Origin: Phycisphaerae bacterium
Lineage (GTDB): Bacteria > Planctomycetota > Phycisphaerae > SM23-33
Direction: 5' to 3'
DNA length: 64,000 nt
Assembly (NCBI GenBank): GCA_011050235.1
Contig: DRGC01000051.1
Location: forward strand, 82,333-146,332
Below the pieces are notes generated by a model. That model saw only the letters and a list, made by a program, of their open reading frames with translations, had not been told where the DNA came from and made no database searches. This document shows positions 1 to 64,000 of the stretch, one piece after another. The position numbers and the translations under genes were made by a program. Each line of letters opens with the position of its first letter. Positions within the stretch are counted from its first letter, which is position 1.

Positions 1-210
1 GAGGAGCTCCGCACCGACGGCGAAGACATTCGCCCGACCGTCCATCCCAAGGTCAGTATCTGGACGGCTCGGCCCCCAAAATGGCAGGACGTTCAAGAGG
101 CCATTGAGATGCTGGCGGATCTGAAAAACTCCATGGACCGCGACGCGGTGGTCGCGGGGCTGAGAAAAATCGTGCCGGAATACAGCCCTCTGAATCCGCC
201 GGCAAACTAG
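1..210 (+). CDS. C-terminal end of a CapD/FlaA1-like nucleotide-sugar dehydratase/epimerase (partial)
   Basis: The reading frame is open from base 1 and stops with TAG at 208-210, giving the last 69 residues of a protein whose start lies outside the window. The tail reads GEDIRPTVHPKVSIW followed by a helical segment ending IVPEYSPLNPP. This matches the usual C-terminus of long CapD/WbpM/FlaA1-type UDP-GlcNAc 4,6-dehydratases, in which a 'GE(D)..PT.HPKI' motif is followed by 'L..LVPEY.P'. These membrane-anchored enzymes make 4-keto-6-deoxy sugars for surface glycans, which fits the deacetylase, methyltransferase and aminotransferase that follow. The catalytic part is not visible, so the call rests on the tail and the context only. 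Confidence 0.6.
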   Translation, partial: EELRTDGEDIRPTVHPKVSIWTARPPKWQDVQEAIEMLADLKNSMDRDAVVAGLRKIVPEYSPLNPPAN

Positions 211-531
211 CAATCCTTGAACCCGGATTTCCTGGATGAGAACCTCAGTCCACTAGCCAGACGGGACTTTTTTCGATACCAGGGGCCGCATGTCTGTGAG
301 GGACAAACCACCGTCCCAAAGGCGCACGCCCCAACGGACTCCTGGGGAATTGGAATAGGCGCTACCGGCATAGTCGGTTAAGCTGAAAGGGGCTAACGAC
401 GCCCAATCCAACGTGATGTCGTGAGCCCAACTCACGCTCAGCGACGACCGATGAGGATAGCACCTGTGAATGAGCGAGACAGCGGCACGACGACGGAGCC
501 CCCCCGGGGGGAACACTCCCCGAAGATTGGA
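211..531. other. Intergenic stretch, no recognisable gene
   Basis: About 320 bases separate the partial dehydratase from the chosen start of the deacetylase. In-frame GTG 421 and ATG 451 would extend the deacetylase leftwards, but the extra residues look unlike the family. The minus strand is open here across the deacetylase start but resembles no family I know. I see no convincing promoter or terminator. Confidence 0.4.
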
Positions 532-1491
532 ATGACCGCCTCCAGTGTCTCCGAGCCCCCGCCCGCCCGGCAAGTCCAAGTCGTCCACGGCATGTCGATT
601 GACGTGGAAGACCACCGGCAGATCCTTTCGTCGCGGTTCCGAGGAGACCCCGGCGAGGTGTCGGCGCAGTTCGACCGCGACATGGATGAGATCCTCGCCA
701 TCCTCGACGCCACGGGGACCAAAGCGACCTTTTTTGTGATCGGGACCATTGCCGAACAGCGCCCCGACTGCCTGCGCCGATGGGCGGACCTTGGCCACGA
801 GATTGCCTCGCACGGCTATGCCCACAAGCCAATCTGGGCGATGACACCGACTGAATTGCGGGAGGAGCTTCAAAGCTGCAAGAGACGCCTGGAGGACACG
901 ATCTCAGAACCCATCACCGGGTTCCGCGCGCCGATATTCAGCGTTCGCTGGGACAGCGTCTGGGCCCTGGATACGATCAGCGAGTGCGGCTTCACCTATG
1001 ACAGCAGCATCGTCCCCGTTCGCATGCGCCGTTACGGTGTGGCGGGCTTTGACCCTCAGCCGGCTCCCTACCTTCTTCCCTCCGGCCGACGGATCGTGGA
1101 GATTCCGCTCTCGATCGGCAGGCTCTGGGGCCGGACGATGCCCGTCGCCGGCGGTGGATACTTTCGACTCCTGCCGCAGGTTACGATCCGTCGCATCCTC
1201 CGACGCTTCACGATGAGACAGGAGGTCTTCGTCGTATATTGTCATCCCTATGACATGAGCGCCCAGCCCTTCCAAAGCGCTGATTTGGCCGAGAATTGGC
1301 TCGACCGACTCAAGGGCGGTTTGATCTCGTTCAAGTCCAATCTCGGCCGGGCCAAAGTGCGAAGGCTCGTCCGGTCGATACTGGAGACGTTCCGTTTCGG
1401 CCCGCTGAAGGACATTGCAGAAAAGCAGGAGACCCATGAACCCAAAAGACTACTGGCAAAAGCATGCTCGGATGTTCGCCGGCCTGTATGA
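532..1491 (+). CDS. Polysaccharide deacetylase (NodB fold, DUF3473/PEP-CTERM-locus type)
   Basis: This is a metal-dependent carbohydrate esterase (CE4/NodB fold) expected to remove N-acetyl groups from an exopolysaccharide in the periplasm or at export. Near the N-terminus it has SIDVED (metal and catalytic Asp), then TKATFFVIG, then the H-x3-H metal motif in SHGYAH, and later the FRAPIFS motif. The C-terminal half, ending around VVYCHPYDMS and a long helix, is the DUF3473 type found in exosortase-associated polysaccharide loci. The start is uncertain. ATG 532 leaves 20 residues before the core, GTG 421 and ATG 451 give longer forms, ATG 592 a shorter one, and none has a strong ribosome site. 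The 3' end overlaps the next gene by 56 bases. Confidence 0.88.
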   Translation: MTASSVSEPPPARQVQVVHGMSIDVEDHRQILSSRFRGDPGEVSAQFDRDMDEILAILDATGTKATFFVIGTIAEQRPDCLRRWADLGHEIASHGYAHKPIWAMTPTELREELQSCKRRLEDTISEPITGFRAPIFSVRWDSVWALDTISECGFTYDSSIVPVRMRRYGVAGFDPQPAPYLLPSGRRIVEIPLSIGRLWGRTMPVAGGGYFRLLPQVTIRRILRRFTMRQEVFVVYCHPYDMSAQPFQSADLAENWLDRLKGGLISFKSNLGRAKVRRLVRSILETFRFGPLKDIAEKQETHEPKRLLAKACSDVRRPV

Positions 1492-2074
1492 AAACCCCAA
1501 CTGGTTCAACCGCATCTTCCGCCAGGCGATGTACCTTCGGACCGAGATGGCCGTCGAGGAAATCAAGGCCACTCCCAATGCAACGGTCCTGGCCGTGGGG
1601 TGCGGCCCGGGAAGGAACAGTGTGCTCTTTGTCAAGAAAGCCGGCGCCTCGCGCGTGGTGGGGGTCGATCTGTCCCAGAACATGATCGACATGGCCAACA
1701 CCCTCGCCAGCCAACACGGCGTCGAAAGCAACTGCCGCTTTATCCAGAGCGATTTCATGGACGTCGATCTGGGAGAGGAGCGATTTGACTATTCGATCGC
1801 TCTTGGTGTCATGGATTACATCCGCGATCCGCTGCCGATGCTCGTAAAAATGCGTTCGCTGACCGCCAAGGCGGCGATGGCGACCTTTCCCGGCGGCGCG
1901 CCGCTTCGCATGACGCTGCGCAAGATCCGCTACCGGCTCAGAGGGTGCGGCGTCTATTCCTACCGGGCCTCACGCATCAAGGCCCTTTTCCGCGAGGCGG
2001 GGTTCAGTGAGTGTTCGCTTTTGCCGTGCGCCAACGCCGGATGGCTGGGCGTCGGACGGGTCGCCCCAACGTAA
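1436..2074 (+). CDS. Class I SAM-dependent methyltransferase
   Basis: The 212-residue protein has a Rossmann-type SAM site. VLAVGCGPGRNS (motif I) is followed by VVGVDLSQNMIDMA (motif II acidic residue), FIQSDFMD, and FDYSIALGVMDYI (post motif). It probably methylates a sugar or a carrier-linked intermediate, because it lies between a deacetylase and a sugar aminotransferase; the substrate is unknown. ATG 1436 is preferred over an upstream TTG because AGGAG lies five bases upstream of it. The gene overlaps the deacetylase by 56 bases, implying co-transcription. The C-terminal segment is short and basic with no membrane helix. Confidence 0.82.
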   Translation: MNPKDYWQKHARMFAGLYENPNWFNRIFRQAMYLRTEMAVEEIKATPNATVLAVGCGPGRNSVLFVKKAGASRVVGVDLSQNMIDMANTLASQHGVESNCRFIQSDFMDVDLGEERFDYSIALGVMDYIRDPLPMLVKMRSLTAKAAMATFPGGAPLRMTLRKIRYRLRGCGVYSYRASRIKALFREAGFSECSLLPCANAGWLGVGRVAPT

Positions 2075-2119
2075 ACTGGGCCAAACGCCTTAAATACGCC
2101 CACCGAAAGGAAGACGCCT

Positions 2120-3244
2120 GTGAGTGACGTCATCCCCCTGTCCCATCAGGATATCACCGACGCCGAAGTCGCCGCCGTCGAAGCGGTGTTGCGAAGCGAT
2201 CGGCTGAGCCTGGGCCCGCAGATCGAGGCCTTCGAAGCCGCCCTCGCCGCACGCGTGGGACGCACCTACGGTATCGGCGTCAATAGCGGCACGAGCGGGC
2301 TGCACCTGTGCGTCAAGGCCCTGGGCATCGGCGAAGGCGACGAGGTCATCACCACGCCGTTCTCCTTTGTGGCCACCACAAACTGTCTGCTGTTCGAACG
2401 GGCCACCCCCGTGCTGGTCGACATCGACCCGGACAGCTACAACATGGACCCCGCCGCCATCGAAGCGGCCATCACGCCCAAGACCAAGGCCATCCTACCG
2501 GTGGAGGTCTTCGGCAACCCGGCCCACTTCGACGCCTACCAGGCCATCGCCGACAAGCACGACCTCGTCTTGCTGGAAGACTGCTGCGAGGCGCTGGGCG
2601 CCGTCTGTGGCGACCGGCCGGCGGGCAGTTTCGGCGCCGCCGGTGTGTTCGCCTTCTACCCCAACAAGCAGATCACCACCGGCGAAGGTGGCATGATCGT
2701 CACCGACCGCGAGGACATCCGCGACCTGGCCGTCTCGCTCCGCAACCAGGGGCGGGCCAGCGAGGCGTGGCTGTCGCACGCGAGGCTGGGCTACAACTAT
2801 CGCATGGGCGAAATCCAGGCGGCCCTTGGCCTGGTGCAACTGGGCCGTCTGGACGAACTGCTGGCCGGGCGGCGCCGAGCGGCCGACGCCTACGACCAGG
2901 CCCTGGCCGATATCGACGGCGTCCACCTGCCGCCCATGCTCGATAGGACCAACGCCAGTTGGTTTGTCTACGTCATTCGCCTGGCCGATGAGTTCACCGC
3001 AAAGGATCGCAATGCCGTCATCGCCCAGCTTCGCCAGGCGGGCGTTTCGTGCAGCAATTACTTCGCGCCCATCCACACCCAGCCCTACATTATCGAGGCC
3101 CTGGGCACAGCCGAGGGCGATTTCCCCATCACCGAGCGGCTCGCGGCGCGGACGATCGCCCTACCCTTCTACTCGCAGATCACCGACGACCAGGTCGCCC
3201 GCGTCCGCGAGGCGTTGGCCACCGCCGTCGCGGGCCGTCGCTGA
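2120..3244 (+). CDS. DegT/DnrJ/EryC1/StrS-family PLP aminotransferase
   Basis: This 374-residue PLP enzyme transfers an amino group to a keto-sugar nucleotide. It has NSGTSGLHL (phosphate binding), PFSFVATTNC, the LLEDCCEALGA motif carrying the cofactor-binding acidic residue, and the Schiff-base lysine K183 in FYPNKQITTGEGG. The start is GTG 2120, with AAAGGA eleven bases upstream. It is followed after 19 bases by a GNAT acetyltransferase. A 4,6-dehydratase, aminotransferase and acetyltransferase series is the standard route to 4-acetamido-4,6-dideoxy sugars such as bacillosamine, so that is the likely pathway. The exact position of amination is inference. Confidence 0.92.
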   Translation: MSDVIPLSHQDITDAEVAAVEAVLRSDRLSLGPQIEAFEAALAARVGRTYGIGVNSGTSGLHLCVKALGIGEGDEVITTPFSFVATTNCLLFERATPVLVDIDPDSYNMDPAAIEAAITPKTKAILPVEVFGNPAHFDAYQAIADKHDLVLLEDCCEALGAVCGDRPAGSFGAAGVFAFYPNKQITTGEGGMIVTDREDIRDLAVSLRNQGRASEAWLSHARLGYNYRMGEIQAALGLVQLGRLDELLAGRRRAADAYDQALADIDGVHLPPMLDRTNASWFVYVIRLADEFTAKDRNAVIAQLRQAGVSCSNYFAPIHTQPYIIEALGTAEGDFPITERLAARTIALPFYSQITDDQVARVREALATAVAGRR

Positions 3245-3263
3245 CCAAGCGTGGAGACACAGC

Positions 3264-3884
3264 GTGAGCGGTGAGGACAGTCACACCGAATCGGTCATCC
3301 CCCTGGAAAAGCGGCACGCAGCAGCGGCTGCCGATCTGCACATCCGCGGCATCAGCACGGGCTTCCTCTCCAGCCTCGGGCCGGCGTTTCTCGAACAGAT
3401 CTACAAAGCCCTGCCCCGCTGCCGGGCCGGGTTTGGCTATGTGTGGGAAGATAACGGCCGCGTCCTGGGCTTTATCGCCTGCGCCGAGAGCACCGGGCGG
3501 CTGTACAAGCAAAGCCTGCTTCGGCGCGGGATTCTGATGGCACTGCCGCTGGTGCGTTTCATGTTCCGCTGGTCGGTCATCAAGCGCCTGTGGCAGACGC
3601 TTCGCTACCCAGCCGACGTGGGAACCGACGTACCGGCAGCGGAGATGCTGAGTATCGCGGTGGATGAATCCGCCCGCGGGCGAGGCGTGGGCCAGGCGCT
3701 GGTGGCGGCGGCCGTCGAGGAGTTCAGGCGGCGAGGGATTGACCGATTCAAGGTAGCGGTCTGGGCAGGCAACGACACGGCCAACGCATTCTACGAACGG
3801 TGCGGGTTCGAGTTGGCCCTACAGCGCGAACATCACGGCCTGCCGATGAAGGTGTACGTCATTGACACCGCCCGATCTTCCTAG
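3264..3884 (+). CDS. GNAT-family N-acetyltransferase
   Basis: The 206-residue protein starts at GTG 3264 with GGAG eight bases upstream. It has the GNAT acetyl-CoA signature in MLSIAVDESARGRGVGQALVAA (R/Q-x-x-G-x-G/A, motif A) and a final GNDTANAFYERCGF motif B. Placed just after the aminotransferase, it probably N-acetylates the amino sugar made there, although GNAT proteins are too diverse for a firm substrate. A hydrophobic stretch near residues 90-105 (LMALPLVRFMF) may be a membrane-contacting helix. The stop codon overlaps by four bases with the stop of the converging glycosyltransferase on the other strand. Confidence 0.85.
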   Translation: MSGEDSHTESVIPLEKRHAAAAADLHIRGISTGFLSSLGPAFLEQIYKALPRCRAGFGYVWEDNGRVLGFIACAESTGRLYKQSLLRRGILMALPLVRFMFRWSVIKRLWQTLRYPADVGTDVPAAEMLSIAVDESARGRGVGQALVAAAVEEFRRRGIDRFKVAVWAGNDTANAFYERCGFELALQREHHGLPMKVYVIDTARSS

Positions 3885-5140
3885 CCTCCGGTGGAATCGT
3901 GTTCGCCTTTGGCCGCGACGTCCTGCAGGACGGTCTCCAATCGACTGGCGAGCTTGTCACGGGCGAAGTCGCGCTGGGCCAGGGCCCGTGCGTTTTGGCC
4001 CATCTGCCGGCACAGCTCTGGGTCGCCGGATAGCTCCTCCAGGGCGTCGGCCAGGGCCTCGGGACGATGGCAGTCAACGTACCTGCCGCACCCGTTGTTC
4101 TCGATGGTCTCGCCCAACCAGCCCGGCACGTTAATGAGCACCGGCCGGCCGGCCGCCAGGGCATCGAACATCTTGTTCGGCGACCAGCTGTGTTCCTTGG
4201 TCGCCCGGTAGATCGTCATGCACGCGTTGCATCCGGCGACAATACGGGCCACTTCGGCCTTGTCCGGCACCAGGTCGCTGAACACGACATTGTCCAGGCC
4301 GTACCGGGCTGCCAGGGCCTGAAGCTCATCGCGTTTTCCCCCACCGCCGTGCAGAACAATGACAATGTCGTCTCGCTTGCGCTCCTTCAGCACGCGCGCA
4401 GCCTCGATGGCGTACCCCAAACCGTTGTTGTACCCCAGGGCGCCAAAGTAAACGGCCGCAAAACGGTCGCCCAACCCCAATCGCTGACGCGAGGCCGAGC
4501 CGTCAAGGTCCGGCCGAAACAGGTCCATGTCGCTGCCATTGGTGATGACCGTCACGCATTGATCGGCAATGCCGTATCGCAGGATGCCCTGCTTCATGCC
4601 CGGCGACAGCGCCACGATGTGATCGGCGGCGCGGTAAATCTTCCTGGCCATTCGGCGAAGGTACCAGATGGCCAGCGGGTTGGTCAGCGCCCCGACGTTC
4701 GCCATCCCCTCGGGCCACAGATCGCGGACCTCGAAAACGAAAGGCACGTCGAAATGCCGAGACAGTTTCATCCCGGCCAAGCCGATCTGCAGCGGTGTGT
4801 GGGTGGCGAAGACGATGTCTGGGCGAGGCTCACTCCGACCCAGTTGGGCGACTTTGCGGGCGAACCGGCCGAACTCTAACATTCGGCGCGCACCGCCCAT
4901 GCCGGTCCCTTTGCCCGGATCGTTGTAGCCGGCAGCCACAGCCACGACTCGAATGCCGTCACACATCGCCTCGATACGCTCCTGGCCGGACGGCACGGGG
5001 AACTCGTCGTTGTCCAGACCGGAGGTCATCATTGTCACTTGATGGCCCTGGCGGACCAGGTGCCGAGCGAACTCGTACGAGCGTGTTCCCGTCGTGCCTT
5101 TGCGGGTTACGAAGTATTGGTGAAGATAGAGGATGTGCAT
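3881..5140 (-). CDS. Glycosyltransferase family 4 (WbuB-like)
   Basis: The 419-residue GT-B enzyme begins MHILYLHQYFVTRKG and continues with GTRSYEFARHLVRQGHQVTMMT, the N-terminal Rossmann start seen in WbuB-type GDP/UDP-sugar transferases. The C-terminal domain carries AVYFGALGYNNG, VVFSDLVPDKAEV and a donor-binding end at APNKMFDALAAGRPVLINVPGW-like sequence, split here to key residues P, N, K, F and G. It would add one sugar to a lipid-linked repeat unit on the cytoplasmic face. The start is ATG 5140; a longer open frame upstream has no coding look. The next gene upstream on this strand starts 26 bases away, so they are likely co-transcribed. Confidence 0.9.
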   Translation of the reverse strand: MHILYLHQYFVTRKGTTGTRSYEFARHLVRQGHQVTMMTSGLDNDEFPVPSGQERIEAMCDGIRVVAVAAGYNDPGKGTGMGGARRMLEFGRFARKVAQLGRSEPRPDIVFATHTPLQIGLAGMKLSRHFDVPFVFEVRDLWPEGMANVGALTNPLAIWYLRRMARKIYRAADHIVALSPGMKQGILRYGIADQCVTVITNGSDMDLFRPDLDGSASRQRLGLGDRFAAVYFGALGYNNGLGYAIEAARVLKERKRDDIVIVLHGGGGKRDELQALAARYGLDNVVFSDLVPDKAEVARIVAGCNACMTIYRATKEHSWSPNKMFDALAAGRPVLINVPGWLGETIENNGCGRYVDCHRPEALADALEELSGDPELCRQMGQNARALAQRDFARDKLASRLETVLQDVAAKGEHDSTGG

Positions 5141-5166
5141 CGTGTCGCCTTGTCTGCGTTGGCCGC

Positions 5167-6477
5167 CTACCAGTAAATGCCTTCGTATCCGTCCATGTGA
5201 CGGTCCACGCCGGCGATGTTGGCCAGGTCCATCACCTTGATGCCCTTGGCCAGCCACGCCTGGACCTGGGCGGCATCAACCGTCGCGTGGTTGATCAGGA
5301 TCATATCGCAATCGCCCAGGTCGGATAGATTGCCCACAAGGAACTCTTCCAGGTGCCGCAGCGCCCGCTGGACCTGCTCCTTGTTGGCGCCGATGAGCTT
5401 GTCCGTCTGCACGCACGGATCGTAAATCTTCAGGCCGATCCCCTCACCGACCATCGCCTTGGCGACCTTGATGAACGGGCTTTCGCGCATGTCGTCGGTG
5501 TTGGGCTTAAAGGCCACTCCCACCATGCCGACCGTCGTGGGCTGGTGAGCCAACACGCGCCGGACAAAGTTGTCGATCTGCACGATGTTACTTTCGAGAA
5601 TGCCCTGAAGCATGGGGACGTTGATCGCATGGAGCGAGGCGAATCGCAGAATGGCCTTCAGGTCCTTCGGCAGGCACGATCCGCCGTAAGCAAATCCCGG
5701 CCGGAGATACTTCTCGGAGATATTCAGTTTCCTGTCGGCACAGAAGACTTCGGCGACCCTTCGGCTGTCGATGCCGACGCTCTTGGCCACGGAGCCTACT
5801 TCGTTGGCGAATGTCAGCTTGAGGCCATGGAAGAGATTGTCGCAGTATTTGACCATCTCCGCCTCGCCGAGTTCCAGTTGGAATCGCGGGCCGGGGTAGT
5901 TCTCGTAGACCTTCAGCAGCAACTCGCCGGCCCCGGGGCGGGCCTCGCCAATGACGATTTTTGGCGGATCGTCAAAGTCCGCCACCGCCGTCCCTTCCCG
6001 CAGAAACTCCGGATGGAAGACCACGTCGAAGTCCTTGCCGACCTTTCCGCCGGTGGCGGCTTCGAGGATCGGGATGGCCGTGCCGGCTGTGGTGCCCGGC
6101 AGCGACGTGCTTCGTAGCACGATCAGGGGGTGGTGTTTCGTCTCCGCCATCGCTCGGCCGATTTCACCGAGGGCGGCCTGGACGTAGGACAAGTTGATTC
6201 CGCCGTCAGGCTCGGAGGGCGTCCCGACACAAATCCAGATCATGTCCGCATCGCGGACCCCTTTGACGGGGTCGGTCGAGGCGGTCAGGCGGCCTGCTTG
6301 GTGACCGGCGGCGAGCAGTTCAGGGATGCCGGGTTCCTGAATGGGCGACCGCCCTTCAGCCAGATCGGCAACCTTGGAGACGACCGGATCCACGCCCATG
6401 ACGTCATGCCCGTCGCGCACCAGGCAGGCGCCGCTGACGACGCCAACGTAACCCATACCGAAAATACTGATCTTCAT
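5167..6477 (-). CDS. algD: GDP-mannose 6-dehydrogenase-like nucleotide-sugar dehydrogenase
   Basis: The 436-residue protein oxidises the C6 hydroxyl of a nucleotide sugar to a carboxylate using NAD+. It begins MKISIFGMGYVGVV (NAD-binding GxGxxG), has the ICVGTPSEPDGG motif, and carries the nucleophilic cysteine C268 in FAYGGSCLPKDL. That motif, with L rather than F after the Cys, and the exact position 268 match AlgD, the GDP-mannose dehydrogenase of alginate synthesis, better than UDP-glucose dehydrogenases. The neighbouring heparinase/alginate-lyase-like gene supports a mannuronate-like uronic acid. GGAG lies four to ten bases before ATG 6477. UDP-sugar specificity cannot be excluded from sequence alone. 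Confidence 0.85.
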   Translation of the reverse strand: MKISIFGMGYVGVVSGACLVRDGHDVMGVDPVVSKVADLAEGRSPIQEPGIPELLAAGHQAGRLTASTDPVKGVRDADMIWICVGTPSEPDGGINLSYVQAALGEIGRAMAETKHHPLIVLRSTSLPGTTAGTAIPILEAATGGKVGKDFDVVFHPEFLREGTAVADFDDPPKIVIGEARPGAGELLLKVYENYPGPRFQLELGEAEMVKYCDNLFHGLKLTFANEVGSVAKSVGIDSRRVAEVFCADRKLNISEKYLRPGFAYGGSCLPKDLKAILRFASLHAINVPMLQGILESNIVQIDNFVRRVLAHQPTTVGMVGVAFKPNTDDMRESPFIKVAKAMVGEGIGLKIYDPCVQTDKLIGANKEQVQRALRHLEEFLVGNLSDLGDCDMILINHATVDAAQVQAWLAKGIKVMDLANIAGVDRHMDGYEGIYW

Positions 6478-6505
6478 CCCAATCTCCGATCATGGTCAGC
6501 CGCTG

Positions 6506-8689
6506 CTACCGCAGAGACACTTGCCTGACCATTCGCGAGGCGGCAAGCTCGAGGGTTGCCATTTCTATTAATATCGATGTATTGGCCGTCTCGATTTGCC
6601 ATATTTCTCCATTCTTGGAGGATTCTGTCCGCTCGATCGCCGCTGGGGCGCCCTGCGAAATCACCGTCAGAATCCGAAGCGGCAAGTTGGCATGCACGAC
6701 GTCAGCCTGGATGACCGCAATCGGCTGCGCCTGGCCGTAATACGGCGAGGCAAAGCCCTGCACCTGCCCATCGACATCGCGTCCGCGGATGATCTCAAAG
6801 TTATTGAACCGCCCACCTGCCGTCGCCATCGCCAAACTGACTGTCTCGTCAGGCAATCGAAGCTGCACCGCCGCCTTGTCCGGCTCGAGTTCAACGGGCA
6901 CATCCGCCAAATGCCACCAATGTCGCACGTCATGTGCGCCGGCGCCCAGCAAGTCATCGACGATCAGCCAACTGCCGTCCGGTAAAGCCTGGATCGCTCG
7001 CCGGTGCCGCACGGACCACGGTTTGCGGTCGTAATCGTAATGCTCGCCTTCAAAATATGGTACGTCCTCCGGGCGATTAAGTTCGGCGTGTCGGACATGG
7101 GCCTTACCCCACGGGAAGATGAGGAATCGGCTGACCTTTTGGCCGCTGTCAACCCCATCGAGCTGGACCACGTTGTGGGCCGCCATCGACCCAAAGTGCC
7201 GCTCCAAATCTTCCCGCCCCGGTATGTAGTATTGATACGTCCCGCAGTCCCGAAGCAGGTTGACCCCTCGCCACCACAAGTCCACATGCAGTTGATCGCA
7301 GTGGCCCATGCGGTCGCGGTAGGTGTGGCACCGCGTCATCAGCCAGCTATGGTCCTGACGTAGCGTGTAATACCCGCCGATGTCGAAGCGGGCGCTGGCT
7401 GGCTGGGTGGAAGGCTCGGAGGGAGCGTCCACGGCGTCTTGGCCGAACAGCCAGAGCAGATCCTCATCCCAGGGCCCGGGCGGGAGCAGACGCTTACCCG
7501 TCGCCAGGTAATGCCCCGCCTGAATCACAGGCCGAAAGTCCGTGAAGTCGCATTCGCTCAGCGGCAGGACATACGCACCGTCGTTGTTACCGTAAAGCGG
7601 CAACTGGCCGGTGATCGGTTCGGACATCTCGAAAAGGAACCGCGCACTTCGGCCGAGGATGTCATAGACCTCCCTTTCCAGCGGTTCACCCGCCAACTCC
7701 GCCAGGCGGACCCCCAGCATCCCCGCGTGCATCATCACGCGGTGGTAGTTCATCGATTGCTGCAGATAGCTGCCGTCGGCGTAGCACTGGCGCTTGAGTT
7801 CCCGGACCAGGATCTTCCGCCCCTGGCGCCACCACGTGTGTGCGCCGGCCAGTTCGGGGAACAAGTGGCCCACCAACATCAGGCCGACCGCTTCGCTCAT
7901 GGCGTGGTTGTTCTTTTGCGAGACCGCGTACTTGATGTGATGCGCCACGCGATAGCCCGTCGCCCAAGCGAATCGGGCCAGTTGGACCCAGCGGTCGTCG
8001 GTCATGGCGGGGCTGTCCAGATGGGCCCACACGCCGAGCAGGACCGCAATCAGCCGGACCGATGCCTCCTGCCCGCACTTCCATTGAAAGCCTTTGTACG
8101 GCTCGCAGGCGTCCATCCAGGAGTCCATCCAACGCCACAGCACCTCGCCCTGATCGGCGCCGGTCCATGCCTTCGCACGGGCCAAGTCGATCGCCCACGC
8201 TCCCCGGCTGGGCTCCCACAGCGTGCGCGGGTCGCCCTGCTCGGGCAGGTAATCGGGGATGGCCGACCAGGTCTTCGACGGATCGCTACGCTGCTGGGTG
8301 AACGGGTTGTGGTACCAGTCGATCGGTTCGGGAGAAGGGGTGTGGAAAAAGTATACACACCGCATTTGCTGGAGAAGGTCCAGGCGATCGGCCTGACTCG
8401 GCTGGCGGGTGCGGGGCCCATTACGAATGCTGTCTGGAATCGCCGGCGGCTTGCCCGGCTCGAACAAGAACGGCGGCAGGTGGTCACGCTTCCACGCGGC
8501 GTAGTCGGCGGGTGTTTCGGCGATGCCAGGCCCACCCATGGCCCGCAGGGACATCTCCGCCCACGGACGCGGCGCGAAGATGCGATTCGACCGTCCGGTC
8601 AGCTTTGCCGCATAGACCCCAAGACGCAGCCACACGATCCGTGGCCCAAGGTATCGCAGGATGTACCACGCTTTCGTCCAGGGATTCAT
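6506..8689 (-). CDS. Heparinase II/III-family (alginate-lyase-like) protein
   Basis: The 727-residue protein has an N-terminal alpha/alpha-toroid part and a C-terminal beta-sheet domain typical of the heparinase II/III family. Recognisable blocks are KNNHAMSEAVGLMLVG (catalytic Asn-His region), QQSMNYHRVMMHAG with the conserved Tyr/His, and the C-terminal HCDQLHVDLWWRGVNLLRD metal/active-site block, here given as H, D, H, D and W/G. Members eliminate uronic-acid-containing polysaccharides, and copies in assembly clusters probably trim or edit the product. No signal peptide is obvious. It lies between the dehydrogenase and the bi-domain oxidoreductase with gaps of 28 and 5 bases, a known triad in exopolysaccharide loci. 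Confidence 0.87.
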   Translation of the reverse strand: MNPWTKAWYILRYLGPRIVWLRLGVYAAKLTGRSNRIFAPRPWAEMSLRAMGGPGIAETPADYAAWKRDHLPPFLFEPGKPPAIPDSIRNGPRTRQPSQADRLDLLQQMRCVYFFHTPSPEPIDWYHNPFTQQRSDPSKTWSAIPDYLPEQGDPRTLWEPSRGAWAIDLARAKAWTGADQGEVLWRWMDSWMDACEPYKGFQWKCGQEASVRLIAVLLGVWAHLDSPAMTDDRWVQLARFAWATGYRVAHHIKYAVSQKNNHAMSEAVGLMLVGHLFPELAGAHTWWRQGRKILVRELKRQCYADGSYLQQSMNYHRVMMHAGMLGVRLAELAGEPLEREVYDILGRSARFLFEMSEPITGQLPLYGNNDGAYVLPLSECDFTDFRPVIQAGHYLATGKRLLPPGPWDEDLLWLFGQDAVDAPSEPSTQPASARFDIGGYYTLRQDHSWLMTRCHTYRDRMGHCDQLHVDLWWRGVNLLRDCGTYQYYIPGREDLERHFGSMAAHNVVQLDGVDSGQKVSRFLIFPWGKAHVRHAELNRPEDVPYFEGEHYDYDRKPWSVRHRRAIQALPDGSWLIVDDLLGAGAHDVRHWWHLADVPVELEPDKAAVQLRLPDETVSLAMATAGGRFNNFEIIRGRDVDGQVQGFASPYYGQAQPIAVIQADVVHANLPLRILTVISQGAPAAIERTESSKNGEIWQIETANTSILIEMATLELAASRMVRQVSLR

Positions 8690-8694
8690 CCGGC

Positions 8695-10860
8695 CTAGTT
8701 TTCCGCGCTGAGCAGGTCCTTGTATTCGTCGGCCAGCACCACGGTGCGGTGTTCCCCCGCCGCCGTCATCGCCGCCAGCGACGCCAACGTTACGTTGACA
8801 AGTTCAGCCATGGGGATCAACGGTTCGCCGCCTTGAGCGACGAGGTCCACAAATGCCTGCATCTCCCCGCGGTGGCCCTTGTCCTGCCGACGGGTCTTGA
8901 ACTTGTTGAAGCCCTTAAAGCCAAATCCCCGCGTCCGGCGGAAATTATCCATCCGCAGGACGCGGCCCTCGCTGAAGACCTCCAGCGTTTCCTTGGGGAA
9001 GCTCTTGGGGCCGTTGGCCAGGTAGTGCACCGTGCCGACCGAGCCGTCGGCGAAGGTCATCGTAATCGACATCTTGTCGTTCTGGATCGCCGCGCCCGGG
9101 CCGAACATGCCCGCGGAGACCGTCTCGACACAGCTGCCCGCCAGGTGCACCATCAGATCGATAAAGTGGCACCCCTCGGCGATGATGCGCCCGCCGCCGA
9201 CGGTGGGATCGTGGTTCCAGTTGTCCGGCGGCATGGCGCCGGCGTTGATGGTCATCTGCATGGCTACCGGCTCGCTTCGGCCGGCGAGCAGTTGCTTGAT
9301 TTTCTTGGTGTGCGGGCTAAACCGTCGATTGAACCCCACCATCAGTTGCCGATCGCCAACGTGGCGGTAGGTGTCGATGAGGGTTCGCAGTTGCGGCGCG
9401 TCGATGGCCATCGGCTTTTCGACGAACACGTGCTTGCCCGCCTCCAGGGCCTCAGCCGCAAATGCGGCGTGCATGTTGTTGCGGACGGTGATTAGCACGG
9501 CATCCACGCGGTCATCAGCCAGCACTTGCTTGTAGTCTGTCGTCGCGGCGCCGGTGTTGAACTTTCGGCCCAGATGGGCGGAGCCGATCCCTCGAAGATT
9601 CGCCACCCACGCGATCTCCGCGTCGGTCTTGGCCAACGCGGGCATGAGCGTCACTTTTGTGAAGTTGCCCGCACCGATAACGCCCACCACAGCCTTGCCC
9701 GCACCAGCACTGACGGCGCCGGCGATCTCGAGCACACGCGACACATCCGGGGCCTCGCCGTATTGCAGGAGCACGCCCAGAGCGTGCGGATCGTTGGTGA
9801 CCTTCTCGTAGGCCTCTGGGGCGTCAGCCAGATCAAAATGGTGCGTGATGAGATCACCCACAACCAACCGCCTCGCAGACAGGGCCGACAAAATCGCCTG
9901 CATGTTCCGCTGCTCGGTCCAGCGGACGAAGGCGTAGGGATAGTCCTGCCCCGCCTGCTCGTAGGTCTCATCATACCGGCCGGGGCCGTAAGAGCACGAC
10001 AGCTGAAGGCTCAGCTCTTTTTCGTAAAAGTCCGCGCGTCGCAGATTCATGCCCGCCGTGCCCACCATGACGATCTTGCCCCGCTTGCGGCTCATTTCGG
10101 CGGCCTGGTGGACGACCTCGTCGCTCTTGGTAGCCGTCGTAATCAACACGCCATCGACGCCTTTGCCCTGCGTCCAGGACATCGCCGCGGTAATGGGGTC
10201 CGCGCCCTGGGCGACGTTGACCGTCTCGACGCCGAACGCCTTGGCCAGCGCCAGCCGATCCGGATTGAGGTCCACGCCCAGCACCTCACAGCCGCTGGAA
10301 CGCAGCAACTGCACGACCACCAAGCCGATGAGCCCCATCCCGAAAACCGCCACCTTTTCACCCAGCGCCGGAGCCAGCAGGCGAATGCCCTGCAGTCCGA
10401 TGCTCGAGAGCACCGTAAAGGCAGCCTGATCGTCGCTGACATTATCGGGAATCTTCACACACAGCGTATGCGGCACACACACAACCTCGGCGTGCGGGCC
10501 GTTGGAAACCACACGGTCACCAACCTCCAGGTCCGTCACCTTCGAGCCAACTTCCAACACCACGCCGGCATTGCAGTAACCCAGCGGCAAGGGTTCATCC
10601 AGGCGATTGAACACCGCCTCGAGCGTCGGCAGCAGGCCATCGGTCTTGATCTTATCGAGCACCTGCTTGACTTTGTCCGGCTGACTTCGGGCTTTGCCGA
10701 TCAGCCCGGCCTTGCCGAATTCCACCAGCATCCGCTCCGTGCCAGCGGAGATCAGGCTCCGCCGCGTCTTGATAAGGACATCGTTGGCGCCCAGCCCCGG
10801 CCGGGGGACCTCGTCAACGGTCGTCGCGCCGCTCCGCAGATTCTGAAGCACTTGTTTCAT
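8695..10860 (-). CDS. Bi-domain oxidoreductase (zinc-less alcohol dehydrogenase fused to Gfo/Idh/MocA)
   Basis: This 721-residue protein joins two NAD(P)-dependent oxidoreductase modules. Residues 1 to about 370 are MDR alcohol-dehydrogenase-like, with PLGYCNAGVVLEVG and VAVFGMGLIGLVVVQLL. Residues about 385-720 form a Gfo/Idh/MocA module, starting VVGVIGAGNFTKVTLMPAL and carrying the active-site HVFVEKPMAID. The fusion is a recognised family that recurs beside heparinase-like proteins in capsule and exopolysaccharide clusters; its reaction is not established, but oxidation-reduction of a sugar nucleotide is likely. The start codon ATG 10860 overlaps the stop of a short upstream frame as ATGA, so translation was probably coupled to a gene that is now a remnant. 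Confidence 0.9.
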   Translation of the reverse strand: MKQVLQNLRSGATTVDEVPRPGLGANDVLIKTRRSLISAGTERMLVEFGKAGLIGKARSQPDKVKQVLDKIKTDGLLPTLEAVFNRLDEPLPLGYCNAGVVLEVGSKVTDLEVGDRVVSNGPHAEVVCVPHTLCVKIPDNVSDDQAAFTVLSSIGLQGIRLLAPALGEKVAVFGMGLIGLVVVQLLRSSGCEVLGVDLNPDRLALAKAFGVETVNVAQGADPITAAMSWTQGKGVDGVLITTATKSDEVVHQAAEMSRKRGKIVMVGTAGMNLRRADFYEKELSLQLSCSYGPGRYDETYEQAGQDYPYAFVRWTEQRNMQAILSALSARRLVVGDLITHHFDLADAPEAYEKVTNDPHALGVLLQYGEAPDVSRVLEIAGAVSAGAGKAVVGVIGAGNFTKVTLMPALAKTDAEIAWVANLRGIGSAHLGRKFNTGAATTDYKQVLADDRVDAVLITVRNNMHAAFAAEALEAGKHVFVEKPMAIDAPQLRTLIDTYRHVGDRQLMVGFNRRFSPHTKKIKQLLAGRSEPVAMQMTINAGAMPPDNWNHDPTVGGGRIIAEGCHFIDLMVHLAGSCVETVSAGMFGPGAAIQNDKMSITMTFADGSVGTVHYLANGPKSFPKETLEVFSEGRVLRMDNFRRTRGFGFKGFNKFKTRRQDKGHRGEMQAFVDLVAQGGEPLIPMAELVNVTLASLAAMTAAGEHRTVVLADEYKDLLSAEN

Positions 10861-11063
10861 AGCTGTCTCGCCTGACCGGCGGCGTCATCGATCAGGGGCT
10901 TGATGCGCCCCATCTCCGCCAGATGTTTGTCTTCAATATTACTGATCACCGCGCGGAACTTCCCGCATTCTGCGTCCTGGAAATGCTGAGCGATTTTGAG
11001 TATACCGACCAAAACAGCGAGGTCAAAGTGAATGCCACCAGGAGGCGCCTCGGAGCCCGGGCG
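10857..11063 (-). pseudogene. Short coding remnant coupled to the bi-domain oxidoreductase
   Basis: On the minus strand a frame with protein-like composition runs from just after a TAA at 11064-11066 to TGA at 10857-10859. The part from IAQHFQDAECGKF to RIKPLIDDAAGQARQL looks like the amphipathic helical C-terminus of a real protein. Its TGA overlaps the ATG of the next gene, as is usual for translationally coupled genes. There is no ATG or GTG start with a ribosome site, and the same frame is interrupted upstream, so I read it as the tail of a deleted or decayed gene. A 51-residue product from an in-frame TTG cannot be excluded. I do not recognise the family. Confidence 0.4.
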
Positions 11064-11129
11064 TTAGCGGCAGTATGCGCCCCCACGCGCCACCGATACG
11101 ACCAACTGCTCCAGCGACCCCAGACGTGC

Positions 11130-12545
11130 CTAGTCCAAGGCCTGTTGGTCCTTGAAAAGGGTCGAAACAATCTGCCGGAATTTACCATTGGCGGTACGCG
11201 GAATTTCGTCGACGTATTCCAAATCGAAACGGATCACGGGTCCAAGGTATGTTTTCAGGTCCGCCAGCAACTTTTCTTCGTCCTTTGCGTGGTATTTGTC
11301 GTTCTTGACAATCTTGATCGTCACCGATTTGAGTTCGCTCTGAATCAGTTGGGCTTCCTCGATCCCAGGGCTGTCCTTGAACAGGAAGTCCAGCCGGCCG
11401 GCCTGGCGACCATCGGGCGTGATGATGTAGCTTTCGATTCTGCCGTCAATCTTGTCCACCATCGGCAGCTTCCTCCCGCAAGAACACTCCTCGGACGGGT
11501 CTTCCGGGAGGGTCGCAATATCGCCGATGTCGTAGCGAATCAGCGGCATGGCCAGATTCCACAGGCCCGTCCCCACAATCCGTCGAACGTTGGAGGGCAT
11601 GTTCACAAGCGGGACAAATTCGCTGACTCCGTATTCCATGTCCACATGGAACCGATCCATCTGACAAGCGCTGATATTGACGACGTACTCACTGGCGCCG
11701 TACTGGTCGGTAATGTGGCAATCGGGGCCAAAGGCCTCCTGCATGGAACGCCGCTGGTGTGGCAGGAGGGTTTCAGCCACGTTGTAAATAACTTTGGGCG
11801 GATGGGGTAGTTGTTGGCCCGTCTCGATGAGGTATTGGCTGAACAGATAGATCACCGACGGATAGCCCACATAATACGTGATCTTCCGTTTCTGTAGGTA
11901 CCTCGCCAAGATAGGCATATTCTTCTGCGTCATGTGATGGCAGGAGATATAGGTCTGGTGCAAAGGCAGGTTCCGTCGCCAAAATGGTGGGGCCATCACA
12001 TTGAGCGGCACGACATTGCGCCCGGCGAAACCCGCATACTCGTCGTTCAGCGCCAGGCCAAATCGCATCCGCTGACGCCAACCCGCCGCCCAAAACATCG
12101 GTATCGAATCCTTGTCATAGTACAGCGTCAACGACTTACCGGTCGTTCCACCGGTGTGCCCGATCGTCATCTTCTTGGGTGGGATCGCTCGGGAGATCAA
12201 ATCGGCGGCCCTGTCGCGAAGGATATTCTTGGTCAGGATAGGAAGTTTGGGCAGGTCCTCTGCGGTGCGAATATCCGCCGGGATGAGCTTCCGCTCGTCC
12301 ATCACCTCGCGATAGAAGGGGACATTCTTGTAGGCGTAGGCAATCACAAACCGCAGCCGCTCGTCCTGATAGTTCTTCAACTCAGCCAGCGACCACCACT
12401 CAGACTCCTGGAGCGACGCTAAGAACTTCCGAAAGGTCGGACCGAAACGCTCGCGTCGCATCTTAAGGCCCGCAATACTACAGGAGACATTCTGCAGCCA
12501 GACGGGAAGTTTACTGTACAGCTTGAAACGACGTGATTCAGCCAT
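11130..12545 (-). CDS. CapK/PaaK-like adenylate-forming enzyme (phenylacetate-CoA ligase family)
   Basis: The 471-residue protein belongs to the acyl-adenylate-forming superfamily. The phosphate loop is GHTGGTTGKSLTLYYD, and later blocks include YGASEY (A5-type), RYDIGDIA and a C-terminal PRTANGKFRQIV lysine motif. A CSCGRKLP pair of cysteines resembles the metal-binding region in PaaK relatives. CapK homologues occur in many capsule loci, where they are thought to activate an acyl or amino-acid substituent; the true substrate is unknown. Start ATG 12545 is chosen over a TTG ten codons upstream, since MAESRRFKLYSKLP gives a family-like N-terminus. The unrelated 273-base remnant region follows it. 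Confidence 0.85.
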   Translation of the reverse strand: MAESRRFKLYSKLPVWLQNVSCSIAGLKMRRERFGPTFRKFLASLQESEWWSLAELKNYQDERLRFVIAYAYKNVPFYREVMDERKLIPADIRTAEDLPKLPILTKNILRDRAADLISRAIPPKKMTIGHTGGTTGKSLTLYYDKDSIPMFWAAGWRQRMRFGLALNDEYAGFAGRNVVPLNVMAPPFWRRNLPLHQTYISCHHMTQKNMPILARYLQKRKITYYVGYPSVIYLFSQYLIETGQQLPHPPKVIYNVAETLLPHQRRSMQEAFGPDCHITDQYGASEYVVNISACQMDRFHVDMEYGVSEFVPLVNMPSNVRRIVGTGLWNLAMPLIRYDIGDIATLPEDPSEECSCGRKLPMVDKIDGRIESYIITPDGRQAGRLDFLFKDSPGIEEAQLIQSELKSVTIKIVKNDKYHAKDEEKLLADLKTYLGPVIRFDLEYVDEIPRTANGKFRQIVSTLFKDQQALD

Positions 12546-12793
12546 TGTGATGCTCTTTCGCTCGCGAGGCGCCAACGCTCTCGCGATATTGCTTTCTTGT
12601 TACGATGGTCCCAACCAGGCCCTGTTGGCCACCACTGGGGCGCTTCCGAGAACGCCAGCAACTGGCGAAACTCCGCATTGCACGCGTGCGATTGATGTTT
12701 CGGCCTTGCAGCGTGCAGGCCGGATTCTGAATCCAGATCGACGAGTGATTATAGAATGTGCCGGCAGTATCCACTGCTCATCCTTACCGAGAA
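12546..12793. promoter_or_regulatory. Intergenic region with a minus-strand TATAAT box
   Basis: The 248 bases between the CapK-like gene and the upstream glycosyltransferase contain a perfect TATAAT (reverse complement of 12748-12753) pointing toward the CapK-like gene. There is no good -35 hexamer at the right distance. If used, the leader would be nearly 200 nt. No gene is visible here. Confidence 0.3.
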
Positions 12794-13975
12794 TTAATCC
12801 GCCAAGAGAGATCGATACACGTCCAAGTAGACTTCAGGGCCTGAAAGGGGCTTTTGCAAGCGTTTCAGCTCCGCTGTCGCGGCCGGCAAGTCATCAAGCA
12901 TAGCCGTGAGCTGCGCGACGTATTGCGCCAGATCGCCGGTGGCCACGACCTGACACCCTTCAGGACGGGGTATAGCGTCCGAGACGACACACGGCTTATG
13001 CAGGTGCAGGGCTTCCCGCAGCGCCACCGAATCGCCGTCGGTGGTCGTCGGGCGAACGAACACATCGCAGGCTTGGTAGATTGAACAGGCCACGTCGGTC
13101 CTCACGCCGTCGACGACCATCACGGCGTCGGCCAGGCCGAGCTCATCTCGCAGCGCAAGCGTCTGCTGTCGGAAGGCCTCATCGTGTGTGCCGCTGATCA
13201 GCAGCACCTGCCCCGTGTTGGGGTGCTTCTCCCGCAGCTGAGCCAAGGCTCGCAGCATGAAGTTAAACTGATAGACATCCTGACCGTTGACAATCGTCCC
13301 AAACCAGCCGGCCCCGACCAGCGTCGGCGAGTGAGTCTCGATAAACGCCCGGGCCTCGGCCGGAATCCGCTCCGGGCCGATCCGGTCAGGCGGGAGGGGG
13401 ATAAATGCCGGTAGGATCGTAACACGATCTGCCGCCAGGCCGATTGTCTTGCACAGTTCGGCGATCTCGGGGTTGACGGCGACGACGTGGCCCGCCCGTC
13501 GCATGGCCCAGCTGGTCATGGCCCGGCCGAGGGCGTTGCTCCCTTTGCCGTAGCCGTTGGCGAGACTCGATCCGTGAACGGAGATCACCAGTTTCTTTCT
13601 GCCCAGCATCGCTGCAAACGTCGCCAGCACGCGGATGAAATTTCGGCTGGTGTGAAGATGGACCACCTTGGCCGGCGTGGTCAGGATTCTCCAGAGATAG
13701 CTGACAATCTTTGGCCAGCCGAGGGGGACAATGTTATCCCGCCGGGTCCGGCGATACGCGTCGTATAGGATGAACGGAAAGTCCTGGCTTTGCAGGTACC
13801 CGTGCAGCCGCTCGATGTGCACAGAGACTCCGCCATAAGGCGGCGGGTAGCCACCGATAATCGCCACATCCGGCCGTGGCGATGAAGAGATTCTCGAGGC
13901 ATCGTTCATCGTTCCGCAAGTCGCTTCGGGCCTGTTTTCCGATGTCTTGTCCTGGTGGGATACGGTCATTCCCAC
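12794..13975 (-). CDS. Glycosyltransferase family 4
   Basis: This 393-residue GT-B enzyme has the N-terminal acceptor-domain start VAIIGGYPPPYGGVSVHIERL and a middle HLHTSRNFIRVLA/ISVHGSS block. The C-terminal donor domain runs from GAGWFGTIVNGQDVYQFN to DVFVRPTTTDGDSVALREALHL, which holds the E-x7-E-like acidic motif. It would transfer a sugar to a lipid-linked intermediate in the cytoplasm. GTG 13975 and ATG 13969 are both possible starts; a third possibility is ATG 13909. The gene is followed on the same strand by the CapK-like gene after 248 bases and preceded by a broken glycosyltransferase. Confidence 0.87.
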   Translation of the reverse strand: MGMTVSHQDKTSENRPEATCGTMNDASRISSSPRPDVAIIGGYPPPYGGVSVHIERLHGYLQSQDFPFILYDAYRRTRRDNIVPLGWPKIVSYLWRILTTPAKVVHLHTSRNFIRVLATFAAMLGRKKLVISVHGSSLANGYGKGSNALGRAMTSWAMRRAGHVVAVNPEIAELCKTIGLAADRVTILPAFIPLPPDRIGPERIPAEARAFIETHSPTLVGAGWFGTIVNGQDVYQFNFMLRALAQLREKHPNTGQVLLISGTHDEAFRQQTLALRDELGLADAVMVVDGVRTDVACSIYQACDVFVRPTTTDGDSVALREALHLHKPCVVSDAIPRPEGCQVVATGDLAQYVAQLTAMLDDLPAATAELKRLQKPLSGPEVYLDVYRSLLAD

Positions 13976-14061
13976 TTATCGTCCAACTCGCAATTCTACT
14001 GCCTGGCTATAAACACCACGAAGATGGGCGTCCTGGACCAGTTCCCCCCCGATCCGGATCA

Positions 14062-14941
14062 TCACGACCGGCCTTTTCGGGCCCGCCAGTCGGCGATGAC
14101 CCGGTCGTAGACCGCCAGTGTGTTCCGTGCGACGACCTCTGGCTGGACAAGTTCGGTGCGCTGTCGCGCCCGCCTCGGGCAGGACCATGGGCGAGGATTC
14201 CTGAAACGAAGGCAAGACAACACAACGGGCTCGGGACATTTCGCGCATAAGTTGTTCCCGGTCAAGCTGCCCCAGGAAGACGACGTGATCGGAAAGTCCG
14301 TGGCGCACGATCAGTTCGTCGAGGTGGGCCGAATAGGTATCGTTGTGTTTGGGGCCAGCCAAGCGGAGTTCGCAGGCCACGCCCTGGCGGGCCAGTAGGC
14401 CCACGGCCTCGATCAAGCCGTGAATGTTCTTCAAGGGACGAAACCGTCCGGCGAAAAATGCCACCGGCCCGCTCTCGGTTCGCCTGTGGTCAAAAAAGCG
14501 AGAGTCGACGGGGTTGGGGACAAAATGGAACTCGCTTCGTCGGCAATAGCTTTCCAATTGCTGTCGGACGTAGCCGGTCAGCGCGATGATGTGGCGAAAT
14601 CGCGCCCGGGCAGGATACATCAGGCGCTTCGCCACCCACGATCGCACGCGGCGAAGGCCATGATCGGCGAACAAGGTATCACGCTCAGCGAAGCCATGGA
14701 CCGTCAGTACGGATGGGTGCCGCCGGGCGTCAATGAGTGTCGGCTCGGCCTGCACGTGGACGACATCGGGCTGGAGCGCATCGAGCAGTCTGTGGATGCG
14801 ACGACCGGGCCCCAGGCCGGGCAGCACGAAGGTGCTCCGTCGAACAGGGACATCATGGATCGTGTATCCCGGGAACCCATCGGCGCCCGTCGCCAGTACT
14901 CGCTTGTTCTGCCAGAAAGCTATTGTGTCAACTCCTACTTG
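14062..14941 (-). pseudogene. Broken GT4 glycosyltransferase
   Basis: Residues VLATGADGFPGYTIHDVPVR, PDVVHVQAEPTLIDARRH, HIIALTGYVRQQLE, FHFVPNPVDSRFF, AFFAGRFRPLKNIHGLIEA and FQESSPMVLPEAGA are a textbook GT4 series. The gene has no start: the frame opens right after a TAA at 14942-14944, in the middle of the first Rossmann domain. After PEAGA the frame shifts. The true C-terminal tail (ELVQPEVVARNTLAVYDRV, ending at TGA 14062-14064) sits only a few bases further in another frame. About 80-90 residues of the donor domain are therefore missing. Both ends are lost, so the product cannot be active. Confidence 0.85.
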
Positions 14942-15015
14942 TTAGCGGACGATTGTATCGCTCTTGTCGCTCAGACAGCTGACGCGAGACTTGAAAGATA
15001 CTCCCGCGCCCAGTC

Positions 15016-15188
15016 CAGCCGCAAGGGCCCCGATCCTAATGCCGATGTTGCCGAGACGGCTGGGCGGGCATGGACCGTTTCATCAGGGGGACAGGCCTCT
15101 TTGTCGCAGCAGTCTTCGGTAGGTCTTTTCGATCCGATCCATGATAGCGTCGAGGCTGTAGTGCCGCACGACGTAGGCCCGGCCGGCT
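15016..15188 (-). repeat. Duplicated fragment of a GT4 C-terminus (copy A)
   Basis: This 173-base block aligns without gaps to 18849-19021, with about 16 differences counted by eye (near 91% identity). On the minus strand it encodes GRAYVVRHYSLDAIMDRIEK and the following LLRQRGLSP, the last residues of the intact glycosyltransferase at 18913-20058, plus about 60 bases downstream of that gene. Here it is detached from any glycosyltransferase body. The two copies are in direct orientation and flank the glycosyltransferase/asnB module. Confidence 0.85.
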
Positions 15189-15239
15189 ATGCCCTTTGGA
15201 TGAAAGAACAGTTGCCGAGCGCCCGACCTTTCATCGCGT

Positions 15240-15402
15240 TTGGCAGCTTTAACCTGGAGGCCGAGCACTTCATCGGCACGCCCGGGTCCGCCTGCCGCAA
15301 GGCAAAAGGCCTTCTGCTCTTCAGTAAATCGCTTCTGCTTCATTCTCTGGTCTCCTATGAATGCGAACCATAACCTAACAGACTCACACGTAACCTGGAT
15401 CA
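15240..15402 (-). mobile_element. Relic of an IS3-family left end and orfA start
   Basis: Minus-strand ATG 15343, preceded by AGGAGACCAGAGA, begins MKQKRFTEEQKAF, which is the usual first line of IS3-family OrfA helix-turn-helix proteins. After a one-base slip the other frame continues with QADPGVPMK, again like OrfA (QA..G.PV..V). It then runs straight into the duplicated glycosyltransferase tail. TGATCCAGGTTACG, reading leftwards from about 15402, may be the old terminal repeat. Only the first 30 or so codons survive, so this is a scar, not a working element. Confidence 0.55.
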
Positions 15403-15560
15403 AAAAACAGGGAGGAGATCACAGGGAGCTGTCGGTTACGACATGGGCAGGTCTCTGATTGACATGAACTTGAGGCGCAGTTAGCATTCTGTCCGATCGG
15501 ATTGGGAGGCAGAGAGCGTTGATGATACTTCTGTATCCATGCAAGTGATTACGACGAACG

Positions 15561-16685
15561 ATGCGAATACTCCATTTGATCGGTCAGTTGCATCGCGGCG
15601 GCGCGGAGCTTCAATTGATGGCGATGCTTCAGCGGATGCCCGCTCCGCAATTTGAGCACATCGTGGGGGTATTTTGGTCGGGTGGAGATCCAGACATTAT
15701 CGATGGGCTCACCAAGGCGGGCTGCGAGATCGTCTGCCTGGACAAGCATCGCGGCATTGACATGGGCTTTCAGCGGCGACTGAATCGACTGGTCAAGACA
15801 AGATCGTTTGACGTAATGCATGCTTGGCTGATGAGTTCTGGCCTGTGGGGGCGGTTAGCTGAGATGATGACCCGACGACGGGTCCCCACGGTGGTTTCGT
15901 TTCGCAGCAGTGAAGTCCATACTTGGCCTGGTGGGGTGGGACTGGATCGGTTCCTTGATCGGTATGCCGACGTATACATTTGCAATTCTTTGCGGGTCCG
16001 GGATGTCTGGGCTGAGCGTCTCAAGAGCGATGGTTCGGACATGATAGTCATCGACAATGGTGTGGATTGCCAGAAGTTCCGCCCCGGTGATCAGACTGCG
16101 ATGCGAACGGCTTTAGGGATTGACGCGGACGCCCTTGTGATCTGCGCGGTCGGTTCTATGAAGCCGGCGAAAAATTGGCCGATGTTTCTGGAAGTGGCCT
16201 CCAAAGTTACAACTGGCAATCCCAAAGCGGTCTTTCTGGGTATCGGAGGAGGACCGATGCTCGATGAGATGCGGAATCGACTGAATGAGCTTGGCGACGC
16301 GGATGGTCGGATTCGGCTGTTGGGCGATCGGACGGATGTGGCGGACATTTTGCGAGCCAGCGATCTACTGCTGTCCACCTCGGTAGTTGAGGGGATGTCC
16401 AATGCGATCTTAGAAGGGATGGCGTCTGGTCTGCCGGTCGTCGCCACGCGGATCAGCGGCTCGGAAGAACTGGTCCGCCACGACCAAACCGGTTATTTGT
16501 GCCAGAGCAGAAATCTCGATGACGCCGTAGACCGGGTCGAGGCTATTTTGACCGATCCCACTCTTGCTCTGCAGATGAGCCGAGCGGCTCGACAGGTCGC
16601 CCAGGAAGCCTACTCTTTTGAGCAGATGGCCGATGGCCACGCGAAGGCTTATTGCCGCGCTATAGCGGCTCGTCAGGGCAAGTGA
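15561..16685 (+). CDS. Glycosyltransferase family 4
   Basis: The 374-residue protein begins MRILHLIGQLHRGGAELQLM, a canonical GT4 N-terminus with the GGAE loop. The C-terminal domain shows ICAVGSMKPAKNWPMFL, RIRLLGDRTDVADIL, and the donor-binding E-x7-E motif within TSVVEGMSNAILEGMASG. It is a cytoplasmic sugar transferase for repeat-unit assembly. Base composition is visibly less GC-rich than the flanking genes, as in the asnB gene that follows, and both lie between two copies of a 173-base direct repeat. I see no strong ribosome site before ATG 15561. The pair looks like a transferred module. Confidence 0.9.
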   Translation: MRILHLIGQLHRGGAELQLMAMLQRMPAPQFEHIVGVFWSGGDPDIIDGLTKAGCEIVCLDKHRGIDMGFQRRLNRLVKTRSFDVMHAWLMSSGLWGRLAEMMTRRRVPTVVSFRSSEVHTWPGGVGLDRFLDRYADVYICNSLRVRDVWAERLKSDGSDMIVIDNGVDCQKFRPGDQTAMRTALGIDADALVICAVGSMKPAKNWPMFLEVASKVTTGNPKAVFLGIGGGPMLDEMRNRLNELGDADGRIRLLGDRTDVADILRASDLLLSTSVVEGMSNAILEGMASGLPVVATRISGSEELVRHDQTGYLCQSRNLDDAVDRVEAILTDPTLALQMSRAARQVAQEAYSFEQMADGHAKAYCRAIAARQGK

Positions 16686-16882
16686 CGTCACCAGAGATCA
16701 CAGGCTTGATGTGTTGGCAGAACAATCCTACAGAACCAAGCGATTGCGGCGTCTTCGATAATTGGACGTAGCCCTGCTTGCTTATTCTTTTCCCGCTGAC
16801 GGTTCCGCCGTTGGCGTATAAATGAACGATGCCCTTTCGCAAAGTACAGTAAACTCAATCAGTGATTTGAAGGAATTGTTAT

Positions 16883-18751
16883 ATGTGTGGCATTTGCGGC
16901 TTTGTCAGTAGCGAACAGAGAATCGAGGTGATTGAGGAAATGGTCCGCGCCATTGCCCATCGAGGTCCCGATTCGCAAAATCATTGGACCGACGGTGATG
17001 TCGCGCTGGGTCATGCACGCCTGAGTATTCTGGATCTCTCTGAGGCGGCTAACCAGCCGATGGCCTCACCGGATCAACGATTTGTCATGGTTTACAATGG
17101 TGAGATATATAATTTTCAAGACATACGGAAAGAGCTTCAGGCGCTCGGACACGTCTTCACCAGCCATGGCGATTCCGAGGTCTTACTGCAGGGGTTTTCC
17201 CGGTGGGGAGATGAGGTCTTCCCTCGACTCAATGGTATGTTCGCCGTAGCTTTTTGGGATCGCCGGGAAAAGCGGCTTACCCTTGCTCGTGATCGGTTTG
17301 GAATCAAACCTCTCTACTATGCTCACCATTCAAGTGGGGCCATTACATTTGGCTCTGAGATAAAAGCGATTTTGTTGTCGGCCCCAGATTTGACAACAAT
17401 CGATCTGCAAGGCTTATTGGAATATTTCTTTTTTCAGACCCCACTCGGTCAATCTACGTTCTATCAGGGGATTCGATATTTACTGCCCGGCCATATTTTG
17501 CATTACGCCAATAGGAACTATACGACAAAACAATACTGGAGTCCTCTGGATGTGCCCCCATGCAGCGACTCCGAATCGGTGGCGATCGAACGCATTGGCG
17601 AACTGTTCGAAGAAGCAGTCCTGGCTCACCTAGTCAGTGACGTTCCGGTAGGGCTGTTTTTGTCCGGAGGAATCGATTCTTCATCCATCGCAATGATCGC
17701 CGGTCGTCGGATGGGGAAACAGTTATCGACCTTTTCTGTCGATTTTGACTTTGCTGAATCGAGTGAATTGCCGTTGGCGAAAAGGGTCGCCGAATCGGCT
17801 GGTACACAACACCATGAAATGCACGTTGGCAGCGGGGAACTTATTTCCGTACTCCATCGATTGACTCTCGCTCACGACCAACCGTTTGGTGATGCAGCCA
17901 ACATTCCGCTTTATTTACTCGCCGAGGCGGTTTCAGGCAAAATAAAAGTCGTTTTGCAAGGCGATGGGGGAGATGAGGTTTTAGGTGGCTATCAGCGCTA
18001 CCAACATCTGCTCATGTTGGACAAATATGCTCGTAAGGGGCGCTGTTTTCTTGCACCGCTGTATCATTCAAACATCTACAAACTCATGCCCAAACGATAC
18101 CAAAAATGGTTTGAGCAGGCCTTCGCGAAAGACCGGGCTCGCCGATGCGCGATCTTGACCGGTTTGGACAAGAACGAGATTCCCTGGGGTGTTTTTGCGC
18201 CAGCCTTTCTGGAGCAGCTGTCTCAACTGGATCCCTATCAGCGTCACCGGGAACTCCTTCGGGACTTTGAGCCAGGGATGGACAGATTACAGCAAGCGTT
18301 GCTTCTGGACACACTTGTGCTCTTGCCGGATAAGTTCCTGGAAAAAGTAGATAAGCCGACCATGGCTCATTCGCTGGAGGTACGTGTGCCATTTCTCGAC
18401 AAAGGTTTTTCTGAGTATGTCCTTAGTCTGCCTTCAGAATACAAAGTCCATAAGGGCGAAAAGAAACACCTATTCCGAAAAGCGATGCGAGGGATCGTGC
18501 CTGATTTTGTCTTGGACGCGCCCAAGAAAGGATTTGGAGTTCCCTATTCCCGTTGGCTCAGCAATTGCCTCAAAGAGCCGGTCCTTGATCTTGCCGACAG
18601 TTCCTGTGTCAGAGACCTCGGACTATTTGACATGAAGTTACTGAAAAAGACAATTGATTCAGGCTTGCAAGGCAACCAACGAGCCGCCTCGTTTGTTTGG
18701 TTGTTCTATCGACTGGCTGACTGGCTGCAATCATATTCGGTGACGCTATAG
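16883..18751 (+). CDS. asnB: Asparagine synthetase B-like, glutamine-hydrolysing amidotransferase
   Basis: The 622-residue protein has an N-terminal class II glutaminase domain beginning MCGICGFVSS with nucleophile Cys2, followed by the RGPDS and NGEIYN motifs. A synthetase domain follows, with the ATP pyrophosphatase loop LFLSGGIDSS near residue 256 and GDGGDEVLGGY. AAGGA lies before ATG 16883. In polysaccharide loci, AsnB-like enzymes often amidate a uronic acid or other carboxylate on the glycan, so WbpS-like amidation is as plausible as asparagine synthesis. The gene is the least GC-rich of the locus, with many A/T third positions, suggesting recent transfer. Confidence 0.92.
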   Translation: MCGICGFVSSEQRIEVIEEMVRAIAHRGPDSQNHWTDGDVALGHARLSILDLSEAANQPMASPDQRFVMVYNGEIYNFQDIRKELQALGHVFTSHGDSEVLLQGFSRWGDEVFPRLNGMFAVAFWDRREKRLTLARDRFGIKPLYYAHHSSGAITFGSEIKAILLSAPDLTTIDLQGLLEYFFFQTPLGQSTFYQGIRYLLPGHILHYANRNYTTKQYWSPLDVPPCSDSESVAIERIGELFEEAVLAHLVSDVPVGLFLSGGIDSSSIAMIAGRRMGKQLSTFSVDFDFAESSELPLAKRVAESAGTQHHEMHVGSGELISVLHRLTLAHDQPFGDAANIPLYLLAEAVSGKIKVVLQGDGGDEVLGGYQRYQHLLMLDKYARKGRCFLAPLYHSNIYKLMPKRYQKWFEQAFAKDRARRCAILTGLDKNEIPWGVFAPAFLEQLSQLDPYQRHRELLRDFEPGMDRLQQALLLDTLVLLPDKFLEKVDKPTMAHSLEVRVPFLDKGFSEYVLSLPSEYKVHKGEKKHLFRKAMRGIVPDFVLDAPKKGFGVPYSRWLSNCLKEPVLDLADSSCVRDLGLFDMKLLKKTIDSGLQGNQRAASFVWLFYRLADWLQSYSVTL

Positions 18752-18848
18752 GATCGAACGTGTTATCCCTTCTATGAAGCCGGGCCTGTCAAGTGATGAT
18801 CCTTAGCCGATGGGTTCACCCTTCTATTCGGGATCACGCGGCGGCGGT

Positions 18849-19021
18849 CAGCCGCAAGGGACCTGGTCCCAATGCCGATGTCGCCGAGACGGCTGGGCGG
18901 GCATGGACTGGTTCATCGGGGGGACAGGCCTCTTTGTCGCAGCAGTTTTCGGTAGGTCTTTTCGATCCGGTCCGCGATAGCGTCGAGGCTATAGTGCCGC
19001 ATGACATAGGCCCGCCCGGCT
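18849..19021 (-). repeat. Direct repeat, copy B (native GT4 3' end)
   Basis: This copy overlaps the last 36 codons of the intact glycosyltransferase 18913-20058 and 64 bases beyond its stop. It is about 91% identical to 15016-15188 in the same orientation. Because here the sequence belongs to a complete gene, this is probably the parental copy or the edge of a paralogue replaced by recombination. Confidence 0.85.
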
Positions 19022-20058
19022 TCGCCGAGCCGCGAGGCCCGCTCGCGATCCGTGAGAATCGCCTGCAGATGCGCGGCAATGGCCTCGGCATCGCCGGGGG
19101 CGGCAACCAGCCCGCATTGAGCGGCCTGGACAATGCTGCCGCACTCGCCGACGGCCGTGACGACGGTCGGCAATCCCTCGGCCATGTACTCCAGCAGGGC
19201 CACGGGCAGCGCCTCCATGCGGCTGGTCATTACGCCAACGTCGGCTTGTTTGAGCAGATCGGGAACGTCAGCGCGGAGCCCGAGGAACTCCACACAATCG
19301 GTCAGGCCAAGCTGCTCTCGGGTCCGCATCAAGCTGCGGACATGATCGGCCACATGGTCTCGCATGTGACCAATGCACAACCATCGCAAGTCGGGCACGT
19401 GCTGCCGAAGAATCGCCGCGGCGCGGAGTGCGGTGTCATGGTCCTTGACCGGCAGGATGTTCCCGACCTGAATCACCATATGGCCCTGGGTAAAACGGTG
19501 AGGGTGCTGAGAAGCTTCCACGCCGTTTGGAATGAATTGGCACACGTTGTCCGTCATGCCCAAGAGCCTCTTGGCCCGGGCCTGCAGGGGCCTGGAGACA
19601 GCGTAATACATGTCCACCCCCCGCAGCAGGATCGAATCCAAGAGTTGGTAACCTGGAAAATCTCCGACGGTCCCGAAATGGTCGTGGAAGGCCAGCACGC
19701 AGCGCAGCCCCGTGAAACACCGCAGGACGGTCAGAATATAGGCGGGGGAGCGCCCATGGCAGTGCGCAACGGTGATGTGGTTACGGCGGAGGTAGCTGCG
19801 GACCCGCCCAATGCAGCGCGGGTCGACCTTCGCGGCCAGTTCGCCGCCCTCCCTTAGAGACACCAGATGGGAGGCAAGCCCCCGCCGGGCGAGCGCGTTG
19901 GCGAAGGCGACCGCCGTGGCTTCGGTCCCGCCGACATCAAGACTACCCACAATCTGCGCAACCGCGAACGTCCTGGCGTTCATGTGCATCATTGTCAATG
20001 TATCTTTCGAACTTCTCGTCGACAAAGGTCTCGTGCGATTGACGGGCAAGTCTATCAC
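18913..20058 (-). CDS. Glycosyltransferase family 4
   Basis: The 381-residue GT-B enzyme has an N-terminal domain starting FAVAQIVGSLDVGGTEATAV. A donor domain follows with MVIQVGNILPVKDHDTALRA, CVEFLGLRADVPDLL and an E-x7-E-type motif in TSRMEALPVALLEYMAEG. It ends GRAYVMRHYSLDAIADRIEK plus 13 residues. GTG 20058 is chosen as start because it overlaps the TGA of the upstream ligase/polymerase gene (GTGA), indicating translational coupling. ATG 19992 or 19989 would remove a 22-24 residue leader. It probably adds a sugar to the repeat unit polymerised by its upstream neighbour. Confidence 0.9.
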   Translation of the reverse strand: MIDLPVNRTRPLSTRSSKDTLTMMHMNARTFAVAQIVGSLDVGGTEATAVAFANALARRGLASHLVSLREGGELAAKVDPRCIGRVRSYLRRNHITVAHCHGRSPAYILTVLRCFTGLRCVLAFHDHFGTVGDFPGYQLLDSILLRGVDMYYAVSRPLQARAKRLLGMTDNVCQFIPNGVEASQHPHRFTQGHMVIQVGNILPVKDHDTALRAAAILRQHVPDLRWLCIGHMRDHVADHVRSLMRTREQLGLTDCVEFLGLRADVPDLLKQADVGVMTSRMEALPVALLEYMAEGLPTVVTAVGECGSIVQAAQCGLVAAPGDAEAIAAHLQAILTDRERASRLGEAGRAYVMRHYSLDAIADRIEKTYRKLLRQRGLSPR

Positions 20059-21545
20059 CCCCCCGGTGGTTCGCCGCCGGTGGCCTCCCCTTGGGTCTGT
20101 TGATACGCCAGCGCATAGGAGTAGGACAAACGGGCCTGCTCGACCCGTCGGTCCTTTTCATCTATCCGAATCATCACCAGAAGCAGCCCTAAGACCAGGC
20201 CGTAATACTTCCGCAGGAAATCCATCTGCGTCATGCCCGCCGTGAGCATGAATATCCAGAACATGCCCGCCAGCATCTGCTCCCAGTGCCCACGCATTCG
20301 TCTGATGCGCCGAAACAGATGACCATGGATGCCCAGGAACAAGACCAAGCCCGGCAGGCCTAGAGCGGCCAGGATGTCGATCATATCGTTGTGAGCAACG
20401 TGGCCTGTGATTCCTAAGAGGTTGGCTTTCTCGCTGAAGCGCATGCCCTGTAGGCCGTAGGGCATGAACCCCCGCGCGGCGGACACGCGAACATAGGCGG
20501 ACCAGTAGACGTTGCGCGCCCCGGCTTCGATCCCTTGTTCAAAAATACTGTCGAAACGCTGCTTGATGCCAATCCCCAGGAACCCGAACTGACTGCTGAC
20601 AAAGAACACCACCACGGTTAGGAAAACCGCGACCAGCGCCGCCGCCAATCGTTTGCCTATCTTGGCCCGGCGGGCCATGAGGATTCCCAACATGACCGCC
20701 ATTGGGACGGCAACATAGCACGCGCGGGATTTACCGATCACGATCCCAATACACAGGACCATGCCGAAGAAGACACAAAGGCCTTTCTTCACCATCCCTT
20801 TGGTGGACAAGAACAGATAGATCGCGCTGAAGACGCCGATCGACATCAGACGGGCCATCTCGTTGATGTCGACCTTAGCGGATTCCGTGAACGTCTCCGC
20901 TTCTGCGCGACGGTAGGTTTCGACAATTTCAGGCGATCCGGTGCGGATTTGCTGGACGGCAAGGAGCGTGGTAAAGCCGACCAGCACCATTAGACCCATG
21001 TTCCGGTAGCGTCGGCACGTCAGCCAGACTCCCATGACCGCCGGGACCAAGTAAACTTGGACCATCGTGGCGCTGCCCAGCAATGAGAATAGTGGCCTCG
21101 GACTCAGAGGGAAGGAGACGACGCCCAAAATGACGAACAGGACCACCCATTTGAAGATGGGGTCTATGCGCCTTGTATCCATCGACCGCAGCAGACGGGG
21201 AGCGCTCAGAATAAGCGCCCATGCGCCCACCAGCCTGGCCACCGTGACGAGCCCCGGTACCAGGCCGATCAAATGGAACACGCAGATGGCGCCGATCAGA
21301 GCGTAGACGCTCACTCGTCGCCGCATAAGGGAATCGACAAAGCCGAGCGCCCCGACCGTGAGAATGGCCGGTATGGTTAGCCCCACGGCCATCATCCCGA
21401 CGACGGCCAGCCCCCCGATCCCCCACATCCCTGCGGCGATCAAGGAGAGGACCTTGGCCTGGGGACCCAAGGACTCGTCGGCAGCCTCCGGGTAATAATA
21501 GGCGAGCTGCTGGTCGGACAAGAGTGGCACACTTGCAACTGTCAT
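20055..21545 (-). CDS. O-antigen ligase/polymerase-like membrane protein (Wzy/WaaL type)
   Basis: The 496-residue protein has about ten to twelve hydrophobic segments, beginning near residues 33-60 and ending near 440-455. A long hydrophilic periplasmic-type loop around residues 305-375 contains RNVYWSAYVRVSAARG, a G-rich turn and AHNDMIDILAALG. The H-N-x-x-I/L motif in that loop is typical of the Wzy_C/O-antigen ligase family. It would polymerise or ligate lipid-linked repeats on the periplasmic face. It overlaps the downstream glycosyltransferase by four bases. No strong ribosome site is visible before ATG 21545. Confidence 0.82.
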   Translation of the reverse strand: MTVASVPLLSDQQLAYYYPEAADESLGPQAKVLSLIAAGMWGIGGLAVVGMMAVGLTIPAILTVGALGFVDSLMRRRVSVYALIGAICVFHLIGLVPGLVTVARLVGAWALILSAPRLLRSMDTRRIDPIFKWVVLFVILGVVSFPLSPRPLFSLLGSATMVQVYLVPAVMGVWLTCRRYRNMGLMVLVGFTTLLAVQQIRTGSPEIVETYRRAEAETFTESAKVDINEMARLMSIGVFSAIYLFLSTKGMVKKGLCVFFGMVLCIGIVIGKSRACYVAVPMAVMLGILMARRAKIGKRLAAALVAVFLTVVVFFVSSQFGFLGIGIKQRFDSIFEQGIEAGARNVYWSAYVRVSAARGFMPYGLQGMRFSEKANLLGITGHVAHNDMIDILAALGLPGLVLFLGIHGHLFRRIRRMRGHWEQMLAGMFWIFMLTAGMTQMDFLRKYYGLVLGLLLVMIRIDEKDRRVEQARLSYSYALAYQQTQGEATGGEPPGG

Positions 21546-22329
21546 GATTCGTCAGATGCGGCGTCCATCCCACGCGGCCTGGCCGTCACGCATTGATACA
21601 AGGCCTTGTGAATCGATCCGCGTCCGTCCGTTACTGGTTGTTACGCTTGATAGGCTGTGTTGGTTCTGGGTAGCCTGCCACGATGGCAGTTTACCGTCCC
21701 AATCGGGTTAAGATGCTCGATGGCGACCACGTACGCATACGGTCCCCGCTCGTCCGGGGCCGCTGACGGCGCCAGTGTCGCTGCATTACCTTTCATCGGC
21801 ATCAAAGGGAAAAGGGTTTAGGACCCTCCGAGCCCCAGGGGCGCATCAGCCGTCCTACGTATTTATCTCCAGCTCATTATGCGTTCCTCAGAGCCCGATC
21901 AGCAACCGATGTCAACACCTCCGTCCGCGGCCGGTCGGCCCACGGGCCTCATATTGCGCCACCGCCTGATTGGCCGGGAGACCCATCGTCTGGGTCTGGC
22001 TGTAACCTCCTTTGTATTATTGAATTATATATCGGCTCCAGGGGCCGTTCAGTCACAGACGTGATCGCAGGCTATCACTCCGGATTTCCTGGATGACGAC
22101 CTTGATTTGTATACGGCAGAGCATCGTTCGATCGCAAACAGGCGAAGGACATACATGCGGCCTTCACCAGCCAGATAGGCCTTTTCGAGGCCAGAGCCCT
22201 CACGCAGCGAACACACCTCCGCGGCGGCCACCCAGCGGCGAAAGGTGCGGTGGAACTTTGCACGACCAACGCGTCGCCCGGCTTGTCGGGTTGACTGACT
22301 GCCCCCACCGGTTCGTGCGCCCGGTTGGC
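21546..22329. other. 784-base non-coding stretch with an AT-rich island
   Basis: No recognisable protein is encoded on either strand. Around 22010-22035 there is a sharp AT-rich island. On the minus strand it gives a TATAAT box (reverse complement of 22024-22029) with a poor -35 (TGAACG, 16 bases upstream), pointing at the ligase/polymerase gene about 480 bases away. A strong Shine-Dalgarno-like AAAGGAGGT lies just downstream on the minus strand, but no sensible frame follows it. The region may be a long leader for the 21545-18913 operon or an old gene position. Confidence 0.35.
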
Positions 22330-23619
22330 TTAGTCACGGCTGATGACAGCATCGAGCAGGTCGGCCAGCTTTCGGCTGAGGGCCTTGGATTCGTAGGCCA
22401 TGACGGCCTGGGTGTTGATGTTGGCCGACGACCGGCCTGTAAGCACTGTCTCGAGCCCTTCGATGATGCTTTCAACGGTCGCGCCTACCGTCATGCCGGC
22501 GCCGGTCTGTTGGAGGATGCGCGCCGCATCACTGTCGGCTGGACCGATCATCAGGATCGGCTTTTCCGAACCCAGGTACAGGTATTCGTACATCTTTGCC
22601 GGCGCATGGCGTGGGTGAAGGTCGTCCAACATCAGAAGCAGGCCAGCCGCTCCTTTCAGCGAGGCCAGCACGTCGTTGTGGCTTCGGGACCCCCGGAATT
22701 CGATCATCTCAGCCACACCGCACTCGCGGGCGGCCGCGGCGACGTTCGCCGGCCAGTCACCATAGGAAATGAACCGGAACGTTGCAGGCGTGATCTTTCC
22801 AGCGGCTTTGAGCTTGCCCATGGCATCGACCAGCATGCACACCATCCCCGCTCGCATCCCCCCCCCCACCGGCCCGCCATGGACAAGTGTCGTGCGGTCG
22901 AGCCGCTCCGGCTCGACGGCGTCGATCTGCTCCTTGACGAAGCCATTGGTGATGACGGTCCAGTGGCTCTGGTCGAGATTGCTGTAGGTCTCGACGTAGT
23001 ATTCCATCGCGCCTGGGGTGTTGAAGATGGCGGCGTCGGCGGCGCGAAGCGTCCTGCGTTCCGCCCGATGTGACCATCGCCCGCGCCGGCCGTGATAGAG
23101 ATGGACGTTAGAGGTCCATGGATCGCGAAAGTCCAGGATGACAGGGACATCGCAGACCGTCTTGATTTTTTCAGTCAGTGTCATCCAGGAAAACGGGGGG
23201 GCGGTGATGAGTATCGCATCGATGGAGCGCTGCTGGAGGGTCTTCCGGATGGCCTTAAAGAGGCGCCTCAGGCTCCAGACGTGGATGTCGGGCATGCGAA
23301 TTTCCTGCAGCGTCCTGCGCACGGCTTTGGCGCAGAACGTGCGAATCGCGCCGGTGGCAGGGCTCTCGGCGATCCTTTCCATGTGTCCGGCAAGATTCCC
23401 GCAATGAAACCGGATGACCTCGGTCTCTTCAGGGATTGCCGCGAGGAAGCTGGCCTTGGGGTAGGTGCAGCAAGGTTCCGCCAGCGCGACGACCTTACAC
23501 TGCCAGCCCATGGCAGGCAGATCGCGGCAGAATCGGAGTGGGCGAAAACAGCCCACGCCGGTATCCGGCGGAAACCAACGGGCGATCATCAACAATGTCC
23601 GAGTATGTGACTGGTCCAT
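22330..23619 (-). CDS. GT4-like glycosyltransferase
   Basis: The 429-residue protein begins MDQSHTRTLLMIARWFPPDTG and continues CFRPLRFCRDLPAMGW, a GT4 subgroup N-terminus. A PVILDFRDPWTSN motif (D-x-R-D-x-W) and later MIEFRGSRSHNDVLASL and APAKMYEYLYLGSEKPIL complete the donor domain. It acts in the cytoplasm on a lipid-linked acceptor. ATG 23619 is chosen because AGAGAAGG lies just upstream; an open frame extends further but has no coding look. A truncated paralogue of the same subgroup lies immediately upstream at 23688-24041. Confidence 0.85.
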   Translation of the reverse strand: MDQSHTRTLLMIARWFPPDTGVGCFRPLRFCRDLPAMGWQCKVVALAEPCCTYPKASFLAAIPEETEVIRFHCGNLAGHMERIAESPATGAIRTFCAKAVRRTLQEIRMPDIHVWSLRRLFKAIRKTLQQRSIDAILITAPPFSWMTLTEKIKTVCDVPVILDFRDPWTSNVHLYHGRRGRWSHRAERRTLRAADAAIFNTPGAMEYYVETYSNLDQSHWTVITNGFVKEQIDAVEPERLDRTTLVHGGPVGGGMRAGMVCMLVDAMGKLKAAGKITPATFRFISYGDWPANVAAAARECGVAEMIEFRGSRSHNDVLASLKGAAGLLLMLDDLHPRHAPAKMYEYLYLGSEKPILMIGPADSDAARILQQTGAGMTVGATVESIIEGLETVLTGRSSANINTQAVMAYESKALSRKLADLLDAVISRD

Positions 23620-23687
23620 GGCCTTCTCTTCGGGTGGGCGTCTGTGAAGTTCAACTCCGAACGTATCCCATCGGGTCTGGTTCCTGA

Positions 23688-24041
23688 CTAGGGGCGTTCT
23701 TGCTCGTTCGGCCGTCCGAGGGCCCAAGGCGGCAGGCCTGCGCCATCCGACGAACGCACCTTCATCCTATATTCGGCCAGGCGCGGCAGGCCCGGCGAAG
23801 ATTGTCGCCACCGCTGCGAGCGGATCCAGATGCTGCCGCACGGCACGCGGGCGGTGGGCACGGCCCGGATGGCATCGGTGACGCTCGAGGTGTCGGTGAG
23901 TTCGTAGTCCCCCTCGGCCATGGTCAGCACGCAGGGAGACCAGCCGTGCTCGGCGATGCGGGCCGCCAGCTTCGCCGGGCGCTTCGCCCCGACGGTCGCC
24001 GACGGCGGGTACTCCGCTGCAATGATCAATACGTTCTTCAC
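23688..24041 (-). pseudogene. Truncated GT4-like glycosyltransferase N-terminus
   Basis: From GTG 24041 the frame reads VKNVLIIAAEYPPSATVGAK and then RPAKLAARIAEHGWSPCVLT, an unmistakable first Rossmann strand and helix of a GT4 enzyme. Recognisable sequence fades after about residue 75, and the frame ends at TAG 23688 after only 117 residues, where a complete enzyme needs about 400. The rest of the gene is absent, since the intact glycosyltransferase starts 69 bases further on. I read it as a deletion remnant. Confidence 0.75.
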
Positions 24042-24209
24042 ACAACGCCTCGTGGAGATGCCGGCCAACTCCATTGCACAGTACACCTCGCGCTAAGGAC
24101 CGGCATGTTACTCATCTCGGCCAACACCCGCCATGTTCTTCTGTACCGCGCGGATCTGAACAGCTGATGCGGGCTTGATATCCCGTGGCGCTTGAGTACC
24201 ATGTCGGCG

Positions 24210-24230
24210 GCCCTGCCCCAGCGGCAGGGC
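24210..24230 (+). other. Perfect hairpin upstream of the DegT gene
   Basis: GCCCTGCC and GGCAGGGC form a perfect 8-bp stem with the 5-base loop CCAGC, 75 bases before the aminotransferase start. No T-run follows, so it is not a simple terminator. It may structure the leader of that gene. Confidence 0.3.
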
Positions 24231-24305
24231 GTTAACGTGTCCGACCGGGCCCGCGGCGAGCTTGTCGACAACGCTGTAGCGGCCGGTGTTATGACAAGGT
24301 GCGCC

Positions 24306-25409
24306 ATGAAAGTAGCGTTGCTGGACCTAAAGGCACAGTTCGCGACAATTCGTGACCAGGTCGTCCAGGCCATCCTGCCGATCCTGGACAGCCAGCAGTC
24401 CGTTAACGGCCCGGCAATCAAGCAGCTCGAAGAGCTCGTTGCCGACTACAGCGGCTGCCGGGCGGCGGTCGGGCTGTCGAGCGGCACCGACGCCCTGCTG
24501 GTCAGCCTGATGGCCCTGGATATCGGCGCGGGCGACGAGGTGATCTGCCCGCCGTTCACGTTCTTCGGCACGGCTGGCAGCATCTGGCGGACGGGCGCCA
24601 AGCCGGTCTTCGTGGACATCGATTCGGCGACATTCAATATCGATCCGGCGAAAATCGCCGACGCCATCACCGACAAGACCAAGGCCATCATGCCCGTGCA
24701 CCTGTACGGCCAGATGGCGGAGATGGACCCGATCATGGCCGTCGCGGCCGAACACCGCCTGGCCGTCATCGAAGACGCCGCCCAATCCATCGGCGCCGCC
24801 TACAAGGGCCGAAAGGCCGGTTCGATCGGCGCGGCCGGTTGCCTGAGTTTCTATCCCACCAAGAATCTCGGTGGCGTGGGCGATGGCGGCATGGTGGTCA
24901 CCAACGACACCGACTTGGCCGACAAGATCCGCGCGCTTCGCAACCACGGCGAGACCAGCCGCTACCACTACAAGTACGTCGGCGGGAACTTCCGCCTGGA
25001 TACAATCCAGGCCGCCGTTCTGGTCGTCAAACTGACCTACCTGGACGGCTGGTCGGCCAAGCGCCGCGCCAACGCCGCCCGCTACGACGCCCTGCTGGCC
25101 GATTGCAGCCAGATCGTCACACCCAAGATCGCCGAGGGCAATGAGTCGATCTTCAACCAGTACGTCATCCGCACGCCCAAACGTGACGGCTTGCAGGCGT
25201 TCCTGGCGGATCACGAAATTGGGACGGGCATCTATTATCCCCTGTGCCTGCATCAGCAGGAGTGCTTCAAGGGCCTCGGCTACAACACGGGCGATTTCCC
25301 CGTCAGTGAGAAAGCGGCCGCTGAGGTATTGGCCCTGCCGATCTATCCAGAACTGGCCGACGAGCAGATCGACTTCGTCGCCGACAAGATCAAGACGTTC
25401 CTGCAGTGA
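24306..25409 (+). CDS. DegT/DnrJ/EryC1/StrS-family PLP aminotransferase (WbpE-like)
   Basis: The 367-residue enzyme has SSGTDALLV for phosphate binding, FTFFGTAGSI, AVIEDAAQSIGA for the cofactor ring, and the Schiff-base lysine K186 in FYPTKNLGGVGDGG. The GGVGDGG glycine loop is typical of UDP-keto-sugar aminotransferases of the WbpE/ArnB type. AAGGTG precedes ATG 24306; longer in-frame starts upstream are unlikely. A closely similar but broken paralogue lies at 34929-35765. The intact copy probably took over the function, forming an amino sugar for the glycan. Confidence 0.92.
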   Translation: MKVALLDLKAQFATIRDQVVQAILPILDSQQSVNGPAIKQLEELVADYSGCRAAVGLSSGTDALLVSLMALDIGAGDEVICPPFTFFGTAGSIWRTGAKPVFVDIDSATFNIDPAKIADAITDKTKAIMPVHLYGQMAEMDPIMAVAAEHRLAVIEDAAQSIGAAYKGRKAGSIGAAGCLSFYPTKNLGGVGDGGMVVTNDTDLADKIRALRNHGETSRYHYKYVGGNFRLDTIQAAVLVVKLTYLDGWSAKRRANAARYDALLADCSQIVTPKIAEGNESIFNQYVIRTPKRDGLQAFLADHEIGTGIYYPLCLHQQECFKGLGYNTGDFPVSEKAAAEVLALPIYPELADEQIDFVADKIKTFLQ

Positions 25410-25468
25410 CGGTTGTCTGCGATTCGCCGGGACGGGAATAGACCTCGGCCCTTGATCGCCCGCCCATC

Positions 25469-25498
25469 TTGATTCGTTTCACCCCCGGGCCGTATACT
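25469..25498 (+). promoter_or_regulatory. Probable sigma-70-type promoter of alr
   Basis: TTGATT at 25469-25474 and TATACT at 25493-25498 are separated by 18 bases. Transcription would begin near 25505, about 38 bases before the alr start codon. Confidence 0.5.
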
Positions 25499-25542
25499 CC
25501 TGCCAAGGTCTTGGCCTGGAGCAGCCAGCGCGTGGAGTTCTC

Positions 25543-26673
25543 ATGGAAAGCTATCTGACCGCGGAGATATCGGCCTCGGCGCTGCGGGCGAATGCGAGCG
25601 TGCTGCGGCGGCAATTGGCTCCGGGCGTGAAGATCTGCGCCTGCGCGAAATGCGACGCCTACGGCCACGGCCTGCAGACCGTCCTGAACGTCCTGGCCGA
25701 GCAGGTCGACTGGCTCGGCGTCGCCACGCCAGACGAGGCCCTGCTCATCAGGGACATGGGGTATATGGGCCCGGCGATGGTGTTTTTCTCGGCCTGCGCG
25801 TACGCCGACCAAAGCCACCTCGACAGCATCCTGAAAAACCTGATCAGCAGGGACGTGACGCTGACGGTCGTCTCGTCCGAGGAAGTCGGTCTGATCGACC
25901 GGGCCGCTGCCAAGGCGGGCAAGAACGCCCACGTTCACGTGAAAGTCGACACCGGCATGATGCGGTCCGGTGCGCCGCTGGCGACGGCCCCGTCGATCAT
26001 TGATCGCTTGCGCGGTCAACAGCACGTGCGCCTCACGGGACTGTACACGCACTTCGCCACCGCCGGTGAAGCCGACAAGACCTTCACCCGACTTCAACTG
26101 CAGCGACTGAAGACCTTTGCCAAGTCCTGCGGGGATTCGGCCGGGCTGATGCTGCACGCAGCCAATTCCGCGGCATTGATCGATCTGCCTGAGACGCATC
26201 TGAACATGGTCCGCCCCGGCATCGCTCTGTACGGGTACGAGCCTTCCGACCAGATGCAGGTCCATCTGCCGCTGAAGCCCACCCTTCGGCTGACGGGGAC
26301 GCTGATGCAGATCAAGCAGGCCCCCGCCGGCACGCGGTGCGGCTACGGGCTGACGTATGAGTTCGACCGACCGAGCATCATCGGCCTGGTGCCCATCGGC
26401 TATGGCGACGGCTACTTCCTGCGTCTGTCCAACAAGGCCACCATGCGGGTGCGGGGTCAACACGTGCCCGTTCGCGGGAGCGTGTCAATGGACCAGACCA
26501 TTGTGGATCTGACCGACTGCCCCGATGCGCAGATCGGCGACGAGGTCGAGATTATTTCCCCCAACCCGGCCGACCCCCACAGCGTCGAGAACCTCGCCAG
26601 ACTCGCCGACACGGTCCGCTACGAGATCACCACACTGCTTGGCCATCGCGCCCGACGGGTGTTGGTGGACTAG
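25543..26673 (+). CDS. alr: Alanine racemase
   Basis: The 376-residue PLP enzyme interconverts L- and D-alanine for peptidoglycan, or possibly for D-alanine decoration of the glycan. Lysine K36 in AKCDAYGHG is the Schiff-base residue; the usual motif is VKADAYGHG, so the preceding C-A-C-A-K-C stretch is unusually cysteine-rich. The second catalytic residue, a tyrosine, is in RCGYGLTYEF (Y268). VKVDTGMMRSG and GSVSMDQ are the other family signatures. It has its own promoter at 25469-25498 and no close operon partner, so it is a housekeeping-like gene embedded in the polysaccharide locus. Confidence 0.95.
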   Translation: MESYLTAEISASALRANASVLRRQLAPGVKICACAKCDAYGHGLQTVLNVLAEQVDWLGVATPDEALLIRDMGYMGPAMVFFSACAYADQSHLDSILKNLISRDVTLTVVSSEEVGLIDRAAAKAGKNAHVHVKVDTGMMRSGAPLATAPSIIDRLRGQQHVRLTGLYTHFATAGEADKTFTRLQLQRLKTFAKSCGDSAGLMLHAANSAALIDLPETHLNMVRPGIALYGYEPSDQMQVHLPLKPTLRLTGTLMQIKQAPAGTRCGYGLTYEFDRPSIIGLVPIGYGDGYFLRLSNKATMRVRGQHVPVRGSVSMDQTIVDLTDCPDAQIGDEVEIISPNPADPHSVENLARLADTVRYEITTLLGHRARRVLVD

Positions 26674-27096
26674 CTCTTTGGCGCCTCGAAACCTGTGGGG
26701 AGATTGGGCCGGTCGCACGTGCACAGCCCCCTGCCTGCATCGCCGAACTTGTCCACCTCGCCGGGCGTAGGATTATTAGAACCTATCGTAAGTATGGACG
26801 TCTCGCCCATGCACCCCTGCCGCCGACATCGACGATCGCCGAGCGGCCTGATGAGCCCGGGGCCCACAAGGCGCTGTGATGGCGGCTGGGTCGGTGATGA
26901 TGGGCTTGCAGTTGGCCGGACGATTGGGATAATGCCTTTGGCTAACCCAATGCAACCGCCTGTAGCCTGCCGATCCAGTTACGCGAGGCGACATACATTC
27001 TTGGCCGCAATAATGTGCAGAAAGACGCGTCTTTCGCTCATAAGCGGGCCTTTTCAAGTCGATTAGTAATGTAAGGTCTTGGAGTTAGAGCACTTT
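26674..27096. other. Intergenic region with a promoter and a perfect palindrome
   Basis: No gene is visible in these 423 bases. The useful elements are a promoter at 26906-26933 (listed separately) and the palindrome AAAGACGCGTCTTT at 27021-27034 in the leader of the broken cytidylyltransferase gene. The palindrome could be an operator or a weak hairpin. Confidence 0.4.
26906..26933 (+). promoter_or_regulatory. Probable promoter of the cytidylyltransferase remnant
   Basis: TTGCAG at 26906-26911 and GATAAT at 26928-26933 are separated by 16 bases. The predicted leader of about 155 nt runs to ATG 27097. Confidence 0.4.
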
Positions 27097-27754
27097 ATGC
27101 CAGACAATCTTGACAAGAACGCCCCGGGCGCCCCGGACATCCTGGGGTTGATCCCCGCTCGCGGCGGGTCGAAGCATCCGCCCAAGAAAAACATCCAGCC
27201 CTTCCGCGGCCGGCCTTTGATCGTCCATACCATCGAGCAAGGGCTCAACAGCAAGACCATCAGCCGCACTATCGTCTCGACCGACAGCGAGGAGATCGCC
27301 CAGATCGCCCGCGACGCCGGCGCGGATGTGCCTTTCCTTCGCCCGGCGGCGATGATCGACCGGGCCGTTCGGATGCTGCAGGACCACCCCGAGGCCGATT
27401 CGCTACGGGCCGTCATCCCAGCTCCGCATACGCCGTACAAGATGTGGTGACTGCAAGGACGGGCGCCTCGAGCCGCTGCTGACCTGCCCCGACGTACCGG
27501 AAGCCTACAACGAGCCGCGGCAGAAGCTGCCCACCATTTACTGGCAGAACGGCTACCTGGATGTAATCCGCACGAGCACGATTACGGAAAAGCGTTCGAT
27601 GATGGGCGACAAAGTCCTCGCCCTGGTCATGAGCCCCGAAGACGACATCGACAGCCAGCGCGACCTGGATACGGTGTCCCTTTTCATGGGCAGCCGGACC
27701 CGACGCACGACGATCGCCGTGGTGCGCCGTTTGTGGCGGACGCTTCGGCGCTGA
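27097..27754 (+). pseudogene. Broken NeuA-like acylneuraminate cytidylyltransferase
   Basis: ATG 27097 leads to ILGLIPARGGSKHPPKKNIQ, the nucleotide-binding start of CMP-nonulosonate synthetases, then GRPLIVHTIEQGL and RTIVSTDSEEIAQIA. After VPFLRPAAM the frame jumps directly to IDRAVRMLQDHPEADSLRAV, so about 45 residues that normally hold the QLRPTSP motif are missing in frame. At PYKMW the frame ends with TGA (27448-27450), yet another frame continues with DGRLEPLLTCPDVPEAYNEP, PTIYWQNGYLDVIR and SPEDDIDSQRDLDTV down to TGA 27752-27754. One deletion plus one frameshift make it inactive. Confidence 0.85.
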
Positions 27755-27794
27755 CGCCGAGCGGAATCATGTACCTTCGACAGGATAGTGACAG

Positions 27795-29783
27795 TTGACA
27801 GCCGACGACACCACACTGCTGGCGATCATAACGGCGCCGCTCACACCCGAAGACGTCCGCTGGATCACCGAACGCGCCTCCGGCCGAGCCGTGACCGCTC
27901 TGTGTTACGGCCAACAGGCCGAACAAGAAGACTTCCCGCCGGAGTGGACGCAAATGGCCACGGCGGATGTCATGGATGCGGAAGCCCTTCGCCGCGATTT
28001 TCTCGCGTTTCTGGATGCCTGGCCGCGACAGCCGATCGTCAACGGCCGAAGCTTCGATGACGTGCTTCGCCGCCGCCACGGCTACTCGCTGTGGTGGACG
28101 GGGCCGGGCAAGAACAAGCATCCCGACAAGGGCGTGTTCCTGACCGTGCGCACGGTATGGATCTGCAGCAGAGCCATCGAAGCCGTCGGCCCACAGCGCG
28201 TGCTCGTCTGCACGCGCCAACAGACCGTCGCTGCGGCGCTGGCGTCGAAGTGTCGAAATATGGGCGTTGCGTGTGAGTTCGCACCCAGTTCTGCCGGGCC
28301 GGCTATCAACAGTCTTGGGGGCGTCGTCGGCTGGTGGGTGAGCACGCTTCTGTGGCTCGTGGTCATCCCGTGGATGTATGCGGTGCGGGCGATCATGGCT
28401 CGGCTGATTGTCGGTCTGCGGCGCGACCGGCGCGAAGACCGGCGTCGCCCGGCCATCGTTCTCAATTCCAAGTATCCGCGCGATTACAGGAACGACGAGC
28501 CGGTCAACTGGCTTGAACTGGAAAACGCTTTGCATCGAGCGGACGAGACAGTGCGGCTCCGCCACCTCCTTCAACCGTCAAAGGTTCCTCGTCGAGGCCT
28601 GGCGGCGCTGTTCTGCCTGGTCTACGACCCGGCCTGGATGTCGCTACGGCGGATCAAAGAGCGGCTGTCGCCGGACGTATCCTACATGTGCCTGGGAACG
28701 TGTCTGCCTGCAACAGTGCGCCAACTCATCGGCATGTGGCGTTACCGTCGGCTGGAAAAGGCCCGGGCCTTCGCCGAGTCGTTCGAATTTGTCGGCGCCG
28801 ATCTGGCAGAACTGTACGTCCCGTTGCTGCGGCGGGCCGTGGCGCGGATGGCCTCGTGGGACTATGCCGTAGCGGCGGCCGCCAAGACACTCCGATCGGC
28901 CGGGACGGTCGCGGCATTCTGCGTGACCGAAGAGATGTACGAGTCGGGGATGATCTGTATCGCCGCAGCGCGGACGTTGAAGATTCCGACCGTGGGGGTG
29001 CAACACGGCACCCTGTTTCCGATGCATCTGATCTATGCCATTCCGCCGGGGCAGATGGCCGGGACGCCGACCCCTGATCACTTCGCCGTCTATGGATCCT
29101 ACGCCGCCGACGTGCTCAGCAAGTACGGCGCCTTTCCTCACGAACGCATCTGGGTCACCGGCGGGCCCCGATTCGACGCGCTGGTCAACCATCCTGCCGA
29201 TGGGGGCGAGATGCGACGGTCCCTGGACCTGCCGCTGGACAAGCGGATTGTGCTGGTGGCCACGCAGGAGTACGGGTGGTTCCTCGATGCCGTGCGGGCA
29301 GTGTTCGAGGTCGCCGGGCATCGGCCGGACCTTCAGATTGTCGTCAAGGCTCGGCCCATGCGCGATCACCCGCTGACGTCCTATCAGCAATTGGCCGCCG
29401 AGGCGGGCCTGTCGGACGTCGTGTTCTTTCTCGATCAGTTCAACGAGCTTCTGTCGGCGTGCGACGTGATGGTCAGCGGGTCGTCCACGACCGTCTTCGA
29501 GGCCATTCTGTTGGGCAAACGGACGATCTGCGTGAACTTCTCTGACGAGCCCGACCGCTATCCCTACGTCGCCAACGGCGGGTCGCTGCCGGCGAGGAAC
29601 GCCAAACAGATGGCCGAATCAATGCGTTTGGCGCTAAGCGATGAAGCTGCCGACCAACTCGAAGTCGATCGCCGGCGTTTCCTGGCCTACCACGCCGGTC
29701 CGACGGCCCAAGGCAAAGCGGCCGAGACGATGGCCGCGCGTATCCTGTCGCTGGGAGTGGGCGGGCCTGCCCGAGCGGATTAG
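27795..29783 (+). CDS. Large GT-B-type surface polysaccharide glycosyltransferase (glycerophosphotransferase-like C-terminus)
   Basis: The 662-residue protein has an N-terminal part of unknown type and a strong hydrophobic segment near residues 176-205 (VVGWWVSTLLWLVVIPWMYA). The C-terminal GT-B-like half has TVGVQHGTLFPMH near residue 405, HFAVYGSYAADVLSKYG, IWVTGGPRFDAL and VMVSGSSTTVFEAILLGK near residue 560. The Q-H-G and S-G-S-S/T motifs recall CDP-glycerol glycerophosphotransferases and CMP-sugar-using capsule transferases. Given the nonulosonate operon that converges on it, a CMP-sugar donor is a reasonable guess but unproven. The start is TTG 27795 after GGATAG. The stop overlaps the acyltransferase stop on the other strand. 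Confidence 0.7.
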   Translation: MTADDTTLLAIITAPLTPEDVRWITERASGRAVTALCYGQQAEQEDFPPEWTQMATADVMDAEALRRDFLAFLDAWPRQPIVNGRSFDDVLRRRHGYSLWWTGPGKNKHPDKGVFLTVRTVWICSRAIEAVGPQRVLVCTRQQTVAAALASKCRNMGVACEFAPSSAGPAINSLGGVVGWWVSTLLWLVVIPWMYAVRAIMARLIVGLRRDRREDRRRPAIVLNSKYPRDYRNDEPVNWLELENALHRADETVRLRHLLQPSKVPRRGLAALFCLVYDPAWMSLRRIKERLSPDVSYMCLGTCLPATVRQLIGMWRYRRLEKARAFAESFEFVGADLAELYVPLLRRAVARMASWDYAVAAAAKTLRSAGTVAAFCVTEEMYESGMICIAAARTLKIPTVGVQHGTLFPMHLIYAIPPGQMAGTPTPDHFAVYGSYAADVLSKYGAFPHERIWVTGGPRFDALVNHPADGGEMRRSLDLPLDKRIVLVATQEYGWFLDAVRAVFEVAGHRPDLQIVVKARPMRDHPLTSYQQLAAEAGLSDVVFFLDQFNELLSACDVMVSGSSTTVFEAILLGKRTICVNFSDEPDRYPYVANGGSLPARNAKQMAESMRLALSDEAADQLEVDRRRFLAYHAGPTAQGKAAETMAARILSLGVGGPARAD

Positions 29784-30337
29784 TGAAACTTCCCAGCCGC
29801 CTTGATCGCTTCGTACTTGTCCATGTCGCGATGCTTTAGGATACGCCACTTCTGGCTACCGACGATGGCGCCCTTGGGGACGTGGCCGGAGATCACGGCC
29901 CCCATGGCGATCACGGCGCCTTCTTCAATGTGCGTCCCCGGTGCGATCACCACGTCGCAGCCAATCCAGACGTTGTCCTCGATGATCACCGGCTTGACGA
30001 CGAAGGTGGCATCGTAGGGCACTTCGTCACCTTCGTAGTTGTGCGATGCCGTAAGGATCGTCACCCTCGCGCCAAAGTGAACGTAGTTGCCGATGGTGAT
30101 CCCGCCGCGGGCGTTCCACTCGGCGTCATGAATGGCGACGCCTCGGCCCACGGTGCAGTTCTCTGGGCAGGTGATGTGGACGGCGCCCGCCAGGGAGAGC
30201 GTGTCGGGGGCCGCGGCGTTGAGCCGCCGTCGAAGGCGGTCGTTCCGAACGGTCTGGTACTGCTGGCCGGCCCACTGGGTGAAGTAAACCGCCGGCCAGA
30301 GCAGCCATCGCAACAAAGAACTCACGAGGCGTTTCAT
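29780..30337 (-). CDS. Hexapeptide-repeat acyltransferase
   Basis: The 185-residue protein shows left-handed beta-helix hexapeptide repeats from about residue 55: ITIGNYVHFGARVTI, PVIIEDNVWIGCDVVIAPG and THIEEGAVIAMGAVISG. The conserved catalytic histidine is in LTASHNYEG. This is the O-acetyltransferase type that decorates sugars in surface glycans (WbbJ/LacA/NodL group). A short hydrophobic N-terminus (SSLLRWLLWPAVYF) may bring it to the membrane. Its ATG overlaps the TGA of the flippase gene (ATGA), so it is the last gene of the spsF-neuB-HAD-wzx operon. Confidence 0.87.
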   Translation of the reverse strand: MKRLVSSLLRWLLWPAVYFTQWAGQQYQTVRNDRLRRRLNAAAPDTLSLAGAVHITCPENCTVGRGVAIHDAEWNARGGITIGNYVHFGARVTILTASHNYEGDEVPYDATFVVKPVIIEDNVWIGCDVVIAPGTHIEEGAVIAMGAVISGHVPKGAIVGSQKWRILKHRDMDKYEAIKAAGKFH

Positions 30338-31848
30338 TTATTCGTCCTCCCCAGCATAGATCGTAGTTTCTCAGCGATGAGTTTTCGGCCCTGGGCCAGT
30401 TCGGTGGCGGTGACGGCATTGGTGGCCCGCAGCAGCACAAGCATCACAAGCACCAAGATAACTTTCAATGGGATTTCCATCAGCAAGGAGGGGCGCCAAT
30501 AGAAACCGGCCAGCACATCCAGCCCCACGGGGATGGCCGTGCAGGCCAGAATTCGCGCGAGCTTCGAAAACTCCCATGGCAGAGGGTACTTCATTTCGCC
30601 GGCGGCCGCCGCAACGACGAATCGCGTGACGAACCCGCCCACCATCGCCCAGGCGGCGCCATACATGCCCAGCAGCGGAATCAGCAGAAAGCACAGGCCC
30701 ACGGTGACGGCCAGGGACGAGAGGGTGGCCGTCGCAAGCCACAATCCGCCGCCAATGTAGAAGACTCGTAGGGAAATCATCAGGTACATCCCCTGAAAGA
30801 AATAGGCAAATACGATGATAGGCACGACGTAGGCCGCTTCGTGATAGGCGGGGTTGCGGATGATCAGGCGGATCATCGTCGGCGACAGCAGCCACAAGCC
30901 CAGAGCGAACAAACACACGCCGATGATGATCAGCGTGTATAGGCGCGACTGCTGACGCTTGGCCTCGGGGGTGCCCTCGCTCATCAGGCGGGCCAGCGTG
31001 GGATACGCCGCCTGCCCCAGCGCAAACAGGGGCAACTGCAGCAGCGGACCGAACCGGTTAGCCACACCATAAACGCCCAAAGCGTCGGCGCTGACCAGCT
31101 TGTTCAGCAGCCAGATCGTGACCGCCGGCGCCAGCAGCCCTGACAGCGAGTGAGGCACGAACGTCAGGCCCGTCAATGCCGTCTTCTTCCACAGGGAGCG
31201 ATCGAAGCGCCCCGCCCCCGCGCGCCACACCACCCGCCCGGCGATAAGGGCGGCAACGGCCATTCCGGCCACGATCGTGCCTTGTCGGCCGAACCCGCCC
31301 CAGCCCAGCCACACCACCGCCGCAACGCCCAATCCCATCTGCACCAGGTATTGGCACAGAGAGAGGCACACGGAGACCCGCGCTCGCTCCTGGAGCTGCG
31401 CCACGCCCTGGCCGAGCTTGACGACTACTTGCAGAGAACAGGCGGCCAGTATCATCAACCACAGGAGATACACGTGTCGGTTGTCGAGGGGAAGATTCGG
31501 CAAGAGGGAGCCGGCGATCCAAATACCCGCCAGCGCCCCTAGGCCGAACAATATGGCGATCTGGACCCCCTGAGCGATGAACATCGACCGGATCAAGACG
31601 GGACGCTTAGCCTCCGCTATGCGGAAATAGTGACTCTTTAGCCCCGGCCATAGGCCCATTGACACCAGGGCCGTCAGCGGCAGCATCACTTGTATCGCCA
31701 GGGCCACGATGCCCATCTGGGCGGTATCCAGATAGTCCGTAAACACCCGCAACAGGAACAGACCGACGATTTGCGGCACGATCTGGGCGATGGCGTAGAT
31801 CGACCCCAACTTTCCGATCTTGGCGACGTGTTTGGACAGTGTCATCAT
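30334..31848 (-). CDS. Wzx-type polysaccharide flippase
   Basis: The 504-residue protein has about fourteen hydrophobic segments spread from residue 12 to residue 475, with the MATE/MviN-like pattern of polysaccharide biosynthesis proteins. Typical segments are GSIYAIAQIVPQIVGLFLLR at the N-terminus and VYGVANRFGPLLQLPLFALG in the middle. It would move the undecaprenyl-linked repeat unit to the periplasm. It is the fourth gene of an operon with spsF-like, neuB-like and HAD genes, and overlaps the acyltransferase by four bases. No specific symbol beyond Wzx type can be assigned. Confidence 0.88.
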   Translation of the reverse strand: MMTLSKHVAKIGKLGSIYAIAQIVPQIVGLFLLRVFTDYLDTAQMGIVALAIQVMLPLTALVSMGLWPGLKSHYFRIAEAKRPVLIRSMFIAQGVQIAILFGLGALAGIWIAGSLLPNLPLDNRHVYLLWLMILAACSLQVVVKLGQGVAQLQERARVSVCLSLCQYLVQMGLGVAAVVWLGWGGFGRQGTIVAGMAVAALIAGRVVWRAGAGRFDRSLWKKTALTGLTFVPHSLSGLLAPAVTIWLLNKLVSADALGVYGVANRFGPLLQLPLFALGQAAYPTLARLMSEGTPEAKRQQSRLYTLIIIGVCLFALGLWLLSPTMIRLIIRNPAYHEAAYVVPIIVFAYFFQGMYLMISLRVFYIGGGLWLATATLSSLAVTVGLCFLLIPLLGMYGAAWAMVGGFVTRFVVAAAAGEMKYPLPWEFSKLARILACTAIPVGLDVLAGFYWRPSLLMEIPLKVILVLVMLVLLRATNAVTATELAQGRKLIAEKLRSMLGRTNK

Positions 31849-31882
31849 GTGCGTCGTTCTGTGGTGCGATTACGCGGATCGG

Positions 31883-32545
31883 CTACTGCGCCAAGCGGAT
31901 CAGTTCAGGGAAATGCCAGATGTAATGGTCAGCCGGGACAGGGGGGGCGAAATTGAAGGCCACAGCCGTTATCCCATACGCCATCGCCCCGGCCAATTCG
32001 TCCTCGTCGTGGGCGACAAAGGCCGCCTCGTCTTTCGCAACACCCAAAGCAGCCAGGGCTGCCTCGAACGCGTGAGGCGAAGGCTTGGTGTGGCCCAGAT
32101 CGTGACTGGTGAGGACCGCGTCGAAGTGGTCGGCGATGCCCAGATCCGCCAGTTGCGAGCGAATCTTCTGGCCGGAGCTTTCCGTGTCGCTGAGGACGGC
32201 CAGCTTGCAGCCCATGCGTTTCAGGTCGGCCAGTGTCTCGGCCACGCCATCGAACAGACGGCGCGTCGTGACAGCCGGGCTGTGAGCCTTGACGCGGGCG
32301 GCGACGATGGCGGCTTCGATCTGTTGATCGTCCAGCCCCAGCGACGCCAGCATCTCGGTGAAGGCCTCCCAGTATTCCTTCCGGCCGACGTAGACGGGTT
32401 GCAGGGCCGCTTCCCACTGGGTCACCAGCGTAGGATAGTCGATCTCCACACCGAGGCCGCGCAGATATCCGGTCAGCCATTTTCGCCAAACGGTAACGTC
32501 GAAGAGAATATCACCGACGTCGAAAATAAAGGCTCGGTACCGCAT
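31883..32545 (-). CDS. HAD-superfamily hydrolase
   Basis: The 220-residue protein has the HAD motifs FIFDVGDILFD (nucleophile Asp), LAVLSDTESS (motif II Ser/Thr), a motif III lysine in HTKPSPHAF, and FVAHDEDELAGA (motif IV acids). The residue two after the nucleophile is Gly rather than Asp, as in other 'FDVGDTL'-type HAD proteins, so phosphatase activity is likely but not certain. It follows the NeuB-like synthase by four bases, which suggests it removes a phosphate from a nonulosonate-9-phosphate or a related intermediate. That role is inference from position. Confidence 0.83.
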   Translation of the reverse strand: MRYRAFIFDVGDILFDVTVWRKWLTGYLRGLGVEIDYPTLVTQWEAALQPVYVGRKEYWEAFTEMLASLGLDDQQIEAAIVAARVKAHSPAVTTRRLFDGVAETLADLKRMGCKLAVLSDTESSGQKIRSQLADLGIADHFDAVLTSHDLGHTKPSPHAFEAALAALGVAKDEAAFVAHDEDELAGAMAYGITAVAFNFAPPVPADHYIWHFPELIRLAQ

Positions 32546-32549
32546 GGCC

Positions 32550-33647
32550 CTATGCGAAGTCCTCTTCGGAGAGCGTCACGTCAGCGGGGATATCGCGGCG
32601 GGCGCTCTTGCCGACAATGCGGCCGCGATCTCGCCACAGAAGCCCGGTGCCCGGGCTCTTGAGGCACAGCATCTCTTCGGTCAACACGGCCCCCTGGGGG
32701 ATATCGCTCTTTGAGACCAGCGATCGGCACAGCTTGGCGCGAGCGTCAGCTACACTGTCAGGCACGCGCTTGATGCCGTCGCCCATCGCGAGCTCCAAAT
32801 TGCGGATGTCGCGGACAACGCGTCGCTGGCCGTCGGGCTCGAGGCTGCATGCTTGGTCGGTGCCCTTGAGATGTCGGCCGAGAGTGGCGTGCTTTTCGAC
32901 GGCGACGGCCCCCAGCGAGGCGGCGACGACCGGGACCATGATGCCGATGGTATGATCGCTCATGCCGAGCAGGACGTCGAACTCCTGCCTGAGCGTCCGC
33001 ATGACCCGAAGGTTCACATCCACATAGGGCGTCGGATAGCTGCTTGTGCAGTGCATGAGCACGATCTTGTTGTGTTGTCGGCGTACGGTGTCCAGGGCTT
33101 CGCCGATGCGCTCGAGGGGGTCCATGCCGGAGGAAAGGATGATGGGCTTGCCGGTCTCGGCGATCGCCTGAATCAGAGGCAGGTTGGTCAGGTCGCGGCT
33201 GGCGACTTTGTAGAGCGATACGCCGACATCCTCGAGGTCTTCGACGCTCTGGGAGTCGCAGGCGGTGGCGAAGAAGATAATGCCTTTTTCCTCGGAGTAG
33301 GCCTTGAGCTCTTTGTATTGGTCACGAGAGAGCTCAAGGAACTCGCGGTGTTGGCCATACGTTTCGCCGAAGCTGTTTGGGCCCGGATAGGGCCGATCAT
33401 AGGCCTCTTTGGTCAGTTCGCTCGGAATGTGCCGTTTGCACAGCTTGACCGCATCGGCCTTGAAGAAGCCGATGTTATCGATCAGCTCTCGAGCCATCGC
33501 CATATCGCCATTATGGTTCTGCCCGACCTCGGCGATGATGAATGTGGGCTGATCGTCCCCGATCCATCGGCCGGGAGCGACTTGGAAGCTCTCGATTTCC
33601 TTGAGATCTTCGTTCTTGCGAAGGATGGGCCTCTTGACGCTCGTCAT
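32550..33647 (-). CDS. NeuB/SpsE-like nonulosonic acid (sialic acid family) synthase
   Basis: The 365-residue enzyme condenses phosphoenolpyruvate with an N-acyl hexosamine. It has FIIAEVGQNHNGDMAMA (metal and PEP region), VKLCKRH, FATACDSQSVEDL, YKVASRDLTN, PIILSSGMD, LMHCTSSYPTP and LLGMSDHTIG, then AVEKHATL. The C-terminal SAF (antifreeze-like) domain begins near residue 305 with SLVSKSDIPQGAVLTEEM. ATG 33647 overlaps the TGA of the spsF-like gene. The product could be a Neu, Leg or Pse-type sugar; sequence alone does not say which. The dedicated CMP transferase elsewhere in the locus is broken. Confidence 0.9.
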   Translation of the reverse strand: MTSVKRPILRKNEDLKEIESFQVAPGRWIGDDQPTFIIAEVGQNHNGDMAMARELIDNIGFFKADAVKLCKRHIPSELTKEAYDRPYPGPNSFGETYGQHREFLELSRDQYKELKAYSEEKGIIFFATACDSQSVEDLEDVGVSLYKVASRDLTNLPLIQAIAETGKPIILSSGMDPLERIGEALDTVRRQHNKIVLMHCTSSYPTPYVDVNLRVMRTLRQEFDVLLGMSDHTIGIMVPVVAASLGAVAVEKHATLGRHLKGTDQACSLEPDGQRRVVRDIRNLELAMGDGIKRVPDSVADARAKLCRSLVSKSDIPQGAVLTEEMLCLKSPGTGLLWRDRGRIVGKSARRDIPADVTLSEEDFA

Positions 33648-34432
33648 GACGTTAAGTCCTCTTGCTGGCGATCGCTGTAGGTCTTGGCTTGCTGGTCGTT
33701 CAACCTGGCCATGGTCGCCAACCAGTCCGGGCGCTGGCAAAGGGCCTGGACAACTTCCTCAGCCGTTGCGCCTTCGGCCCGCGGGCCCAGAACATCGAAC
33801 AACTCGCGGAGTATATCAAGATCATCCTGGGTATCCAGGGTTAGTCGCAAGCGATTGTCGTCGCAGAACTGCGGGACCGGAATGAAACGCACGCGATATG
33901 TCTCCGGCCGCGTGTAGATGCCGAGCGTGACGTGCTCCCGCTCCGTCTTATCGTCAATCGCCGCATCCGCGCGCTCAAGGCAGCTGCGTGAGAGGGCTTC
34001 GGCGAAGAAGCTGATCGCCGTCAGCATCACGGGCTTGCCGTCATTTCGGTTGAAGCTGAGATAGTCTTCGCCCCCGCGCATCGCCTCGTCGACCAGCACG
34101 TCGATGTAGGCCGGATCGATCAATGGGTTATCGGCGTTGACGCGGACAATCCAGTCGGCGTTATGTTCCTTGGCGGCGGCCATGAAACGGCCGAGCACAT
34201 CGTCCTCGCTGCCACGGAAGCAGTCGATTCCCTCGTCGCGGCAGAAGGCTTCGATGGCGTCATCCTGCGGGACGGTAGTCGTGGCGACAACAGTACTGTT
34301 GAGCCGTTCGGCTCGCCTCAATCGGTGGGTACACCAGCCGAGCACGGGGCGACCCGCCAGTGACATCAACGTCTTACCCGGCAGTCGGGTCGATCCCAGA
34401 CGCGCCTGGACAATCGCAACGGTCTTGTTCAT
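33644..34432 (-). CDS. SpsF-like cytidylyltransferase/glycosyltransferase
   Basis: The 262-residue protein begins MNKTVAIVQARLGSTRLPGK, the hallmark of the SpsF family, and has VVATTTVPQDDAIEAFC, a D-rich VNADNPLIDP metal motif and DTQDDLDIL near the end. SpsF proteins accompany SpsE (NeuB-like) in spore-coat and flagellin glycan loci and resemble CMP-Kdo/CMP-NeuAc synthetases. Here it could activate the nonulosonate, replacing the broken NeuA-like gene. GGAAGCGA precedes ATG 34432. It is the first gene of the five-gene operon with four-base overlaps and very short gaps. Confidence 0.87.
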   Translation of the reverse strand: MNKTVAIVQARLGSTRLPGKTLMSLAGRPVLGWCTHRLRRAERLNSTVVATTTVPQDDAIEAFCRDEGIDCFRGSEDDVLGRFMAAAKEHNADWIVRVNADNPLIDPAYIDVLVDEAMRGGEDYLSFNRNDGKPVMLTAISFFAEALSRSCLERADAAIDDKTEREHVTLGIYTRPETYRVRFIPVPQFCDDNRLRLTLDTQDDLDILRELFDVLGPRAEGATAEEVVQALCQRPDWLATMARLNDQQAKTYSDRQQEDLTS

Positions 34433-34520
34433 TCGCTTCCCTTTGATCGCGACCAAGTCAGATCGCTACGACTCCGTGGCGAGTTCGATGGCTCACACGG
34501 GTCGATCGCCGGAACTGAAG

Positions 34521-34695
34521 CTACAGGAATAACCCTTGCTTCGCTAGGAGTACCATATCATTTTGCGTCGGATCGCCTGCGGAGGGCTGCGGCTCTCGTT
34601 TCGGCATATTCTTGATGGCGCGGTGGCTGGCATTCCCGAACCAGTCGACCCGGCCCGACAAGAACAGGCCCGAACTGAATAGGTTGGTTTGTCAT
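34521..34695 (-). pseudogene. Short frameshifted coding remnant
   Basis: Minus-strand ATG 34695, with GGAAACGC upstream, begins MTNQPIQFGPVL. A one-base slip would continue in the frame FLSGRVDWFGNASHRAIKN, KREPQPSAGDPTQND and LLAKQGLFL, to TAG 34521-34523. It follows directly after the MBOAT tail on the same strand, where an O-acetylation partner gene is often found. I do not recognise the family, so this is only a probable remnant. Confidence 0.35.
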
Positions 34696-34720
34696 AATGC
34701 GTTTCCTGACACCCGGCTGG

Positions 34721-34822
34721 TTAGAACTGGAAATACAGGAAGGGGCTCTTGTGTGCAAGCAGCATGACGCACGCACAGAACAACATTGCCGTCACGACAG
34801 CGGCCCGGCCCCGCGAAGGCCT
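34721..34822 (-). pseudogene. C-terminal remnant of an MBOAT O-acyltransferase
   Basis: The frame between TAA 34823-34825 and TAA 34721-34723 ends AAVVTAMLFCACVMLLAHK followed by SPFLYFQF. The hydrophobic helix plus terminal 'FxYFQF' is the standard C-terminus of AlgI-type membrane-bound O-acyltransferases. The remaining 400 or so residues are gone. This suggests a lost O-acetylation step, which would fit the AlgD-like uronic acid gene at 5167. Confidence 0.6.
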
Positions 34823-34928
34823 TTATCCCTGTTGCCTGGTACCGGTATAAGAGCGAATCCTCCAAGAGTTCGATGTCCGCCGACCTGGCGAGCAAGAAGG
34901 GCCGGGCCCCGGGCCTCTCTGCCGCGGA

Positions 34929-35765
34929 TCAACTGAAGAATTCGCCGATTTTTTCGGCGACGAATTCGATCTGCTCGTCGCTCAGTTCGGGAAAGATCGG
35001 CAGGGCCAACACCTCGGAGGCTGCCTTTTCGGCGACGGGAAAATCACCCGTCTTGTAGCCAAGGCTCTCGAAGCATTCCTGCTGGTGCAGACAGAGGGGG
35101 TAATAGATGCCCGTGCCGATCTGCCGGTCGGTCAGGAACTCCTGCAACGGGTCGCGCCTGGCTGCGCGGATGACGTATTGATTGAAGATCGAGACGTTGT
35201 GCTCGCCGATGGGCGGCGTGACGAGGTCGCTGCAATCGGCGAGTAGCTCGTCGTACCTAACTGCGTTGGCGCGGCGCTTGGCCGACCACCCGTCCAGGAG
35301 CCTGAGTTTGACGATCAAGGCGGCGGCCTGGAGGGTGTCCAGGCGGAAATTGCCGCCGATGTATTTGTGATGGTAGCGACTGGTCTCGCCGTGGTTGTGG
35401 AGCGCGCGGATTTTGTCGGCCGGCTCGGCGTCCTGTGTGACAACCATGCCGCCATCGCCCACGCCCCCGAGATTCTTGGTGGGGTAGAAACTGAGACACC
35501 CCACCGCGGAGATCGAGCCGGCCTTTCGTCCCTTGTAGGTGGCGCCGATATCCAGGGCCATCAGGTTGCACAGCAGCGCATCGGTGCCGCTTGATACGCC
35601 GATGGCGGCCTGCCAGTCGCTCTAGTCAGCGATGAGCTGCTCGAATTGCCCGATCTCCGGGCCGTTGACGCCTCGCTGGTTGTCCAGGATGGGCACAATG
35701 GCGTCAATGATCTCGTCGCGGAGGGCGGCGAACTGTTCCTTGAGCTTCAGTAACGGCACTTTCAT
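34929..35765 (-). pseudogene. Broken DegT-family aminotransferase paralogue
   Basis: ATG 35765 starts MKVPLLKLKEQFAALRDEI, a close match to the intact paralogue at 24306-25409. A TAG stop at 35622-35624 replaces the tyrosine codon of the LVADYSG motif. After MALDIGA the sequence goes directly to TYKGRKAGS, lacking 89 codons. In the intact gene those 267 bases lie between two ATCGGCGC octamers (24522-24529 and 24789-24796), so slippage between them explains an exact in-frame deletion. The catalytic lysine region FYPTKNLGGVGDGG and the C-terminus (IGTGIYYPLCLHQQECF) are still present. Confidence 0.93.
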
Positions 35766-35802
35766 GGTCCTCGGTCTCTCTTTGTCTTAGGTCGAGCAGG
35801 GC

Positions 35803-35833
35803 ATTATACCCGCATGGTCGCCGGCAACTTCAA
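35803..35833 (-). promoter_or_regulatory. Promoter of the broken DegT gene and its former operon
   Basis: On the minus strand TTGAAG (35828-35833) is followed after 19 bases by a perfect TATAAT (35803-35808), 38 bases before ATG 35765. It points into the pseudogene and the remnants beyond it, and possibly reaches the spsF-neuB operon. A working promoter in front of a dead first gene would explain why it is still conserved. Confidence 0.5.
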
Positions 35834-35953
35834 GCGGATGTCGTCGGTTGCTTGCGGCTGCAAGAGCTTTGGCATAGCATGACAAACTCCGTCCGGCGCC
35901 GGAGCAGACGCCTCCGGCCTGACGACCGGAAATTGTCGCGACGAGAGAGTGGC

Positions 35954-38900
35954 ATGACACGCGAATTCACAGCCCGCCCGCCGGCGCCGTGGGATTTCCT
36001 GATCCTTACCGCATCGAACGATCATCAATCCCGCGCCTACCAGCGCGCCATTGACACACGCCGGCGTTTGGGGGTCCTGACCGGTATCCGCGAGGCCCTG
36101 GTGATCGGCGATCCCGGCGGCAGGCGCGTCGGTAGCGGCGGCAGCACAATCTATTGCCTGATGAAAGTCCTCGACCGATGCCTGCCGCCATCTGTCAACC
36201 GCTGCGACCCGGATTCCTGGACGGCCGCCCTGCGACAACTGCGGATTCTCATCGTCCACGCCGGGGGCGACTCGAAGCGCCTTCCCGCATACGCCCCGGC
36301 GGGCAAGGTCTTCATCCCCCTGCCCGGCAAGAGCGACGCCGCCCTGGGTGAGACGCTGTTCGACCGGGAGCTGCAGGTCTACATGAACCTGCCCGCCATG
36401 CCATCGGACGCAGGCCAGGTGGTCATCGTCTCAGGGGATGTGCTGCTGCAGTTCGACCCGACCCAGGTAACGTTCGCGCCGCAGGGCCTGACCGGCTTGG
36501 GCTGCGCCGCCGCGCCCGAGCTAGCCGCTGGGCACGGCGTGTTCTGCTGTGACGCTTCGGGACAGGTCGGGCGATTCCTCCAGAAGCCGACCCCCGCCCA
36601 GCAGCAGGATGCCGGCGCCGTCACCCGCGATGGCCAGTCCCTCCTTGACGTCGGCGTGATGAACTTCGATGCCGACTTCGCCACCACGCTCCTGTCGCTG
36701 TGCGGCGCACAGCCCGACACCAACGGCGTGCTGCAGTGGAGCGGCCCGTTGGGCCGGGCCATCCCGCGAGCGGGCCTGGATTTCTATCGGGAGATTGCCT
36801 GCGCAATGGGGGACAACCAAACCGTCGAAGACTACAAGCGGACCGTCTGCGCCCCGGAGGGATCTTCGACCAGCGGCGGCAAGCTCAGCGATGACCTACT
36901 GGATCGCATATACGAAGCCCTTTGCGCGACCCCGTTCCATTCGCAGGTGCTATCGCACTGCGGCTTCCTGCACTTCGGCACGACGCGGCAGATTATCTCC
37001 TCAGGTGCGGAACTGCTGCGGGCCGACCTGGGTAGACCGGCCCCGGAGACCTGTCTGTGCATCAACAATGAACGACGTCATGGCGCGGAGATCAAGGGCT
37101 CCGACTGCTGGATCGAAGCCTGCCGGATCAACGCCAACGTCGAGTTGGCCGGCCAGAACGTCCTGGTGGGTGTCGATGTCGATCAGCCGATCTCGTTGCC
37201 CCACGGCGCATGCCTCGACGTGCTCGAAGGCGACACCCGCTGGTACGTGCGATGTTATGGTGTCAGCGATACCTTCAAACAATCCGCCAGCCAGGGCGCG
37301 ACGTTCTGCAACAGGCCTCTGCTCGATTGGCTGTCGGATGCCGGCGCCGAGGCCGAGGATGTCTGGCCCGTAGAGCTGCCCGACGACCAGCGAACGCTGT
37401 GGGAGGCGAGAGTGTTTCCGGTCGAAGAGACCCCGGACGGATACCATCGCTGGCTTTGGATGTTCCAGCCGGACAAGGCCTCCCCGCAACAGAAGCAGCA
37501 GTGGCATTCGGCCCAACGCTGCAGCATGGCCGAGATGGCCGAACTCGCCGACGCGGACACCTTCCATGAGCGACGAAACCGAATTCGCGCCAAGGATATC
37601 CAGATTGCGGCCGGGCGACTGTTCCGCCCCGAGAGCGCCTTCTCGGCGGCTGAGTTGGCCTGGGTGCTGAGCCGTAGCGACAGCCCCGAGACGTTTGTCG
37701 CCGACGTTCTCGCCGAGGCGCATTGGTATGCGACCACGACGACCGGCACACTGGAGTCGCTGACCATACCGCGGATCCTCCACACGCTCGGGGCCGCCCT
37801 CGAATCCATCGCCGAGGCCCAAACCGCACCCGCCCAGCCGGCGATGCCGGCCCTGTTGAGCGCCGTCCAGCCGCCTGTGCTGGCATGGCTGGAGTCGATT
37901 GGTCTGGCCGGCGACAAGCACATCGGCATCTCAGAGTGGACCCGTTGCGCCAAGGCCGCCGCGGTCAATCACGTAGCCGATGTCATCATGGCCAGCGGCC
38001 CAGCCGAGATCCCAACGCCCATCAACGCGCTGCGACCGGACGAGATCGTCTGGGGCCGCTCGCCGGCGCGACTGGATCTGGCAGGGGGTTGGACCGACAC
38101 GCCGCCCTATACCCTCGAGCGCGGCGGATGCGTCATCAACGCTGCGGTCGACCTCAATGGACAGCCGCCCATCCACTGCTACGCGCGAGTCACCGCCGAG
38201 AGGGTGATCCGCATCAATTCCATCGATCTGGGTAAGCAGATCGAAATCCGCAATCTCGAAGACCTGCTGGACTACCGCAGCGCCACCGGCGAGTTCGCGC
38301 TGGCCAAGGCGGCCCTGGCGCTATCGGCGTTCTCGCCTGACCATCCGCACTGGCCTGCCGGCATGACATTGGAGAGCATGCTCGAGCGTTTCGGAGGGGG
38401 CATTGAGCTGACGACCCTGGCGGCCATTCCCAAAGGAAGTGGACTGGGCACAAGTAGTATCATTGGCGCAGTGATCCTGGCTACGATCCAGCGCGTCATG
38501 GGCCGGACACTCAATCAACGAGAGCTGTTCCACGGTGTTCTGCGGCTGGAGCAGGCCCTGACAACCGGCGGCGGATGGCAGGACCAAATCGGCGGCGCCG
38601 TTGACGGGGTCAAACTGATCACCACCTCCCCCGGCCTCGTGCCGGACCCCAACACACAGTACGTGACGCAGGACGTGCTCGACCCCCACCTCAATGACGG
38701 GTGCGCACTGCTTTACTACACCGGCATAACGCGTCTGGCGAAGAACATTCTGGCACACGTCGTCGGTCGCTACCTTGACCGCGACCACCAGGCCATGGCG
38801 ACACTGGGTCAGTTGCATGCGTTGGGGCCGCGCACTGCCGAGGCGATGGCCCGCAAAGACCTGCCCGCCTTCGGCGCCTTGATCGATGCCGCCTGGCAGC

Positions 38901-39148
38901 TCAACAAGCAGCTTGATCCGGATTCCAGCAGCGAAGAGATCGAGCGCCTGCTGGCGCGAGTGCGCCAGCACATTCACGGCGCCAAGCTCCTGGGGGCCGG
39001 CGGTGGGGGGTTCCTGCTGATGGTCTGCAAGAGCCCAATCGACGCCGATGCCGTGCGGACGATGCTGACAGCCGATCCTCCGAACGGCCGTGCGAGGTTC
39101 TTCGATTTCAGCATCAGCACCCAAGGCTTGGTGGCCACGGTCTGCTGA
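35954..39148 (+). CDS. fkp: Bifunctional fucokinase / fucose-1-phosphate guanylyltransferase
   Basis: This 1064-residue fusion resembles Bacteroides Fkp. Near residue 60-110 it has RVGSGGSTIYCL and LIVHAGGDSKRLP, followed by PAGKVFIPLPG, the nucleotidyltransferase motif of fucose-1-phosphate guanylyltransferases. The C-terminal GHMP kinase begins near residue 695 with SPARLDLAGGWTDTPPY. It contains IPKGSGLGTSSIIGAV (phosphate loop) and ends GAKLLGAGGGGFLLMV. The enzyme converts free L-fucose to GDP-L-fucose, so the glycan probably contains fucose taken from the environment. ATG 35954 after GAGAGAGT is preferred; ATG 35879 would add 25 residues. Confidence 0.9.
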   Translation: MTREFTARPPAPWDFLILTASNDHQSRAYQRAIDTRRRLGVLTGIREALVIGDPGGRRVGSGGSTIYCLMKVLDRCLPPSVNRCDPDSWTAALRQLRILIVHAGGDSKRLPAYAPAGKVFIPLPGKSDAALGETLFDRELQVYMNLPAMPSDAGQVVIVSGDVLLQFDPTQVTFAPQGLTGLGCAAAPELAAGHGVFCCDASGQVGRFLQKPTPAQQQDAGAVTRDGQSLLDVGVMNFDADFATTLLSLCGAQPDTNGVLQWSGPLGRAIPRAGLDFYREIACAMGDNQTVEDYKRTVCAPEGSSTSGGKLSDDLLDRIYEALCATPFHSQVLSHCGFLHFGTTRQIISSGAELLRADLGRPAPETCLCINNERRHGAEIKGSDCWIEACRINANVELAGQNVLVGVDVDQPISLPHGACLDVLEGDTRWYVRCYGVSDTFKQSASQGATFCNRPLLDWLSDAGAEAEDVWPVELPDDQRTLWEARVFPVEETPDGYHRWLWMFQPDKASPQQKQQWHSAQRCSMAEMAELADADTFHERRNRIRAKDIQIAAGRLFRPESAFSAAELAWVLSRSDSPETFVADVLAEAHWYATTTTGTLESLTIPRILHTLGAALESIAEAQTAPAQPAMPALLSAVQPPVLAWLESIGLAGDKHIGISEWTRCAKAAAVNHVADVIMASGPAEIPTPINALRPDEIVWGRSPARLDLAGGWTDTPPYTLERGGCVINAAVDLNGQPPIHCYARVTAERVIRINSIDLGKQIEIRNLEDLLDYRSATGEFALAKAALALSAFSPDHPHWPAGMTLESMLERFGGGIELTTLAAIPKGSGLGTSSIIGAVILATIQRVMGRTLNQRELFHGVLRLEQALTTGGGWQDQIGGAVDGVKLITTSPGLVPDPNTQYVTQDVLDPHLNDGCALLYYTGITRLAKNILAHVVGRYLDRDHQAMATLGQLHALGPRTAEAMARKDLPAFGALIDAAWQLNKQLDPDSSSEEIERLLARVRQHIHGAKLLGAGGGGFLLMVCKSPIDADAVRTMLTADPPNGRARFFDFSISTQGLVATVC

Positions 39149-39282
39149 GCGGCGCCCGAGGGCTTCCTTGCATTCGCAGAGACTCCATTCTTATGATGCA
39201 GGCGTGGAGAGTTCCTTGACACTGCCGGCGGAGGCGATCGCCGACACTATCGAAGGTCCCCTGCAGCCGTAAGGGTCAAAGA

Positions 39283-39975
39283 ATGTTGGACGAACTCAAA
39301 CAGCGCGTCTGTCAGGCCAACTGCGACCTCGTGACCGAAGGGCTGGTCCTCCAGACGTTCGGCAACGTCAGCGGCGTCGACCGCCAGAGCGGGCGCGTGG
39401 TCATCAAGCCATCTGGCGTCTCCTACAAGACCATGTCCCCCGACCAGATGGTGGTCGTGGCCCTGGAAACCGGGGAGGTCGTCGAAGGCGATCTGCGAGC
39501 CAGCAGCGACACGCCCACACACCTGGCGCTGTACCGCGCGTTTGAGGGCATCGGCGGCGTTGTGCACACGCACAGCCCCCACGCCACAGCCTGGGCGCAG
39601 GCCCGCACGGACATTCCCGTTCTGGGCACGACCCATGCCGACCACTTCTACGGCGCCGTGCCGGTCACGCGCGACCTGGACGGCTCCGAGATCGCCGACG
39701 ACTACGAAGCCAACACCGGCGCGGTGATTGTCGAGCGCCTGGCCGATCTGGACCCCTGCCAGATGTCGGCGGCGCTGGTCGCCGGCCACGGGCCTTTCGC
39801 CTGGGGCGAGACGGTCGAGCAGGCCGTCGACAATGCCGTCGCGCTGGAAATCGTCGCCCGCCTGGCGGCCCAGACGCTGCAGATCGTCGCCAATCCCACC
39901 CCGCTCTCACAGGCAATGCTGGACAAGCACTTTCTCCGCAAGCACGGCCCCGGCTCTTACTACGGCCAGCAATAG
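39283..39975 (+). CDS. araD: L-ribulose-5-phosphate 4-epimerase (class II aldolase/adducin family)
   Basis: The 230-residue protein has FGNVSGVDR, VIKPSGVSY, the zinc-binding HTHSPHATAWAQ, GTTHADHFYGAVPVTR and VAGHGPFAWG, then ends LDKHFLRKHGPGSYYGQQ. That series is diagnostic of AraD rather than of fuculose aldolase. AraD interconverts L-ribulose-5-phosphate and D-xylulose-5-phosphate. It lies 134 bases after fkp on the same strand; both concern deoxy or pentose sugar use, but a shared transcript is not proven. Confidence 0.92.
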   Translation: MLDELKQRVCQANCDLVTEGLVLQTFGNVSGVDRQSGRVVIKPSGVSYKTMSPDQMVVVALETGEVVEGDLRASSDTPTHLALYRAFEGIGGVVHTHSPHATAWAQARTDIPVLGTTHADHFYGAVPVTRDLDGSEIADDYEANTGAVIVERLADLDPCQMSAALVAGHGPFAWGETVEQAVDNAVALEIVARLAAQTLQIVANPTPLSQAMLDKHFLRKHGPGSYYGQQ

Positions 39976-40023
39976 ACCGCGGCAGTGGGTCGGCGCTTGT
40001 GACAGCCCCCCCCGCCCACTAGC

Positions 40024-40161
40024 ATGTGGGGCATGTGGCCAAAGGTCCTCCAGGTCTCGCTGATGGTTGTGCTCCCGGTTGCGTGGGGGTTCGGCATGGC
40101 CTTTGTTCTTCAGCGTCTCTGGCCCCGCCGCACTAAGAAGGTCGACGAATGGGAGGAGTGA
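40024..40161 (+). CDS. Small single-pass membrane protein, unknown function
   Basis: A 45-codon frame starts at ATG 40024 (MWGMWPKVLQVSLMVVLPVA), has one hydrophobic helix of about 20 residues, then a basic stretch RLWPRRTKKV and an acidic end DEWEE. Its TGA at 40159-40161 overlaps the ATG of the permease gene as TGATG, so the two are translationally coupled. The positive-inside pattern suggests the C-terminus faces the cytoplasm. It may be an accessory subunit of the permease. A second in-frame Met lies four codons in. No family is recognised. Confidence 0.6.
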   Translation: MWGMWPKVLQVSLMVVLPVAWGFGMAFVLQRLWPRRTKKVDEWEE

Positions 40162-41051
40162 TGGTCGCGTCGGCTCTATTCGAAACCACCGTGAGCGGCT
40201 GGTCCGAGGTCGCCCTGCTGGGGGCTATGGGCTTGATATTGGGGATCGTCTCAGGCCTGTTCGGCGTCGGCGGCGGGTTCCTGTCCACGCCCTTGCTGAA
40301 CATCTTCTTCAGGAAAGACTACCCCCTGGCCATCGGGACCACGCTGAGCTTCATCCTCGGCACCAGCGCCGTCGGCGTAGCCAGCCATTGGCGGCTGGGC
40401 CATGTGAACCTCAAGGCCGTCGCGCTGATCGCTATCGGCAGCATCGCCGGTGTGCTGGTCGGTGACGCGGTCCTGCATGTCATGCAGGCGCAGTTCGGCC
40501 AACAGTACACCAACGTGATGCATGTATTGTTCATCGTGCTGTTGATGGCGGTCGCCCTCCGCATCACCCGAGGCCAGGTCACCAACAAGGATCGCGACGG
40601 CCTGCTGAAGCGGCTGCCCATCGGCCCGCACGTTGACCTCGGCAACGACCGTCACCTGAAGCACCTCAGCGCCCCGGGCCTGGCGGGTGTGGGGTTTTGC
40701 GGCGGCATGCTGGCCGGCGGCATGGGTATCGGCGGCGGTGTGCTGATCGTGCCCATCCTGGTCGTGACCGTCGGCCTGCCCGTCCATGAGGCGATCGGAA
40801 CGTCGCTGGGCGTGCTCCTGCTCAGCGCGACCGTCGCGGTCGTCAAGAAAGGCTGGGTCGGCGAGGTCGACCTGGGCATCGGGATGTCGTTGCTGATCGG
40901 CAGTTCGATCGGCGCCCAGATCGGCGTGTCGATCTGCAACAAGCTGCACGCCCACCGCCTGCGACGCTACTTCGCCTACCTGGTGTGTCTGGTCGCTGCG
41001 ATGATCGCCGCCAAGCTCGCCGGGCTGATCCCCGGCCCCGGGGCGCCATAG
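40161..41051 (+). CDS. TauE/SafE-family (TSUP) anion permease
   Basis: The 296-residue protein has about eight hydrophobic segments and the TSUP repeats GLFGVGGGFLSTPLL near the N-terminus and GGMGIGGGVLIVPILV in the middle. These mark transporters for sulfite, organosulfonates or related anions. ATG 40161 follows GGGAGGAG and overlaps the stop of the preceding 45-residue membrane protein. An upstream ATG 40149 is in frame but lies within the ribosome site. The basic loop KDRDGLLKRLPIGPHVD between the halves should be cytoplasmic. The substrate cannot be told. Confidence 0.9.
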   Translation: MVASALFETTVSGWSEVALLGAMGLILGIVSGLFGVGGGFLSTPLLNIFFRKDYPLAIGTTLSFILGTSAVGVASHWRLGHVNLKAVALIAIGSIAGVLVGDAVLHVMQAQFGQQYTNVMHVLFIVLLMAVALRITRGQVTNKDRDGLLKRLPIGPHVDLGNDRHLKHLSAPGLAGVGFCGGMLAGGMGIGGGVLIVPILVVTVGLPVHEAIGTSLGVLLLSATVAVVKKGWVGEVDLGIGMSLLIGSSIGAQIGVSICNKLHAHRLRRYFAYLVCLVAAMIAAKLAGLIPGPGAP

Positions 41052-41061
41052 CCCGCATCGG

Positions 41062-41784
41062 TCACAGCGTCTGGATATCCCCCGCACCCCACAGCCGACG
41101 CGCCCGGTCCAGGTCCTCCGGCAGGTCGATCTCCACAGCCTTCAGATCGCCGATGGTTACCGCCGTATGAACGTGATCGGCCAGGACATCGTTGACGGCC
41201 GACTCGAAGAACAGATCACGCCGCCCCCCCTCGCTATATCGCACCAGGGCGACAATGAGATCGGCGCACGCGCCTCGGGCGAACTTGCCGATCCCGATGA
41301 ACTCGCCCAGGCACGTCTCCGGCGGCAGGTCCTTGCCGATTTGCGTGATTCGCCCGAGATCGTCCGCGACGACCTTCACGTCTTCGGGCCCGCAACGGCT
41401 GACGTCGACGGCCAGTTGCCCGCCCGGCCCGTCCAGAAGCATTGGCACGATCCGCCCGTCGAACAGCACGTCGGCGTTGAAGTAAACGAAGTCGTCGTCC
41501 AGATGCTCGCGGGCCAGGTAGAGCGAATGGATCGTGTTGGTGGTGGAGAAATCGTCGTTGACGACAAACTCGACTTGCGCGTCGTCGGCAGCCATCGCGT
41601 CGCGGACGAGCTGCTGTTGATATCCGACAACAACCACGACGTGGCCGATCCCGCAGGCCGTCGCGGCTGACACGATGTGGCCCAGCAGCGTCCGGTCTCC
41701 GAAAGGCAACAGACACTTGGGCTTTGTCCAGCCCGCAGGGGCCAGGCGTTTTCCCATTCCGGCAGCAAGGATGACGGCCTTCAT
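41062..41784 (-). CDS. NTP-transferase family protein (LicC-like sugar/polyol-phosphate nucleotidyltransferase)
   Basis: The 240-residue protein begins MKAVILAAGMGKRLAPAG with TKPKCLLPFGDRTLL, the G-x-G-x-R...K signature of nucleotidyltransferases. FVYFNADVLFD carries the metal-binding Asp and IDLPEDLDRARRL the last acidic motif. Short members of this type activate phosphocholine, inositol-phosphate or similar head groups with CTP. Its partner gene 49 bases upstream encodes a glycerol-3-phosphate dehydrogenase. The pair may make a CDP-activated glycerol-phosphate-like group; this is inference. Confidence 0.82.
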   Translation of the reverse strand: MKAVILAAGMGKRLAPAGWTKPKCLLPFGDRTLLGHIVSAATACGIGHVVVVVGYQQQLVRDAMAADDAQVEFVVNDDFSTTNTIHSLYLAREHLDDDFVYFNADVLFDGRIVPMLLDGPGGQLAVDVSRCGPEDVKVVADDLGRITQIGKDLPPETCLGEFIGIGKFARGACADLIVALVRYSEGGRRDLFFESAVNDVLADHVHTAVTIGDLKAVEIDLPEDLDRARRLWGAGDIQTL

Positions 41785-41833
41785 GCTCCCATCCTTCCCA
41801 AGACCCAGTCGCCGACCGACGCTGGGATGTGGA

Positions 41834-42817
41834 CTAGAGCTTCCGAATCACCGACGTCAGGGCCTGGCGAATGTCCGTCCGTTCGCCGTTGAGGATCCCG
41901 TTGACGGTGTGGAACAGAGGGATCGACACGTCCAGCGACCAGAGTGTCTCGATGGTCTGCGACATCGCAAGCCCTTCGACCGTCATGCCCACATCCGTCA
42001 GGGCCTGCCCCGACGTCCGGCCGCGCGCCAGCGCCTCGCCCAGGCAACGGTTTCGGCTGTCGGGGCTGATGCAGGTGGTGATCAGATCGCCCGCCCCGCT
42101 GACGCCATAGGCGATCGCCTCGGGGATGTCGAAGAACGACGCCACCGTCGCCATCTCCCGCAATCCTTCGGTCATCAGGATGCCCTGGATGTTGGCGCCC
42201 AACTCCAACCCCTCGGCCATGCCGACGGCGATGGCCACGATGCCTTTCAGCGCGGCGCAAATTTCATGATGCGTGGGGTTGCGGGCGACCTCAAAGCTGA
42301 TCACCTCGTTGGCCAGCGCCTCTTTGACCTGCGCCAGCACCATCAGGTCGTCGCCGGCCAGAATCGCGCGGGTGGGCTTGCCTTCGGCGACCTCGTTGGC
42401 GATGGTCGGGCCGGTCAGCACGATGACCGCGGCGTCGGGGATTTCGCGACGGATCAGCGCGCTCATCGTGCACAGTCGCCGGGCGTCGTAGCCTTTCGAA
42501 ACGCTCAGCACCAACGGCGTGGCGACATGTCGGCCCAACTCGGCGGCGACGTCGGCCATGGTGCTGGAGGGTACGGCCAGGATGACCAGCGTCCGATCCT
42601 GGTCGAACGGGCTGGCGTACTTCGGTTCGATACAGATCGAATCCGGCAAGGGGTGCGTGTAGAAATCGCCAGGCCGGTCGCGGTGAGCGTTGAGATCGTC
42701 AGCCATTGCCTTATCGATGGTCCACACTCGCACCGGACAGTTAGCCGAGAACAGCGATGCCAACGTCAGGCCCCAGTTGCCAGACCCGATGACGATGATG
42801 TGTTCGATCGTATGCAT
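41834..42817 (-). CDS. gpsA: NAD(P)-dependent glycerol-3-phosphate dehydrogenase
   Basis: The 327-residue protein starts with the dinucleotide loop IIVIGSGNWGLTLASLF and has LSVSKGYD, LTGPTIANEVAEGKPT, the catalytic-lysine block CAALKGIVAIAVGMAEGL, and GVSGAGDLITTCISPDSRNR, all typical of GpsA. It reduces dihydroxyacetone phosphate to sn-glycerol-3-phosphate for phospholipids or for a glycan glycerol-phosphate group. It is placed upstream of the NTP-transferase on the same strand with a 49-base gap, so one transcript is likely. Confidence 0.93.
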   Translation of the reverse strand: MHTIEHIIVIGSGNWGLTLASLFSANCPVRVWTIDKAMADDLNAHRDRPGDFYTHPLPDSICIEPKYASPFDQDRTLVILAVPSSTMADVAAELGRHVATPLVLSVSKGYDARRLCTMSALIRREIPDAAVIVLTGPTIANEVAEGKPTRAILAGDDLMVLAQVKEALANEVISFEVARNPTHHEICAALKGIVAIAVGMAEGLELGANIQGILMTEGLREMATVASFFDIPEAIAYGVSGAGDLITTCISPDSRNRCLGEALARGRTSGQALTDVGMTVEGLAMSQTIETLWSLDVSIPLFHTVNGILNGERTDIRQALTSVIRKL

Positions 42818-42975
42818 GTCCAGTCGCTTCGCCAGCGCCCGCCTCCGACGGCGGGTGCGCCATCATAATGAGCCCATGCGCCGACGGCAAGACGGCGTCC
42901 CAAAAGCAGCGCGAAGCGATTCAAGCAGAGATAGCCTTCACCGCAGCAACCCGACGCCGTGGGGGCAACCAGCGG

Positions 42976-43821
42976 TCACGGCACGAGGAAAACGTCTTCG
43001 TCGTCCTCGGGCCCGCTCGATAGCGCCGACGAGCCCGTCGTATCGCCCGGCAGCCAGATGTTGTCCTCGTCGATGACAATGTCCGTGGTCCAGGTAACAC
43101 TGTTGTCGAGGCGCAACAGATTGTGGCCTTCCTTGCCGTGATTTGGCGAAAGCTTATCGTGGGCGCTCCCGCCGGCGGCGGAGAAGGTGTTGTAGCTCGT
43201 GGCGGTGGTCTTGTCGCCGTCGTAGCCCGAACTCGAACCCGGACGGTTCACGATCGGCGTGCGGTCGGCCATGATGACGCGCGTACTCTCTTCGATAAAC
43301 GTCACGGGCGAGATCATGTCCGGTTCGAGGCTGTGCTGGTAGGAGTAGTGGATGGATTTCCATGAATCGAAGCCCACCTGCTTGTTGTCGCCGTTTTCCC
43401 ACTGGATCGGATCGACCACGCGATCATCGGCCCCCACCGATGGGCAAACGAACGAGTCCACCTTGACGTACTTCAGTTCGCGGCGGGTCCAGTTGTCCAG
43501 AGTGTCCTGCTCCAGCGAGTACATCAGCGCGAACAGCGGGCGGCTGCCGTCGCGGACGCCGGCGTAGACATAGGTCACCTTCTTGTCCCCAACGACATTC
43601 CAGGCGCTCGTATCCGACCGAAAGCTCGGCAGACGATAGCTGTATTCGTTGGCGTAGTTTCCCATCCCCTGGCCGACTGCGCGGAGATTGGTGCGGCACT
43701 TCAACTGTTTCGCCAGACGCTTGGCGTTGCCCAGCGCCGGCAGCAGCAGGGCCGCCAACATGCTGATTATCGAAATGACGATCAGCAATTCGACCAAAGT
43801 GAATCCATGGCGACGTTTCAT
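42976..43821 (-). CDS. Pseudopilin-type protein with prepilin N-terminus (H-X9-DG-like)
   Basis: The 281-residue protein begins MKRRHGFTLVELLIVISIIS, a type IV prepilin leader with cleavage after Gly6 and a conserved Glu at mature position 5, followed by a hydrophobic helix. The C-terminal part ends with NHGKEGHNLLRLDNSVTW, resembling the H-X9-DG signature of the expanded pseudopilin families of Planctomycetota. GGAGA precedes ATG 43821. Such proteins are exported, membrane-anchored and often present in many copies per genome; the exact role is unknown. Its N-terminal part contains a characteristic LKCRTNLRAVGQGMGNYANE segment. Confidence 0.88.
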   Translation of the reverse strand: MKRRHGFTLVELLIVISIISMLAALLLPALGNAKRLAKQLKCRTNLRAVGQGMGNYANEYSYRLPSFRSDTSAWNVVGDKKVTYVYAGVRDGSRPLFALMYSLEQDTLDNWTRRELKYVKVDSFVCPSVGADDRVVDPIQWENGDNKQVGFDSWKSIHYSYQHSLEPDMISPVTFIEESTRVIMADRTPIVNRPGSSSGYDGDKTTATSYNTFSAAGGSAHDKLSPNHGKEGHNLLRLDNSVTWTTDIVIDEDNIWLPGDTTGSSALSSGPEDDEDVFLVP

Positions 43822-43922
43822 GAAAGTCTCCTCAGCGGCGCCGGGGCGGATTGATACGACCTCCGGGCCATTGGTATTGTAGCCCTTGGCCCCCCGGACG
43901 GCAACCGAACCCGTCAATTGCA

Positions 43923-45500
43923 TCAGAGGCGGTATCGGCTGATGGCCTCATCCATGTTGTGGACGTCCGCCGATTCACACCACCGAGCCCCCACGCATAA
44001 CCCATAAAGAACCAGCGCCGCCGCCGAACCCGCCCCATGCGCCATCCAGTCGGCCCATTGCGGACTCCGCCCGGCCGATGCGATTTGCTGAAGCACTTCG
44101 CCAGCCCCGCCGGCCGCCCCGGCCAGCACCACGCCCACCAACCCCCACCATGGGCCCCAGCCGGCCATTCGCCATGCCAGCATCAGCGCCAACAGCAGCC
44201 CCGTCACCACGTGCAGCCACTTGTCGCTCGAGCCGCCTGCCAGAACGCCTATTGACCAGCCAACCAAACCCGTTGACCGCGCCACACCCACCGCCACCAT
44301 CAGGCCCGCCATCAGCAGCAGCAGGATCAGCCCGGGCCTGCCTTGCTGAGGCCGGCCCAGCATTCGCGGCAACAGACCCCACGCCAGAGCCGTCGCCATC
44401 AGCACCGCAGGCGCCTGCAGACCCCCGGGCGACAACAGCGCACACGTCGCCAGCGCCGTGGTCCACACCCAGATGATCGCCCGGCCCTGGTCGCCCCGGC
44501 GAAGCCGACCCGCCCGAAGCAACGAGATAATCAGCATCGCCGCCAAACCGACTGTCATCCATATCATTCCCACCCAGCCGACCGACTGGCCCAGGACCAC
44601 CGGGCCGCTGTCCGATGCCGAGACGTGGGCGAACGCAATTTCACCCAGGCCGAACGGACCCGCCGGCGCCAACAGTCCGGCTGTTTGGTGAACGTTCAAC
44701 CACGCCACCGAGGCAACTGCCGCCCCGGCCAGCAACAGCCCCCCGGCCAGGACCATCCATCGCCGATGTCGGCGAAACACCGCCGCCGACAACAACAGCA
44801 CCGCCCCGGCTAGCCCCGCCGGCAGGACCAATGCTCGCGGAGAGGTCCATGTCAGCATGCCGCACATGGCCGCCGCCACGACGACTACGGTGCGCCGCAG
44901 GACCGGATGCGTCAACGGATACGACGTCTCCGGCGGCTCGTTGATGCGGCCAATACCCCACAGCGGCGTCAGCCAGACCCCCACGCCCGCAAGACCCAGC
45001 AGCGTCAGCATGGGCCGGATCTGTTCGACCTGACCGGCGCCGCCCAGCATGGCCATCGATGGGCCGATGATCATCGCCGCCCCACACACCGACAGCGTTC
45101 CGGCATAGCTGGCCGCCCGGGGCAGCAGGCTCTGCGCCAGCATCACCGCCGCTACCAGCAAGGCCAGGTGAAACAGCATCGACAAGTCCATCGCCCCCAC
45201 CCAGAAGGAGATCAGGCCGCGATGACCGGTGATACTGTGCGCCACAAAATGCACCAACAGGATCGCCGCCGGCGCCAGCAACGCGTAGTATACCGGCTGG
45301 GCCGGTATCTGGCGGTCACCCGAAACGATCCGATGCATCAGCCACAGCGTCAGCGTGGTCGTCACCCCCAGTATGGCAGCGCCCCAGCCGATAAAGTTGG
45401 GCCACCACAGCGCCAGCATCGCAATCGTCACCACCGACGCCAGCATCCAGCGTGCGGTGGTCGCCAACTGTCGCGAGGTCGTGCCTAAAGGGATCGCCAT
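43923..45500 (-). CDS. Polytopic membrane protein with C-terminal VanZ-like domain
   Basis: The 525-residue protein has about fourteen hydrophobic segments. The first three quarters resemble O-antigen ligase/polymerase-type membrane proteins in layout, but I see no clear motif. The C-terminal segment from DKWLHVVTGLLLALMLAWRM to GEVLQQIASAGRSPQWADWM and then AHGAGSAAALVLY fits a VanZ-like domain (DK-x-x-H, GE-x-x-Q, R-x-x-x-x-x-D). The fusion with a long multi-span N-terminus is uncommon. It may act in glycan or lipid-linked intermediate export. ATG 45500 is the likely start; it is preceded by a TTG codon. Confidence 0.65.
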   Translation of the reverse strand: MAIPLGTTSRQLATTARWMLASVVTIAMLALWWPNFIGWGAAILGVTTTLTLWLMHRIVSGDRQIPAQPVYYALLAPAAILLVHFVAHSITGHRGLISFWVGAMDLSMLFHLALLVAAVMLAQSLLPRAASYAGTLSVCGAAMIIGPSMAMLGGAGQVEQIRPMLTLLGLAGVGVWLTPLWGIGRINEPPETSYPLTHPVLRRTVVVVAAAMCGMLTWTSPRALVLPAGLAGAVLLLSAAVFRRHRRWMVLAGGLLLAGAAVASVAWLNVHQTAGLLAPAGPFGLGEIAFAHVSASDSGPVVLGQSVGWVGMIWMTVGLAAMLIISLLRAGRLRRGDQGRAIIWVWTTALATCALLSPGGLQAPAVLMATALAWGLLPRMLGRPQQGRPGLILLLLMAGLMVAVGVARSTGLVGWSIGVLAGGSSDKWLHVVTGLLLALMLAWRMAGWGPWWGLVGVVLAGAAGGAGEVLQQIASAGRSPQWADWMAHGAGSAAALVLYGLCVGARWCESADVHNMDEAISRYRL

Positions 45501-45598
45501 CAATGCATCCTGACTGTTTGAGAAACGCCAGGCGAGTCTAAACGCCCGGCCGAGTCAACGCAACGCGTCCCCGGCCAGCCGGTCCGGGAGTCGGCGCC

Positions 45599-46285
45599 TT
45601 AGTCGAGAGCAGCGCGGAGTTCGGCCAGGTTGCGGGCGATGTGCTGCGCCTGGCCGCCGGGGGCGGCGGGATTGTCGGCGTGCACCTGGTCCGGCCAGCG
45701 AAGCTGAATGGTTCGCCACCCGAGCTGGTTGGGTGCGACGAAGTCCTTGGCCGGGTTATCGCCCACATAGCAGCAGACCTCGTGCGGGGCGCCCAGTTGG
45801 TCGGCGATCAGCTCAAAGCCGTCCGGCGCCGGTTTCCACTTGTCTCGGCCGAGTTCCTCGGTGAACACCACGGTGTGGAAATGTGAGCGCAGGCGCAACA
45901 CCTGCAGCTTGAGTTGCTGGGCGGGTAGGAACCCATCGGTCAGCAGCCCCAGGCGAACGCGCCGCTTGAGTTGGCGCAGCAGGTCCGGCACGGGCCCATA
46001 AGGGGCGATCTGCGGAAGGTGCTGGCGATAGAGCGTGACCAATTCGCTGATATCCTCAGCCGACAGGCCGAGCTTGAACTGGTCGTTCAGCGCATCGAAG
46101 GCGCCGCCGGAATGACCGCTGAGGAACCGATTCCACAGCCAAGTGTCCATCGGCTCATCGCGCTTCAGCATGCCGGCCAAATGCCGGGTCACCACGCGGT
46201 AGCCGCTGCGAACATAGTCGCGTTCCGCATACAGCGTGTCGTCCAGATCGAACACGACAGCCTGAATGTCCAATGGACGAGCCAT
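45599..46285 (-). CDS. HAD-superfamily hydrolase
   Basis: The 228-residue protein has AVVFDLDDTLYAERD (nucleophile D and acid/base D), RLGLLTDG (motif II), KWKPAPDGFELI (motif III lysine), and CYVGDNPAKDF (motif IV). It is a full-featured haloacid-dehalogenase-like phosphatase with a helical cap. It starts 11 bases after the ATP-grasp gene on the same strand, and this ATP-grasp/HAD pair recurs in surface-glycan loci. Its substrate is unknown, perhaps a phosphorylated intermediate of the neighbouring ligase. Confidence 0.88.
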   Translation of the reverse strand: MARPLDIQAVVFDLDDTLYAERDYVRSGYRVVTRHLAGMLKRDEPMDTWLWNRFLSGHSGGAFDALNDQFKLGLSAEDISELVTLYRQHLPQIAPYGPVPDLLRQLKRRVRLGLLTDGFLPAQQLKLQVLRLRSHFHTVVFTEELGRDKWKPAPDGFELIADQLGAPHEVCCYVGDNPAKDFVAPNQLGWRTIQLRWPDQVHADNPAAPGGQAQHIARNLAELRAALD

Positions 46286-46296
46286 GAGGGCCGATG

Positions 46297-47313
46297 CTAT
46301 CGAAACTCCGGCGCATCGTAGCCGGGCAACTGCGTCACATCCTCGATCTGCTGATATAGCCCTTCGTCATAGCGGAGCATCAGCAGCCGCTCGGTGAACT
46401 CACCGTAGCGGGATGTGATCGGCATCCCCAATACTTCCTGAAGCAGATAGAGCGGCAAATCGGCGCCGGCGGCGATCGCCAGCGGCGCCCCCCCGCCGAA
46501 GCGCGGGTTGATCTCAAAGAACCGTGGCTCGCCGCCGATCTCGCGCCGGCACTGGCAGCAGAACACCCCCCATAGGTCGTCCAGGCTCTCCACCAGCGTG
46601 CGCGTGGCGTCCTCGAGTTGAGCATCCTTGATGGTGACAGCCTTTTGCACCTCGCCGCCGCGGACCACCAGCCGCTGCCGCGGGACGATGGCGTGGATCT
46701 CGCCGTCGCGGCTTCGATAGACGTCCACCGTGAACTCCTGCCCCTCGATATACTCCTGCACAAGCGTGGCGTCCTCATAGGTGGCCACGTGGCTGCGAAG
46801 GCGGACCTCGTCCTCGATCTTCGCCGCGCCGATCGCCGCCGAGCCGACAAGGGGCTTGATGAAACACGGATAGAACGGGTTGTCGAGAAACTCCTTGAGC
46901 GTGAAGCTGGGGATGGGCTTAAGGCCCGCCGCCGCAACAAGCTCGTTGGTCCTTCTCTTGTCACGGCAGATGTCGATGACCTCCGGCGGGGCGATCATCA
47001 CCGTACAGCCCAGACGCTGAAAGTCTTCTCGATGCTGCGCAAGCAGCAGCAGGTCCAGATCGGTCAGCGGCACGAGCAGGCCGACGCGCCGGGTCTCGAC
47101 GATCTCCAGAAGCCGACCGACGTACCCGTCGTCGGCGACCGACGGCGCGTAGTGCCACTCATCCGCCACCACCACCGCCGGGGCCGCTTCGGTCAGCTCC
47201 GAGACGATTAACTTGCCGCGAAACTTCAGTCTGCTGATCGCCTCTCGAAACGCCTCCAACAGCGACACGCGCCGCCCGCCGCAGGTAAACAAGATATTGA
47301 TGTGGTGACTAAT
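46297..47313 (-). CDS. ATP-grasp domain protein (carbamoyl-phosphate-synthase-like)
   Basis: The 338-residue protein starts INILFTCGGRRVSLLEAF, then has PFYPCFIKPLVGSAAIGAAK (ATP-grasp lysines), TLVQEYIEGQEFTVDVY, and the metal-binding RFFEINPRFGGG near the end. Such stand-alone ATP-grasp ligases in glycan loci join an amino acid or acyl group to a carboxylate. The protein core begins within two codons of the preceding gene's stop. There is no ATG, GTG or TTG in the right place. ATT 47313 overlaps the TAG stop of the upstream sugar transferase as ATTAG, so a non-standard ATT (or the following ATC) start is likely. Confidence 0.82.
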   Translation of the reverse strand: MSHHINILFTCGGRRVSLLEAFREAISRLKFRGKLIVSELTEAAPAVVVADEWHYAPSVADDGYVGRLLEIVETRRVGLLVPLTDLDLLLLAQHREDFQRLGCTVMIAPPEVIDICRDKRRTNELVAAAGLKPIPSFTLKEFLDNPFYPCFIKPLVGSAAIGAAKIEDEVRLRSHVATYEDATLVQEYIEGQEFTVDVYRSRDGEIHAIVPRQRLVVRGGEVQKAVTIKDAQLEDATRTLVESLDDLWGVFCCQCRREIGGEPRFFEINPRFGGGAPLAIAAGADLPLYLLQEVLGMPITSRYGEFTERLLMLRYDEGLYQQIEDVTQLPGYDAPEFR

Positions 47314-47908
47314 GGGACTCGTACTCCTCGTCGTGGCTATAGCGCTGTTCGTACACGTCCTCACTCCGGCCGGCCAGAAGATTGCGAATCGTCCGTCCAA
47401 CGATTTTCGTGTCCATCCAGACGCTGCGATTCTCCACGTAATGAACGTCCATTTCAATCTTCTCTTCGTGCGTCAGCCCCGCTCGCCCGTAGGCCTGGGC
47501 GTAACCGCTCAGCCCCGGACGGACCTCCAGGCGCTTGTGTTGACGCTCGTTCCACTTGGCCGCCTGACGTTCATACAGCGGCCGGGGACCGACCAGGCTC
47601 ATTTGCCCGGCCAGCACGTTCAGCAGTTGCGGCAGCTCGTCGAGCGATCTTTCGCGCAGCCATCGTCCCAGGCGCGTCAGGCGCGGGTCGTCGCCGCCGT
47701 GGGGAGATCGGCCGTAAGGATCGATCCCGACCCGCATCGTGCGAAACTTCAGCATCGTGAAAGATCTGCCGTGCCGCCCTATGCGGGATTGCCTGAAGAT
47801 CGCCGGGCCTTTCGAGCCCAGACGAATCATCGCCGCAATCACCAGCAGCAGCGGCCCCAGGACGATCAATGCAATCAGGCTGAGAAGAATGTCGAGCAAA
47901 CGTTTCAT
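47309..47908 (-). CDS. Undecaprenyl-phosphate sugar-1-phosphate transferase (PglC-like)
   Basis: The 199-residue protein starts [20 protein letters not shown], the reentrant membrane helix of monotopic phosphoglycosyltransferases. It has the [20 protein letters not shown] core, the catalytic Asp-Glu pair in [20 protein letters not shown], and the VGPRPL motif. It loads the first sugar phosphate on undecaprenyl phosphate, starting repeat-unit assembly. It has its own predicted promoter (47923-47950) and is followed by the ATP-grasp and HAD genes on one transcript. Confidence 0.93.
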
Positions 47909-47922
47909 AGCTGGCAGATGTT

Positions 47923-47950
47923 AATATATCAACGCGGCCGTGGGGGCAAA
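47923..47950 (-). promoter_or_regulatory. Possible promoter of the sugar transferase operon
   Basis: On the minus strand TTTGCC (47945-47950) and TATATT (47923-47928) are separated by 16 bases, a few bases before ATG 47908. It is divergent from the wecB promoter. The leader would be under ten nucleotides, and no ribosome site is visible, so the call is weak. Confidence 0.35.
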
Positions 47951-47983
47951 TGCATTTGTCTGACGGGCTTTCGGCCAACAACT

Positions 47984-48012
47984 TTGCTCTTGCAGGCGCG
48001 GTCCGGTACGAT
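47984..48012 (+). promoter_or_regulatory. Probable promoter of wecB
   Basis: TTGCTC at 47984-47989 and TACGAT at 48007-48012 are separated by the optimal 17 bases. Transcription would begin near 48019, about 35 bases before GTG 48054, with AAAGGA in the leader as ribosome site. Confidence 0.5.
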
Positions 48013-48053
48013 ACGCGGACATTTTCGCCGTTTTTCGACAAAGGAACCCAACA

Positions 48054-49148
48054 GTGAAGATTATCCTCATCGCCGGCGCCCGGCCGAATTTTATGAAGAT
48101 TTCGCCGCTGATGGCGGCATTCGCCAAACGCAACAGTATCGACGCGATGCTGGTCCACACCGGCCAGCACTACGACGAGGCCATGAGCGATCTGTTCTTC
48201 CGCCAGCTCGGCATCCCCGAACCGGACGTGAATCTGGAGATCGGCTCGGCCTCGCACGCCGTCCAGACAGCCGAAATCATGCGGGAGTTCGAGCCGATCT
48301 GCATCGAGCAGCAGGCCGACGTGGTGCTGGTCGTCGGCGACGTCAACAGCACCATCGCCTGCGGGCTGGTGGCCGTCAAGCTCGGTGTCAAACTCGTCCA
48401 CGTCGAGGCCGGCCTGCGGAGCTTCGACCGCACCATGCCCGAGGAGATCAACCGCCTGTTGACCGACGCGATCAGCGACCTGCTGTTCTGCACGGAAACC
48501 AGCGGCGCAGAGAATCTGCGGAACGAAGGCGTCGCCGAGGAGAAAATCTTTCTCGTCGGCAACGTGATGATCGACACGCTGCTGGCCAACCGGGCCAAGG
48601 CCGACGCGTCGAGCGTTCTGGACAATCTCTCGCTGACGGCCGGCGAATATGCAGCGCTGACGCTGCATCGCCCGGCCAATGTGGACGACCCGAAGGTCCT
48701 CTCGGGCCTGCTGGATGCGCTGGAACAAATCGCCGCCGACATGCCCATCATCTTTCCCTGCCATCCGCGAACGCAGAAGAATATCGCGGCCCTGGGCCTG
48801 GCCGACCGCGTCGAGTCGATGAGGAACTTGCGAATCGTTGAGCCGATGGGGTATCTGGACTTCCTGAAGCTCATGAGCGCAGCCTCGCTCGTGCTGACCG
48901 ATTCGGGCGGCATCCAGGAAGAGACCACCATCCTGAAGGTCCCCTGCCTGACGCTCCGCAACAGCACCGAGCGTCCCATCACGGCCGAGGTCGGCTCCAA
49001 CCGCATCGTGGGCGCCAACCCGAAGGACATCCTGGCCGCCTACGACGATTTCAAAGCCGGCCGAAAACCGCCGATGGGCACACCCGACCTCTGGGACGGC
49101 TGCGCCGCCGAACGCATCGCGGACGTTCTGATTGACAAGCTTGGCTAA
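48054..49148 (+). CDS. wecB: UDP-N-acetylglucosamine 2-epimerase (non-hydrolysing)
   Basis: The 364-residue enzyme makes UDP-ManNAc from UDP-GlcNAc. It begins MKIILIAGARPNFMKISPL with HTGQHYD, VVGDVNSTIAC, HVEAGLRSFD, the PEEINR motif with catalytic Glu, ALTLHRPANVD, and DSGGIQEE near the C-terminus. GTG 48054 is preceded by AAAGGA. The product can feed ManNAc-containing units or, after further steps, nonulosonates made by the NeuB-like synthase. It is transcribed alone, divergently from the initiating sugar transferase. Confidence 0.95.
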   Translation: MKIILIAGARPNFMKISPLMAAFAKRNSIDAMLVHTGQHYDEAMSDLFFRQLGIPEPDVNLEIGSASHAVQTAEIMREFEPICIEQQADVVLVVGDVNSTIACGLVAVKLGVKLVHVEAGLRSFDRTMPEEINRLLTDAISDLLFCTETSGAENLRNEGVAEEKIFLVGNVMIDTLLANRAKADASSVLDNLSLTAGEYAALTLHRPANVDDPKVLSGLLDALEQIAADMPIIFPCHPRTQKNIAALGLADRVESMRNLRIVEPMGYLDFLKLMSAASLVLTDSGGIQEETTILKVPCLTLRNSTERPITAEVGSNRIVGANPKDILAAYDDFKAGRKPPMGTPDLWDGCAAERIADVLIDKLG

Positions 49149-49344
49149 ACGGCCGTCCTGAAGGCAGCGACGCTGACGACATTGTCGCCCGGCCGGATGG
49201 GTGCTGGCCGGCGCATAAGTACCTGATTAACCAACTGACACCGCCTCCAAACGCCCCCCTGTAACGCTACCCCAGCAAAAAACTTGTGATATTTCCTAAA
49301 GAAAATTCTGGCTTTCTGGCCGATACCTCTTGTAATAATACTCC
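49149..49344. other. Intergenic region after wecB with possible sRNA promoter
   Basis: No gene is visible. TAATAA at 49333-49338 lies where a -10 box would start a transcript near 49345, but the -35 region (around 49310) is poor. The region is AT-richer than its surroundings. Confidence 0.35.
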
Positions 49345-49446
49345 GAGTCGCACTTGCTTGTTTGCACAGGTCTCCCTCCACCTGTGCAGGGAATGCGACT
49401 TATATGCGACGTCAGGTCTCCCTCCGCCTGACGTCGTTTTTTTTTT
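49345..49446 (+). ncRNA. Putative small RNA: two hairpins with identical C-rich loops
   Basis: Two perfect hairpins follow each other. The first has stem TGCACAGG/CCTGTGCA (49363-49370 with 49381-49388) and loop TCTCCCTCCA. The second has stem CGACGTCAGG/CCTGACGTCG (49407-49416 with 49427-49436) and loop TCTCCCTCCG. Both present UCUCCCUCC in a 10-nt loop; only the stems differ, with compensating changes on both sides. The second hairpin ends in ten T residues. The C-rich loops could bind Shine-Dalgarno sequences, as in known CCUCC-loop regulatory RNAs. The 5' end is a guess; it could also be the leader of the nqr operon. Confidence 0.55.
49407..49446 (+). terminator. Rho-independent terminator
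   Basis: A perfect 10-bp GC-rich stem (CGACGTCAGG with CCTGACGTCG), a 10-nt loop and an uninterrupted run of ten T at 49437-49446 make this the strongest terminator in the window. It would end the putative small RNA and insulate the nqr operon. Confidence 0.9.
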
Positions 49447-49560
49447 CGCCCAGTCAGCAGTTGATTTCCGGCCGCGGTGGGGCATATTGACTGCAGGTGA
49501 AACTGGACTGAGCCGATTGGTTTGGCCTACACTATGCCGACCGGCCGGAATTCATCACCT

Positions 49561-50709
49561 ATGAGCTCAACGCCGAGCAACAAATCCGCTGCCGTCAGGG
49601 GCAGGCCCAAGAAGCGATTCATCAAGCAAGCCATCATGATGCGCATGCTCTATGCGCTGGCCCCGCTGGCGGTGGCGGCGGTTTACTTTTTCGGCTGGCG
49701 CGCCGGGGCGGTGCTGGCGGCGGTGTTCGCAGCCGGCATGGGAACCGAATGGATCACCTCCCGCCAGCGTCACGGGCCCGTCAGCACGGCCGGGCTGGTG
49801 ACCTGCGCCCTCTACGGCCTGTCGTTGCCGCCGACGACGCCCATGTGGATCGCCGCCGTCGGGGCGGTGGTGGCCGTCCTGTTCGGTAAGGAAGTCTTTG
49901 GCGGCTTTGGCAAGAACCCCTTCAACCCCGCCATCGTCGGACGCGCGTTCGTTTACATCTGCTTCCCGGTTGAACTGACGCGCCAATTCGTGCCGGCCTT
50001 CGGAGGGTTCCCGGGCGGCTTTGGATGCTGGTCGTTCGAATCGCTTCGCCAGCTCCCGGCGCACCTGGCCGACTCCGGCCGGGCCCTCGCCGATGCCGTC
50101 AGCATGGCCACCCCCATGGACATCTACCGCAAGGCGGGCTACGCCGTCGACTGGCGACAACTGGCGCTGGGCAACATCTCCGGCACGTTCAACGACGCCG
50201 GGGTCGACCGCATCATCTCAGCCGGCAGTATGGGCGAGGGATGCGCAGCGCTGATCGTATTGGCCGGCGCCTATCTGCTGTGGACCCGAACCGCCAACTG
50301 GCGGCTGATGTTGGGCGGACTGGCGGGCGTGGTTGTCTCGAGCGTCCTGTTTCGAAATATCCTGGGCTTTGCCGCCGGCGTGCAGGACGGCGCATTCGTT
50401 TACGGCATCCCGCCGCTGCACCTGACGCTGCTGTCGGGCACGACGCTCTACGTGGTCGTCTACATGATCACCGAGCCCGTCAGCGCCCCCAACAAGAAGC
50501 CGGCCCAACTGGCATATGCGTTCCTGATCGGCTTCCTGATCGTGCTGCTGCGATGGCGGGGAATCTTCGTCGCCGCCGCCACGTTCGCCATCCTGCTGGG
50601 GAACCTCATCGCCCCGCACCTGGACATGGCGGCTACCGAGTGGGCGGCCCGAAAAAAAACCCGCGCCGCGGCGCCCGCCGCCGAGACGGCCGGGGAGGAC
50701 GCCCCATGA
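49561..50709 (+). CDS. nqrB: Na+-translocating NADH:quinone reductase subunit B
   Basis: The 382-residue membrane subunit has about ten hydrophobic segments. The covalent-FMN threonine motif is AVSMATPM (the usual form is SGATP; here M replaces G) and NPFNPAIVGRAF, GSMGEGCAALIVLAGAYLLW and ITEPVSAPNKK are other NqrB/RnfD signatures. NqrB carries electrons and Na+ across the membrane with riboflavin and FMN. ATG 49561 lacks a clear ribosome site; an upstream in-frame TTG 49522 is an alternative. It opens the operon, though nqrA normally comes first. Confidence 0.88.
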   Translation: MSSTPSNKSAAVRGRPKKRFIKQAIMMRMLYALAPLAVAAVYFFGWRAGAVLAAVFAAGMGTEWITSRQRHGPVSTAGLVTCALYGLSLPPTTPMWIAAVGAVVAVLFGKEVFGGFGKNPFNPAIVGRAFVYICFPVELTRQFVPAFGGFPGGFGCWSFESLRQLPAHLADSGRALADAVSMATPMDIYRKAGYAVDWRQLALGNISGTFNDAGVDRIISAGSMGEGCAALIVLAGAYLLWTRTANWRLMLGGLAGVVVSSVLFRNILGFAAGVQDGAFVYGIPPLHLTLLSGTTLYVVVYMITEPVSAPNKKPAQLAYAFLIGFLIVLLRWRGIFVAAATFAILLGNLIAPHLDMAATEWAARKKTRAAAPAAETAGEDAP

Positions 50710-51401
50710 TGGCCCAGGCGAAGAAAAGCCCCACCTACGTCCTGCTCTATGCGGCCGTGGTCTCCACACTGTTCACCGCCGGCATCATGGCCCTGCACGC
50801 GGCTACGCGCGACATCGTCGAACGCAACGAGCGCCTGTTCGAGCAAAAGGCCATCGTGGAACTGTTCGGCCTTGGCGATGTGGAAACGCTCAGTGACACA
50901 GAGATCGTCGAGTTGTACGAGAATCGCGCATACCTTTTCGATGACGTCGTTGACCCGGAAACCGGCCAATCTCATAAGGTCTACGTGGCCGTCGACGAGA
51001 AGAACCATCTGATCGGGTACGCCTTCTCGGTCTCGGGGACGGGGTTTTGGGCGCGGATCGACGGGTACATGGCCGTCACACCCGATCTGAACAAAGTCAT
51101 GGGTATCACATTCCTGCAGCACCAGGAAACGCCCGGCCTGGGCGGGCGAATCACCGAACGCACCTGGCGGCAGAAGTTCGTCGGGCTGAATGTATCGCCC
51201 AACCCGGACGGACAGTTCATCTACATCGGCGGCCAGGCGCCGCAAGCCGATTCGCCCCGCGCCAGCCGCCACGTCGACGCCATCAGCGGCGCAACGGGCA
51301 CGATCACGGCCCTGGATCGATTCCTGAACGAACAGATCCCCATGTTTCGGCGATTGGAAGAAGAACTCCTCAGCAAGCACGTGACGAAGATTCCTTTCTA
51401 G
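50706..51401 (+). CDS. nqrC: Na+-translocating NADH:quinone reductase subunit C
   Basis: The 231-residue protein has one N-terminal membrane helix (YVLLYAAVVSTLFTAGIMAL) and a large periplasmic FMN-binding domain. The covalent FMN site is the threonine in DAISGATGTI near residue 205. GYMAVTPDLNKVMGITFLQH and ETPGLGGRI are family motifs. Its ATG overlaps the nqrB stop (ATGA). The order and sequence suit NqrC rather than RnfG, because the operon ends with nqrF. Confidence 0.92.
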   Translation: MMAQAKKSPTYVLLYAAVVSTLFTAGIMALHAATRDIVERNERLFEQKAIVELFGLGDVETLSDTEIVELYENRAYLFDDVVDPETGQSHKVYVAVDEKNHLIGYAFSVSGTGFWARIDGYMAVTPDLNKVMGITFLQHQETPGLGGRITERTWRQKFVGLNVSPNPDGQFIYIGGQAPQADSPRASRHVDAISGATGTITALDRFLNEQIPMFRRLEEELLSKHVTKIPF

Positions 51402-51415
51402 GACAACCGTAGCGA

Positions 51416-52099
51416 ATGAACGGCACGCCACAACAACGCGTCACCGCAGGTCGGGCCCTGCTGGAGCAGGTCTGGAATGAGAATCCGATCTTCCGGCAGG
51501 TGCTGGGCATCTGCTCGGCGCTGGCGGTGACGAATCTGGTATTCAACACCACGCTGATGTGCCTGGGGCTGATCTGGACGACGACGATGAGTTCGCTGAC
51601 CGTCAGCCTGCTGCGGACCATCACGCCCAAGCGGATTCGCATCATGGTGCAGATCCTGATCGTGGCGGTCTACGTGATCGTGGTGGATATCGTCTTCCGG
51701 GCGTTCTTCTTCGAGACGCACAGCCAGATCGCCGCCTACGTCGGGCTGATCATCACCAACTGCATCGTGCTGGGCCGGCTGGAGGCGTTCGCCAACAAGA
51801 ACAAGCCCTTCCCCGCCACCATGGACGGGCTGGGCGCGGGGCTGGGCTACTCGGCGATCCTGATGGCCGTCGCGGTCGTGCGCGAGGTGCTGGGCTTCGG
51901 CACGCTGCTGAAGGGGACCGCGTGGGCCGTTCAGGTCCTGCCCCTGTCCGAAAACGCGGTCTGGTGGCGACAGTGGACGATCATGGTCATGCCGCCCGGC
52001 GCCTTCTTCGTCCTGGCGATGGCGGTCTGGGCGGCCAAGGCGTGGGCGATGCGGCGCGACGGCGAGCGGGCCGCCGCCGCCACAGGAGGCGCATCATGA
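51416..52099 (+). CDS. nqrD: Na+-translocating NADH:quinone reductase subunit D
   Basis: The 227-residue integral membrane protein has six hydrophobic segments and the NqrD/RnfE motifs NPIFRQVLGICSALAVTN and TNCIVLGRLEAFANKNKP, with the cysteine that helps bind the intramembrane iron centre. It lies 14 bases after nqrC. The C-terminal tail is Ala/Arg-rich and unlike the core. Its stop overlaps the nqrE start as ATGA. Confidence 0.92.
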   Translation: MNGTPQQRVTAGRALLEQVWNENPIFRQVLGICSALAVTNLVFNTTLMCLGLIWTTTMSSLTVSLLRTITPKRIRIMVQILIVAVYVIVVDIVFRAFFFETHSQIAAYVGLIITNCIVLGRLEAFANKNKPFPATMDGLGAGLGYSAILMAVAVVREVLGFGTLLKGTAWAVQVLPLSENAVWWRQWTIMVMPPGAFFVLAMAVWAAKAWAMRRDGERAAAATGGAS

Positions 52100-52746
52100 T
52101 CGCCGAACTCGCCTCCTCGCCCCTGGACGGGCCGCTCGTCATGCGGCTGCTGGTGATCTTCGTCTCCGCGGCGGTCACGGAGAACATCCTGCTGACGCGA
52201 TTCCTGGGGATGTGCCCGTTCCTGTCGATCAGCCGCCAGATGCGAAGTGCATTCGGCATGGGCCTGGCGGTCGTGTTCGTGACCACCTGCACGGTCGTCA
52301 TCAACTGGGCGCTCTACGCCTACGTGCTCAAGCCGCTCGAGCCCTACGGCCTCCCCGCCGAGAGCCTCAAGCTGATCCTGTTCATCGTCGTGATCGCCGC
52401 CTTCGTGCAGTTCATGGAGATGGCTATCGAGCGGATCAGCATCCGCCTGTACTTCGCGCTGGGCATCTTCCTGCCGCTGATCACCGTCAACTGCGCGATC
52501 CTCGGCGCATCGCTGTTCATGGTGACGCACGTCAGCGGCAGGCAGTTCGGCGGCTGGGACGCGCTGCTGTATGGGTTCGGCGCAGGCGTCGGGTGGTTCA
52601 TCGCCATCATGCTGCTGGCGGGCGTTCGCAGCCGAATCAAAGAGGACAGCGTGCCGGCCGCCCTGCGGGGGCCGGGCATTACGCTGATTGTCGCCGGCAT
52701 TATGGCGATGGCGTTCGTGATCTTTCAGGGCATGATCAAGCTCTAG
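52096..52746 (+). CDS. nqrE: Na+-translocating NADH:quinone reductase subunit E
   Basis: The 216-residue membrane protein has six hydrophobic segments and the signatures AAVTENILLTRFLGMCPFLS and PLITVNCAILGASLFM, where two cysteines take part in the Fe centre formed with NqrD. AGGAGG lies just before ATG 52096. It is homologous to RnfA, but nqrF next to it fixes the identity. Confidence 0.93.
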   Translation: MIAELASSPLDGPLVMRLLVIFVSAAVTENILLTRFLGMCPFLSISRQMRSAFGMGLAVVFVTTCTVVINWALYAYVLKPLEPYGLPAESLKLILFIVVIAAFVQFMEMAIERISIRLYFALGIFLPLITVNCAILGASLFMVTHVSGRQFGGWDALLYGFGAGVGWFIAIMLLAGVRSRIKEDSVPAALRGPGITLIVAGIMAMAFVIFQGMIKL

Positions 52747-52754
52747 GAACCGCT

Positions 52755-53879
52755 GTGGTCCAACCGCTCCAACCATGGCTCATCGTGCTGCTGGCCGCGG
52801 GTATCTCGTGCGCCGTCACGACGGTGCTGGCCGCTCTGCTGATCGTCGCCGAGCGATACATGGTGAACTACGGCACGTGCACCATCGACGTCAACGACGG
52901 CGCGCGGCAGTTGGAGATCGATGGCGGCGACACGCTGCTGGGGTCGCTCAAGACGGAGGGGATATTTATCCCGTCGGCCTGCGGAGGGCGAGGCACGTGC
53001 AGCTACTGCAAGGTGAAGGTCCTCGAAGGCGGCGGGGCGCTGCTGCCGACCGAAGAGCCGCTACTGACGGCCGAGGAAATCGCCGACGACCTGCGCGTCT
53101 CCTGCCAAATCAAGGTCCGCAATGATCTGAAGATCCTCATCCCCGAGGAGTTATTCGCCGTCCGCCAATACCGCGGCGTTGTCGAGCGGATCAGCGATCT
53201 GACGTACGATATCAAAGAGCTTCGCATCCGGCTGATCGAACCGGACACGCTGACGTTTGTCGGCGGCCAATACATCCAGTTGGAGGCCCCCGCCTACGGC
53301 GACAACCCCGAGCCCGTCTACCGCGCGTACAGTATGTCCAATCCGCCCAGTGACGACCAAGCCGTCGAGACGATCGTTCGCCTCGTACCCGGCGGCATCT
53401 GCACGACGTGGGTCTTCCAGCACCTCAGCGAAGGCGACGAGGTCACGCTCAACGGGCCCTACGGCGACTTTCGCCTCTCCGACAGCAACCGCGAGATGAT
53501 CTGGATCGCGGGCGGATCGGGCATGAGCCCGTTCTGGTCAATGATCCGCTACATGGCCGAGGCCGACATCGAGCGCAAGACGACGTATTTCTTCGGGGCC
53601 GTCCAGCGGCGCGATCTGTTCCTGCTGGACGAACTGACCGAACTGGCCCGAAAGCTTCCGTGGTTTGAGTTCATCCCCGCCCTGTCCGCTCCCGGCGAGC
53701 ACGACGCCTGGACCGGCCAGACCGGCCTGATTACCGAAATCGTCGACCGCCACATCTCCGACGGCCGGGAACTGGAAGGATACCTGTGCGGCTCGGCGGG
53801 CATGATCGAAGCCGCCCACGATCTCCTGCGTACCAAAGGCCTGACCGACGACCGTGTTTTCTACGACAAGTTCAACTAG
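52755..53879 (+). CDS. nqrF: Na+-translocating NADH:quinone reductase subunit F
   Basis: The 374-residue protein is the NADH-entry subunit. It has an N-terminal membrane helix, a 2Fe-2S ferredoxin domain (ACGGRGTCSYCKV, C-x5-C-x2-C, and the fourth Cys in RVSCQ), an FAD domain (YRAYSMSNPP) and an NAD domain (IAGGSGMSPFWSMIR). GTG 52755, preceded by AGGA, starts a proper membrane helix; longer frames upstream are read through nqrE. It ends with an aromatic DKFN tail. Confidence 0.95.
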   Translation: MVQPLQPWLIVLLAAGISCAVTTVLAALLIVAERYMVNYGTCTIDVNDGARQLEIDGGDTLLGSLKTEGIFIPSACGGRGTCSYCKVKVLEGGGALLPTEEPLLTAEEIADDLRVSCQIKVRNDLKILIPEELFAVRQYRGVVERISDLTYDIKELRIRLIEPDTLTFVGGQYIQLEAPAYGDNPEPVYRAYSMSNPPSDDQAVETIVRLVPGGICTTWVFQHLSEGDEVTLNGPYGDFRLSDSNREMIWIAGGSGMSPFWSMIRYMAEADIERKTTYFFGAVQRRDLFLLDELTELARKLPWFEFIPALSAPGEHDAWTGQTGLITEIVDRHISDGRELEGYLCGSAGMIEAAHDLLRTKGLTDDRVFYDKFN

Positions 53880-53888
53880 ACCGACGCC

Positions 53889-54347
53889 ATGAAACAGACG
53901 CCCCGCGACAAAGCGATTCTCGAGCGAATGGCCCCGGGAGTGTTGTGCGCGGAGGGCTTCTTGGGCGACGATCCGCGCGACCTGTCGGAGATCATCGCCG
54001 CCGATACCGCTGCCGTCGAAGCCGCCGGGCTGACGCACGAGCAGATCGCTCGGTCGCTTGCAGCGGCGATGAAGACGGCCATGGCTGAGCTTGGCCGGCC
54101 CGCCGCCATCAGCGAACACGTCGCCGCCGTCTGGCGCGAGGGCATGGGCCGCATCCCGTCCCCCTGGACCGGCGACGGGGTCTTCCCCAAGGGCGAGTTG
54201 GGGCTGACTGACACCCGAACGGGCCGCACGCTGACCCTGACGCCGCTATCGGTTCACCTGATCGCCGCGCACGGCTTCTACCAGGGCCGCGGCAGCCGAT
54301 ACCGCCTCGAACCGCATGATATCATCGCCATGTTCGAGCTCACCTAG
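53889..54347 (+). CDS. Conserved-looking protein of unknown function in the nqr operon
   Basis: The 152-residue protein starts nine bases after nqrF and is soluble, alpha/beta by composition, with no signal or membrane segment. Notable stretches are MAPGVLCAEGFLGDDPRDL at the N-terminus, LTHEQIARSLAAAM in the middle and LSVHLIAAHGFYQGRGSRYR near the end. I do not recognise the family. Its close coupling to nqrF suggests a role with Na+-NQR, for example in maturation or regulation, but this is position-based inference only. It ends 45 bases before murI. Confidence 0.65.
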   Translation: MKQTPRDKAILERMAPGVLCAEGFLGDDPRDLSEIIAADTAAVEAAGLTHEQIARSLAAAMKTAMAELGRPAAISEHVAAVWREGMGRIPSPWTGDGVFPKGELGLTDTRTGRTLTLTPLSVHLIAAHGFYQGRGSRYRLEPHDIIAMFELT

Positions 54348-54392
54348 CCCGCCGCCCGCCCTTGCCAACGCCCCCACGGACCTGTTAGGCTC

Positions 54393-55241
54393 ATGACCAT
54401 GGAACAGGCGCCTGGAAACTTTTCGAGCCCGCCGATCGGCGTGTTCGATTCCGGCCTGGGCGGCTTAACGCTCGTGCGGGAATTGACGCGCGCCCTGCCG
54501 GGCGAGCCCATTGTCTACCTCGGCGACAGCGCCCGTGTGCCGTACGGCACGAAGTCGCTGGAAACCGTCCGCCAGTTCGCCCTCCAGTGCACGGCCTTTC
54601 TGTTGCAGTTCGAGCCCAAGCTGATCGTCGCCGCCTGCAACACCGCCTCGGCCGCCGCGGCCGACACACTCGAGGCGTTCAGCCCCGTTCCCGTGGTCGA
54701 CGTGATCCGCCCCGGCGCAGCGGCCGCTGTGACCGCCACCGACGGACCCATCGGCATCATCGGCACCGAGGCGACCATCGCCTCGGCCGCCTACGAACGA
54801 GCCATCACCGAGCTGGACCCGACCCGCGAGGTCATCGGCGCTTCCTGCCCACTGCTGGTGCCCATCGTCGAGGAAGGGCGCGACGAGAACGACCCCATCG
54901 TCCTGTCCGTCCTGAGCGAATACCTGCACGACCTTCAGCGCCGCCGTCTGGGGGCGCTGATTCTGGGCTGCACTCACTACCCGCTGCTGGCCGGCGCCAT
55001 CCGCAAGCTGATGGGCCCGGATGTCGCCCTGGTGTGTTCGGCCGCCGCCGCCGTCCAAAAAATCCAGCTCCACCTGGCCGGCCTGACCGTCCCCGCCAGC
55101 GGCGAGACCCCCGCCGAAATGCACTGCTATACGACCGACAACCCCGAACGGTTTGCACGTCTGGGCCGACGATTCGGCGGCCGGCCCATCACGCACGTGC
55201 AGCACGTCGGGACCGATGAACTCCAAGCCCAACTGGCCTGA
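54393..55241 (+). CDS. murI: Glutamate racemase
   Basis: The 282-residue enzyme makes D-glutamate for peptidoglycan. It has IGVFDSGLGGLTLVREL, the first catalytic cysteine C82 in VAACNTAS, and the second C193 in LGCTHYPLL, with YLGDSARVPYGTK and GIIGTEATI between. ATG 54393 or ATG 54399 could be the start. It follows the nqr operon and precedes a HEAT-repeat lipoprotein by 13 bases. Confidence 0.95.
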   Translation: MTMEQAPGNFSSPPIGVFDSGLGGLTLVRELTRALPGEPIVYLGDSARVPYGTKSLETVRQFALQCTAFLLQFEPKLIVAACNTASAAAADTLEAFSPVPVVDVIRPGAAAAVTATDGPIGIIGTEATIASAAYERAITELDPTREVIGASCPLLVPIVEEGRDENDPIVLSVLSEYLHDLQRRRLGALILGCTHYPLLAGAIRKLMGPDVALVCSAAAAVQKIQLHLAGLTVPASGETPAEMHCYTTDNPERFARLGRRFGGRPITHVQHVGTDELQAQLA

Positions 55242-55254
55242 TCGGACCACACGA

Positions 55255-56115
55255 ATGCGCTGCCACTGGGCGACATGGATTCTTCTGGCCCTGGCCGCTG
55301 CCTCCGTCGGCTGCGGCGACGACAATAAGATGGCCAAGTGGGTCCGCCAGAAGATGCACCCCACCTCGGCCGATGACATCCAGCAGGACCTCACCGACCG
55401 CAGCGACCCCGACCGCCGACGCCAGGCGATTTTGAAACTATCCCATAGCAAAACCGGCAAGAGCGATACCTCCCTGCAGTTGTTCGCCGAGGTGCTGCGG
55501 CGCGATCCGGACGCCTTCGTTCGATCGGCTGCGGCGACGGCCCTGGGCAAGGGCCGCAATCCCACCTACGCCGACGCCCTGATCGAGGCGCTGGACGACA
55601 GGGCCTCGGTCGTCCGCTGGGACGCCGCGGTGGCCCTGGATCGCGTGATCGTCCCTCAAGCCGCCGGCCCCCTGATCCGCACCGCCGCCTACGACTCGCT
55701 GCTCGACGTTCGTGTCTCGGCGGTTCGGGCGCTTCGAAACTACCACAAGCCCGACGTCGTGCGGGCACTGATCGCGAGGATGGACGACCCCGAGTTGACC
55801 GTGCGACACGAGGCCCACAAATCGCTGATGACGATCTTCGGGACCGATTTCGGATCGACCCCCGCCGATTGGGACGGCCTGGCCGACGGGCCGATGCCCC
55901 CCCGCCGCACCCAAACGCCTTGGTGGCGGCGCTGGAACGACGGCGCGCAGGCCTGGGGCTGGTCGCGCACCGACAAGCCCACATCCGCCACCGGGGACCT
56001 AACCCCCCTGCCCGAGCCCGAGGATGACCAGGACGTTCTGCCGCCTTACATCGTCCCCGACAACACGTCTGACGATATCCCGCCGACCACCCAGCCACAC
56101 CCGCCGGCGCTCTAA
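55255..56115 (+). CDS. HEAT-repeat lipoprotein
   Basis: The 286-residue protein begins with a lipoprotein signal, MRCHWATWILLALAAASVGC, with lipid-attachment Cys20. Residues about 60-200 form four to five HEAT/PBS-type repeats, such as DAFVRSAAATALGKGRNPTYA, shortened here to key D, A, L, G and DPELTVRHEAHKSLMTIFG. The C-terminal 80 residues are proline-rich and probably disordered, ending with many Pro and Thr. It should be exported and anchored to a membrane as a protein-binding scaffold. No partner can be named. Confidence 0.82.
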   Translation: MRCHWATWILLALAAASVGCGDDNKMAKWVRQKMHPTSADDIQQDLTDRSDPDRRRQAILKLSHSKTGKSDTSLQLFAEVLRRDPDAFVRSAAATALGKGRNPTYADALIEALDDRASVVRWDAAVALDRVIVPQAAGPLIRTAAYDSLLDVRVSAVRALRNYHKPDVVRALIARMDDPELTVRHEAHKSLMTIFGTDFGSTPADWDGLADGPMPPRRTQTPWWRRWNDGAQAWGWSRTDKPTSATGDLTPLPEPEDDQDVLPPYIVPDNTSDDIPPTTQPHPPAL

Positions 56116-56168
56116 TGGCCCCGACCCGACCGAGGTTCCCCGACCGGAAAGTACCGACACCGACCGTC

Positions 56169-56197
56169 TTGCTACCCGAGTTCAGTGACGCTATAGT
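56169..56197 (+). promoter_or_regulatory. Probable promoter of the Mla-type operon
   Basis: TTGCTA at 56169-56174 and TATAGT at 56192-56197 are separated by 17 bases. The start would be near 56204, which excludes ATG 56201 as the STAS gene start and supports ATG 56225 with AGGAG in the leader. Confidence 0.6.
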
Positions 56198-56224
56198 GAA
56201 ATGCCCTTCAGGAGATCCTGGCCT

Positions 56225-56581
56225 ATGACCAACATGTCACCGGACTCTCTCATTCAGAACGTTCGTTGGGTGGATCGTTCCGCCGTGGTCGAAGTTGCCG
56301 GCGAAGTGAACCTCGCTCACAGCAATGCGTTTCAGGAGGACTTGGCGAATATCGTCGCGGAAAAGCCGCAGCGGCTGGTGCTGGACCTGGCGGGCGTAAC
56401 CTACATGGACTCATCGGGTATCGCATCGCTGGTGAAGATGCTGTCGCGCGCCAAGGCCATCGGCGCGAGCATGCATCTGGTCGGCATGAGCGACCGCGTG
56501 CGAAGCCTTTTCGAGATCACTCGCCTGGATCACGTTTTTGAGATCCACGCCACCTGTGACGAGGCGCTCGCGTCGTCATGA
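56225..56581 (+). CDS. STAS-domain protein (MlaB-like)
   Basis: The 118-residue protein is a single STAS domain: VEVAGEVNLAHSNAFQEDL, LVLDLAGVTYMDSSGIASLV with the conserved Ser pair, and VGMSDRVRSLFEITRLDHVF. STAS proteins act as anti-sigma-factor antagonists or, next to an MlaE permease, as the MlaB-like subunit that stabilises the ABC transporter. Because its stop overlaps the permease start (ATGA), the second role is favoured. Confidence 0.87.
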   Translation: MTNMSPDSLIQNVRWVDRSAVVEVAGEVNLAHSNAFQEDLANIVAEKPQRLVLDLAGVTYMDSSGIASLVKMLSRAKAIGASMHLVGMSDRVRSLFEITRLDHVFEIHATCDEALASS

Positions 56582-57399
56582 CCCCGCCCGCCGACGAGCG
56601 CAGTCCAATCGACTCGTTGGGCGACCCCGTCGTTCGGGCCATGCGCTATGTTGGCGGATTGTCGCTGCTGATCGCCGATACCGCCGTCTGGTCCTTTCGG
56701 GGGCTGGTCTCGCCCAAGGTCCGCTTCGGATGGGAGGCCCTGGCGATTCAGATGGTCCGGGTGGGCGTGCGCAGCCTGGGGATTGTGGCGCTCGTCCAGA
56801 CGTTCATCGGCGTGATCCTGGCGCTGCAGATGACGCCGCCGCTGGCCACATTCGGCCAGGAGGCGATGATCGCCAACATCATCGGCGTGGCCGGCTTTCG
56901 CATGCTGGGGCCCATCATTACCGCCATCGTGCTGAGCGGGTACGCCGGGGCGTCGATCGCCGCGGAACTGGGCACGATGGTCGTCGCCGAGGAGATCGAG
57001 GCGATGGAGGCCATGGCCCTGAACCCCGTCCGCTTCCTCGTCGTGCCGCGCGTGCTGGCCACGTGCGTCATGACGATCCTGCTGTCGGCGATCGCCGACC
57101 TGATGATCGCCCTGGGCGGGTACATCACCTGTCGCCTGGTGCTCGCCTCCGATGTGTGGGTCAACTACTGGCCGAATATGCGGGATCAGTTGACCTTTTC
57201 CGACCTGGGAACGGGCCTGATCCAGGCGGCCGTCTTCGGCGTCCTCATCAGCGCCATCGCCTGCTTCGAGGGCCTGCGTGTCCGCGGCGGCGCCAAGGGC
57301 GTCGGGCGCGCGACCACCATGACGGTTGTCTATTCCATCGTGTCCATCATCGCCTCCGCTTGCGTGTGTACGATGATCTTCTATATCTTCGACTTCTAG
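56578..57399 (+). CDS. mlaE: MlaE-family ABC transporter permease
   Basis: The 273-residue protein has five to six membrane segments and the MlaE signatures FIGVILALQM, LSGYAGASIAAELGTMVVAEE, IEAMEAMALNPVRFLVVPR and FEGLRVRGGAKGVG. It forms the membrane part of a phospholipid or lipid transporter between inner and outer membrane. Start ATG 56578 overlaps the STAS stop. It is followed by the ATPase and MCE genes. Confidence 0.93.
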   Translation: MTPPADERSPIDSLGDPVVRAMRYVGGLSLLIADTAVWSFRGLVSPKVRFGWEALAIQMVRVGVRSLGIVALVQTFIGVILALQMTPPLATFGQEAMIANIIGVAGFRMLGPIITAIVLSGYAGASIAAELGTMVVAEEIEAMEAMALNPVRFLVVPRVLATCVMTILLSAIADLMIALGGYITCRLVLASDVWVNYWPNMRDQLTFSDLGTGLIQAAVFGVLISAIACFEGLRVRGGAKGVGRATTMTVVYSIVSIIASACVCTMIFYIFDF

Positions 57400-57420
57400 G
57401 AGCTACCCAACACCGCCAAC

Positions 57421-58272
57421 ATGATCGACACAACAGGCCAACCCGTCGTGCGCGTGGTCGATCTGGTCAAACGGTTTGACGACCGGGCCGTTCTGGACGG
57501 CGTGAACCTGCAGGTCATCCAGGGCGAAACCATGGTCATCATGGGCGGCAGCGGCTGCGGCAAGAGCACGCTCCTGCGCCACATGATCGGCTCGATCTGG
57601 CCGGACGAAGGCTACGTGGAGCTGTTCGGCCAGAACATCGCCGAACTCAACGACGACCAGTTCGATGCGATTCGAAAACGGTTCGGCATCCTGTTTCAGT
57701 CGGGGGCGCTGTTCAACTCGATGACGGTCGGCGAGAACATCGCCCTGCCCCTGAAAGAACACACCGACCTGGACGATGACACGATCAACGTCATCGTGAC
57801 GATCAAGCTCGAACTGGTGGGCCTGCGTGAGGCCGCCCACCTTATGCCGGCTGAAATCTCCGGCGGCATGAAGAAACGCGCCGGGCTCGCCCGCGCGCTG
57901 GCGATGGACGCTCGCGTCCTGTTCTACGACGAGCCGTCGGCTGGACTGGACCCGGTCACCAGCGCCGAAATCGACCAGTTGATGATGGACCTTTCCAAGA
58001 AGCTCGGCGTCACCAGTGTGGTCGTGACGCACGAGATGGACTCGGCCTTTCGTATCGCCGACCGCATGGCCATGCTCGACAAGGGCCGAATCCTCAAGAT
58101 CGGCCCGCGCAGCGAGTTCGAGGCCCTCCGCAACGGTGCTGTAACCGGCGATGAAACCAGCGATCTGATTCGACAGTTCCTCCGCGGCGATCCGGACGGT
58201 CCGATCACCCGCCGGCGGCGGAGCGATGGATACGAAGAAGACATCCTCGACGCGGCGGCCGGCCATTCCTGA
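57421..58272 (+). CDS. mlaF: MlaF-family ABC transporter ATPase
   Basis: The 283-residue ATPase has Walker A in GGSGCGKSTLLR near residue 41, Q-loop FGILFQSGALFNSMT, the ABC signature ISGGMKKRAGLARAL, Walker B VLFYDEPSAGLDPVT and switch His in VVTHEMDSAF. It powers lipid transport through MlaE. The C-terminal extension (about 40 residues, Arg/Asp-rich) is typical of the family. It lies 21 bases after mlaE. Confidence 0.93.
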   Translation: MIDTTGQPVVRVVDLVKRFDDRAVLDGVNLQVIQGETMVIMGGSGCGKSTLLRHMIGSIWPDEGYVELFGQNIAELNDDQFDAIRKRFGILFQSGALFNSMTVGENIALPLKEHTDLDDDTINVIVTIKLELVGLREAAHLMPAEISGGMKKRAGLARALAMDARVLFYDEPSAGLDPVTSAEIDQLMMDLSKKLGVTSVVVTHEMDSAFRIADRMAMLDKGRILKIGPRSEFEALRNGAVTGDETSDLIRQFLRGDPDGPITRRRRSDGYEEDILDAAAGHS

Positions 58273-58299
58273 GGCCGCACCCGTCCGGAGAGCATCCCC

Positions 58300-59184
58300 A
58301 TGCCACGAAAACATCGTAGCGAACTGACCGCCGGGATCTTTGTCGCCGCATCCCTGGGCCTTGTGCTGGCCATCGTGCTGTGGATCGGCGCGGCCGAGCT
58401 GTTTCGGCCCAGCTACCAGGAGGCGATCTTCTACGTCCGAGAAGACGAGAACCCGGGCCTCCAGGCCGGCAGCTCCATCAAGGCCGGCGGGATCGACGTC
58501 GGCCGAATCATCCGCGTGCACCTGGACCTCAACCAGGGCCGGGCCTACTACATCGCCCAGATCACCCGGAAGGGCGTCACCATTCACGCCGATAGCGCCA
58601 CCTACGTCTCGGCGGGCCTGGTCGGCTCGGCCAGCCTGGCCGTCACCCCCGGAAGCAAGGACGCGCCGCTGGCCGATTGGGATCATCCCGTCCACATCGG
58701 CGGAGGCCTGGACGCCGCCATGCAGGACATCGCCTCGGCTGCAAGCACGCTGCGCAGGACGATCGAAACCGAATTCGATCTAACCAACGCCGAATCTCTT
58801 ATTGCCAAGGTCCACACCACAGCCGACGGGATGTCAACGGCGGCCGGCAACGTCGCGCAGATTACGGCCAACCTCGTGCCCGAAACCGACGCCACCAATC
58901 CCGACAGCCTGATGGGCAGGATCAAGAGCGGCGCCGGCAACATCGACGAGCTGGCCGGGAAGCTCTACGAAACCGCCGACGAGATGGCTAAGCTGCTGGT
59001 CGGCGCCCAGCAGGTCATCGTCAAGGTCAACGAAGGCCAGGGCACGATGGGCAAACTCATCGTCGACGACCGTCTGCATCGCCAGCTGCTGGACACGACC
59101 GAGCAACTGACGCTCTTGCTGAAGGACATGCGCGCCCTGCTGAACAAATGGAAGAAAACGGGCCTGCAACTGAAGTTGAAGTAG
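58300..59184 (+). CDS. mlaD: MCE-domain lipid transport protein (MlaD-like)
   Basis: The 294-residue protein has one N-terminal membrane helix (AGIFVAASLGLVLAIVLWIG), an MCE beta-barrel domain at about residues 40-130 with VREDENPGLQAGSSIKAGGI and VGSASLAVTPG, and a long helical C-terminus (about residues 150-290) containing repeated amphipathic turns. It binds lipids in the periplasm as part of the Mla-type transporter. No MlaC or MlaA gene is adjacent. Confidence 0.9.
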   Translation: MPRKHRSELTAGIFVAASLGLVLAIVLWIGAAELFRPSYQEAIFYVREDENPGLQAGSSIKAGGIDVGRIIRVHLDLNQGRAYYIAQITRKGVTIHADSATYVSAGLVGSASLAVTPGSKDAPLADWDHPVHIGGGLDAAMQDIASAASTLRRTIETEFDLTNAESLIAKVHTTADGMSTAAGNVAQITANLVPETDATNPDSLMGRIKSGAGNIDELAGKLYETADEMAKLLVGAQQVIVKVNEGQGTMGKLIVDDRLHRQLLDTTEQLTLLLKDMRALLNKWKKTGLQLKLK

Positions 59185-59225
59185 CCCAATGGGGTGGGCG
59201 AATCGCAAAGCGAAGCCTATAGAGC

Positions 59226-59300
59226 GGGATTAGAAGATTGGTGGGATTAGGGGATTGTTTTTGTTGCTCCCGGTTCCCGATTCCCGACCCCCGGTTCCCT
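59226..59300. repeat. Short imperfect direct repeats
   Basis: Between mlaD and the thioesterase, GGGATTAG occurs at 59226 and 59243 with a third partial copy just after, followed by a CGGTTCCC/ATTCCCG tract repeated around 59271-59298. They look like replication-slippage sequence with no gene. Confidence 0.45.
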
Positions 59301-59313
59301 ACCGAACGGATCG

Positions 59314-59730
59314 TCAGCCCCGCTGTTCGATCGCTTGGCGGAGAAGGTCGGGGATCGGCTGGATTGATCCGCTTGCGTCGACCGAGGCCAGCGTGGTCTC
59401 TGCCGTCACAAGTATTGCGCCGTCGCTGGTGCGTTTGAGCTGGTAGCTGTGATCGATACGGGCTGTGCCGAGTTTCGTCAGCATTGTCGTCAGTGTCAGC
59501 AGATCGTCATATCGGGCCGGTGCGTGAAACTTCGCCGAGCATTTGGCGAGCACCAGCAGCACCCCGGCCTGCTCCACATCGCGATACGCCACGCCCACCC
59601 GCCGAAGCAGCTCAGTCCGCCCCATCTCGAGGTACTCCCAGTAGCGGCTATGGTGGACCACGCCCATCTGGTCGACTTCGGCGTAGCGAACGCGAATCTC
59701 GATATCGCACGTTGATGTGTTGTCGGTCAT
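59314..59730 (-). CDS. YbgC-like acyl-CoA thioesterase (4-hydroxybenzoyl-CoA thioesterase family)
   Basis: The 138-residue hotdog-fold protein has RYAEVDQMGVVHHSRY near residue 14, with the conserved Asp and the Tyr/His of YbgC, then EYLEMGRTELLRRVGV and a central LVLAKCSAKFHAPARYDD strand. It hydrolyses acyl-CoA or acyl-ACP. It lies on the strand opposite to the Mla operon, a common neighbour in Tol-Pal/Mla regions of Gram-negative bacteria. Confidence 0.88.
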   Translation of the reverse strand: MTDNTSTCDIEIRVRYAEVDQMGVVHHSRYWEYLEMGRTELLRRVGVAYRDVEQAGVLLVLAKCSAKFHAPARYDDLLTLTTMLTKLGTARIDHSYQLKRTSDGAILVTAETTLASVDASGSIQPIPDLLRQAIEQRG

Positions 59731-59789
59731 GGTTGCCGGGGCCCGTTGGGCGTGATCACTCTACCGGCCGGCCCGGAGAAACGCACGCG

Positions 59790-60728
59790 TCACCCTCCGA
59801 AATTGATTTTCAACGTCGCCACGCCCGCCACGGCCAGCAGCGCCCCGGCCACCGCCCGCAGGGAGAGCTTCTCACGATGGAAAACCACCACCATCGGCAG
59901 GACAAAGATCGGCGACATGGCAATCAGCGTCGATGCGACGCCCACCGGCGCGTGCTTCAGCGCGACCATCGACATCGCCACGCCCAGAAACGGCCCGAGA
60001 AACGCCCCCAGCGACAGGAACCCCATCGCCCCGCGGTCGCGCAGGGCCCGCACGGTCCGCGGCCAGGCGCGAATGAGGAAGAAGAACACAACCATCACCA
60101 CCAGCCCCGCCAGCTCGCGGATCTGCGCGGCGGCGAAGGGCTCGCACTGATCCACCCTCACGCCGTTGGTGACCACCCACATGCCATGACGGCTGAGCGC
60201 CATCCCCACGCCTTGGCTGGCCGCCGCCAACACCCCCAGCAACACGCCCGCCACCGGATGGCGATGCACCCGCCCGTCGGCGTCCACGCGCCGCTCGAGC
60301 ACCACCCACGCCACGCCACCCAGCACCATCGCCATCCCCAGCCAATGCTGCGTGGCGGGCTGTTCGCCCAGGATGCCCCACGCCGTCAGCGTCGCCACCG
60401 GCGGCGCGAGCGTCAGCATCAGCATGCCCATGCGCGGGCCGATCCACAGGAACGACTCGAACAGGCACAGGTCGCAGATCACCATCCCCAGCACGCCCGA
60501 GATGCTCAGCCACAGCCACGCGTGCGCGGTCGCATCGGCGGGGATCAACTGTCCGCGGACCACCCACCCAAACACCGACAGCATCGCCACGCCGATCGCC
60601 AGGCGGATAACGTTGGTCGGCAGCGAGCCGACGCGCTTGCCGGCGGCGGTGAAACACAGCGATGTCGCCGCCCACAGCGCCGCGGTGGCGATCCCGGCAA
60701 ACTCGCCCGTCAGCGGTTGTAGATCCAT
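59790..60728 (-). CDS. EamA/DMT-family transporter
   Basis: The 312-residue protein has ten hydrophobic segments in two five-helix EamA halves, the first with ALWAATSLCFTAAGKRVGSL and the second beginning about residue 160 with HPVAGVLLGVLAAASQGVG. The ending AGALLAVAGVATLKINFG is typical. Members export metabolites such as amino acids or nucleotide sugars. ATG 60728 with GGGAACC nearby is preferred over a longer open frame whose extra residues are not hydrophobic. The substrate cannot be told. Confidence 0.87.
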   Translation of the reverse strand: MDLQPLTGEFAGIATAALWAATSLCFTAAGKRVGSLPTNVIRLAIGVAMLSVFGWVVRGQLIPADATAHAWLWLSISGVLGMVICDLCLFESFLWIGPRMGMLMLTLAPPVATLTAWGILGEQPATQHWLGMAMVLGGVAWVVLERRVDADGRVHRHPVAGVLLGVLAAASQGVGMALSRHGMWVVTNGVRVDQCEPFAAAQIRELAGLVVMVVFFFLIRAWPRTVRALRDRGAMGFLSLGAFLGPFLGVAMSMVALKHAPVGVASTLIAMSPIFVLPMVVVFHREKLSLRAVAGALLAVAGVATLKINFGG

Positions 60729-60960
60729 GCTCGGTTCCCGGGCCGTCCCGCATTGGGCCGCGAAGCAGGCCGGTCTGACAGCCGTCGCTGCGGAGGGCCG
60801 TAAAGGCCGGCATAATACTGCATTGATCAGGCCATGACCAGATCCGCCGCGGCCGGCAGCGGCCGCCGTGAGAACGGCCAATATAACCATCCAGATTACA
60901 AGGTATTATAAGCCTCGCCGTCCCGGCTTCCGTCCGAGCCCCCATCTGAGGAAAAAACGC

Positions 60961-60988
60961 TTGAATCGACGCGTCCGAGGCGTATCAT
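60961..60988 (+). promoter_or_regulatory. Probable promoter of rpsU
   Basis: TTGAAT at 60961-60966 and TATCAT at 60983-60988 are separated by 16 bases. The leader to ATG 61065 would be about 70 nt. Confidence 0.5.
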
Positions 60989-61006
60989 AGCTCAGTTCGG
61001 GTAGTA

Positions 61007-61029
61007 CTATTGGGCTTTGTCGCCCATAG
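61007..61029 (+). promoter_or_regulatory. Hairpin in the rpsU leader
   Basis: CTAT-T-GGGC and GCCCATAG form an 8-bp stem with one bulged T and the loop TTTGTC, 35 bases before the rpsU start codon. It may be an S21 autoregulation site or simply a leader structure. Confidence 0.35.
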
Positions 61030-61064
61030 CTTACGGTTATCGCAGAAAGGACCGTGACTGCCGC

Positions 61065-61253
61065 ATGATTAAGATCAAGGCACGCAGCAACGAATCCGTT
61101 CATCAGATGCTTCGCCGTTTCAAGAAGCTCTGTGAGAAAGAGGGTTTGACCAAGGACATCAAGCGTAACAGCTACTACGAGAAGCCCTCGGAGCGTCGAC
61201 GACGACGACAGCGCCAAACCGTCAGCCGAATGGCGAGGCTCGCGCGGTCGTAA
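61065..61253 (+). CDS. rpsU: 30S ribosomal protein S21
   Basis: The 62-residue protein is S21: MIKIKARSNESVHQMLRRFK, CEKEGLTKDIKRNSYYEKPS and an Arg-rich C-terminus RRRRRQRQT. It binds 16S rRNA near the anti-Shine-Dalgarno region and helps initiation. ATG 61065 gives the standard length, while an upstream ATG would add 16 residues. AAAGGA lies about 17 bases upstream, further than usual. A terminator-like hairpin follows at 61349. Confidence 0.95.
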   Translation: MIKIKARSNESVHQMLRRFKKLCEKEGLTKDIKRNSYYEKPSERRRRRQRQTVSRMARLARS

Positions 61254-61348
61254 CCGGCCTCCACACCAAGGGCGACGCCCACACCCATGCGATGAGATCT
61301 GTCAGGGACGACCGACTGTCGAGAGCCGTATCGCAGCTGCGAACGTCA

Positions 61349-61376
61349 CAGGCGACCGTTCGGTCGCCTGTTCTTC
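61349..61376 (+). terminator. Terminator-like hairpin after rpsU
   Basis: CAGGCGACCG and CGGTCGCCTG form a perfect 10-bp inverted repeat with only TT between them (in practice a GTTC tetraloop on nine pairs), followed by TTCTTC. The T-run is weak, so termination efficiency is uncertain. It also lies 80 bases upstream of the pyrophosphatase gene. Confidence 0.6.
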
Positions 61377-61452
61377 ATGCCGGCCGGCCGACCACCGGCC
61401 CGTTCACTTCGCGGCGCAATGAAGCCGCGCGAAGGTCAAGGAGTTGCTGCTC

Positions 61453-64000
61453 ATGAATCTGCCACGACGGACCTTCACCCACCCGCTCTGGGCGGGGGCG
61501 TTGATCGTAGCGGCCCTGCTGCTGGTATCGGCCCCGCAGATCGCCATCGCCGACAGCGCCTTTGTCGCCCCGCCGGAAGCCGCCGCCGTTGCGACCCCCT
61601 CGGCGGCCGACGGGACGGACCTGTTCGACTTCTCGAAAGCCAACCCGATACTGCTGTGGTGGTTGGCGCCGATCGGCTCGGTGCTGGCGTTGGTGTTCGC
61701 GCGGGTTTTCTATCGCCAGGTCAAACGCGCCAACGAAGGCGATGAGAACATGAAGACCATCGCCGCCCACGTGCGCGAAGGGGCGTACGCCTATCTGCGG
61801 CGGCAATATAAGGTCGTCCTGATTTTCTTCATTATCGTCTCGGCCCTGCTGTTCGTGATGGGCCAGATCGGCGTGCAGCACCGGATTGTCTGGGTCGCCT
61901 TCCTGACCGCCGGGTTCTTCAGTGGCCTGTGTGGCTTTTTGGGCATGAAGACGGCTACGCTCGCGTCTAACCGCACCGCCCAGGGCGCCAAGGAGAGCCT
62001 CAACCGCGGCCTGACCGTCGCCTTCCGCGCCGGAGCCGTCATGGGACTGGTCGTCGTCGGCTTTGGGCTATTGGACGTAAGCATGTGGTTCCTGATCCTC
62101 ACCAAACTGGCCCCGGTGTTCGGCTATCACATGAGCCTGGTCGAAATAACGGTGGTCATGGTGACGTTCGGCATGGGGGCATCCAGCCAGGCGCTGTTCG
62201 CCCGTGTGGGCGGCGGAATATTCACCAAGGCCGCCGACGTCGGGGCGGACCTGGTCGGCAAGATCGAAGCGGGCATTCCCGAAGACGACCCCCGCAACCC
62301 GGCCACCATCGCCGATAACGTCGGCGACAACGTCGGCGACGTCGCCGGCATGGGCGCCGACCTGTACGAGAGCTACTACGCCTCGATTCTCGCCACGCTC
62401 GCGCTCGGCGTGGCCGCTGCGGTGACGCTGCCGGGGGCGACCGTGGGACATCAACTGCGCCTGCTGGCTGCACCGATGGTCCTGGCCGGCATCGGCATCA
62501 TGCTCAGTATCCTGGGCGTCTACATGGTCCGCACGAAAGAAGGCGCCTCGATGAAGCAACTGATGGGCGCGCTGAACCTGGGCGTCCACGGCGCGAGCGT
62601 GTTGACCCTCGCGGCGGCCGCCGGAATGTGCTACCTGCTGCTTGGCGGGGTGCCGGGCGTCAGTTGGCTGGGCGTGTGGGGCTCAATCGCATCCGGCCTG
62701 GCGGCCGGCGTGATCATCGGCAAGGTGAGCGAGTACCACACCAGCTACGACTTCGGCCCGACCCAGGCCGTCGCCAAATCCGCCGAGACGGGGCCGGCTA
62801 CGGTCATCATCTCCGGCATCGCCGAGGGCATGAAGAGCACCTGGGCCGCCCTGCTGACGATCATCGTGGCCATCATGGCTGCCTACGCCTTCGCCGGCGG
62901 ATTCGGGAACGTTCAGCTCGGCTTGTACGGCGTGGGCATCGCCGCGGTGGGCATGCTGGCGACGCTGGGCATCACGCTGGCGACCGACGCCTACGGGCCG
63001 ATTGCCGACAACGCCGGCGGCAACGCCGAAATGACGCACCAGGGCCCCGAGGTCCGCCGACGCACAGACGCGTTGGACTCGCTGGGCAACACCACGGCCG
63101 CCATAGGCAAGGGGTTCGCCGTCGGCTCGGCCGCCCTGACGGCCCTGGCGCTGCTGGCCGTCTACGTGCAAGAGGTCCGCATGGGCCTCATCCGCGAGAG
63201 CGAGGAGGCGATCGTTTCACACTACGAGCAGGGCGCGTTCGAGCACCAAGGCTTCTGTCCCTCCCCCGGCAAGCTCGCCGGTGTCGGCGCCGACGGGAAG
63301 GTGACCGCATACCTGGTCTTGTCCAACTGGCCGAAGGACCTGGCCGCCGGCAGCAAGATCACCTTCGGCACGTTCGACCCCGCCGACGACGACAACGTTC
63401 GCGGCGTGCCGATCATATACACGGCCTCCGATGCGTCAGGCGAACGGGTCGCCCGGACGGCTCGCGTGGAGGTCGTGCCTGCCGAGATCGCGACGCTCAA
63501 TCAGTTCATGGACTATTACGACGCCACGTTGTTGAACCCCAAGGTGCTGTGCGGCATGTTCGCGGGCGTGCTGCTCGTGTTCCTGTTCAGCGCGATGACG
63601 ATGAAGGCGGTCGGCCGGGCCGCCTATGCCATGGTCAACGAGGTCCGCCGCCAGTTCCGCGAGATCGCGGGCATCATGGACGGCACGGGCAAGCCGGACT
63701 ACGCTCGCTGCGTGGAAATTTCCACCACCGGCGCGCAGAAGGCCATGATCGTGCCGTCGCTGCTGGCGCTGGTCGTGCCGATCCTCGTCGGGCTGACGCT
63801 CGGCGTGGCGGGCGTGCTGGGGCTGCTGGCCGGCGGGCTGATGTGCGGCTTCGCGATGGCGATCTTCATGGCCAACGCCGGCGGGGCGTGGGACAACGCC
63901 AAGAAGTTCATCGAGACGGGCCAGATGGGAGGCAAGGGCTCCGACGCGCACAAGGCCGCCATCGTCGGCGATACGGTCGGCGACCCGTTCAAGGATACGG
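61453..64000 (+). CDS. hppA: Membrane-bound ion-pumping pyrophosphatase (partial, runs off the right edge)
   Basis: The visible 849 residues cover most of the enzyme, which hydrolyses pyrophosphate to pump H+ or Na+. It starts with a signal-like segment (PLWAGALIVAALLLVSAP), then has the pyrophosphate-binding DVGADLVGKIEAGIPEDDPR and NPATIADNVGDNVGDVAG, and the second Asp-rich loop ATDAYGPIADNAGGNAEM. The selectivity region reads GNTTAAIGKGFAVGSA, the K+-dependent form; K+-independent enzymes have Lys at the second Ala. An unusual hydrophilic insert of about 95-100 residues follows the helix ending VYVQEV (bases 63178-63530). AGGAG precedes ATG 61453. No stop is seen inside the window. Confidence 0.95.
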   Translation, partial: MNLPRRTFTHPLWAGALIVAALLLVSAPQIAIADSAFVAPPEAAAVATPSAADGTDLFDFSKANPILLWWLAPIGSVLALVFARVFYRQVKRANEGDENMKTIAAHVREGAYAYLRRQYKVVLIFFIIVSALLFVMGQIGVQHRIVWVAFLTAGFFSGLCGFLGMKTATLASNRTAQGAKESLNRGLTVAFRAGAVMGLVVVGFGLLDVSMWFLILTKLAPVFGYHMSLVEITVVMVTFGMGASSQALFARVGGGIFTKAADVGADLVGKIEAGIPEDDPRNPATIADNVGDNVGDVAGMGADLYESYYASILATLALGVAAAVTLPGATVGHQLRLLAAPMVLAGIGIMLSILGVYMVRTKEGASMKQLMGALNLGVHGASVLTLAAAAGMCYLLLGGVPGVSWLGVWGSIASGLAAGVIIGKVSEYHTSYDFGPTQAVAKSAETGPATVIISGIAEGMKSTWAALLTIIVAIMAAYAFAGGFGNVQLGLYGVGIAAVGMLATLGITLATDAYGPIADNAGGNAEMTHQGPEVRRRTDALDSLGNTTAAIGKGFAVGSAALTALALLAVYVQEVRMGLIRESEEAIVSHYEQGAFEHQGFCPSPGKLAGVGADGKVTAYLVLSNWPKDLAAGSKITFGTFDPADDDNVRGVPIIYTASDASGERVARTARVEVVPAEIATLNQFMDYYDATLLNPKVLCGMFAGVLLVFLFSAMTMKAVGRAAYAMVNEVRRQFREIAGIMDGTGKPDYARCVEISTTGAQKAMIVPSLLALVVPILVGLTLGVAGVLGLLAGGLMCGFAMAIFMANAGGAWDNAKKFIETGQMGGKGSDAHKAAIVGDTVGDPFKDT

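Follow-up and report, generated by a model that had tools for sequence, protein, structure and literature searches.

A family of small RNAs with twin conserved C-rich loops in an order of uncultured Planctomycetota

Two hairpins that stand in tandem between protein-coding genes, and that carry the same C-rich loop on different stems, raise the question of whether they belong to a regulatory RNA and, if so, what their loops recognize. Such a pair occurs at positions 49345-49446 of the window, by which we mean the whole 64,000-nucleotide stretch of Phycisphaerae DNA that was analysed. An earlier note on this DNA had described twin hairpins with an identical loop and ten T residues at this place, and both sequence and fold bear this description out. 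Domain matches of the neighbouring genes also confirm its placement of the element, which adjoins the UDP-GlcNAc 2-epimerase gene wecB (PF02350) upstream and an NQR/Rnf operon (PF03116, PF04205, PF02508) downstream, both on the same strand. The loop that the note gave as 10 nt is indeed shared by the two hairpins, but only 8 nt of these are loop, the other two forming the pair, U-A or U-G, that closes it, and while both stem-loops are present, an outer stem around the first had been overlooked. The features are as follows.

49331-49338, + strand: possible -10 region TGTAATAA, with TAATAA at 49333-49338, from sequence
49345-49352, + strand: 5' strand of the outer stem, GAGUCGCA, from the fold, the homologous helix having 6 of 6 pairs compensated
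49361-49390, + strand: hairpin 1, with the loop CUCCCUCC at 49372-49379, from sequence, fold and covariation
49394-49401, + strand: 3' strand of the outer stem, UGCGACUU, from fold and covariation
49406-49437, + strand: hairpin 2, with the loop CUCCCUCC at 49418-49425, an intrinsic terminator hairpin, from fold and covariation
49437-49446, + strand: ten-T terminator tract, from sequence

The stem of hairpin 1 pairs 49361-49371 with 49380-49390 and its loop is closed by U-A, while that of hairpin 2 pairs 49406-49417 with 49426-49437 and its loop is closed by U-G. The outer stem (49345-49352 with 49394-49401) encloses hairpin 1 and not hairpin 2, and its 5' strand is likely to lie near the start of the transcript. 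The predicted fold of this copy has an energy of -49.1 kcal/mol compared with -30.2 kcal/mol in shuffled sequences (z = -5.6), and none of 200 shuffles was as stable.

This structure is maintained by selection. In a MAFFT alignment of 31 twin copies from different genomes, compensatory changes were found in 19 of 30 pairs, compared with 4-10 when the pairing partners were slid, and among 67 matches that were aligned, giving 64 distinct rows, compensation extended to 27 of the 30 pairs; by helix, these were 6 of 6 pairs in the outer stem, 7 of the 8 modelled in hairpin 1 and 12 of 14 in hairpin 2. The 64-row alignment leans towards the covariance model, and the MAFFT alignment of the 31 copies agrees with it; 95.9% of its cells are paired, versus 31-45% in all of the slid controls, and its covariation is 0.434, versus 0.04-0.12. 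Because the RNA base pairs covary, an open reading frame of 92 amino acids that spans the region (49286-49564) was judged to be mechanical. Paired positions of the alignment contain 229 G-U cells and 17 A-C cells, and the RNA therefore lies on the + strand. This bears on the idea that the opposite strand is transcribed and that its twin GGA-loop hairpins sequester CsrA in the manner of CsrB. The reverse complement does carry GGAGGGAG loops, but the T-run and the promoter-like boxes are also on the + strand and the loops of the RNA strand read CUCC rather than GGA, so that with the G-U and A-C counts a CsrB-like sponge was rejected as exceedingly improbable.

The earlier note had also argued that the loop is the selected element and that the stems are free to vary. 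Over 64 copies the loops of hairpins 1 and 2 are 96% and 97% identical, versus 65% and 76% for the stems of the hairpins, which covary, and 86% for the outer stem. Since the loops stay nearly identical over divergent stems, also in copies outside the nrdJ locus described below (loops 94-95% identical, stems 63-71%), it is the loop that selection keeps. We consider it almost certain that this family of small RNAs is genuine and under selection.

In a blastn-type search the RNA turned up in 31 of 40 relatives, in some of them with weak matches (E up to 1), and the genome of the window had three copies. A covariance model (R1) found it in 36 of the 38 genomes that were sampled from the same order, which we take to be SM23-33 in GTDB, at 1-5 copies each; the conservation among relatives that the note had wanted examined is thus present. 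Among other genomes of the class only 1 of 359 gave a match, a weak one (E 0.003), and a scan of 343 genomes of the phylum returned the genome of the window and one weak match. Scanning 84,980 GTDB species genomes for the twin motif as a pattern yielded 32 loci, all in Planctomycetota and mostly labelled Phycisphaerae (e.g. SM23_33), and the same kind of scan of IMG/VR viral contigs gave no twin-motif match. The family is thus confined to one order of uncultured Planctomycetota and occurs almost nowhere else. No Rfam family reached its gathering score and nothing relevant appeared at E<=1, nor was the RNA described in the open-access literature that was searched, in agreement with the note, which knew of no description for this lineage. 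Judged by these comparisons, the window RNA is a single member of a small RNA family that is strongly conserved and had not been described before. Three loci (L033, L035, L121) form a subfamily whose outer stem differs (GGCATTC/GAATGCC) and whose loops are unchanged, and three others (L027, L031, L108) are degenerate relatives with a single recognizable CUCCCUCC-type hairpin each, L108 being that of the window's own genome, at C49:24164.

The covariance model has five matches in the genome of the window, on contigs C97 (117 bits), C91 (94 bits), C51 (the window copy, 84 bits), C26 (56 bits) and C49 (27 bits). Neighbours of the copies in the family include nrdJ and leuD, wecB and nqr, DUF502, LemA and others. 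In 29 loci the upstream gene on the same strand is the same one, the class II ribonucleotide reductase nrdJ (PF02867 plus TSCPD), whose end lies about 130-710 bp from the RNA, and leuD is downstream of the RNA in 13 loci. The ancestral copy is the one just downstream of nrdJ. As the nrdJ-linked copy of this genome is C97, the window copy, whose location is not common to other sampled loci, is a paralogue.

An RNA that follows a gene on the same strand in so many loci could be nothing more than a terminator or 3' stabilizer of that gene (nrdJ, wecB or others), having no function in trans, and hairpin 2 with its T-run is by sequence an intrinsic terminator, in the window just after wecB. Termination does not call for one and the same 8-nt loop on two hairpins whose stems diverge, however, and the distance to nrdJ varies several-fold. 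In addition, one copy of the window's own genome (C26) lies between two opposite-strand genes, for alkaline phosphatase and LemA, and L118 and L119 are likewise flanked on both sides by opposite-strand genes, so that these three can be neither leaders nor 3' untranslated regions. We therefore regard the terminator explanation as improbable. Promoters point the same way. The TAATAA box that the note had offered as a -10 element is present, but it is a weak match and has no recognizable -35 element; upstream of another copy of this genome (C91, L022) there is a sigma-70 promoter, TTGACT-17-TAGAAT, and L026 has the boxes TTGACA and TAGAAT. TATAAT-like boxes occur at -20 to -5 in 22 of 58 copies, versus 11 in the complement control. 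On account of the opposite-strand flanks at several copies and the clear sigma-70 promoters at some, the element is predicted to be a free-standing RNA with its own terminator, an independent transcription unit, and the discrete structured small RNA of the earlier note finds support in structure, terminator and flanking genes at the level of sequence. In the window copy (49297-49303), as in L008, L015, L019, L030 and L034, a CTAAAG(N)TT-like word precedes the promoter region by about 25-40 bp, and it is possibly the site of a regulator.

If the loop is what is kept, the question becomes what it binds. The 3' tail of the 16S rRNA is canonical (GGATCACCTCCTTTCT), from which it follows that GGAG-type sites are in use, and start regions contain AGGAG, GGAGA and AAGGA words. 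The loop complement is matched at >=5 nt in the start regions of 47 of 224 genes, compared with 15 and 13 in control regions; 12 of 200 loop scrambles of equal composition reach 47 or more, however, and this count is thus permissive rather than diagnostic. The full complement GGAGGGAG was not enriched before ATG in the window's own genome (4 versus 3 in the control). Across the family, and after removal of sites inside the RNA genes themselves, a 9-nt complement occurs at about 69 sites versus 23 for a reversed-pattern control, an enrichment of about 3-fold that would be expected of any Shine-Dalgarno-like word, and no gene family recurred among these sites. No Hfq was detected in 40 sampled Phycisphaerae genomes, while several control bacteria gave matches, and the RNA thus differs from Hfq-dependent small RNAs in having hosts with no detectable Hfq (0 of 40). 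We favour, with some reserve, the reading that the loops pair in trans with Shine-Dalgarno sites and do so independently of Hfq, in which case the RNA would probably act by masking the ribosome-binding sites of messages and so silencing them. This function, which the note had suggested, has indirect support, from the 5-nt matches in start regions and from the nrdJ site described below.

The mechanism that we propose is that the window RNA is a paralogue in a family of trans-acting small RNAs of about 100 nt, which would be transcribed from its own promoter. Each pyrimidine loop (UCUCCCUCC) would pair with a purine-rich Shine-Dalgarno sequence of the GGGAGA, GGAG or GGAGG type and so block ribosome binding, the two loops serving as redundant binding heads, while the stems and the outer helix would display and stabilize the loops in cells lacking Hfq. 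By a weaker inference, the ancestral copy may feed back on its neighbour nrdJ, whose Shine-Dalgarno sequence is matched to the loop, and the window copy may be a duplicate under different transcriptional control that acts on the same type of site.

One observation counts against a view based on pairing only, namely that the GG/CC pairs beside the loops hardly vary over the 64 copies, a constancy that base-pairing alone would not demand. A conserved element that extends into the stem, present as two sites in near-identical context, would suit a decoy or scaffold in which twin GGU-CUCCCUCC-RCC hairpins bind and sequester an RNA-binding protein (translation-factor or cold-shock-like), as would the result that long seeds gave no conserved mRNA target. 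Such a decoy is nevertheless unlikely in our estimation, as the loop is an exact complement of a purine site, these genomes do use start sites of the GGAG type, nrdJ has a site that matches the loop, and the closing pairs may merely keep the loop open. Conservation of the loop only would also fit a sponge, in which the kissing partner of the loops is not an mRNA start site but a complementary RNA with a GGAGG loop, or some other small RNA, and the window's own genome has few close complements beyond the family itself. If up to 2 mismatches are allowed, however, complements there scarcely exceed the control (105 versus 83, the RNA family itself included), and the search of them identified no partner RNA; we give this explanation very little credence.

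The best candidate for a target of the predicted pairing with start sites is nrdJ itself. All pentamers at Shine-Dalgarno distance from the in-frame ATG were counted by an anchor-based method, and GGGAG, which is complementary to the loop, was the top pentamer before nrdJ, in 13 of 18 genomes (10 of 15 genera) versus 23 of 381 control genes (6%); AGGAG, the commonest control word, occurs there once. The strongest evidence for a target is thus GGGAG upstream of nrdJ, and not GGAGG. In about 10 of 18 genomes the duplex of nrdJ with the loop has a strength that ranks in the top ~10% when set against the start regions of the window's own genome, and the pairing of the nrdJ start regions with 16S rRNA is mostly average. 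Of two control genes, argH has AAGGAG-type words, with GGGAG in 2 of 23, and rpsB has GGAGG in 21 of 28, as GGAGGTG, with GGGAG in 6 of 28. Since rpsB shows that one word can persist by descent, the nrdJ result is only moderate evidence, amounting to about one draw of a word that roughly a tenth of genes use, and because the genomes share ancestry, Fisher p-values on these word counts were not taken as significance. In the window's own genome nrdJ has GGAGACC instead of GGGAG, ranking 83 of 224 with the 10-nt loop and 21 of 224 with 14 nt, and for GGAGACC to pair with GGUCUCC the loop-closing pairs would have to open. From these comparisons we put forward nrdJ as a tentative target, somewhat against the balance of probability. 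The fuller account, in which the RNA was born beside nrdJ, controls it through a GGGAG that is specialized to the loop and not to 16S rRNA, was later duplicated to dispersed sites such as that of the window copy and is convergent with alpha-r14, appears to us more doubtful still. For most of the rpsB genes themselves (L270-L297) the apparent start codon is TTG, and their GGAGGTG Shine-Dalgarno sequence is conserved.

The closest design known to us is that of alpha-r14/NfeR1 of the Rhizobiales (models SmelA075 and SmelA099), which, in the portions of the reports consulted, is multicopy, has three or four hairpins with an identical ultraconserved CCUCCUCCC, and silences mRNAs at ribosome sites through redundant anti-Shine-Dalgarno motifs (PMC10746234, PMC3927594). 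The present family resembles it in being multicopy and in having identical C-rich loops over diverged hairpin stems, and differs in having two hairpins with CUCCCUCC rather than three or four with CCUCCUCCC, and an outer stem, which alpha-r14/NfeR1 lacks as described in those portions (PMC10746234, PMC3927594). The hosts are Planctomycetota rather than Alphaproteobacteria. Membership of alpha-r14/NfeR1 was rejected, given that loop, hairpin number and phylum differ, as far as that family is described there, and that no Rfam covariance model matched. The CcsR1-4 RNAs of Rhodobacter sphaeroides are regulatory RNAs present in multiple copies with a C/U-rich loop motif. According to the sections of the papers at hand, they are processed by RNase E from the 3' untranslated region of ccaF1, a DUF1127 gene (PMC8625941, PMC10253847). 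Unlike CcsR and CIN1, the copies found here lie scattered, several of them having a promoter and a terminator of their own, and among the neighbours of the copies at the loci surveyed there was no DUF1127 gene 5' of the RNA.

Regulatory RNAs of Planctomycetota are nearly unknown, and a 2022 survey, in the part of it consulted, gives 8 small RNA families for the whole PVC group (PMC9029176). The present family is a well-supported addition, as its covariance model is objective, its place in the genome is conserved, and it offers a candidate target that can be tested. Should the loops indeed pair with ribosome sites, a design of one loop on many stems would have arisen separately in two distant phyla, and the anti-Shine-Dalgarno design would operate here where Hfq is undetectable.

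Other repeated sequences were seen near or beside the family. Close to several copies of the RNA, in the 3' flanks of L007, L011 and L026, there are dispersed palindromes, e.g. GTGGCACAGGCTTTTAGCCTGTGT and GGAACAGGTTTGTAACCTGTTCC, which look like REP-type repeats. In one genome (G009, contig C140) single GGTCTCCCTCCRCC motifs occur at 6004, 6199 and 6394, a spacing of exactly 195 bp, and are perhaps a tandem repeat array that contains the same loop word.
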